Shown here: positions 1 through 36,708 of the stretch, piece by piece
Position numbering within the stretch: the stretch's first letter is position 1
Layout of the letters: every line of letters starts with the position of its first letter
From: an uncultured Alphaproteobacteria bacterium
Lineage (GTDB): Bacteria > Pseudomonadota > Alphaproteobacteria > HIMB59 > GCA-002718135
Length of the DNA stretch: 36,708 nucleotides
Assembly (NCBI GenBank): GCA_902610845.1
Contig: CACLXJ010000008.1
Location: forward strand, 1-36,708
Direction: 5' to 3'
The notes under the pieces: model-generated
Database searches by the model: none
Told to the model about the DNA's origin: nothing
The model's input: the letters and a program-made list of their open reading frames with translations, nothing else
Position numbers and translations under genes: made by a program

Positions 1-433
1 TGGTGCAGGTGAAAAAAATAAGATTTGGCCTTTAGAGAACTACATCGAGTTATGTAACTATTTTGAAAGAAACAATAAGACTATAGTTTTTTTTATTGGA
101 CCTGATGAATTATTTTTAAAAGAAAAATTAAAAGATCTTTACCCTAACTCCATATTTATTGAGGATCATATTACTGGATATCAAAATATAGAAATTATTA
201 TTGCTACAACTAAATATTTACAATTGGCTATTTCGAACGATAGTGGTGTTAGTCATATGCTATCAGCTGGATACTGCCCATTAATTAAACTCTTTGGCCC
301 CAAAGATTCTAGAAAATTTACTCCTGAAAATCCAAATCTATTTTCTATATCTTCAAGTAATTTTAACTCAAAAAATATCAATAAAATACCTGTCTCTAGA
401 GTGATCGAAGAGATAGAAAAAGTTCTGATTTAA
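1..433 (+). CDS. Glycosyltransferase family 9 (heptosyltransferase-like), 3' part
   Basis: The reading frame is open from the window edge, in the frame starting at base 2, to a TAA at 431-433, so only about the last 143 residues are present. The first residues visible (GAGEKNKIWPLENYIELCNYF, first 20 GAGEKNKIWPLENYIELCNY) match the family 9 pattern of a Gly-rich turn, then a basic-Trp-Pro segment. Further on, the NDSGVSH motif is the nucleotide-sugar binding signature of this family, followed by the usual LFGP. Family members add heptose or other sugars to lipopolysaccharide at the inner face of the cytoplasmic membrane. The exact sugar and acceptor cannot be told from this piece. A short internal ATG at 224 is not the true start. 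Confidence 0.85.
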   Translation, partial: GAGEKNKIWPLENYIELCNYFERNNKTIVFFIGPDELFLKEKLKDLYPNSIFIEDHITGYQNIEIIIATTKYLQLAISNDSGVSHMLSAGYCPLIKLFGPKDSRKFTPENPNLFSISSSNFNSKNINKIPVSRVIEEIEKVLI

Positions 434-455
434 AATTTCATATATTAGAAGGTAG

Positions 456-490
456 ACAAGTATATTTTACATCATTACTTGTTTTATTTT
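456..490 (+). terminator. Possible weak intrinsic terminator after the glycosyltransferase
   Basis: A 7-bp inverted repeat, ACAAGTA at 456-462 and TACTTGT at 476-482, encloses a 13-base loop and runs into a T-rich tract (TTTTATTTTAT). The stem is AT-rich and the loop is large, so this is only a weak candidate. It lies just upstream of the permease start at 493. Confidence 0.3.
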
Positions 491-492
491 AT

Positions 493-1200
493 ATGTTCAA
501 ATTTGATAAGCTTGTATTTGGAGATGCTGGGTGGGGCGATGAATTTCTTATAGCAACACTCATGACGCTATTGGTAAGTATTTTATCAATGGGGCTTGGT
601 CTTTTTTTAGCAATTCTTACAGTTTGGGCAAAAATAATTCAAAACAGAATAACTAGATTTATAGCAAACTTTTATACAACGGTAATTAGAGGTGTTCCTG
701 AATTATTAGTTATCTATTTAATCTTCTTTGGCGGTAATGCTGTAGTTATGAGTATAGCTAAAGTTTTTGGTTATAATAAATATATTGAATTAAATGCACT
801 TACAATTGCAACAATAGCAATTGCACTAATATCAGCAACATATTCCAGTGAAGTTTTAAGAGCTTCTTATTTATCTATATCTAAAGGTCAATTAGAAGCT
901 GCAAAAGCACTTGGCTTGAATAAGTTTAGTATTTTTTTTAAAGTAATCTCACCTCAAGTAATTAGGCACGCGTTGCCAGGCATTGGTAATGTTTGGCAGA
1001 TTACTCTTAAAGATACTTCTCTTATTTCAGTAACTGGTTTGGTTGAAATTATGCGACAAACTAGAATATCTTCTAATGTTGAACATTCACCATTAACTTT
1101 CTTAGTTACAGCAGCAATATTATATTTATGTTTAACAACAATTTCTGGAAGAGTTTTTAAGTCTTTAGAAGTTAATTATTCTAAAGGATTTACAGCATGA
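493..1200 (+). CDS. Polar amino-acid ABC transporter permease (HisQ/GlnP family)
   Basis: This 235-residue inner-membrane protein belongs to the His/Glu/Gln/Arg/opine permease family and would form half of an importer channel. It has a long hydrophobic segment at residues 16-45 and further ones near 60-85, 95-120 and 195-220. The EAA loop that contacts the ATPase (EAAKALGLNKFSIFFKVISP) sits at about residues 136-155, with the expected later Pro and Gly. The next gene starts inside its stop (ATGA, 1197-1200), so the two permeases are translationally coupled. No periplasmic binding protein or ATPase lies beside it, so those must be encoded elsewhere. The substrate is unknown; a polar or basic amino acid or opine is typical for the family. 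Confidence 0.85.
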   Translation: MFKFDKLVFGDAGWGDEFLIATLMTLLVSILSMGLGLFLAILTVWAKIIQNRITRFIANFYTTVIRGVPELLVIYLIFFGGNAVVMSIAKVFGYNKYIELNALTIATIAIALISATYSSEVLRASYLSISKGQLEAAKALGLNKFSIFFKVISPQVIRHALPGIGNVWQITLKDTSLISVTGLVEIMRQTRISSNVEHSPLTFLVTAAILYLCLTTISGRVFKSLEVNYSKGFTA

Positions 1201-1907
1201 TTGAATTTATTAATAATATTCAAAATTCTTTAATTTACAAAAATTTCTTTTTGGTTTTGTCAGGCTTAGATAATACTCTTTTATTACTATTAATTTCATT
1301 ACCAATAGGTTTTATTTTAGCATTATTATTTGCTTTAGGAAGAGTTTCTAAAATTACATTCTTATCAAGAACAATTGCTAGTTATATTTTTGTAATTAGA
1401 GGAACACCTTTACTTGTTCAAATATATTTAATTTATTTTGGCTTAGGTTCGGTAAAATTTATTAGAGAAAGTTTTTTATGGTATGCATTGAAAGAACCTT
1501 TTTGGTGTGGGGTAATAGCACTCACTATTAACACTGTAGCATATGGAGCAGAAATTTTTAGAGGAGGTATTCAATCAATTGAGAAAAGTCAAGTTGAGTC
1601 AGGTTTATCACTTGGATTTGGAAAATTTTTACTTTTAAGAAAAATTATATTACCTATAGCTATTCGAAAAGTCTTACCCTCTTACGGTAATGAATTAATA
1701 CTAATGGTTAAGGCTACTTCTTTAGTTAGTCTTACAACATATATGGAAATGACTGGTATCGCTAGAAAGATAATGGCTAAAACGTTTGCGCCAGTAGAAG
1801 CCTTTATTGCAGCAGGTATACTTTATCTTTTTTTAAATTTTTTAATGGTACAATTTGTTAAATATTTAGAATGGAAATATAATCCACACTTAAGATTAAA
1901 TAATTAA
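1197..1907 (+). CDS. Polar amino-acid ABC transporter permease (HisM family)
   Basis: This 236-residue protein is the partner permease of the gene before it, with which it overlaps by 4 bp. It has hydrophobic spans near residues 20-47, 60-85, 100-120 and 205-225. The family's IRGTPLLVQIYLIYFG segment is at about 68-83, and an EAA-type loop (ESGLSLGFGKFLLLRKIILP) at about 134-153. The two would form a heterodimeric pore. The stop codon TAA lies in a TTAA palindrome (1904-1907) that also supplies the stop of the convergent cytochrome gene, so no terminator fits between them. Confidence 0.85.
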   Translation: MIEFINNIQNSLIYKNFFLVLSGLDNTLLLLLISLPIGFILALLFALGRVSKITFLSRTIASYIFVIRGTPLLVQIYLIYFGLGSVKFIRESFLWYALKEPFWCGVIALTINTVAYGAEIFRGGIQSIEKSQVESGLSLGFGKFLLLRKIILPIAIRKVLPSYGNELILMVKATSLVSLTTYMEMTGIARKIMAKTFAPVEAFIAAGILYLFLNFLMVQFVKYLEWKYNPHLRLNN

Positions 1908-2353
1908 TTCCTAAACTTTTTGTGACATGCTCCACAATTTGCTGCCATTACTTTAAAAGCATCATTTAGCATTTCACTATCCTCGAATTCAGCGCTAAGT
2001 GAAATCATCTCAATATCACTTACAAACTTATCATTTAATTCATTAAAAGTTTCTCTATCATTCCATATTTCTTCACTAGCACCTTTGTGCTGACTTCCTT
2101 CAGGATAGTGATCTTTAAATTCTGTTGCAGCATGTAACAATGTTTCGTTTAATTCAAGAATTGCCTCATAATCATTGGTTTTTAATAATCTAAATATTTG
2201 AGAGGAGGTACTTTTAACTTTTTGCATTAAAGCCATTCTATTATTTACTATTTCTTCAAGAGATTTATCTTCTAAAGTTACTTTATGGCCCATCAAAATG
2301 GTTGGAGTAATTAAGGATAGTGCTATGAGTATAATTTTAAAGCGTGTAATCAT
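1904..2353 (-). CDS. Cytochrome c'/c556 family protein, exported
   Basis: This 149-residue protein has an N-terminal signal peptide (basic MITRFK, then a hydrophobic run to about residue 22) and one heme c attachment motif, CGACH, at residues 140-144 close to the C terminus. An N-terminal signal with a C-terminal CxxCH and a helical body is the layout of the cytochrome c'/c556 family, which are periplasmic four-helix heme proteins. Met35 or Met38 near the first helix could be the axial ligand, but this cannot be decided by eye. The start codon lies inside the end of the upstream iolE-like gene (17-bp overlap), so the two are probably co-transcribed. Its electron partner is unknown. Confidence 0.8.
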   Translation of the reverse strand: MITRFKIILIALSLITPTILMGHKVTLEDKSLEEIVNNRMALMQKVKSTSSQIFRLLKTNDYEAILELNETLLHAATEFKDHYPEGSQHKGASEEIWNDRETFNELNDKFVSDIEMISLSAEFEDSEMLNDAFKVMAANCGACHKKFRN

Positions 2354-3230
2354 TTTCTTTTAATGCTGTTAAAAGATAATTATATCCAATTATAGCATAT
2401 TCAAGAGGATTAGCTTTTTTAGGGTCTTGTTCAGCTTCAATTATAAGCCATTCTTGATACTTTTCTTCAAATAATATTTTTATTAACGGCTCATAGTCGA
2501 TGCATCCATCACCTGGTACAGTGAAAACACCATTTAAAAAAGACTCTCTAAAACTTAAGTCGTCCTTTATTGATTTTTGAAAAACATCTTTTCTAATATC
2601 TTTACAATGAACATGATTAATTCGAGAAATATAATTTTTTAATACTCTTTCATAATTTGCTTCAGCAAACATCAAATGTCCAGTGTCAAATAGTAAATAA
2701 GTATTTTTATTTGTCATATCCATAAATCGATCTACATCTTCCTCGGATTGTATAATAGTTCCCATATGTTCATGATACGACATTGGAATTCCTTCATCCA
2801 TAAGCATATCTGACAATTCACTAATTTTTTTGCAATAGCTTTTCCATTCATCTTTTTCAAGTTTAGGTCTTTTACTTAGCGCTTTTGACTGATCTCCTTG
2901 AATTGATCCAGACACATCAGCAAAAATAAAAACATCTGCATTTATTAACTTTAATAAGTTTAAATGATCTTGAAGTGCTAACCATTCTTCTTTAGCACTT
3001 CTTTTTCTTAGTAAAGCACCATACCAACCACCTGGCATTTTTAAATTGAATTTTTCTAAAAGAAATTTTGTTATTCCTGGGTTTCTTGGAAATTTTCCAC
3101 CTAATTCAATACCTGTAAATCCAGACGTACTTGCATCCTCTAAACATTTCTCAATAGGAGTATCTCCTCCTAATTCTGGCATATCATCATTGCTCCATGC
3201 AATAGGCGCAATGCCAAGTTTAATTTTCAT
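2337..3230 (-). CDS. iolE: Inosose dehydratase (IolE-type TIM-barrel protein)
   Basis: This 297-residue protein has the length of classical IolE and a closely IolE-like start: KLGIAPIAWSNDDMPELGG at residues 4-22, then TGIELGGKFPRN at about 39-50. The family is a xylose-isomerase-like TIM barrel that binds a divalent metal. Candidate ligands are the Glu in SYHEHMGT, the Asp in LFDTGHL, the His in INHVHCKD and the Glu in LIIEAEQD. IolE dehydrates 2-keto-myo-inositol in inositol breakdown. No other iol gene is in the window, so the enzyme may serve a pathway encoded elsewhere or act on a related keto-inositol. It overlaps the cytochrome gene downstream by 17 bp. Only 43 bp separate its start from the divergent gene at 3274, and that spacer must hold both promoters. 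Confidence 0.82.
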   Translation of the reverse strand: MKIKLGIAPIAWSNDDMPELGGDTPIEKCLEDASTSGFTGIELGGKFPRNPGITKFLLEKFNLKMPGGWYGALLRKRSAKEEWLALQDHLNLLKLINADVFIFADVSGSIQGDQSKALSKRPKLEKDEWKSYCKKISELSDMLMDEGIPMSYHEHMGTIIQSEEDVDRFMDMTNKNTYLLFDTGHLMFAEANYERVLKNYISRINHVHCKDIRKDVFQKSIKDDLSFRESFLNGVFTVPGDGCIDYEPLIKILFEEKYQEWLIIEAEQDPKKANPLEYAIIGYNYLLTALKENDYTL

Positions 3231-3273
3231 GAAGTTTTACATATTTCATGATAGATGAAAAATAAAGATAAAT

Positions 3274-4095
3274 ATGAACATATTATTAGTTGATGGAAAT
3301 GAAAAAGAAGCCTCAGATCGGTATATAAAATTGGGTATGGATACTCAATTTCAAGTGTATGAAAAAATTTTAAAAAAATATTCAAATTCAAAAATAAATG
3401 TAACTACTATTCATCCTGCTATTCATGATAATTATATGCCTATAGGTATCAGTCTTGATGATTTCGATGCGGTTGCTTGGACAGGTAGTTTACTCAATAT
3501 ATACAATGTAACAAAATCCATAACTAATCAAATAGAGTTAGCCAAAGAATTATTTAAAAGAAAGAATAAAATATTCGGAAGTTGTTGGGGGCTTCAGGTT
3601 TTAGTTACTGCTGCTGGAGGAAAAGTAAGAAAAAATCCAAATGGAATTGAAGCTGTTTTAGCAAAAAATATTACATTAAATCAAGATGGTGAAATTCATC
3701 CTATGTACAATAACAAAAAAAAATCATTTAATGCACTTTGTTGGCATTATGATGAGGCAGAAAATCTTCCAAAAGAAACTAAAGTTCTTGCTTCAAATAA
3801 GATTAGTCAGTTTCAATCTATTAGCTTTGAAGTAAATCATTCAAGTGTTTGGGCAGTACAATATCATCCAGAATTTAATTCAAAATGGATGGCTGGACTT
3901 ATGGAAATGAGAAAAGATATTTTGTTGGAAGAAAAAGTATATGAAAATTTATCAGAATTCGAAAAGGAAAAGTTGATTTTACAAAACCCTGATAATCTTG
4001 GACAAAAAGAACTACAAATATATGATGATGTAGTTGATGAAGAAATCCATTCTTTAGAAATTTCAAATTGGTTAAATCTTAATAAAAATTATTGA
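3274..4095 (+). CDS. Class I glutamine amidotransferase (GMP synthase-like domain)
   Basis: This 273-residue protein is a stand-alone class I glutamine amidotransferase. The nucleophile Cys104 is in GSCWGLQ. His198 and Glu200 in QYHPEF complete the Cys-His-Glu triad that releases ammonia from glutamine. The domain spans about residues 1-215, and a charged tail of about 55 residues with no recognised motif follows. Standalone family members include putative gamma-glutamyl hydrolases and subunits that pass ammonia to a partner synthetase; no partner is adjacent. The gene is divergent from the iolE-like gene. Its last 17 bp overlap the end of glycerol kinase on the other strand. The catalytic class is firm; the substrate is unknown. 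Confidence 0.78.
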   Translation: MNILLVDGNEKEASDRYIKLGMDTQFQVYEKILKKYSNSKINVTTIHPAIHDNYMPIGISLDDFDAVAWTGSLLNIYNVTKSITNQIELAKELFKRKNKIFGSCWGLQVLVTAAGGKVRKNPNGIEAVLAKNITLNQDGEIHPMYNNKKKSFNALCWHYDEAENLPKETKVLASNKISQFQSISFEVNHSSVWAVQYHPEFNSKWMAGLMEMRKDILLEEKVYENLSEFEKEKLILQNPDNLGQKELQIYDDVVDEEIHSLEISNWLNLNKNY

Positions 4096-5560
4096 CTACA
4101 TTAATAATTGATTTCCACTTACTAATACTTGAAGTTGAAATGGATTTGCTAATATTTGCCTTAACCGTTTTATCTTTTTTCCAAAGTTTACTTATTTGGC
4201 TTGTATTTTTTAAATATCCAGATTGAATTGCTGCAAGATATGCAGCGCCTAGAGAAGTAGTTTCTATATTATTTGGTCTTATGATATTTATCTGAGAGAT
4301 ATTTGCTAAACTTTGAAGAAAACTATTATTTTTAACCATACCTCCATCAACTCGAATCTCACTAATCTTTGTCTTAGAGTCTTTTTCCATACACTCAATT
4401 AATTCATAAGTTTGAAAAGATAAACTATCCAAAGTTGCTTTTATGATATCTTCTTTAGATGTGTTTCTAGTAATACCAAAAAATGTTCCTCTTGCATTAG
4501 GGTTCCAATATGGGGCACCAAGCCCTGTTAAAGCTGGAACAAAATATAAATTTTCATCTTTGTTTGCTTTTTTATATAGTTTATCGGTTTCACTAGAATC
4601 TTTTATAAATTTTAAATTATCTCGAATCCACTGAATTGCAGAACCTGCCACAAAAATACTTCCTTCATAGCAAAACATTTTTTTTCCTTTAATTTTAAAA
4701 GCAACAGTTGTAAGCAATCTATTTTTTGATAACTTAAATTTTTCACCAATATTCATTAGAAGGAAGCAGCCTGTACCGTAAGTACTTTTTGACTGACCTT
4801 TTTTAAAACAAGCTTGGCCGATTGTTGCTGACTGCTGATCCCCTGCCATACCTCCTATAGATATTGAATCTCCAAATAATTTAGTTGAGCCAAAATCATG
4901 TACATTTTCAACTACATTTGGTAAGATTTTTTTTGGAATTTTTAATATTTTTAAAATTTCATCTGACCATTTTTCTTTTTGAGAGTCAAAAATCATCGTT
5001 CGTGATGCATTTGATATATCTGTTAGGTGAGATTTTCCCTGAGTTAAATTCCAAAGTAACCACGTGTCTATAGTTCCAAAAAGTAAATTATCATTCTTTA
5101 AATTCTTTTTAGCTTCTTTATTATTATCAATAATCCATTTAATTTTACTTGCAGAAAAATAGGGATCTACTTCTAAACCAGTAATTTTTTGAATTTTCTT
5201 ATGAATTCCTTTCTTTTTTAACTTTTCACAAAAACTTGCTGTTCTTCTATCTTGCCAGACTATAGCTCTATAAATTGGCTTCCCTGTTTTTTTATTCCAT
5301 AAAACTGTTGTTTCTCGTTGATTTGTAATTCCAATTGAAATTATATCTTTAGAAACTAATTTATTTTTTTTTAGTATTTTTGAAATTAGTTTCTTAACAT
5401 CCTCCCAAATTTCTGTTGCGTTATGTTCTACCCATCCTTCATTGGGAAAAAATTGCTTAAATTCTTTTTGAACAATATCAAATATCTCAAATTTTTTATT
5501 GTAAAGGACAATTCTTGAGCTTGTTGTTCCCTGATCTATGACTAAAAAAAATTTATTCAT
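4079..5560 (-). CDS. glpK: Glycerol kinase
   Basis: This 493-residue protein is a FGGY-family sugar kinase of usual GlpK length. It phosphorylates glycerol to glycerol 3-phosphate with ATP in the cytoplasm. The N-terminal phosphate-binding DQGTTSSR is at residues 9-16 and the glycerol-site GWVEH follows at about 42-46. TNQRETT and WQDRRT are at about 79-105, the second-domain GGMAGDQQSA at about 236-245, and the C-terminal TTSLGAAYLAA near 434-444. It begins 3 bp after the parE stop and is probably co-transcribed with it, an unexpected pairing. Its 3' end overlaps the convergent amidotransferase gene. No glycerol transporter or glycerol-3-phosphate dehydrogenase is present here. Confidence 0.93.
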   Translation of the reverse strand: MNKFFLVIDQGTTSSRIVLYNKKFEIFDIVQKEFKQFFPNEGWVEHNATEIWEDVKKLISKILKKNKLVSKDIISIGITNQRETTVLWNKKTGKPIYRAIVWQDRRTASFCEKLKKKGIHKKIQKITGLEVDPYFSASKIKWIIDNNKEAKKNLKNDNLLFGTIDTWLLWNLTQGKSHLTDISNASRTMIFDSQKEKWSDEILKILKIPKKILPNVVENVHDFGSTKLFGDSISIGGMAGDQQSATIGQACFKKGQSKSTYGTGCFLLMNIGEKFKLSKNRLLTTVAFKIKGKKMFCYEGSIFVAGSAIQWIRDNLKFIKDSSETDKLYKKANKDENLYFVPALTGLGAPYWNPNARGTFFGITRNTSKEDIIKATLDSLSFQTYELIECMEKDSKTKISEIRVDGGMVKNNSFLQSLANISQINIIRPNNIETTSLGAAYLAAIQSGYLKNTSQISKLWKKDKTVKANISKSISTSSISKWKSIINVVNNFY

Positions 5561-5563
5561 TTA

Positions 5564-7498
5564 TTAAATATCTAAATTTTTGATAAAATTAGCATTATTT
5601 TGGATAAATTTAAAACGCAAATCAGCTTGTTTCCCCATTAAAGTTTCAAATAAATCTTCAGTATTTTTTAAATCTTTTTTTGCTTTTTCTGAATTAATCA
5701 ATGTAAGATTTCTTTTCTTTTGATCCATTGTTGTTTCTTTTAATTGATCTGCTGGCATTTCACCCAATCCTTTAAATCTAGTAATGTTATAATTGTCAGA
5801 CCTAAATTCTTTTTCGATAATTTTGTCTTTTTCATTTTCATCAAATGCATAAAAAGATTTATTTTTATTATAAATTTTAAATAGAGGAGGCATTGCTAAA
5901 TATAGTCTATTTTCATCAATTAGACTTTTCATATATTTATAAAAAAAAGTAATAAGTAGAGTAGCTATATGAGAACCATCTACATCCGCATCTGTCATTA
6001 ATATTATTTTCTCATAACGAAGCTTTGAGATTTCAAAATTCTTCCCTATTCCACAGCCTAAAGACTGAATAAGATTTTGTATTTCATTGTTATCTGCAAT
6101 TTTAGATAATCCAACATTATAAACATTCAAGATTTTCCCTCTTAATGGAAGTATTGCTTGAAATTCTCTATTCCTTGCTTGTTTAGCTGAGCCTCCAGCA
6201 CTATCACCTTCTACGATAAATATCTCAGAATCTTTTATTGATTTACTTGAGCAATCTACTAACTTACCTGGAAGACGATTTCTTTCTTTGATACTTTTTC
6301 TATCTAGTTCTTTAATTTTTGATAAATCCGTTCTCTGAAGTGCTCTTTCAATTAAATTATCTAAAAGTATTTTTGAATTTTTCTTGTTAGCGTTTAACCA
6401 TAATAAAAATTCTTGTTGCGTGTTTGTTTCTATATCTTTTTGTAAATGAGGCATTATTATTCTTTTTTTAGTTTGTCCTTCAAAGCTTGGATCATTAATA
6501 AAGATAGAAATAATAACATTAGAGTACTCAAATATATCGTTATGATTAATATTATTTATTTTTGAAAATTGATTTTTTTGCCCATAAAGCTTTGTAGCTT
6601 TTAAAATTCCATTACGAATACCATTTTCATGTGACCCACCGTCTGGAGTTTCAATTGTATTACAGTATGACATTAAACTTGAAGTTTCATTTGTGTTAAA
6701 TGATATTAATGTTTCAAAATTTTCATTATCCTTAATAGTCGATTTTAATAAAAAATTTTTATCAAATAATTTAGAATTATTTGTGTATTCAAATTCAAAA
6801 TAATCTTCAATTCCTTTTTTATAAAAAAAACTTTTTTTGGCTGGAGTATTATCTTTAATTAATTCTTTATCAATTTCAAAGTTTATAGTTGTACCACCAA
6901 CTAATACTGATTTCATTTTGATAAAATTATATAATTTTTTTGGAACAAATAGTGTATCTTCAAATATATTTTCATCTGGGACAAAAGAAATTTCTGTACC
7001 TTTTAAATTATTACTACATTTTTCAATTTTAATTTTTGTTTTAACTTTACCTTTTGAATAATCTTGTCGATATACTTTTCCATCTTTATAGACCTGAACT
7101 TGTAATAAAGAACTTAATGCATTTACGACAGAAATCCCAACTCCGTGTAATCCGCCAGAAGTTTTGTATGCATTGCTGTTAAATTTACCACCAGCATGAA
7201 GTGTTGTTAGAACTACCTCAAGAGCTCTTTTATTTTTATATTTTGGATGAAAATCAATAGGAATACCTCTTCCATTATCTTTTATTTTGATTGTGCCATC
7301 TTTTTTATATTGAAAACTTATATCAGTAGCGTGGCCTGCTAAAACCTCATCAATACTATTGTCTAGTACCTCATTAACTAAATGATGCAGACCATCTTGA
7401 TTGGTGCTTCCAATGTACATACCTGGTCTTTTGCGAACAGGCTCAAGACCTTCAAGTACTTCAATATCTTTAGCATTATAGGTAGATTTTTTAGCCAC
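5564..7498 (-). CDS. parE: DNA topoisomerase IV subunit B
   Basis: This type IIA topoisomerase B subunit (about 644 residues) powers chromosome decatenation together with ParC. The GHKL ATPase domain is N-terminal (EVLDNSIDE, DNGRGIP, GLHGVG). The TOPRIM domain has EGDSAGGSA near residue 430 and DADVDGSH near 507. The C-terminal signature is RFKGLGEM. The start AKDIEVLEGLEPVRKRPGMY favours ParE over GyrB, as does the short length without the GyrB insert. The start is uncertain: GTG at 7498 gives MAKKSTY, while TTG at 7504 gives two more residues. Neither has a Shine-Dalgarno sequence, and I prefer GTG. It is followed 3 bp later by glpK. Confidence 0.88.
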   Translation of the reverse strand: MAKKSTYNAKDIEVLEGLEPVRKRPGMYIGSTNQDGLHHLVNEVLDNSIDEVLAGHATDISFQYKKDGTIKIKDNGRGIPIDFHPKYKNKRALEVVLTTLHAGGKFNSNAYKTSGGLHGVGISVVNALSSLLQVQVYKDGKVYRQDYSKGKVKTKIKIEKCSNNLKGTEISFVPDENIFEDTLFVPKKLYNFIKMKSVLVGGTTINFEIDKELIKDNTPAKKSFFYKKGIEDYFEFEYTNNSKLFDKNFLLKSTIKDNENFETLISFNTNETSSLMSYCNTIETPDGGSHENGIRNGILKATKLYGQKNQFSKINNINHNDIFEYSNVIISIFINDPSFEGQTKKRIIMPHLQKDIETNTQQEFLLWLNANKKNSKILLDNLIERALQRTDLSKIKELDRKSIKERNRLPGKLVDCSSKSIKDSEIFIVEGDSAGGSAKQARNREFQAILPLRGKILNVYNVGLSKIADNNEIQNLIQSLGCGIGKNFEISKLRYEKIILMTDADVDGSHIATLLITFFYKYMKSLIDENRLYLAMPPLFKIYNKNKSFYAFDENEKDKIIEKEFRSDNYNITRFKGLGEMPADQLKETTMDQKKRNLTLINSEKAKKDLKNTEDLFETLMGKQADLRFKFIQNNANFIKNLDI

Positions 7499-7534
7499 AA
7501 ACAATTATTATCAAAAGTGTTATACTAAAAACAT

Positions 7535-7560
7535 AAAAAAAACCGCCCTAAGGCGGTTTT
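7535..7560 (-). terminator. Intrinsic terminator of glnA
   Basis: On the minus strand a perfect 9-bp stem (AAAACCGCC with GGCGGTTTT) encloses a 4-base loop and is followed by a run of eight T. It lies about 25 bp after the glnA stop. This is the strongest terminator in the window and separates glnA from parE. Confidence 0.9.
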
Positions 7561-7585
7561 CTTAAAAAAAGATAAATTATATTTT

Positions 7586-9016
7586 CTAAACGTCGTAATA
7601 TAATTTAAATTCATGTGGATGAGGTCTAATATTAATAGGATCAACCTCACTGTCTTTTTTGTAGCTAATATAAGTTTCAATAACATCTTTAGTGAATACA
7701 TCACCCTCTAATAAAAATGCATGATCTTTTTCAAGAGCTTCAAGAGACTCTGCTAATGATCCAGGTGTGGATTGAATTTTAGATAAAACTTCATCACTTG
7801 CAGCGTAAAGATTTATATCTGTTGGATCACCGGGATCAATCTTATTTTTTATTCCATCTAATCCTGCCATTAACATAGCTGAAAATGCTAAGTATGGGTT
7901 TGCACTAGGATCAGGACATCTAAATTCCATTCTTTTTGCTTTAGGGCTTTGAGAATAAGCAGGAATCCTTACTGATGCAGTTCTATTTCTTTGAGAGTAA
8001 ACAATGTTCACTGGAGCTTCAAAGCCTGGTACCAGTCTTTTATAAGAATTGGTAGTAGGGGCACAAAAAGCTAAAAGAGCAGGAGCATGTTTAAGTATAC
8101 CTCCAATATAATTTAGAGCTAAATCACTTAGGTTGGCATAATTGCCTTCTTTGTACATAAGCGTATCACCATCTTTCCAAACACTTTGATGCACGTGCAT
8201 ACCTGAGCCATTATCTTCAAATAAAGGTTTAGGCATAAATGTAGCAGTCATTCCATGTTGTCTAGCAACATTTTTAACAACATACTTATATTTCATCATA
8301 TCATCAGCCATCTTTAGTAAGGGCGAAAATTCTAAATCAATTTCACATTGCCCACCTGTTGCAACTTCATGATGATGTGCCTCAACAGTTAAACCAATGT
8401 CTTGCATTGTCATTACCATTTCTGTTCTAACATCTTGAAGTGTATCTACTGGTGGAAGAGGAAAGTAACCCTCTTTATGTCTTGGTTTATGACCTAAGTT
8501 TGGATTTTCATCTGTTCCACTATTCCAAGTACCCTCAACTGAATCAACTTCATGAAAGGCAAAGTTAGAACCCGAGTCAAACTGAACATTATTGAAAACA
8601 AAAAATTCTGCTTCTGGACCAAAAAAAGCAGTATCTCCAATTCCAGAAGATTTTAAATATGCTTCTGCTTTTTTAGCAATGTTTCTTGGATCTCTTGAGT
8701 AATCTACTAAAGTTACTGGATCTTTAATATTACAATGAATAGCAATTGTCTTTTCAGAAAAGAATGGGTCGATGTAAGCTGTGCTTGCATCTGGAATCAC
8801 TATCATGTCACTGTCTTGAATTTCTTGAAACCCTCTCACTGATGATCCATCAAAACCAAGTCCGTCTGAAAAAGTGTCTTCATCTAAAAATTTAATTGGA
8901 ATTGTAAAATGTTGTGTTGTGCCTGGTATATCGGTAAAGCGTATATCCGCCATTTTAATATCCATATCTTTAATTTCAGACATTAAATCTTTTGGAGTCG
9001 AGCTTTTTAATTTCAT
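7586..9016 (-). CDS. glnA: Glutamine synthetase type I
   Basis: This 476-residue enzyme makes glutamine from glutamate and ammonia with ATP, the main entry of ammonia into metabolism. Type I landmarks are present: [10 protein letters not shown] at about 54-63, [11 protein letters not shown] at 131-141, the [14 protein letters not shown] metal and ATP region at 214-227, [10 protein letters not shown] at 269-278, and [10 protein letters not shown] at 343-352. Tyr404 in INLYA sits where the adenylylated Tyr lies in the E. coli enzyme. The start is supported by AGGAGAT, 5 bases upstream of the ATG. The 200-base leader carries two glutamine aptamers and a possible terminator hairpin, so the gene is probably repressed by its own product at the RNA level. 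A strong terminator follows. Confidence 0.96.
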
Positions 9017-9035
9017 ATCTATCTCCTAACTTCAA

Positions 9036-9065
9036 CAAAAAGGTATGCTTTCCAGCTATACCTGG
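9036..9065 (-). promoter_or_regulatory. Candidate expression platform of the glnA leader (competing hairpins)
   Basis: On the minus strand AGGTAT (9063-9058) can pair with ATACCT (9046-9041). An inner GCT/AGC pair and a GGAA loop extend this to 9 bp with one bulged A. The helix ends in a run of five T, giving a terminator-like hairpin about 20 bases before the glnA ATG. CCAG (9065-9062) can instead pair with CTGG (9055-9052), which would break that hairpin. This fits a riboswitch choice between two folds, but the stems are modest. Confidence 0.45.
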
Positions 9066-9102
9066 TTAAATCATGCTCTAGTTATGAAATCCGCTTTTAA
9101 TG

Positions 9103-9155
9103 CGCGTTCCTTCAGCAAGTGGCCTACTTCCGACCTAAGGAATAGGTTGAACGAT
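9103..9155 (-). ncRNA. Glutamine riboswitch aptamer 2 (glnA RNA motif), gene-proximal
   Basis: Read on the minus strand, the outer stem CGTTC (9153-9149) pairs with GAACG (9109-9105). An inner hairpin (ACCTA with TAGGT) leads into the conserved core TCGGAAGTAGG, and GAAG precedes the closing strand. This order of paired and conserved parts is the glnA RNA motif, which binds L-glutamine. The third stem is weaker than in the upstream copy, needing a G-U pair. About 16 bases separate the two aptamers. Confidence 0.85.
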
Positions 9156-9167
9156 TTATAACTTTTG

Positions 9168-9220
9168 CATGCGTTCCTTCGGCACAATGCCTACTTCCGA
9201 CTCTTTAAGAGTTGAACGAT
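9168..9220 (-). ncRNA. Glutamine riboswitch aptamer 1 (glnA RNA motif), promoter-proximal
   Basis: On the minus strand the outer stem CGTTC (9218-9214) pairs with GAACG (9176-9172). Hairpin ACTC-TTAAA-GAGT follows, then the conserved core TCGGAAGTAGG and a hairpin GGCA-TTG-TGCC, and the motif closes with GAAGGAACG. This is a full match to the glnA RNA motif layout. It begins about 41 bases after the glnB stop and lies in tandem with a second copy ahead of glnA. Confidence 0.88.
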
Positions 9221-9226
9221 TATGAG

Positions 9227-9255
9227 ATAATTACTTGGTTTTTAGTAAAAGTAAA
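9227..9255 (-). promoter_or_regulatory. Possible glnA promoter between glnB and the riboswitches
   Basis: On the minus strand TTTACT (9255-9250) lies 17 bases from AATTAT (9232-9227). That spacing fits a housekeeping promoter and would start transcription near 9220, at the first base of the first aptamer. Both boxes are imperfect in an AT-rich background. Read-through from glnB is the alternative. Confidence 0.3.
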
Positions 9256-9261
9256 GAAAAA

Positions 9262-10757
<1,496 letters not shown>

Positions 10758-10809
10758 ATTTTTGATATAGCGAATTAATATAAAAATTAAACTTTTAATT
10801 ATGTTATAT

Positions 10810-10887
10810 GGCGAGCGTAGCTCAGTTGGTTAGAGCGCAGGCTTGTGGTGCCTGATGCCGTGGGTTCGAATCCCATCGTTCGCCCCA
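10810..10887 (+). tRNA. tRNA-His (GTG)
   Basis: Cloverleaf with acceptor GCGAGCG at 10811-10817 pairing CGTTCGC at 10877-10883. The anticodon stem CAGGC/GCCTG encloses loop TTGTGGT with anticodon GTG at 10845-10847. G at 10810 is the extra G-1 expected of tRNA-His and faces C73 at 10884. CCA is encoded at 10885-10887. Confidence 0.96.
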
Positions 10888-10954
10888 TTTTCTATTAACT
10901 TAATTTTCTCTATTGTTTTTTAATTTATTGTACATAAAAGGCTACTAATAATAG

Positions 10955-11039
10955 GGGCCGGTGGTGGAATTGGTAGACACGCTAGATTTAGGTTCTAGTG
11001 CCGCGAGGTGTGAAGGTTCAAGTCCTTTCCGGCCTACCA
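10955..11039 (+). tRNA. tRNA-Leu (TAG)
   Basis: Acceptor GGGCCGG (10955-10961) pairs with CCGGCCT (11029-11035). The anticodon stem CTAGA/TCTAG encloses TTTAGGT with anticodon TAG at 10989-10991. A long variable arm (around GTGCCGCGAGGTGT) marks a class II tRNA. Discriminator A and an encoded CCA end at 11039, only 16 bases before the trigger factor gene. Confidence 0.95.
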
Positions 11040-11055
11040 TTAGGTTTGATAAATT

Positions 11056-12408
11056 ATGAATACAAAAGAATTAAGATCTACAAAACTTTATAAAGAATAC
11101 TCATTGGAAATTCCATTTGAAGAAATTGATAGTGAAGTAAATAATAAAATAAATCAAATACTACCAACAGTTAACATACCTGGTTTTAGAAAGGGTAAAG
11201 CACCTTTAAATATTGTTAAAAAAAAATATGAAGACAATGTCTTAAATGAAGTTATTCAAAAAGTAATAGATATAAATACAAAAAAATTAATTGAAGAAAA
11301 AAAATTTTCACTTTTTAGAGCTCCAAAAGTTGAGCTTAGTAACTATGAAAAAAGTAAACCCATAACTGTAAATTTAAAGTTTGATTTAAAACCTGAAATT
11401 AAACTCAAAGATTTCAAGGATCTCAAAATAAATAAATATGAAATTGAATTAGACAAAAAAGCAGAGGAAGATCAGTTTAAGAGTTTTATTGCTTCACAAA
11501 AAAACTTCAAAAAAATTGAAAGTTCACGACAAGTTAAAAATACTGATAAAGTTATAGTTAATTTTGAATCTACTTCAGAAGATCTTCCAGAATATTTGAA
11601 ATCTCAAAAAAGTTTCCCAATTGATTTAAGTTTTGATGATGGAATACTTCCAGGCTTAAATAAAGACTTGATTGAAAAAAAATTAAAAGTTGGAGATAAA
11701 GTTGAATTAAGTTTTAATTTATCTAAAATTCTCAAAGATGATAAATTTAAAAAAACAAAATTTAATTTTGAAATAATTTCAATTGAAGAAAAAATTAAAT
11801 TTGAACTTACAAAAGATTTTTTAGATAAGAATGGTTTTAAAGCTGAAAAAGATCTTAAGGATTTCTTAGTAAGCAACATTAAAACTCAATACGAGCAAGG
11901 GATAAAACAAATAGAAAAAAAAGAATTAATGGATCTTTTAGATAAAAGCTATAAATTTGATTTGCCTGATGGAGTTTTAGAAGATGATTTTAATCAAATA
12001 TGGCGTCGTTTAGAGCATGCAAAAAAAGAAGGCAATTTAGATGAAGACGATAAACTTCTAAAAGATGAAGATCTTAAAAAAAGATATAAAAAAATTTCAG
12101 AAAGACGAGTTAAACTTGGTTTATTAATGCAACATATCGCCTCAGAAGAAAAAATAGTTATATCTGAGGAAGAAATTAATAAAGGTATATTAGAATATAG
12201 TAGTCAATATCCAGGTCAGGAGAAGCAAATTATGGAATATTTTGAAAAAAATCCATCATCATTAGATACTATTCGAGCACCTCTAATTGAACAAAAAGTA
12301 ATTGATTCAATTATTTCCAAATCTAAGACAAATGTTATAAAATTAAATGAAGATAAATATAAAAAACTTGAAGTTAAAACATTTGATATTAAGGATGCAA
12401 AAAAATGA
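11056..12408 (+). CDS. tig: Trigger factor (ribosome-associated chaperone)
   Basis: This 450-residue protein binds the ribosome exit site and helps new chains fold. The N-terminal ribosome-binding domain carries the signature GFRKGKAP at residues 43-50. A diverged FKBP-type prolyl isomerase domain lies at about 150-235, and the long helical C-terminal domain fills the rest. The protein is rich in Lys and Glu, as expected for this AT-rich genome. Its stop overlaps the clpP start by 4 bp (ATGA), which places folding and degradation functions in one transcript. No clear Shine-Dalgarno sequence precedes the ATG. Confidence 0.94.
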
Positions 12409-13016
12409 AAGATCCAATAGATAATATTACAAATAACTTAATTCCGATGGTTGTTGAACAATCATCAAGAGGTGAAAGATCTTATGACATTTATTCAAGA
12501 TTGCTAAAAGAAAGAATAATTTTTCTAACTGGTCCTATTGACGATAACATTGCAAGTCTTTTATGCGCTCAAATATTATTTTTAGAGTCTGAAAACCCAA
12601 AAAAAGAAATTTCTTTTTATATAAATTCTCCTGGAGGAATTGTTTGGTCAGGGTTAGCAATTTACGATACTATGCAGTATGTTTCTTCTAAGATTATGAC
12701 TATTTGTATTGGTCAAGCAGCATCTGCTGGATCACTACTTTTAACTGCTGGAGAAAAAGGGATGAGATTTTCTTTACCTAATTCAAGAATAATGGTTCAT
12801 CAACCTAGCGGCGGTATGCAAGGGCAGGTTACAGATATAGAAATTCAAACTAATGAAATAAAAAAAACAAAATTAAAATTAAATGAGATTTACGCAAAAC
12901 ATACAGGAAAGCAATTATCAGAAATTTCAAGTATCATGGAAAGAGATAAATATTTCTCTGCTGATGAAGCTATTAAATTTGGTTTAATAGATAAAGTTGT
13001 AAAAGGTAGAAAATAA
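12405..13016 (+). CDS. clpP: ATP-dependent Clp protease proteolytic subunit
   Basis: This 203-residue serine protease forms a double seven-fold ring that degrades proteins fed in by ClpX or ClpA. The triad is visible: Ser107 in GQAASAGS, His132 in MVHQP and Asp181 in [14 protein letters not shown] at 74-79 supports the oxyanion region. The N-terminal [20 protein letters not shown] is standard for the family, including the site where the propeptide is normally removed. It overlaps tig by 4 bp and clpX by 1 bp (TAATG). Confidence 0.97.
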
Positions 13017-14281
13017 TGAATAAAAAAAATGATAAAGATTCATTATTCTGCTCCTTTTGTGGCAAAAATCAGAAAGAAGTAAAAAAATTAATAGCAGGAC
13101 CAACTGTTTTTGTTTGTGATGAATGTGTTGAATTATGCATGGATATTATTAAAGAAGATAGTAAGAATAACAAATTTAAAATAAAAAAAGATATACCAAA
13201 GCCTTCAGAGATAAATAAATTTTTAAATGATTATGTAATAGGTCAGAAAGAATCAAAAAAAATACTTTCAGTAGCAGTTTATAATCATTATAAAAGATTA
13301 TCATCTAATTTAGAAAACGATAATATCGAAATCTCAAAATCAAACATTCTTTTAGTTGGTCCTACCGGAACAGGTAAAACATTATTAGCTCAGACTTTAG
13401 CAAAAATATTAGATGTTCCTTTTACAGTTGCAGATGCAACGAGTTTAACTGAAGCAGGATATGTTGGGGAAGATGTGGAAAATATAATTCTTAAATTATT
13501 ACAAGCTTCTGATTACAATGTTGAACGTGCACAAAAAGGCATAGTTTACATTGATGAAATTGATAAGATTGGAAGGAAGAGTGACAATCCATCTATAACA
13601 AGAGATGTTTCTGGAGAAGGTGTCCAGCAAGCTCTGCTTAAAATTATGGAAGGAACTATAGCTAGTGTTCCACCACAAGGAGGAAGGAAACATCCGCAAC
13701 AAGAATTTTTACAAGTAGATACTTCTAACATACTTTTTATATGTGGGGGTGCCTTTTCTGGTTTAGAAGAAATAATAAAGTATCGTTTAAAAGGAACTGC
13801 TATAGGTTTTAATTCTAAATTGGAATTAGAAACTGAAAAAACTGTTGGAGCGTCACTTAAGAAGCTAGAGAATCAAGATTTATTAAAGTTTGGAATGATA
13901 CCTGAATTTATTGGAAGACTTCCAGTAATTACTACTTTGAGTGAATTAGACGAAGATATGCTAATTCGAATAATGACTCAGCCAAAAAACGCTATTGTTA
14001 AGCAATTTGAATCTCTTATGAAAATGGATGGAGTAAAATTAGAAATTAAAGATGATGCTTTAAAAACAATTGCAAAGCTAGCGGTTTCTCAAAATACTGG
14101 AGCGAGAGGTTTAAGATCTATAATAGAGGATTCGTTAATGGATCTAATGTATAAAGTGCCAGATCAAAAAGACTTATATAAGGTGGTAATAAATAAAGAT
14201 GTTATTTCAAAAAAAACTGATCCTATATTAATTTATTCAAATAAGGAAAGTAGTCAAAAATTAATGTCTAACAACTCTTGA
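13016..14281 (+). CDS. clpX: ClpX ATPase subunit of the Clp protease
   Basis: This 421-residue AAA+ unfoldase recognises tagged substrates and passes them to ClpP. An N-terminal zinc-binding domain has Cys12, Cys15, Cys34 and Cys37. The Walker A motif GPTGTGKT is at 115-122, the Walker B motif IVYIDEID ends near residue 183, and the pore loop GYVGED is at 148-153. Sensor and arginine-finger regions ([16 protein letters not shown]) follow. Its start overlaps the clpP stop by 1 bp, so subunits of one machine are made together. Lon follows after 30 bp. Confidence 0.97.
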
Positions 14282-14311
14282 ATTTAATTATTATATAAAC
14301 ATCTATATATT

Positions 14312-16678
14312 ATGAAAAAATATTTAATCCCTGTTCTTCCACTTAGAGACATAGTGGTATTTCCAAATATGGTCGCACCTCTATTTGTAGGTAGAGAACA
14401 ATCAGTAAATGCACTTAACCATGTTATGAAGGGTGATAAAAAAATTTTTTTAATTTCTCAAAAGAATTCAAAAGTTGATAATCCTAATAAGGAAAATTTA
14501 TATTCTTTTGGCACTGTTGCTAAAATTATACAACTTTTGAAACTTCCAGATGGTACACTCAAGGTTCTAGTTGAAGGTATACAAAGAGCAAAAGCTAATC
14601 AAATAAATTTTAATAAGGAATATATTACTGCATCAATCAGTGAAATTAATCATAAAACAAAAAAAAACTCGAATATTAAGGCGCTTCAAAAACTTATTGT
14701 AGAGCAGTTTATCGAGTTTCAAAAAATTAATAAAAAAGTTTCTCTCGATGTACTTAATAATGTCAAATTATCAAACAACCCAGATAAAATTGTTGATATC
14801 ATTGTATCAAATATATCAATTTCTATATCTCAAAAACAAGAAATTTTAGAAATTATAAACACAGAAGGAAGATTGAATAAAATTTATGGGTATTTAGTTT
14901 CTGAAATTGATTCTTTTCAAGTTGAGAAAAAAATTAAAGGCCGCGTTAAAAGGCAAATGGAGAAAACTCAGAAAGAATATTATTTGAATGAACAAATGAA
15001 AGCAATTCAAAAAGAATTAGGAGAAAATGAAGACCTAGATGAAATTGCTGAGCTCGAGAAAAAATTAAATCAATATAATTTATCTAAGGAAGCTAAAGAG
15101 AAATGTACATCAGAAATTAAAAAATTAAAAAATATGAGCCCTATGTCAGCTGAGGCAACTGTAATTAGAAATTATCTAGATTGGGTAATGTCAATTCCGT
15201 GGAATAATCCCGATATGGTTACCCAAAATATCAATAAAGCATCTAATATTTTGGAAAGTGATCATTATGGATTAGATAAAGTTAAAGAAAGAATTCTTGA
15301 ATATCTAGCAGTTCAAAAAAGAACCGATAAACTCAAAGGTCCAATTTTATGTTTAGTTGGACCTCCAGGTGTTGGAAAAACATCTCTAGGTAAATCTATT
15401 GCAAATTCCACAGGAAGAAGTTTCGTCAGAATGTCACTAGGGGGTGTAAGAGATGAAGCGGAAATCAGAGGGCATAGGAGAACATACATTGGATCAATGC
15501 CTGGCAGATTTATCCAAGCAATGAAAAAGTCAAAATCATCTAATCCATTAATTCTTTTAGATGAAATTGATAAACTTGGCTCTGATTGGAGAGGTGACCC
15601 ATCTTCCGCACTTTTAGAAGTGCTTGATCCTGAACAAAATAGTAAATTTAATGACCATTACTTAGAGATTGACTATGATCTTTCTGATGTAATGTTCGTA
15701 TGTACAGCGAATACACTTAATATTCCTCCGGCTCTCCTTGACAGAATGGAAGTTATTAGAATACCTGGTTATACTGAAAGAGAAAAAAATCAGATAGCAA
15801 AAAAATATTTAGTACCAAAACAAATTAAAAATCATGGAATAAAAAAACCTGAACTTTCATTTAACTCTAAAGTTTTAAACTCTATAATTAGAAATTACAC
15901 TAAGGAAGCTGGTGTAAGAAATCTTGAAAAAGAAATTTCTAAAGTTTGCAGAAAAACTGTAAAAAAACTAGAAACTTCAAGATTAAAAAAAATTAGTTTA
16001 AACGACAAATCACTTCAAGATTTTTTAGGTATTGCAAAATTTAGGTCAAATGAAATTGAAAAAAAGAATTTAATAGGTGTAACAAATGGATTAGCATGGA
16101 CAGAAGTAGGAGGTGAAATATTATCAGTAGAAGTTATTTTATCCATTGGAAAGGGGAAACTAACTATTACTGGTAAATTAGGAGAAGTTATGAAGGAATC
16201 AATTCAAGCTGCCACATCATATGTAAAGTCAAAATCAATTAGTTTAGGAATAAATCCAAAAGATTTTGAGAATTACGATATACATATACATGTTCCAGAG
16301 GGTGCAACCCCGAAAGATGGACCTAGTGCTGGTATTGCCATATTTAATTCATTAGTCTCTTCTCTAACTAACAATAAAGTTAAAAAAGAAGTAGCTATGA
16401 CAGGAGAAATTACACTAAGAGGTAGGGTACTTCCAATTGGCGGTCTCAAAGAAAAAATCTATGCAGCAAGTAGAGCTGGAATAAAAAAGGTACTCATACC
16501 ACATGAAAATTATAGAGAAATTTCTGAGTTTGACAAAGAGGTGATTAAGAACATAAAGATTATACCAATTTCTGATGCGTTTGCCATTCTTGAACACACC
16601 CTAACAAAATCAATAATTTCATTAAATTTACCCGAATCTCAATTAAAAAATAACCAAAACACTACTAGTACACATTAA
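14312..16678 (+). CDS. lon: Lon protease (ATP-dependent, La type)
   Basis: This 788-residue protein combines an N-terminal substrate-binding domain (about 1-200), a coiled-coil linker, an AAA+ module and a C-terminal protease. Walker A GPPGVGKT is at 350-357 and Walker B ILLDEID at 414-420. The Ser-Lys dyad is Ser672 in DGPSAG and Lys714 in GGLKEK. It degrades misfolded and regulatory proteins in the cytoplasm. The order clpX-lon-hup is widely shared among proteobacteria. The C-terminal tail after about residue 770 is polar and variable. Confidence 0.97.
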   Translation: MKKYLIPVLPLRDIVVFPNMVAPLFVGREQSVNALNHVMKGDKKIFLISQKNSKVDNPNKENLYSFGTVAKIIQLLKLPDGTLKVLVEGIQRAKANQINFNKEYITASISEINHKTKKNSNIKALQKLIVEQFIEFQKINKKVSLDVLNNVKLSNNPDKIVDIIVSNISISISQKQEILEIINTEGRLNKIYGYLVSEIDSFQVEKKIKGRVKRQMEKTQKEYYLNEQMKAIQKELGENEDLDEIAELEKKLNQYNLSKEAKEKCTSEIKKLKNMSPMSAEATVIRNYLDWVMSIPWNNPDMVTQNINKASNILESDHYGLDKVKERILEYLAVQKRTDKLKGPILCLVGPPGVGKTSLGKSIANSTGRSFVRMSLGGVRDEAEIRGHRRTYIGSMPGRFIQAMKKSKSSNPLILLDEIDKLGSDWRGDPSSALLEVLDPEQNSKFNDHYLEIDYDLSDVMFVCTANTLNIPPALLDRMEVIRIPGYTEREKNQIAKKYLVPKQIKNHGIKKPELSFNSKVLNSIIRNYTKEAGVRNLEKEISKVCRKTVKKLETSRLKKISLNDKSLQDFLGIAKFRSNEIEKKNLIGVTNGLAWTEVGGEILSVEVILSIGKGKLTITGKLGEVMKESIQAATSYVKSKSISLGINPKDFENYDIHIHVPEGATPKDGPSAGIAIFNSLVSSLTNNKVKKEVAMTGEITLRGRVLPIGGLKEKIYAASRAGIKKVLIPHENYREISEFDKEVIKNIKIIPISDAFAILEHTLTKSIISLNLPESQLKNNQNTTSTH

Positions 16679-16758
16679 TAAATTATTTTAAAAAAACCAA
16701 TATTCTAGCCATTTAAGTACTAAATTCCTTTATTTCTGGGAAATTTTTTATAATAGTA

Positions 16759-16787
16759 TTGACTTGTTTGGAAAACAAAGAATTATC
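16759..16787 (+). promoter_or_regulatory. Possible promoter of the HU gene
   Basis: TTGACT at 16759-16764 is a good -35 box. A -10-like AATTATC begins 16-17 bases later at 16781. The 136-bp spacer between lon and the HU gene is one of the longest in the window, which supports a separate promoter for this abundant protein. Confidence 0.35.
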
Positions 16788-16814
16788 AAAAAAATTTATT
16801 AAAGGAGACTAAAA

Positions 16815-17090
16815 GTGAACAAAAATGATCTTATCGCATCTGTAGCATCTTCCGCTGGACTATCAAAATCTGACGCAACTAGAGCAATTGAAAGTTTTCT
16901 AGATTCAATAACTAATTCTCTTAAAAGAGATGAAAAAGTTAGTATAGTAGGTTTTGGTAATTTTAGCGTTAGTCACAGAAAAGCTACTACTGGTAGAAAT
17001 CCTAGAACTGGTGAATCTATTCAAATACCAGCATCTAAAAGACCAAAATTTACTGTAGGAAAAGCTTTAAAAGACTCAGTAAACAATTAA
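16815..17090 (+). CDS. hupB: DNA-binding protein HU
   Basis: This 91-residue histone-like protein bends and compacts DNA as a dimer. The sequence fits HU along its length: MNKNDLIASVA at the start, GFGNFSV near 46-52, and the DNA-contacting arm with GRNPRTGESIQIPASKRP at about 60-77 that includes the family's intercalating Pro. The start codon is GTG at 16815, set by a strong AAAGGAG at 16801-16807. This is one of the few good Shine-Dalgarno sequences in the window. It has its own spacer upstream and a terminator downstream. Confidence 0.95.
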   Translation: MNKNDLIASVASSAGLSKSDATRAIESFLDSITNSLKRDEKVSIVGFGNFSVSHRKATTGRNPRTGESIQIPASKRPKFTVGKALKDSVNN

Positions 17091-17109
17091 TTATCTTTTT
17101 TTCTTGCAC

Positions 17110-17143
17110 CGGCTGTTAAATAAATTTAACAGCCGTTTTTATT
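17110..17143 (+). terminator. Intrinsic terminator after the HU gene
   Basis: An 11-bp perfect stem, CGGCTGTTAAA at 17110-17120 with TTTAACAGCCG at 17125-17135, encloses loop TAAA and is followed by TTTTTATTT. It ends the HU transcript just before tRNA-Val. Confidence 0.93.
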
Positions 17144-17144
17144 T

Positions 17145-17220
17145 GGGTGTTTAGCTCAGTTGGTAGAGCATCTCGTTTACACCGAGAGGGTCGGGAGTTC
17201 AAGTCTCTCAACACCCACCA
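17145..17220 (+). tRNA. tRNA-Val (TAC)
   Basis: Acceptor GGGTGTT (17145-17151) pairs with AACACCC (17210-17216). The anticodon stem TCTCG/CGAGA encloses TTTACAC with anticodon TAC at 17178-17180. A73 and an encoded CCA end at 17220. Confidence 0.96.
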
Positions 17221-17223
17221 TGC

Positions 17224-17300
17224 GCGGGAGTAGTTCAGCTGGTTAGAACGCTGCCCTGTCACGGCAGAGGCCGCGGGTTCGAATCCCGTCTCTCGCGCCA
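17224..17300 (+). tRNA. tRNA-Asp (GTC)
   Basis: Acceptor GCGGGAG (17224-17230) pairs with CTCTCGC (17290-17296), with one G-U pair. The anticodon stem CTGCC/GGCAG encloses CTGTCAC with anticodon GTC at 17258-17260. Discriminator G73, as usual for Asp, and an encoded CCA follow. It lies 3 bases after tRNA-Val, so the two are probably co-transcribed. Confidence 0.96.
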
Positions 17301-17400
17301 CTTATTTCAGTGTTTTTTTGTGTACTAAAGTCGCAACGAGACACATTGTTATTGTTGAATAAATCGTTAAATACATTACTAATTTAATTGTGAGATTATA

Positions 17401-17766
17401 GTGTCAGAGCTTCTATTTGAATATTTACCCATTTTGATATTTATATTTATTGCATTGGCATTAGCTGTGGGAATGACATTGTTATCTTTTGTAGTAGGAG
17501 ACTCTCAACCAGATCAAGAAAAATTATCGGCTTATGAATGTGGATTTGAGGCTTTTGACGACGCTCGTGGACGATTTGATGTAAGATTTTATTTAGTAGC
17601 GATCTTATTTATTATCTTTGATTTAGAAGTGGCTTTCTTGTTTCCATGGGCAATAACACTGGGTAAAATTGGAGTGTTTGGTTTTTGGTCAATGATGATT
17701 TTTCTTACCATTTTAACTATTGGATTTATTTATGAATGGAAAAAAGGAGCTTTAGAATGGGAGTAG
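17401..17766 (+). CDS. nuoA: NADH-quinone oxidoreductase subunit A
   Basis: This 121-residue membrane subunit of complex I sits at the join of the membrane and peripheral arms. Three hydrophobic helices are visible, at about residues 9-32, 62-83 and 90-112. The conserved loop [20 protein letters not shown] at 45-64 holds the Cys and acidic residues of the quinone-site region. The start is GTG at 17401. This is the first gene of a 14-gene nuo cluster. The 100 bp after tRNA-Asp should contain the promoter, but no clear box stands out. Confidence 0.95.
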
Positions 17767-18269
17767 ATGAAGCAAAAAAAATTGTTGATGATACTTTAAA
17801 TACAGAATTATCTTCAAAAGGTTTCTTAGTTGCTAGCTATGATAAAATTCTTACTTGGGCTAGAACTGGTTCCTTATGGCCTATGACATTCGGATTGGCA
17901 TGTTGTGGAGTAGAAATGATACATTCTTACATGGCAAGATATGATCTAGATCGTTATGGAGTCATACCAAGAGGTAGCCCTAGACAATCTGATGTAATGA
18001 TTGTTGCTGGCACACTAACAAATAAAATGGCACCGGCTTTAAGAAAAGTTTATGATCAAATGCCAGAACCTCGGTGGGTAATATCAATGGGATCATGTGC
18101 AAATGGTGGCGGATATTATCACTACTCGTATTCTGTAGTTAGAGGGTGTGATAGGATAGTTCCCGTTGATATTTACGTACCAGGATGCCCCCCAACAGCA
18201 GAAGCATTAGTTTACGGCATATTGCAATTACAGAAAAAAATTAGAAGAGAAAATAAATTTAAAAGATAA
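17757..18269 (+). CDS. nuoB: NADH-quinone oxidoreductase subunit B
   Basis: This subunit (170 residues from this start) carries the N2 [4Fe-4S] cluster that passes electrons to quinone. Ligands are Cys49-Cys50 in LACCGVE, Cys114 in MGSCANGG and Cys144 in [12 protein letters not shown] place the start at ATG 17757, not the in-frame ATG at 17736, because AAGGAG at 17744-17749 lies 7 bases before it. The gene then overlaps the nuoA stop by 10 bp. The N-terminal residues before Gly22 vary across the family. Confidence 0.95.
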
Positions 18270-18275
18270 TTTTAT

Positions 18276-18857
18276 ATGATTAAAATTCTTACTAAAATAG
18301 ATGGTATAAATAATGTTTTAGAGAACAACAATTTGTTAGAAATAGAATTTGAAAAAAAAAATATTATAAAAATTTTTAACGAATTAAGAGATAACACTGA
18401 GCTTAATTTTAATCAATTATTAGATATTACAGCTGTGGACTACCCTTCAAGAGAATTTAGATTTGATTTAATTTATATTTTACAAAGTTTAACAAAAAAT
18501 AAAAAAATTATTCTTAAAACTTTTATTAAAGAAAACGAAAACATAGAATCAATAATCAATATTCACAAATCTGCTGATTGGTATGAAAGAGAATGTTATG
18601 ATTTATTTGGAATAGAATTCATTAACCACCCTGATTTAAGAAGAATAATGACAGATTACAATTTTGAAGGTTATCCATTGCGCAAAGATTTTCCTTTAAC
18701 AGGGCATACTGAAGTTCGCTATGATGATCTTGAAAAAAAAGTTATATATGAACCAGTAAAGTTAACCCAAGAATTTAGAAATTTTGATAGTGAATCTCCT
18801 TGGGAAGGAATGGAAAACAAACTTTTTGGTGATGAGAAATCTACTGGTGAAAATTAA
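18276..18857 (+). CDS. nuoC: NADH-quinone oxidoreductase subunit C (30 kDa)
   Basis: This 193-residue peripheral-arm subunit helps hold NuoD and has no cofactor. The 30-kDa subunit signature is clear: ERECYDLFGIEF at 104-115, HPDLRRIMTDY at 118-128 and GYPLRKDFPLTG at 132-143. It is separate from nuoD, as in other alphaproteobacteria, not fused as in E. coli. It lies 6 bp after nuoB and ends exactly where nuoD begins. Confidence 0.95.
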   Translation: MIKILTKIDGINNVLENNNLLEIEFEKKNIIKIFNELRDNTELNFNQLLDITAVDYPSREFRFDLIYILQSLTKNKKIILKTFIKENENIESIINIHKSADWYERECYDLFGIEFINHPDLRRIMTDYNFEGYPLRKDFPLTGHTEVRYDDLEKKVIYEPVKLTQEFRNFDSESPWEGMENKLFGDEKSTGEN

Positions 18858-20036
18858 ATGAAAGAAGTTGAGCTTAATACAACTACAATTAACTTTGGCC
18901 CCCAACATCCAGCTGCGCATGGTGTTTTACGTTTAGTAGTTGAGCTGGAAGGTGAAGTAGTTCAAAGAGCAGAACCACACATCGGATTGTTACATAGGGG
19001 GACAGAAAAATTAATTGAATATAAAACTTATCTTCAGGCTGTCCCTTATTTTGATAGACTTGATTACGTTTCACCAATGTGTCAAGAACATGCTTTTGCA
19101 TTAGCAACTGAAAATCTCCTAGGTATCAATGTTCCTGAAAGAGCTAAATATATTCGAGTTATTTTTGCCGAAATTACTAGAATACTAAATCATTTGTTAA
19201 ATATACCTGCCTATGCTGCTGACATTGGTGCAGTGACACCATTTTTATGGTGTTTTGAAGAAAGGGAAAAGCTTTTAGAATTTCATGAAGCCGTATCTGG
19301 GGCAAGATTTCATGCAGCCTATTTTAGACCTGGTGGCGTTCATCAGGATATGCCAGAAGGAATGGAAGAAAAATTATTTGACCATTTTAAAACTCTTCCA
19401 AAATTTATTGATGATCTTGAAAGCTTGCTGACTAATAACAGAATATTAAGACAAAGATCAGTTGATATAGGAATAATTTCAAAGTTAGAAGCAATTGAAT
19501 GGGGGTGTTCTGGCCCTGTATTAAGAAGTACAGGTGTAGCATGGGATTTAAGAAGATCTCAACCTTATGACGCCTATGATCAAGTTGATTTTGAAGTTCC
19601 TGTTGGAAAAAAAGGTGATTGTTTTGATCGATATTTGGTACGTATAGAGGAAATGAGACAAAGCATTAGTATTATTAACCAATGTTTAAATAAAATTAAA
19701 CCAGGCCCAATATCGATCGAGGATAATAAAATTACACCTCCTAAAAGAAATCAAATGAAAAAATCAATGGAAGCTTTAATTCATCATTTTAAACTTTTTA
19801 CTGAAGGTTACCGTGTTCCAGCTGGCCAAGTTTATAGTGCAGTAGAAGCTCCTAAAGGTGAATTTGGTGTTTACCTTGTTTCTGACGGATCTAGTAAACC
19901 ATATAGATGTAAAATAAGAGCACCAGGTTTTGCACACCTTCAAACATTGGATCATTTATCTAAAGGCCACTTAATGGCTGACATAGCTGCTATACTAGGT
20001 AGCTTAGATATTGTTTTTGGAGAGATAGACAGATAA
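18858..20036 (+). CDS. nuoD: NADH-quinone oxidoreductase subunit D (49 kDa)
   Basis: This 392-residue subunit forms much of the quinone pocket with NuoB and derives from the large subunit of NiFe hydrogenases without the metal site. Conserved blocks are [13 protein letters not shown] at 13-25, [12 protein letters not shown] at 41-52, [10 protein letters not shown] near 64-73 and the C-terminal DIVFGEIDR. The pocket His and Tyr in the HPAAHG and YFDRLDY regions are present. The start is directly at the nuoC stop, and the stop overlaps the nuoE start by 1 bp (TAATG). Confidence 0.97.
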
Positions 20037-20635
20037 TGCATCATCCTGGTACAAACAATAAAGTATATAAAAAAATTAATGATAATTTTGAATGGTCTTC
20101 AGAAAATTTTAAAAAAATTTCTGAAATAATTAAAAAATATCCATCAAACCGTATTCAAAGCGCGGTTATCCCTTTACTTGATTTAGCACAGAGACAAAAT
20201 AATGGATGGCTAAGTAAAAACTCAATGGAAAAAGTAGCTGAAACTCTAAGTATGTCTTATATAAGAGTTTTGGAAGTTGCCACTTTTTATTCGATGTTTA
20301 ATTTAGAACCTATTGGTAAAAATTTTGTCCAAATTTGTAGAACAACACCTTGCTGGTTAAGAGGGAGCGATAAACTTTCTAAAGTTGCACAAGAAGTTTG
20401 TGAAACCAATATTGGCGAGACAAGTGAGGATAAAAAATTTACAGTTGTTGAAGTTGAATGCTTAGGTGCATGTTGCAATGCTCCTATGGTCCAGATAAAT
20501 GATGATTATTATGAAGATTTAGATGAAGAGAGTTTTAAAAAAATACTTCAAGATTTAAAAGATGATAAATCAATAAAAGTAGGCTCACAAATTGGTAGAA
20601 AATCATCACAACCTGAAAGAAAATTTGATGCTTAA
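20036..20635 (+). CDS. nuoE: NADH-quinone oxidoreductase subunit E (24 kDa)
   Basis: This 199-residue subunit belongs to the NADH-dehydrogenase module and holds the N1a [2Fe-2S] cluster. Ligands are Cys101 and Cys106 in CRTTPC, and Cys142 and Cys146 in ECLGAC. It is a thioredoxin-like domain after an N-terminal helical bundle. The C-terminal tail with [12 protein letters not shown] is the alphaproteobacterial and mitochondrial type. It overlaps nuoD by 1 bp and nuoF by 8 bp. Confidence 0.95.
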
Positions 20636-21902
20636 AGAAAAAGATAAAATTTTTAAAAACTTATACGGTTTTGAAGACTGGAAATTAGAAGGTGCTAAAA
20701 AAAGAGGTATTTGGTCAAATACTAAAGATCTTATAACAATGGGTAGCGAAAAAATTGTTGAGGAAATTAAAAATAGTCAATTAAGAGGAAGGGGAGGAGC
20801 AGGTTTCCCTGCGGGATTAAAGTGGTCATTTATGCCAAAAGACTCTGGAAAAGATCATTATCTAGTTGTTAATGCAGATGAGTCTGAACCAGGCACATGC
20901 AAGGATCGAGAGATTATGAGAAACGACCCACATCTTCTTTTAGAAGGTTGTTTAGTTGCGGCCTTTGCAATGCATGCACATACTTGCTATATTTACATAA
21001 GAGGTGAATATTATTCTGAATCTTCTAATTTACAGAAAGCAATAGATGAAGCTTACGCAAATAATTTAATTGGTAAAAATGCCTGTGGTACAGGGTGGGA
21101 TTTTGATATTTATCTTCACAGAGGAGCTGGAGCATATATTTGTGGTGAAGAAACTGCTTTACTTGAAAGTTTAGAGGGTAAAAAAGGTCAACCCCGATTA
21201 AAACCTCCATTTCCAGCTGGCGCAGGTTTATATGGATGTCCTACAACAGTTACAAACGTTGAAACAATTGCTGTCTCGCCAACTATTTTAAGACGTGGTT
21301 CTAAATGGTTTGCTAATTTAGGTAGTTCAAATAATACAGGTACAAAAATTTTTAGTATCTCTGGACACGTAAATAACCCATGTAATGTAGAAGAAGAAAT
21401 GGGTATATCACTGAAAGATCTCATTGAAAAACATGCAGGTGGGGTAATAGGTGGTTGGGAAAATTTATTAGCTGTAATTCCTGGGGGCGCAAGTGTGCCT
21501 TTATTACCTAAGTCTATTTGTAATACTGTTAAAATGGATTTTGATAGCCTAAAAGAAGTTCAAAGTGGATTAGGAACTGCGGCTGTTATTGTAATGAATA
21601 AATCAACAGATATTGTTGAGGCAATAGCCAGATTATCACATTTTTATAAGCATGAAAGTTGTGGTCAATGTACACCTTGCAGAGAGGGTACTGGATGGAT
21701 GTACAGAATGATGGAAAAAATGATTCATGGAAATGTTGAACATCAAGATATTGATAAACTTTTAGATGTGACTAAGCAAATTGAAGGTCATACTATTTGC
21801 GCTCTAGGCGATGCTGCTGCTTGGCCTATTCAAGGTTTGTTTAGACACTTTAGACCTGAAATTGAAAAAAGAATTCAAGAAAGAAACAGACGAGTAGCTT
21901 AG
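20628..21902 (+). CDS. nuoF: NADH-quinone oxidoreductase subunit F (51 kDa)
   Basis: This subunit (424 residues) binds NADH and FMN and carries cluster N3, the electron entry point of complex I. The FMN/NADH glycine-rich loop GRGGAGFP is at 54-61 and [13 protein letters not shown] near 83-95. The N3 ligands are Cys345, Cys348 and Cys351 in [12 protein letters not shown], plus Cys391. I place the start at ATG 20628 ([14 protein letters not shown]), the usual alphaproteobacterial start. An in-frame ATG at 20592 would add 12 residues and deepen the overlap with nuoE. Confidence 0.95.
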
Positions 21903-23941
21903 TGCCAAAGATAACAATTGATAACAAAGAATACGAATTTGAAAACGGCATGACCGTAATGCAAGCTTGTGAACAAGCAGGAACTGAAATTCCAAGATTT
22001 TGTTATCATGAAAAACTCTCAATAGCAGGAAACTGTAGAATGTGTTTAGTAGAAATGGAAAAAGCTCCAAAACCTATTGCATCATGTGCCATGCCAGCTG
22101 CAGACGGAATGGTTATAAAAACAAATACAGATACAGTCAAAAAAGCTCGAAAAGGTGTAATGGAGTTTCTTCTTATTAATCATCCATTGGATTGCCCTAT
22201 TTGTGATCAAGGGGGAGAATGTGATCTTCAAGATCAAGCGATGTATTATGGTTTTGATAAAACTAGATATGAAGAAAATAAAAGAGCAGTTCAAAATAAA
22301 AATATGGGACCACTTGTTAAAACAATTATGACAAGATGTATACATTGTACAAGATGCGTAAGGTTTTCTACAGAAGTTGCGGGCGTTGATGATATAGGTT
22401 TGCTTGGCAGAGGTGAAAATGCTGAGATTACTACGTACTTAGAAAAAACTATTGAGTCAGAATTATCTGGAAATGTAATTGATTTATGTCCTGTTGGTGC
22501 TTTAACAAGTAAACCATATGCGTTTAAATCTAGACCATGGGAATTAACTAAGACAGAAACATTTGATGTTTTTGATGGTGTAGGTTCAAGTATAAGAATT
22601 GATACAAGAGGAAAAAAAGTTTTAAGAGCTCTTCCTAGAATAAATGAAGAAACCAATGAAGAATGGATAAGTGATAAATCTAGATTTGCAGTTGATGGAC
22701 TCTCAAGTCAAAGATTGGATAGTGTATATTCTAAACCGAATAAAAAACTGCAAAAATCTTCATGGGATGATTCATTTGAATTAATAAAAAAAGAAATTAC
22801 AAAAAGAGGTAAAGAAAATACTGTATTCCTATCGGGTAAGTTTACCGATATTGAAACTTTATATTCTGCACAAAAATTTAGCAATTCACTAAAATCAAAA
22901 AACTATGATTGCAGATTTGATAACACACAAATTATCGATAATTCATCTTCAAGTTATAAATTTAATTCAACAATTCAAGAAATTGAAAAGGCTGATGCTA
23001 TTCTTTTAATCGGATCCAATCCTAGATGGGAAGCGGCGGTACTAAACGCTAGAATTAGAAAGGCATATATTGAAAATAACTGCAAAATTGGTCTTATAGG
23101 TCCTAAATTAGATCTTACTTACGACTATCATCATCTATCTGATTCTTTAGATTACCTTAATAAATTATCTAATAATAAATCTGATTTTAATAAAGTTTTA
23201 AAATCTGCAAAAAACCCTCTTATAATATTAGGTACTTCAGCAATAAATAATGATCATGGAAAAAAAATATTAGAAACTGCAGGATTAATTGCGAAAAAAA
23301 TTCAAAAAAATAAAAATATAAATCCATTAAATATTCTTAACCAAGATATTTCTAGAGTAGGAGCATTAGATTTGAAATTCTATAATAAAAAATTTGATAA
23401 TGACTACAACAAACAATTAAAAAAACATATCGATAAAACAAAGCCTGTAGTTTTCTTAATGGGGTTAGATGAGATAAATTTTTCAACATTTGAAAATGCT
23501 TTTGTTGTTTATCTTGGTCATCATGGAGATGTTTCAGCCTCTATAGCTGATGTAATTTTACCAACCCCTGCATATACTGAGAAAAGTTCTACTTATATGA
23601 ATATAGAAGGTAGAGTTATTCAAACAACTAAGTGTCATAATCAAATGGGTGAAGCAAAAGAGGAGTGGAAAATTTTTAGAGTTTTAAGCGACTTATTTGA
23701 AAAAAATTTAAATTTTAATAATCTTTGGGAACTTCGAAATGAACTTACAAGTACCTATGGTCAATTTGCTCTCTTAAATGAAGTAATTTCTATTGGCGAA
23801 ATAACTTTTGCTAAAAATAATAAAATTAAGAATATTAAAATTAAATATAACATTGAAAATTTTTATATGAATGACTCTATTTCTAGGTCTTCTGAAACAA
23901 TGGCAAAATGTACTAAAGATATTTTAAATAAGGCAGCATAA
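21902..23941 (+). CDS. nuoG: NADH-quinone oxidoreductase subunit G (75 kDa)
   Basis: This 679-residue iron-sulfur subunit starts with GTG at 21902, overlapping the nuoF stop by 1 bp. The N-terminal ferredoxin domain binds a [2Fe-2S] cluster through Cys34, Cys45, Cys48 and Cys62. His94, Cys98, Cys101 and Cys107 bind one [4Fe-4S] cluster, and Cys146, Cys149, Cys152 and Cys196 another. The rest is a molybdopterin-oxidoreductase-like domain that is catalytically empty in this family. The middle, about 270-500, is Lys- and Asn-rich and less conserved, as in other AT-rich genomes. Confidence 0.96.
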
Positions 23942-23948
23942 TAATTAC

Positions 23949-24950
23949 ATGACTTATGATATATTAATTACAGGGTTAATAATCATTGCCCAAATACTTG
24001 CTGTTGTTGTGCCAGTTTTAATATCTGTAGCTTTTTTAGTTTATGCTGAAAGAAAAGTTTTAGCCCTAATTCAATTAAGAAGAGGTCCAAATATAGTAGG
24101 GCCTTTTGGTATATTACAAAGCTTTGCTGATGCATTAAAACTTATTACTAAAGAAAATATTATACCTAGTGGATCAAATAAAATTGTTTTTATTTTAGCA
24201 CCCATAATAACAATGGTACTTAGCTTAGCAGGTTGGGCAGTAATACCTTTTGCTCCAGGATGGGTAGTCTCTGATATTAACGTAGGCATCATGTATCTGT
24301 TTGCAGTATCATCTCTCGGAGTATACGGAATAATAATGGCTGGTTGGGCTAGTAACTCTCAATATCCTTTTCTAGGAGCATTAAGATCAGCTGCTCAAAT
24401 GGTTTCATATGAAGTATCTATTGGATTTGTAATAATTACAGTATTATTATGTGTAGGTTCTTTAAATTTATCAAAGATAGTTTTAGCTCAGCAGACTGTA
24501 TGGTTTGCAATTCCATTATTACCTATGTTCATTATTTTTTTTATTTCTGCGTTAGCTGAAACAAATAGATTGCCTTTTGATCTCCCTGAAGATGAATCAA
24601 CACTTGTTGCAGGATTTTTTACTGAATATTCATCTGCATCATTTGTATTATTTTTTTTAGGTGAATACGCGAGTATGATTTTAATGTCTTCTATGACTGT
24701 CATTCTATTTTTAGGCGGATGGCTTCCTCCATTTGATGTATACCCATTAAATGTTGTTCCTGGAGTAATCTGGTTTACTGTGAAAGTAATATTTATATTA
24801 TTTTTATTTATTTGGGTTAGAGGAACTTTCCCAAGATATAGATATGATCAGTTAATGAGACTTGGATGGAAAGTTTTTCTACCGTTTTCTTTGTTTTGGG
24901 TTGTGGCAACTTCAGGCTTTTTAGTATATTTTGACATGCTTCCAAATTAA
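23949..24950 (+). CDS. nuoH: NADH-quinone oxidoreductase subunit H
   Basis: This 333-residue membrane subunit, with about eight or nine helices, joins the quinone pocket to the proton-pumping arm. The conserved loop [16 protein letters not shown] at 32-47, [11 protein letters not shown] near 155-165 and [19 protein letters not shown] at about 205-223 hold the charged residues that line the quinone channel. It begins 7 bp after nuoG, the largest gap in the nuo cluster, and ends one base before nuoI. Confidence 0.96.
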
Positions 24951-24951
24951 T

Positions 24952-25431
24952 ATGTTTAAATTAATTAAATCTTTTACTTTATTTGAATTAATTCAAGGTC
25001 TACTTTTAACTTTCAAATACATATTTAAATCTAAAGTTACAATAAATTATCCTCATGAAAAAGGTCCGCTAAGTCCACGTTTTAGAGGTGAGCATGCATT
25101 AAGAAGATATCCAAGTGGAGAAGAGAGATGTATCGCATGTAAACTTTGTGAAGCAGTGTGTCCTGCTCAGGCAATTACAATTGAAGCTGAACCAAGAGAA
25201 GATGGAAGCAGAAGAACAACAAGATATGATATAGATATGACCAAATGTATTTATTGTGGCTTATGTCAAGAATCTTGCCCAGTTGATGCAATAGTCGAAG
25301 GACCAAATTTTGAATTTGCCACTGAAACAAGGGAAGAATTAATTTATAATAAAGATAAACTTTTGGAAAATGGAGATAGATGGGAGCAAGAAATTGCTCA
25401 AAATATTCATCTCGATAGAAAATATAGATAA
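24952..25431 (+). CDS. nuoI: NADH-quinone oxidoreductase subunit I (23 kDa)
   Basis: This subunit (159 residues) carries two [4Fe-4S] clusters (N6a and N6b) on the path to N2. The two ferredoxin motifs use Cys60, 63, 66 and 70, and Cys99, 102, 105 and 109, each ending in CP. An amphipathic N-terminal helix ([15 protein letters not shown]) lies on the membrane. I use ATG 24952, which begins right after the nuoH stop. An in-frame ATG at 24931 would lie inside nuoH and add seven residues without family support. Confidence 0.95.
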
Positions 25432-25433
25432 TA

Positions 25434-26045
25434 ATGGTTCTTTATTCATTAACATTTTATCTGTTTTCATCTGTTGCAGTTCTTTCAGCTCTAATGGTTA
25501 TAAGTGCAAAAAATCCTGTTCATTCAGTTTTATTCTTAATTTTAAGCTTTGTTAATGCATCAGGACTCTTTGTTTTGTTGGGAGCTGAATTTTTGGCAAT
25601 GATTCTTGTTGTTGTATATGTTGGTGCTGTTGCAGTACTTTTTCTTTTTGTTGTAATGATGCTTGATATAAACTTTGTAAAATTGAGAGAAGGTTTTTTG
25701 CAATATTTACCTTTTGGAGCATTATTAGGTATAGTTCTAGTAATAGAACTTGGGATACTTTTTCTAACAGATAGATCTTCTAATATTTATAACAATCAAA
25801 CTCCATTACAACCTATAGTTAATGAAGTGGAGAATACAAAAATGATTGGACAAATACTCTACACTGAATATTTTTATTTGTTTCAAATATGTGGGATAAT
25901 TTTATTAGTCGCAATGATTGGCTCAATTACACTTACATTAAGAGATAAAGGTGGTGTTAAAAGACAGAATATAGATTCTCAAAATACCGTTGATGCATCA
26001 GCAGCTATAGAAAAGAAAAAAGTAAAATTAGGCGAAGGAATTTAA
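25434..26045 (+). CDS. nuoJ: NADH-quinone oxidoreductase subunit J
   Basis: This 203-residue membrane subunit has five hydrophobic helices, at about residues 3-20, 26-46, 52-75, 90-110 and 140-165. The third contains the conserved VVYVGAVAVLFLFVVMML stretch, which includes the pi-bulge helix that twists during turnover in complex I. A charged C-terminal tail of about 35 residues follows. Gaps to nuoI and nuoK are 2 and 3 bp. Confidence 0.94.
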   Translation: MVLYSLTFYLFSSVAVLSALMVISAKNPVHSVLFLILSFVNASGLFVLLGAEFLAMILVVVYVGAVAVLFLFVVMMLDINFVKLREGFLQYLPFGALLGIVLVIELGILFLTDRSSNIYNNQTPLQPIVNEVENTKMIGQILYTEYFYLFQICGIILLVAMIGSITLTLRDKGGVKRQNIDSQNTVDASAAIEKKKVKLGEGI

Positions 26046-26048
26046 TTT

Positions 26049-26354
26049 ATGATTACTCTTGAACACTATCTTTTTCTTGGAGCAATTATTTTTACCTTAG
26101 GTGTTTTAGGAATATTTTTAAATAAGAAAAATTTAATTATAATCTTAATGTCTATAGAACTCATCTTGTTGTCAGTAAATATTAATTTTATTGCTTTCTC
26201 AGCATATATTAATGATATTTCAGGACAAATTTTTGCAATGCTTACACTTACTGTTGCAGCAGCTGAAGCAGCAATTGGACTCGCCATACTCGTAGTATTT
26301 TTTAGAAATTTAGGATCAATAGAAGTAAATAAAATTAATCAACTTAAGGGATAG
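26049..26354 (+). CDS. nuoK: NADH-quinone oxidoreductase subunit K
   Basis: This 101-residue subunit has three membrane helices and is related to MrpC antiporter subunits. The two buried glutamates of the proton path are visible, in [12 protein letters not shown] (second helix) and in [11 protein letters not shown] (third helix). The length is standard. A second in-frame stop (TAG) directly follows its TAG, just before the nuoL ATG. Confidence 0.95.
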
Positions 26355-26357
26355 TAG

Positions 26358-28265
26358 ATGGCAACCTCAATTATATTTTTACCTCTACTTGGTTTTCTTT
26401 TTTGTTTTTTACTAGGTAAACAGTTTAATTATAAAGTTTATCAAATATCAACAACCTCAATTCTTTTTCTTTGCACTTTGTTTTCTTGGATAATATTTAT
26501 TCAGTTTATTAATAATAAGGAAACTGAAATAATTTTTATTCTTAACTGGATTACTTCTGGTACCTTTATTGTTGATTGGTCAATTAGATTAGACACATTA
26601 ACTGCCGTGATGTTCATTGTGGTTACAACTGTTTCCGCTTGTGTTCATTTATATTCAATAGGTTATATGGAAGAAGATCCATCAAAAATTAGATTTATGG
26701 GTTATCTAAGCTTATTTACCTTTTTTATGCTTGTTCTTGTATCAAGTAATAACTTACTGCAAATGTTTTTTGGTTGGGAAGGTGTTGGACTTGCCTCATA
26801 TTTATTAATTGGTTTTTGGCACCATAAAGATTCAGCAAATAAAGCTGCTATAAAAGCATTTGTTGTAAACAGAGTTGGAGATTTTGGATACGCAATTGGA
26901 ATTGCTGGAATTTTTTACATTTTTGGTACGATAAGTTTCGACAGTATATTTTCACAAGTGGATCAATTTAGTGAGCATCAAATTCAATTCCTTTCATTCA
27001 GTTTTCCAACATTAGATTTTTTATGCTTTCTTTTATTCATAGGTGCAATGGGTAAATCTGCCCAATTAGGTTTACACACTTGGTTACCAGATGCTATGGA
27101 GGGGCCTACTCCCGTATCTGCACTAATACATGCTGCAACAATGGTAACAGCTGGTGTATTTTTAGTTGCAAGAATGAGTCCTCTTTATGAGTTTGCTACA
27201 TTTACTAATTTATTCATTACTTTTATTGGTGCAGCTACAGCTATTTTTGCTGCCTCTATAGCCTTAACGCAAAATGATATTAAACGAGTCATTGCATATT
27301 CAACATGTAGTCAATTAGGATATATGTTTTTTGCAGCAGGTGTAGGCGCTTATAATGCATCAATATTTCACTTAACAACTCATGCCTTTTTTAAAGCTCT
27401 TCTATTTCTTTCTGCAGGTTCTGTAATTCACGCAATGCATCATGAACAGGATATGAGAAAAATGGGAGGACTTTTCAAAAAAATACCTTTTACTGCCACA
27501 ATGATGTGGATTGGATCTCTTGCAATTATTGGTTTCCCATATCTATCTGGTTACTATTCAAAAGAAAGTATTTTAGAAAATGCTTTCTATGCTTCAAATG
27601 GAATAGCATCCTTTGCATATTTAGTAGGTATTTTAACTGCTTTACTTACTGCTTTTTATTCATGGAGATTATTATTCCTAACATTTCATGGTGAAAATAG
27701 ATCAAATAATAAAACATATGATCACGTCCATGAATCACCTTTAGTGATGACAGTTCCATTATTTATTCTTGCAATTGGTTCTATTTTTTCTGGAATATTC
27801 TTTGCTGATTATTTTATTGGATATTACAAAAAAGAATTTTGGGATAATGCAATATTATTAACAGAAAGTTCTCATAAATATCTTCCTCTTACACAATCAT
27901 TAATATCAAAATCGGCTGTTGCAATTGGAATTCTTGTCTGTGTGTTGATATATTCAAATAATTTAAACAGAGCAAAAAATCTTTCCTATAACTTAGATCC
28001 TTTATATTCTCTTTCTAAAAATAAATGGTATGTGGATGAACTATATCATAAAGTATTTGTTTTAACTTTTTTCAAATTGGCAAACTTTTTCTGGAAAAAA
28101 GGAGATGAAAAAACTATTGATGGTTTAGGACCAAACGGGGTCTCCTGGATTATTTCAAAATCTTCATCTTATGTAAGTTTATTTCAATCAGGGTATTTGT
28201 TTCATTATGCTTTTGCTATGCTTGGAGGCTTAGTAATAATTTTAACATGGTTTTTATATTACTAA
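26358..28265 (+). CDS. nuoL: NADH-quinone oxidoreductase subunit L
   Basis: This 635-residue subunit is the distal antiporter-like proton pump, with many hydrophobic helices and the long lateral helix near the C terminus. The key Glu is in FFGWEGVGLASYLLIGFWHH at about 137-156. GKSAQLGLHTWLPDAMEGPTPVSALIHAATMVTAG at about 232-266 holds the conserved Lys and His residues (read here as consecutive motifs GKSAQLGLHTWLPDAMEGP and TPVSALIHAATMVTAG). It abuts nuoM with no gap. Confidence 0.96.
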   Translation: MATSIIFLPLLGFLFCFLLGKQFNYKVYQISTTSILFLCTLFSWIIFIQFINNKETEIIFILNWITSGTFIVDWSIRLDTLTAVMFIVVTTVSACVHLYSIGYMEEDPSKIRFMGYLSLFTFFMLVLVSSNNLLQMFFGWEGVGLASYLLIGFWHHKDSANKAAIKAFVVNRVGDFGYAIGIAGIFYIFGTISFDSIFSQVDQFSEHQIQFLSFSFPTLDFLCFLLFIGAMGKSAQLGLHTWLPDAMEGPTPVSALIHAATMVTAGVFLVARMSPLYEFATFTNLFITFIGAATAIFAASIALTQNDIKRVIAYSTCSQLGYMFFAAGVGAYNASIFHLTTHAFFKALLFLSAGSVIHAMHHEQDMRKMGGLFKKIPFTATMMWIGSLAIIGFPYLSGYYSKESILENAFYASNGIASFAYLVGILTALLTAFYSWRLLFLTFHGENRSNNKTYDHVHESPLVMTVPLFILAIGSIFSGIFFADYFIGYYKKEFWDNAILLTESSHKYLPLTQSLISKSAVAIGILVCVLIYSNNLNRAKNLSYNLDPLYSLSKNKWYVDELYHKVFVLTFFKLANFFWKKGDEKTIDGLGPNGVSWIISKSSSYVSLFQSGYLFHYAFAMLGGLVIILTWFLYY

Positions 28266-29750
28266 ATGATTGACTGGCCATTAGTATCAGTAATAATTTT
28301 TTTACCTTTAATTGGTGCTTTAATTATTCTTTTTATTAAAGAAGATGAATTAACATCAATTAATATTAAATGGGCTGCTTTATTAGCAACGTTAGGAACA
28401 TTTATTTTGAGTTTAATACTCTGGTTACAATTTGATTATTCCAATCCATCTTATCAATATGAAGAAAAATTTAGATGGTTTGATGATTTTAATTTCTTCT
28501 ACCATGTTGGAGTTGACGGTATCTCACTTTTTATGATTTTACTAAGCACATTTTTAACCCCGCTTTGTATTTTAGCTAGTTGGAATAATATTAAAAAAAG
28601 AGTCAAGGAATACATGCTTTCTTTTTTATTTTTAGAGACTGTAATGATTGGAATGTTTACTTCTATAGACATACTTTTATTTTATATTTTTTTTGAAGCA
28701 GTATTAATACCAATGTATCTAATCATAGGTATATGGGGAGGTAATAGAAGAATCTATGCTTCTTTTAAATTCTTTCTCTACACTCTTTTGGGGTCAGTAC
28801 TCATGTTGATTGCTATTATTGTAATGTATAGAAATACAAGTTCAATGAGTATTGATTTCTTACAAGGTAATTATTTTTCCTATAATACTCAATTGTTTCT
28901 ATGGCTCGCCTTCTTTGCTTCCTTTGCAGTTAAAATTCCTATGTGGCCGTTTCATACATGGTTGCCTGATGCCCATGTTGAAGCTCCAACGGCTGGATCT
29001 GTTATTTTAGCCGGAGTGCTTTTAAAAATGGGTGGATATGGTTTTATCCGTTTCTCTTTAGGTATGCTTCCAGAAGCAACAGAGTTTTTTATTCCTTTAA
29101 TTATGACATTAAGTATAGTTGCCATAGTATACACTTCATTAGTAGCACTAGCACAAACTGATATTAAAAAACTAATTGCATATTCATCTGTTGCTCATAT
29201 GGGAATTGTAACAATTGGAATTTTCTTAGTGAATCAACAAGGTTTAGAAGGAGCAATGATGCAAATGATTAGTCATGGACTAGTTTCAGCAGCTTTATTT
29301 TTATGCATTGGTGTTATTTATGATCGAATGCATACTAGAGAAATTGAATTCTACGGAGGATTAGTTCAAAGAATGCCACTTTATGCAACAGTATTCATGA
29401 TTTTTATGCTGGGATCAGTTGGATTACCTGGGACTAGTGGTTTTATTGGAGAATTTTTAGTTATTGTTGGCGCATTTAAATTTTCAAGTTACGTTGTTAT
29501 TGGCGCAGCTTTTGGAATAATATTATCCGCTGTTTACATGCTATACCTTTATAAAAGAATTATTTTTGGCACCATAACTAATAATAAACTTGCAGATATT
29601 TTAGATATAAACACAAGAGAGAAAATCATATTAATTCCTTTAGCAATCTCAGTAATATTACTAGGTATATTTCCAAATTTATTTTTAGATCCTATGAGAT
29701 TATCACTTGAACTAATTATAACAAATTATGAAATAGCCAATGCTAAATAA
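28266..29750 (+). CDS. nuoM: NADH-quinone oxidoreductase subunit M
   Basis: This 494-residue antiporter-like subunit pumps protons. The key Glu lies in FFEAVLIPMYLIIGIWGG at about 140-157. The broken-helix segment has KIPMWPFHTWLPDAHVEAPT near 220-240 and SVILAGVLLKMGGYG just after. It begins immediately after the nuoL stop. Its end overlaps the nuoN start by 11 bp, the largest overlap within the nuo set. Confidence 0.96.
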   Translation: MIDWPLVSVIIFLPLIGALIILFIKEDELTSINIKWAALLATLGTFILSLILWLQFDYSNPSYQYEEKFRWFDDFNFFYHVGVDGISLFMILLSTFLTPLCILASWNNIKKRVKEYMLSFLFLETVMIGMFTSIDILLFYIFFEAVLIPMYLIIGIWGGNRRIYASFKFFLYTLLGSVLMLIAIIVMYRNTSSMSIDFLQGNYFSYNTQLFLWLAFFASFAVKIPMWPFHTWLPDAHVEAPTAGSVILAGVLLKMGGYGFIRFSLGMLPEATEFFIPLIMTLSIVAIVYTSLVALAQTDIKKLIAYSSVAHMGIVTIGIFLVNQQGLEGAMMQMISHGLVSAALFLCIGVIYDRMHTREIEFYGGLVQRMPLYATVFMIFMLGSVGLPGTSGFIGEFLVIVGAFKFSSYVVIGAAFGIILSAVYMLYLYKRIIFGTITNNKLADILDINTREKIILIPLAISVILLGIFPNLFLDPMRLSLELIITNYEIANAK

Positions 29751-31176
29751 TATTTACAATATTTTTTTTATACCCGAAATTTTTTTAGCATGCTCTTCAT
29801 TTGTTTGTTTACTTTTTGGCCTTTTTTTAAAAAAGAATGCTTTTAGACAAACTTCCAATCTAGCAGTTTTCGTTTTATTATTAACCATTTTGCTTGTTTA
29901 CTATGATAGTGAATCAAATTTTGCAAATTATAAAAGTTTATTTAGCCACTCTTCTTTTATAAATTTTTTTAAAATTTTAGCTCTATTAGGATCTATAGCC
30001 AGTATCATCATTTCTAAAGATTATTTCTTAGGGATTAAGCTAAAAAATTTTGAAATTCCTGTTTTATTTTTATTTTCAACACTTGGGATGATGTTAATGA
30101 TTGCTTCAAATAATCTTATGTCCATGTATCTAGCAATAGAACTACAAAGTTTATCTCTCTATGTTGCTGCAGCAATAAAAAGAGATTCAATCTCATCAGC
30201 TGAGTCAGGAGTAAAATACTTTATTTTAGGAGCATTATCTTCGGGTATACTTTTATATGGTTTCTCGTTAATTTATGGATTTACTGGTTCAATGAATTTT
30301 GATGATATAAGTTTCTATTTATCAAAATATGATAATTTAAATTTAGGTCTAATATTTGGGCTTGTATTTGTGATGGTAGGCTTGGCTTTTAAGGTTTCAG
30401 CCGTACCTTTCCATATGTGGACTCCCGATGTTTATGAAGGAGCTCCAAACTCAATTACAGGTTTTTTTGCTATTGTCCCTAAGATTGCTGCAGTAGCTTT
30501 AATTTATCGTTTTTGCTTAGTTCCATTTGAAAATTTTTATTTAGAATGGAGTCAAATAATTTTATTTTTATCAATAGCCTCAATGTTTCTTGGAGCTATA
30601 GCGGCTATAGCACAGTCAAATATTAAAAGATTATTAGCTTATAGTTCTATCGGACATATAGGTTATATATTAATAGCTTTAGTTGCCGCAAATGATGATG
30701 GAATTAAAGCAGCATCAATTTATATGTTTTCATACATGATAATGAATGTTGCTATTTTTGCTATTTTACTCTCGTTAAAAGTTAAAAATGAATATTTAAT
30801 TAACATAAATGATTTAAAAGGGTTAAGTAAAAGTAATCCAATCGTTAGTCTTTCTATTTCAATAATAATGCTATCTATGGCTGGCATCCCGCCATTTATA
30901 GGATTTTTTGGAAAGTTTTATGTTTTCATTGCTGCAATTGAACAAGAATTATATGTACTTTCAGTTCTTGGTGTCCTAGCTAGTGTAATTTCTGCTTTTT
31001 ATTATTTAAGAATTATTAAGATAATGTATTTTGATGAAAGTAAAAGTGAAGGAATAATTAATTTTCAAATTTCTTTTCAATCAAAAATTATTCTGTCCTT
31101 AAGTTTATTTTTAATTATTTGTTTTATATTTTACCCGTCTCTATTGATTAATATATCAGCAACTTTGACCATTTGA
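29740..31176 (+). CDS. nuoN: NADH-quinone oxidoreductase subunit N
   Basis: This 478-residue antiporter-like subunit is the third of the related pumps. The key Glu is in AIELQSLSLYVAAA at about 132-145. FKVSAVPFHMWTPDVYEGAP at about 217-236 holds the central Lys region, and KRLLAYSSIGHIGYIL near 297-312 a further conserved stretch. It closes the nuo cluster and is followed 3 bp later by birA, so the transcript probably continues. Confidence 0.96.
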   Translation: MLNNIYNIFFIPEIFLACSSFVCLLFGLFLKKNAFRQTSNLAVFVLLLTILLVYYDSESNFANYKSLFSHSSFINFFKILALLGSIASIIISKDYFLGIKLKNFEIPVLFLFSTLGMMLMIASNNLMSMYLAIELQSLSLYVAAAIKRDSISSAESGVKYFILGALSSGILLYGFSLIYGFTGSMNFDDISFYLSKYDNLNLGLIFGLVFVMVGLAFKVSAVPFHMWTPDVYEGAPNSITGFFAIVPKIAAVALIYRFCLVPFENFYLEWSQIILFLSIASMFLGAIAAIAQSNIKRLLAYSSIGHIGYILIALVAANDDGIKAASIYMFSYMIMNVAIFAILLSLKVKNEYLININDLKGLSKSNPIVSLSISIIMLSMAGIPPFIGFFGKFYVFIAAIEQELYVLSVLGVLASVISAFYYLRIIKIMYFDESKSEGIINFQISFQSKIILSLSLFLIICFIFYPSLLINISATLTI

Positions 31177-31179
31177 TAA

Positions 31180-31914
31180 ATGTCATTAGATAAAATTAAA
31201 AATCTTTTAGATAAAAACAATTTTGATTTTTATTTTATTGAATCTGTAGATTCTACAATGTCAGAGGTTAAAAAACTTATTTATAACAGAAATATATGTT
31301 TAATGGCAAATGAACAAAAAAAAGGATTTGGTAGACGAGGAACAACTTGGGAAAGTCCAAAAAATAATGTCTATATTTCTATTTTATCTAAAAATATATT
31401 GCCAATAGAAAATCATTTTTTAAATAATGCTTTTATTACTAATATGATCTGTTCTGTGATTGAAAATATTTGTAATGTTAAAACTCAAATTAAATGGCCA
31501 AATGATATTTTAATTAATAAAGAAAAAATTTCTGGAATAATTTCTGAAATATTTAGTATCAAAAGTAATAAATATATAAATACTGGTTTTGGAGTTAATA
31601 TACTATCTTCTCCAAAAATTGAAAATTATCCAACAACTAATATTAATAAATACAATAAAGAAATTAACAATTTTTATTTTGTATATGAAATTATGGAAGA
31701 GTATTTTAATAATTTTAAACAACTGCTAAATAATCACGAAAAAATTATGACTGAATATAAAAGTAGATTATTATATTTAGGAGGTAATATTAATTTAAAA
31801 ATTGATGAACAAAATGTAAAACAAGGAATATTTCATAATCTAAACCCAGATGGTTCAATCACTTTAAAAAATAATATTAATTTTGAAAATATATATAATG
31901 CTAGAATAATTTAA
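31180..31914 (+). CDS. birA: Biotin--[acetyl-CoA-carboxylase] ligase
   Basis: This 244-residue enzyme activates biotin with ATP and attaches it to the carrier protein of acetyl-CoA carboxylase. The biotinyl-AMP loop appears as KKGFGRRGTTWESP at about 47-60, and the active-site block as IKWPNDILINKEKISGIISE at about 105-124. There is no N-terminal DNA-binding domain, so this is the mono-functional form and not a repressor. The position after nuoN is common in alphaproteobacteria. It overlaps coaX by 1 bp. Confidence 0.92.
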   Translation: MSLDKIKNLLDKNNFDFYFIESVDSTMSEVKKLIYNRNICLMANEQKKGFGRRGTTWESPKNNVYISILSKNILPIENHFLNNAFITNMICSVIENICNVKTQIKWPNDILINKEKISGIISEIFSIKSNKYINTGFGVNILSSPKIENYPTTNINKYNKEINNFYFVYEIMEEYFNNFKQLLNNHEKIMTEYKSRLLYLGGNINLKIDEQNVKQGIFHNLNPDGSITLKNNINFENIYNARII

Positions 31915-32675
31915 TGATTGTTATAGATGCAGGTAATACTAATATAGTTATAGGTTTTTATACAAAAAATAAATTAAATAAAATTATTAGATTAAAAACA
32001 GAAAAAAAAATCAATATTACACAAAAAAAAATAAATAAATTTTTTAAATCTAACAAAAAGTTGATTAATAATCTTAAAGATAGATTTTGTATCTTGTCCT
32101 CTGTTGTACCCTCTTTAAATTTAATTTTTAAAAATATTTTTGAAAAAAATAAATTCAAATTTTATGTAATTAATGCAAAAAAAATATCATTTAGAAATAG
32201 TATCAATTATAATTTAAATCAAATTGGAAGTGATCGAATAGCAAACTATGCCTATGTATATAGTAAGAAAATCAAAGACTGTATAATTGTCGACTTTGGT
32301 ACAGCTACTACTTTTGATGTCATTAAAAATAATCAATATTTAGGTGGATTAATTTTTCCAGGTATCAATCTTTCAATGGAGACACTTTTAAAAAATGCTG
32401 AGTTAATAAAAACGTCAAAAATCTCAAAATCAAATAAAATTGTTAATAGTAATACATCCGCTTCTATTCAATCAGGTTTCTATTTCGGTTATTTGCATGC
32501 AGTTAATGGCATATTAAAGCAAATTATTAAGGAGAATAACTTTAAGCCCAAAGTCTATATTACGGGTGGTCTAGGTAAAATATTTAGGGATAAAATTATT
32601 TATAAACCTATATATATGGAACATTTGACATTAGAAGGAATAAAAGAAATCGGTAACAAAAATTTTTATGAGTAA
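31914..32675 (+). CDS. coaX: Type III pantothenate kinase
   Basis: This 253-residue enzyme catalyses the first step of CoA synthesis, phosphorylating pantothenate. The actin-like fold motifs of the family are present: MIVIDAGNTN at 1-10 (phosphate binding), IGSDRIAN at about 103-110 (substrate site), VDFGTATTFDVI at about 124-135 and GGLIFPGI at about 143-150, with TGGLG near the C terminus. The protein is very Asn- and Lys-rich. It overlaps rnj by 8 bp. Confidence 0.92.
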   Translation: MIVIDAGNTNIVIGFYTKNKLNKIIRLKTEKKINITQKKINKFFKSNKKLINNLKDRFCILSSVVPSLNLIFKNIFEKNKFKFYVINAKKISFRNSINYNLNQIGSDRIANYAYVYSKKIKDCIIVDFGTATTFDVIKNNQYLGGLIFPGINLSMETLLKNAELIKTSKISKSNKIVNSNTSASIQSGFYFGYLHAVNGILKQIIKENNFKPKVYITGGLGKIFRDKIIYKPIYMEHLTLEGIKEIGNKNFYE

Positions 32676-34341
32676 TAATTTACAACTAAATGATTTTAAT
32701 GAAGGACTACACTTTTTATCTCTTGGGGGTATTGGAGAAATAGGTGCAAATTGTTATCTTTACGGATGTGATGGAAAATGGATAATGATAGATTTAGGCC
32801 TTACATTTGCAGATGAAAAGTTTCCCGGTGTAGATTTGTTGGTACCAAAAATAGATCATATTGAAAGTTTAGAAGATAATCTCGAGGCTATTATTGTCAG
32901 CCATGGTCATGAAGATCATGCAGGAGCTGTCGCGTTCTTAGCAAATAAAATTAAATGTCCTGTATATGCTAGTAAATTTGCAAAATTTCTTATCGAAAAT
33001 AGGCTAAAAGAATTCAATAAAGTAGAAGGATTTACTTTAAAAGAGATGGATCTAGACAAGAAATTAATACTCAATAATTTTGATATAAGTTTTATTCCAA
33101 CTACACACTCAATTCCTGAACCAACTGCAATAGTAATTAAAACAACGTATGGATCATTACTTCATACTGCTGATTGGAAAATAGATCATTCACCTACTTT
33201 AGGAGACTCATTTTCAAAAGAAAAATTTGAAAAATTAGGAAATGACGGATTACTTGCCTTAATAGGTGACTCTACTAACGCAAATGTGCCTGGTAGATCA
33301 GAATCTGAAAGTGATGTTAGAGATGAACTAACAAGTATATTTTCAAGATTTTCTAATAGAATTGTTGTTACCTGTTTTTCTTCAAATATAGCACGAATGA
33401 AAAATATTATTCAAGCAGCAAAAAAAAATAAAAGAAAGGTCGCTCTTGTTGGTAGGAGTATGAAAAAAAATATCGAAGTAGCAAGAAAATGTGGTTATGT
33501 TGCAGATGATGAAATTTTTATTAGTGAAGATGAAGCTTCTTATATACCAAGAGAAAATTTAGTCATAATTTGTACTGGAAGTCAGGGTGAAAAAAGATCT
33601 GCGCTTTTCAGAATAGCTTATAATTCTCATCAACATTTACATTTAGAACCTGAAGATGTAGTAATTTTTAGCTCCAGAGATATTCCTGGTAATGAAAAAT
33701 CAATAAATAATTTAAAGAACTTACTTATTAGACAAAGAGTTGAGATAGTAACTGCTGATGATGAATTAGTACATGTTTCAGGTCATGGTTATGCAGATGA
33801 AATAAAACAAATGTATAATTGGACAAAACCATACTTATCTATTCCTGTGCATGGTGAACCCATGCATCTAGAGGCGCATAAACAATTATCTTACTCATCT
33901 CAAGTACCATTTACTAAAATTTTAGAAAATGGAAAATGTCTCAAAATTGCTCCAGGTGAACCTAAAATTGTAGAAAAATTTGAAACTGGAAAGTTAATTG
34001 TTGAGGGCAAAAATCTTTACGACTCTGAATCTGCATTTATTAAAGAGAGAAGGAAATATTCATTTGAGGGGCTAGTTTTAATTTCTTTAATTATCAATGA
34101 TGATGACTATTCAATTAATAAAAATATGTTACTTACTTTAAAAGGATTGCCGGGAATAGATGAAGAAAATATTAAGAATAATTTTAAAATACTTTTTATA
34201 GAAAACTATACAAAACTTAACAAAGATCAAAAATCATCAGATCTTATAGTATCCGACTTAGTTAAAAGTAGTTTTAGAAAGATTATAAAAAATTCAATTC
34301 AAAAAAAACCAGAAATTGAAGTTCATTTAATACGATCTTAA
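32668..34341 (+). CDS. rnj: Ribonuclease J
   Basis: This 557-residue metallo-beta-lactamase/beta-CASP nuclease processes and degrades RNA with 5' exonuclease and endonuclease activity. Zinc ligands are in SHGHEDHAG (His79, His81, Asp83, His84) with a later His in THSIPE and Asp in HTADWKID. The beta-CASP region has CFSSNIARM and VSGHGYADE, with VHGEPMHL after it. The C-terminal part after about 450 is more variable. It is flanked by overlaps of 8 bp (coaX) and 1 bp (the DUF1467 gene). Confidence 0.94.
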   Translation: MSNNLQLNDFNEGLHFLSLGGIGEIGANCYLYGCDGKWIMIDLGLTFADEKFPGVDLLVPKIDHIESLEDNLEAIIVSHGHEDHAGAVAFLANKIKCPVYASKFAKFLIENRLKEFNKVEGFTLKEMDLDKKLILNNFDISFIPTTHSIPEPTAIVIKTTYGSLLHTADWKIDHSPTLGDSFSKEKFEKLGNDGLLALIGDSTNANVPGRSESESDVRDELTSIFSRFSNRIVVTCFSSNIARMKNIIQAAKKNKRKVALVGRSMKKNIEVARKCGYVADDEIFISEDEASYIPRENLVIICTGSQGEKRSALFRIAYNSHQHLHLEPEDVVIFSSRDIPGNEKSINNLKNLLIRQRVEIVTADDELVHVSGHGYADEIKQMYNWTKPYLSIPVHGEPMHLEAHKQLSYSSQVPFTKILENGKCLKIAPGEPKIVEKFETGKLIVEGKNLYDSESAFIKERRKYSFEGLVLISLIINDDDYSINKNMLLTLKGLPGIDEENIKNNFKILFIENYTKLNKDQKSSDLIVSDLVKSSFRKIIKNSIQKKPEIEVHLIRS

Positions 34342-34574
34342 TGGCACTATTTACTCATGTTCTAATTTTTATCCTTGTTTGGTGGATTTTATTTTTCATA
34401 CTCCTACCGATTAAGATAAAAGTACCCCAAAAAGTAGAATCTGGACATGCAAAAAGTGCTCCAAGTAAGCCATATCTTCTAATAAAATTTATAGCAACTT
34501 CATTAATATCAGCTTTAATTTTATTTTTTTTGATTTTATTTGGATTTGATTTATCAAATATATTTAATAAATGA
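34341..34574 (+). CDS. DUF1467 family small membrane protein
   Basis: This 77-residue protein has two hydrophobic helices, at about residues 5-25 and 47-68, joined by a polar loop with GHAKSAPSKPYLLIKF. Length, topology and position between rnj and proS match the DUF1467 family of alphaproteobacteria. No function is known. It overlaps rnj by 1 bp and proS by 4 bp (ATGA), so it is translated in step with them. Confidence 0.85.
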   Translation: MALFTHVLIFILVWWILFFILLPIKIKVPQKVESGHAKSAPSKPYLLIKFIATSLISALILFFLILFGFDLSNIFNK

Positions 34575-35866
34575 AATATTCTAACTTTTTTCTTCCCACT
34601 ATTAAAGATGCACCATCAGATGCTGAAATAATTTCACATAAATTAATGATCAGAGCTGGCATGATTAAACAATCTAGTGCCGGTATTTATTCGTGGTTAC
34701 CTCTAGGTCTACTTGTATTAAAAAAAATTGAACAGATTGTTAGGGAGGAACAAAATAATGCAGGAGCAGTAGAACTGCTTATGCCTACGATTCAATCTTC
34801 TGATTTATGGATTAAATCAGGAAGATACGATGATTATGGAAAAGAAATGTTAAGGATTAAAGATAGAAGTGGAAGGGAAATGCTTTACGGCCCAACAAAT
34901 GAAGAATTAATTACAGATATATTTCAATCACATATAAATTCTTACAAAGATCTTCCAAAAAATCTTTATCATATTCAATGGAAATTCAGAGATGAAGTTA
35001 GGCCTAGGTTTGGAGTAATGCGAGGAAGAGAATTCTTAATGAAGGATAATTATTCATTTGATCTTGATGAAAGCCAGGCAAAAAAATCTTATGACAATAT
35101 GTTTAAAGCATACATAAAAACTTTTATTAGAATGGGTTTAACACCAATTTCTTTAAGAGCAGAAACAGGGCCAATTGGAGGCAGCTTAAGTCATGAATTT
35201 CAAATACTAGCTAAGACTGGTGAAAGTACACTTTATTATGATAAAAAATTAGAAACACTAAACCCTGAAACTATAGACCCAAATGAGTTGCAGTCATTTT
35301 ATGCTGCAGTTGATGATCAACATGATGAAAAAAATTGCCCAATTTCAAATGAAGATTTAAAAATTTCTAAGGGAATTGAAGTGGGTCATATATTTTATTT
35401 TGGAACAAAATATTCTGAGAAATTAAATGCATATGTTCAAGATAAAAGTGGGAAAAATGTTCCAGTACATATGGGATCATATGGTATTGGTGTTTCAAGA
35501 CTTGTGGGTGCAATTATAGAAGCTTATCATGATGAAAAAGGAATTAGGTGGCCTTTAGAGGTTGCTCCATTTAAGGTTTCTATAGTTAATTTAATGCCAG
35601 AAGATCAAGATTGTGCCACAAAATCATCAGAATATTATGAATATTTTATGAGAAATAATATTGAAGTCATTTTAGATGATAGAATCTGCAGTATAGGAAA
35701 AAAATTATCTGATAATGAGTTAATTGGGACACCATATCAAATTATTATTGGCAAAAGAGATTTAAAAGATAATTTTGTAGAAATAAAAAATCGCCAAAAT
35801 AATGAAAATGAAAAAATTTCATCCAATAGTGTAATTGATTTTATTAATAATAAGTTAAAAAAATAG
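34571..35866 (+). CDS. proS: Prolyl-tRNA synthetase (short form)
   Basis: This 431-residue class II enzyme charges tRNA-Pro. Class II motifs are visible: GIYSWLPLGL near 38-47, YGPTNEELI at about 97-105, RDEVRPRFGVMRGREFLMKD in two parts at about 138-157 (motif 2), and GSYGIGVSRLVGA near 302-314 (motif 3). The anticodon-binding domain fills the last 100 residues. The length shows that the editing insert of the long bacterial form is missing, as usual for alphaproteobacteria. It abuts lolC. Confidence 0.94.
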   Translation: MKYSNFFLPTIKDAPSDAEIISHKLMIRAGMIKQSSAGIYSWLPLGLLVLKKIEQIVREEQNNAGAVELLMPTIQSSDLWIKSGRYDDYGKEMLRIKDRSGREMLYGPTNEELITDIFQSHINSYKDLPKNLYHIQWKFRDEVRPRFGVMRGREFLMKDNYSFDLDESQAKKSYDNMFKAYIKTFIRMGLTPISLRAETGPIGGSLSHEFQILAKTGESTLYYDKKLETLNPETIDPNELQSFYAAVDDQHDEKNCPISNEDLKISKGIEVGHIFYFGTKYSEKLNAYVQDKSGKNVPVHMGSYGIGVSRLVGAIIEAYHDEKGIRWPLEVAPFKVSIVNLMPEDQDCATKSSEYYEYFMRNNIEVILDDRICSIGKKLSDNELIGTPYQIIIGKRDLKDNFVEIKNRQNNENEKISSNSVIDFINNKLKK

Positions 35867-36708
35867 ATGATTTCTAAATCAGAACGATTACTGATTTTTA
35901 GGTTTTTATTCTCTAAGAAATCTGATGGCTATGTGTCTATTTTCGCTTGGTTTTCAATAATAGGTATTAGTTTAGGAGTAGCAGCAATTATTATAGTAAT
36001 GTCTGTTATGAATGGTTTTAGAATTGATTTAACTAACAGAATAATTGGACTTAATTCACACCTTAATATTTATAGTTTTGATAATGAGATAACAAATAAG
36101 CAAGCTGATGAACTCATATTGAATATTGATAATTCTTTTTTTTACCAACACTACAAATCTATTGAAACAAATGGATTAATTATAAAATCAAATAACTCAA
36201 AAGGTGTTATGATCAAAGGCTATGATGAATATGATAAAAATCATTACTTGTTTAATTCAATTAATAGGGGCGCATTAATTCAAAATCCAAAAAGTGAAAT
36301 ATTAATTGGAGACTCCTTAGCGAATGAAATGAATTTAAGTGTGGGAGATAAGGTTAAAATTGCAATTCCAAAGACTGATAAAACAATATTAGGAAATATT
36401 CCAAGATTTAAAACATTGGAGGTAGTAGGTGTATTTGATCTAGGTTTATATGAATATGATTCAAATTTAATTTTTTTATCTTCAGAACTTGTTAGAAAAT
36501 TACTCTTATATGATGAAGATATATATAACAAAATTGAATTCTTTGCATCATCTCCTAATGAAATTGAATTATTTAAAAATAAAGTAGAATTAGAAACATC
36601 TAATTTTTTATTAAATTTTTATTCAATATCTTGGAAGGATCAAAACAAAACTTTAATAAATGCGCTTAAGGTGGAAAAGAATGTTATGTTTATTATTCTT
36701 TCTTTAAT
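35867..36708 (+). CDS. lolC: Lipoprotein-releasing ABC transporter permease LolC/E, 5' part
   Basis: The frame opens with ATG at 35867, directly after the proS stop, and runs off the window end, giving about 280 residues. The N terminus shows the LolC/LolE pattern: ERLLIFRFLFSKKSDGYVSI, then a membrane helix (IIGISLGVAAIIIVMSVM) and NGFR. A periplasmic domain follows, with SWKDQNKTLINALKVEKNVM leading into the second helix at the edge. The complex releases lipoproteins from the inner membrane for transport to the outer membrane. The ATPase LolD would be expected just downstream. Confidence 0.9.
   Translation, partial: MISKSERLLIFRFLFSKKSDGYVSIFAWFSIIGISLGVAAIIIVMSVMNGFRIDLTNRIIGLNSHLNIYSFDNEITNKQADELILNIDNSFFYQHYKSIETNGLIIKSNNSKGVMIKGYDEYDKNHYLFNSINRGALIQNPKSEILIGDSLANEMNLSVGDKVKIAIPKTDKTILGNIPRFKTLEVVGVFDLGLYEYDSNLIFLSSELVRKLLLYDEDIYNKIEFFASSPNEIELFKNKVELETSNFLLNFYSISWKDQNKTLINALKVEKNVMFIILSL

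Follow-up and report, generated by a model that had tools for sequence, protein, structure and literature searches.

Tandem glutamine aptamers in the glnA leader of an uncultured alphaproteobacterium and a candidate switching helix between them

The window, that is, the whole 36,708-nt stretch analyzed here (contig CACLXJ010000008.1 of assembly GCA_902610845.1), carries on its minus strand a glnB gene, encoding PII, followed by a leader and by glnA, encoding a type I glutamine synthetase (GS). By scanning the whole window with cmscan (4227 Rfam families, Rfam 15, gathering threshold), we identified two matches to the glutamine riboswitch RF01739 in this leader, at 9220-9168 (64.0 bits, E-value 4.4e-12) and 9155-9101 (57.9 bits, E-value 2.2e-10) of the minus strand. 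Both are full-length (1-53/53) and lie above the RF01739 gathering score of 35; apart from this pair, the only Rfam matches in the window were tRNAs. The region reads as follows, from glnB to glnA:

9262 to 9603, minus strand: glnB (PII; PF00543)
9264 to 9280, minus strand: terminator-like hairpin at the glnB end (one found by the scan, against 0.7 expected by chance)
9228 to 9255, minus strand: candidate promoter, TTTACT - 16 nt - TAATTA, read from the sequence
9168 to 9220, minus strand: glutamine aptamer 1, RF01739, with P1 strands at 9218-9214 and 9176-9172
9154 to 9171, minus strand: linker L, CATGCAAAAGTTATAAAT, the 18 nt between the P1 strands, overlapping the flanks of both Rfam matches; its CATGC and AGTTAT are complementary to E
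9101 to 9155, minus strand: glutamine aptamer 2, RF01739, with P1 strands at 9153-9149 and 9109-9105
9071 to 9089, minus strand: element E, TTTCATAACTAGAGCATGA; its ATAACT (9085-9080) and GCATG (9076-9072) are complementary to L
9037 to 9063, minus strand: hairpin AGGTATAGC/GCATACCT, then a T run; terminator-like by eye and variable between lineages
9023 to 9027, minus strand: probable ribosome-binding site (RBS) of glnA, AGGAG, ahead of the start ATG at 9016-9014
7586 to 9016, minus strand: glnA, type I GS (PF00120/PF03951)

A preliminary description of this DNA had reported two copies of the glnA RNA motif in the glnA leader. The covariance model bears this out, and the tandem glutamine riboswitch is confirmed as genuine; chance is ruled out by the E-values and by the presence of six matches, in three pairs, within the same incomplete genome. 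The site had been placed correctly, except that its lower bound, 9103, leaves out two bases, as the aptamers span 9220-9101. Both copies fit the Rfam consensus structure, with helices P1-P3 and the conserved core, and both contain all the sequence features that had been named, among them the CGTTC/GAACG outer stem (P1) and the core TCGGAAGTAGG and GAAGGAACG. The P2 hairpins are unlike (ACTC..GAGT and ACCTA..TAGGT), yet both pair. The two Rfam matches are separated by 12 nt and the P1 strands (GAACG to CGTTC) by 18 nt, and the glnA start lies 88 nt past the second GAACG.

The candidate promoter was absent from the predictions of a promoter/terminator scan of the window, and its first hexamer reads TTTACT or TTTACA in 24 of the 24 glnA upstream regions displayed, the second, AT-rich hexamer being more variable. 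This conserved TTTAC(T/A) element and the hairpin at the glnB end suggest a separate glnA transcript, whose 5' end would lie near aptamer 1. The hairpin at 9063-9037 was likewise not among the predictions of the terminator scan. Between aptamer 2 and E, a further small hairpin (9104-9091, minus strand) reads CGC..GCG in the window and GGA..UCC in the leaders of two other genes described below (amt and CPgrasp); in folding models it may be part of a three-way junction with P1 and the helix between L and E (L:E).

We next consider how widely the arrangement occurs. The genome of origin had been taken for that of a streamlined alphaproteobacterium, which agrees with its small assembly (1.08 Mb in 57 contigs, 59% complete) and with the titles of similar loci, mostly 'uncultured Alphaproteobacteria'. 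A covariance model search of this assembly returned the six RF01739 matches mentioned above. The two pairs outside the window lie ahead of an ammonium transporter gene (amt; PF00909) and of a circularly permuted ATP-grasp gene (CP_ATPgrasp, here CPgrasp; PF14403/PF04174), with genes for Alpha-E (PF04168) and transglutaminase-like (PF01841/PF08379) proteins behind the ATP-grasp gene. Among 61 related genomes, RF01739 was present in 36/37 members of the genus, own genome included, with up to eight matches each, and in 0/24 genomes from a second family within the order. When genomes were drawn evenly across the class under stricter filters, 6 of 385 were positive, namely the genome of origin, G220 of the same genus (96% complete, eight matches) and four members of family f10, each with a single match; in a similarly filtered draw from the phylum, the genome of origin was the single positive among 398. 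Among the matches listed, tandem aptamers also occurred in single-cell genomes and metagenome-assembled genomes titled Alphaproteobacteria, SAR116, SAR86, SAR92 and other Gammaproteobacteria. At L059, L088, L099, L106, L113, L125 and L156, two successive ammonium transporter-like genes about 2 kb apart each have their own aptamer pair, and G220 likewise shows two aptamer pairs 2 kb apart.

A larger set of sites was collected with an exact sequence pattern that demands a doublet, which yielded at least 171 sites, 137 of them kept as distinct; the constancy of the core and of P1 in the collected rows is imposed by this pattern, and the frequency of singlets is not readable from the site count. 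Among the matches listed, the linker measures 17 or 18 nt in 93 of the 93 distinct doublets ahead of glnA (30), amt (38) and CPgrasp (25), and 6-9 or 22-25 nt in doublets ahead of other genes. Of at least 95 doublets with 17-18 nt linkers, 94 were aligned, one more having ended at a contig end. All 94 carry, among the matches listed, an E-type motif, (N)TA(A/G)C(T/G)A..GCATG, within 60 nt 3' of aptamer 2, and most columns of this motif are invariant or nearly so. The motif was found in none of the 32 multi-aptamer sites with other linkers among the matches listed (one more site was cut by a contig end). Nine sites of that list read as single; E occurs in two of them, both cut-off doublets, and was not found in the four true singlets L007, L040, L042 and L043. 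An amt doublet with an undetermined base, L129 (titled Chloroflexi), was read as a singlet and left out. Record titles of the 17-18 nt group, among the matches listed, are mostly Alphaproteobacteria, with two SAR116, some Pelagibacteraceae and one only 'Proteobacteria'; the linker of L154, a doublet from a record titled Rhodospirillaceae, measures 9 nt.

L and E are complementary throughout this group. When the duplex is anchored at GCATG and the best-pairing one among several registers is chosen, five pairs of an outer L:E helix are possible in 94/94 doublets, and an inner helix has six pairs in 87/94 (35/38 amt, 26/30 glnA, 25/25 CPgrasp and 1/1 unclassified, among the matches listed) and four or five pairs in the other seven. 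The internal loops between the two helices are mostly 2+2 in amt, 3+3 in glnA and 1+2 in CPgrasp leaders (2+2 in three of the latter). Of 1380 shuffled duplexes, derived from 23 distinct L/E pairs, 8 were as stable as the real ones. The inner helix falls out of register between gene families in the automatic alignment, where it pairs in 61.5% of cells, against 100% for the outer helix. The evidence for L:E would thus consist of complementarity and matched loop lengths more than of compensatory change, most positions being invariant. The aptamers themselves do show changes on both sides of their stems across the 94 doublets, among the matches listed; the count, which covered P2 and P3 of aptamer 1 and P2 of aptamer 2, gave 4/4, 3/3 and 4/5 pairs, respectively. 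This upholds the earlier remark that the inner hairpins differ and still pair.

The two aptamers seem, then, to flank one shared switching helix. Two other accounts of the doublet bear on this point. In the first, two independent riboswitches would act in series, each with its own platform, and the doublet would steepen the response through two checkpoints. A published review places the class here, counting 157 glutamine riboswitch doublets and 4 triplets and treating them as pseudo-cooperative, with multiple expression platforms (PMC9481103), and the account suits gammaproteobacterial leaders of a short glutamine synthetase (GSII), where the linkers are 22-25 nt long and a similar CCGTTAA-type hairpin follows each aptamer. 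In the window, however, the gap of 12 nt holds no expression platform, the linker containing neither a terminator nor a start site, so that a complete platform after each aptamer is not what we find, and the linker is conserved as the complement of E; for these leaders we regard independent action as quite unlikely. In the second account, the second aptamer would be dispensable or in decay, the doublet would have arisen incidentally as repeats expanded, and L and E would match through shared ancestry only. L and E do vary little, and ancestry could account for part of their match; short-linker tandem copies are, moreover, common in viral contigs. Against this, P2 of both aptamers and P3 of aptamer 1 are paired in at least 99% of cells in the 94 rows (among the matches listed), linker length is constant across three gene families and two SAR116-titled records, and loop sizes on the L and E sides differ together between glnA and amt. 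We consider redundancy very improbable.

We favor, at a little better than an even chance, the reading that the glnA leader forms a composite OFF switch responding to glutamine, which is built around a shared L:E helix and takes the place of the GlnD-PII-GlnE cascade. L would pair with E, 3' of aptamer 2, forming a helix directly below P1 of aptamer 1 that encloses aptamer 2, so that both aptamers would abut a single L:E helix. Glutamine binding to the aptamer inserts G23 at the base of P1, where it pairs with C60 (PMC11477058). Among the matches listed, a GG is found in the aptamer core and a C after GAACG in 190/190 aptamers of doublets with 17-18 nt linkers, and we infer that this C corresponds to C60, and the core G to G23, of the solved structure. 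Ren et al. (in 2015) reportedly saw a short helix below P1 melt upon glutamine binding. The G23-C60 insertion, this melting below P1 and an invariant C shared with L:E together suggest that L:E would be weakened by glutamine, and would be the switch itself. At low glutamine, L:E would stand and the glnA mRNA would be read. At high glutamine, each aptamer would bind its ligand and reorganize the base of its own P1; the invariant C, which next to aptamer 1 doubles as the first L:E pair, would be pulled into the ligand-bound P1, L:E would be weakened from one or both ends, possibly cooperatively, E would be released and expression would drop, either through masking of the start site or through the hairpin after E. 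The OFF sign is the one expected because glnA and amt are the targets. The steeper or more graded response suggested in the preliminary description would be a possible property of the doublet. The same L:E composite would also operate ahead of amt and of the CP_ATPgrasp/Alpha-E/transglutaminase operon.

In folding models, the window leader forms L:E once P1 is imposed on aptamer 1, on aptamer 2 or on both; with both imposed, the helix starts with the C that directly follows P1 of aptamer 1, and aptamer 2 lies inside it. The unconstrained fold of the window leader contains no L:E and instead swaps P1 strands between the aptamers, and RNAalifold on the 94-row alignment likewise predicts the swap and not L:E. 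This swap is the basis of a different proposal, a translational ON switch in which, without glutamine, the P1 strands are exchanged and E masks the start, and, with glutamine, L takes E and the start is freed. Besides the preference of RNAalifold, this proposal can draw on the activating glutamine riboswitch of cyanobacterial gifB (PMC6316151) and on models of 38 amt doublets among the matches listed, in 35 of which the two-aptamer fold leaves the RBS more open than the swapped fold does (and in 0 of which less open). Opening is, however, seen in 0/26 glnA models (the opposite in one; 26 of the 30 glnA doublets were modeled) and in 4/24 CPgrasp models (24 of 25 modeled), the swap is predicted for any tandem of this kind because the P1 strands are identical between copies, and glnA and amt would come under positive feedback, an odd arrangement in physiological terms. 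We therefore view an ON switch as unlikely. Once the glnA models extend over a few codons of the gene, E sits on the start region in both states, with a median of 1.0 L:E pair, against 10.6 for amt and 10.5 for CPgrasp. Taken together, the models leave the direction of control, the output step and cooperativity undecided.

As regards the output step of the favored OFF switch, masking of the RBS by E was dropped as a proven output and is kept as a possible one, E pairing with its start regions no better than with many unrelated ones. Values as low as the real one were reached with shuffled start regions in 97/700 cases for amt1, 128/1500 for glnA, 8/400 for amt2, 23/400 for other amt, and 126/700 and 587/900 for CPgrasp groups 1 and 2; the complementarity of E to the start is absent in one CPgrasp group. 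With 59 start regions of the same loci as the null, which may itself contain some glnA/amt regions, the corresponding fractions were 0.12-0.14 for glnA and 0.07-0.63 for amt. It may alternatively be proposed that transcription is the regulated step and translation is not, the hairpin after E acting as an intrinsic terminator that depends on E. The window (9063-9037) does have a hairpin with a T run, as do relatives including L031, L084 and L112; in L080, L082, L048, L144 and 17 amt1 leaders displayed, the hairpin lacks a clear T run, and the one in the window, missing from the terminator-scan predictions as noted above, is formed in the unconstrained and two-aptamer folds alike. A purely transcriptional switch is, in our opinion, somewhat unlikely. 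In CPgrasp leaders (L003, L008, L009 and others), an upstream open reading frame (ORF) of about 16-21 codons can be seen by eye between E and the CP_ATPgrasp start, which it sometimes overlaps (TGATG); this layout suggests translational coupling.

In Proteobacteria, the classical sensor of glutamine is GlnD. It is regulated by glutamine and modifies PII at Tyr51 (PMC4285133). By profile searches, the GlnD domain PF08335 was found in none of the 37 genomes of the genus and in 24/24 of the other family of the order, in which GlnD also passes the NCBIfam cut-off (TIGR01693, 565 vs 519 bits). Extending the search across the genus gave 0/102, six of these genomes being at least 90% complete. GlnE (PF03710) follows the same split, with 0/37 against 22/24, and in G220 (96% complete) neither the GlnD domain nor GlnE was found. 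In the genus, RNA sensing appears to have replaced protein sensing, on the strength of a correlation across one split, and we infer that the absence of GlnD and the switch are causally linked. The suggestion of the preliminary description, that feedback on ammonia assimilation operates at the RNA level, fits these absences. We tentatively go further, at somewhat less than an even chance, and propose that glutamine sensing passed from protein to RNA: with GlnD and GlnE absent, glnA, amt and the CP_ATPgrasp operon would stand behind two aptamers pulling on one helix, the RNA counterpart of a cooperative allosteric sensor.

GlnD absence was rejected as a rule for riboswitch carriers, 7/25 riboswitch-bearing genomes having the GlnD domain: three of the four single-aptamer f10 genomes, one SAR116 and three gammaproteobacterial genomes. 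GlnE is also missing from the f10 genomes (0/4), so its absence alone is weak evidence. A sigma54/NtrC route was also discarded: in 61 genomes there was no sigma54 over the cut-off (one weak match, 19.6 vs 22.8 bits) and no NtrC over the cut-off. In the NtrC search, response regulators of about 448 aa, perhaps NtrX, scored 170-216 bits in many members of the genus.

PII is itself retained. One copy is found in 29/37 genus genomes and the protein is present in 23/24 genomes of the other family, twice in 18, and its gene lies directly upstream of glnA in 30/30 distinct glnA doublets among the matches listed. The T-loop of the window PII is rewritten, a 17-residue stretch standing in place of the other family's GHTELYRGAEYVVDFL, and the canonical ELYRGAE occurs in 2/2 glnB-type sequences of the other family and in 0/31 distinct other sequences captured (the second PII of the other family lies outside the captured set). 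We had considered a loss of the PII modification site and withdrew it, as a tyrosine is kept at the aligned Tyr51 place in 31/31 distinct PII sequences not of the other family, the window included. In the window GS, the canonical adenylylation context NLYDLPPEE reads NLYAASDEV; genus-type loci have NLYAAS or NIYEAP and two other-family loci NLYDLPPEE or NLYDLPAEE, the tyrosine remaining throughout. The rewritten T-loop and the changed GS context may lend weaker support to a replacement of the sensor.

The tandem arrangement itself is already known. An earlier report, which gives the distribution as 'Cyanobacteria, marine', describes glnA RNAs in tandem and in the neighborhood of genes for PII, GS, glutamate synthase and Amt (PMC2864571), and the locus described here shares with that Glutamine-I riboswitch/glnA RNA motif the aptamer, the nitrogen-gene leader and the tandem copies. 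The earlier statement that the motif is best known from cyanobacteria was fair and agrees with a review (PMC6316151), which calls the riboswitch restricted to cyanobacteria and knows its GS, PII and Amt associations only from environmental sequences of uncultured strains; the GS/Amt-associated forms now gain a host lineage. Beyond RF01739 in general, the host here is alphaproteobacterial, and the conserved linker and 3' element E extend past the 53-nt Rfam model. Among known systems, the tandem glycine riboswitch likewise joins two similar aptamers by a short linker and ends in one platform downstream (PMC9481103), but belongs to another ligand class, and the coupling proposed here would go through a shared helix. 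The cyanobacterial gifB riboswitch is of the same aptamer family and also acts on GS control (PMC6316151); there a GS inhibitor is switched on, whereas here glnA itself lies behind the switch and the expected sign is OFF. The GlnD-PII-GlnE cascade also senses glutamine and bears on GS (PMC4285133), but it is protein-based, and GlnD and GlnE were not found in the genus and are present in the other family. In SAR11 IIIa/LD12, glnB is kept in some genomes and glnD was not found; no glutamine riboswitch is mentioned in the accessible part of that account (PMC10030771), whereas a tandem switch lies between glnB and glnA here. A description of the linker-E helix or of GlnD replacement was not found in open-access titles and abstract beginnings; the primary papers of 2011 and 2018, which lie outside this set, may contain one. 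As far as could be checked, three points are new: the complementarity between linker and E, the set of genes behind the aptamers in alphaproteobacteria, and the clean exchange of riboswitch and GlnD.

Two families of one order, one with GlnD and without the riboswitch and the other with the riboswitch and without GlnD in the genomes searched, amount to a natural experiment on a sensor swap in small genomes. The putative L:E helix provides a concrete and mutable hypothesis of how two neighboring glutamine aptamers might feed a single output, an idea that bears on the frequent pairing of glutamine aptamers.

Outside the 17-18 nt group, the aptamers occur in several other contexts. Marine phages also carry glutamine riboswitches (PMC9004378). 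We looked for the composite 17-18 nt unit in viruses and found none among the matches listed, at least 120 IMG/VR stretches (L188-L307) with tandem aptamers by pattern, in which linkers are 6-11 nt long, one being 25 nt, and two sites are single. In small gammaproteobacterial genomes, aptamers precede a short glutamine synthetase (L073, L077, L111, L121, L138, L141, L152 and L160); that of L077, of 336 aa, passes the PF00120 cut-off. The GlnD domain was found in 0/8 gammaproteobacterial genomes, of unstated completeness, with GSII behind the switch, including, by record name, those of L104/L152 and L054/L160.

Several small ORFs follow tandem aptamers. At L065 (7563-7745, plus strand), a doublet with a 6-nt linker precedes a 60-aa protein resembling DUF4278 (PF14105, 22.8 bits, below the 25.3 cut-off), and similar starts were seen by eye at L110, L128 and L083; the records are titled Porticoccaceae, SAR92 or SAR86. 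DUF4278 is a domain of the cyanobacterial GS inactivating factor IF17, and the 60-aa protein is a possible GS inhibitor. At L090 (5517-5681, plus strand), an ORF of 54 aa that ends in FFPYYL and has no Pfam match directly follows the aptamers, with similar cases by eye at L089, L109 and L158; by eye, the RBS of the L090 ORF lies in a short hairpin with the aptamer 3' flank. Doublets at L054, L104 and L157 lie ahead of an ORF that is TonB-receptor-like by eye. Finally, L057, L066 and L114 (SAR86 or Pseudomonadota titles) contain triple aptamers with linkers of 7 and 24 nt, and the ORF behind those of L057 matches Gcw_chp (PF09694).
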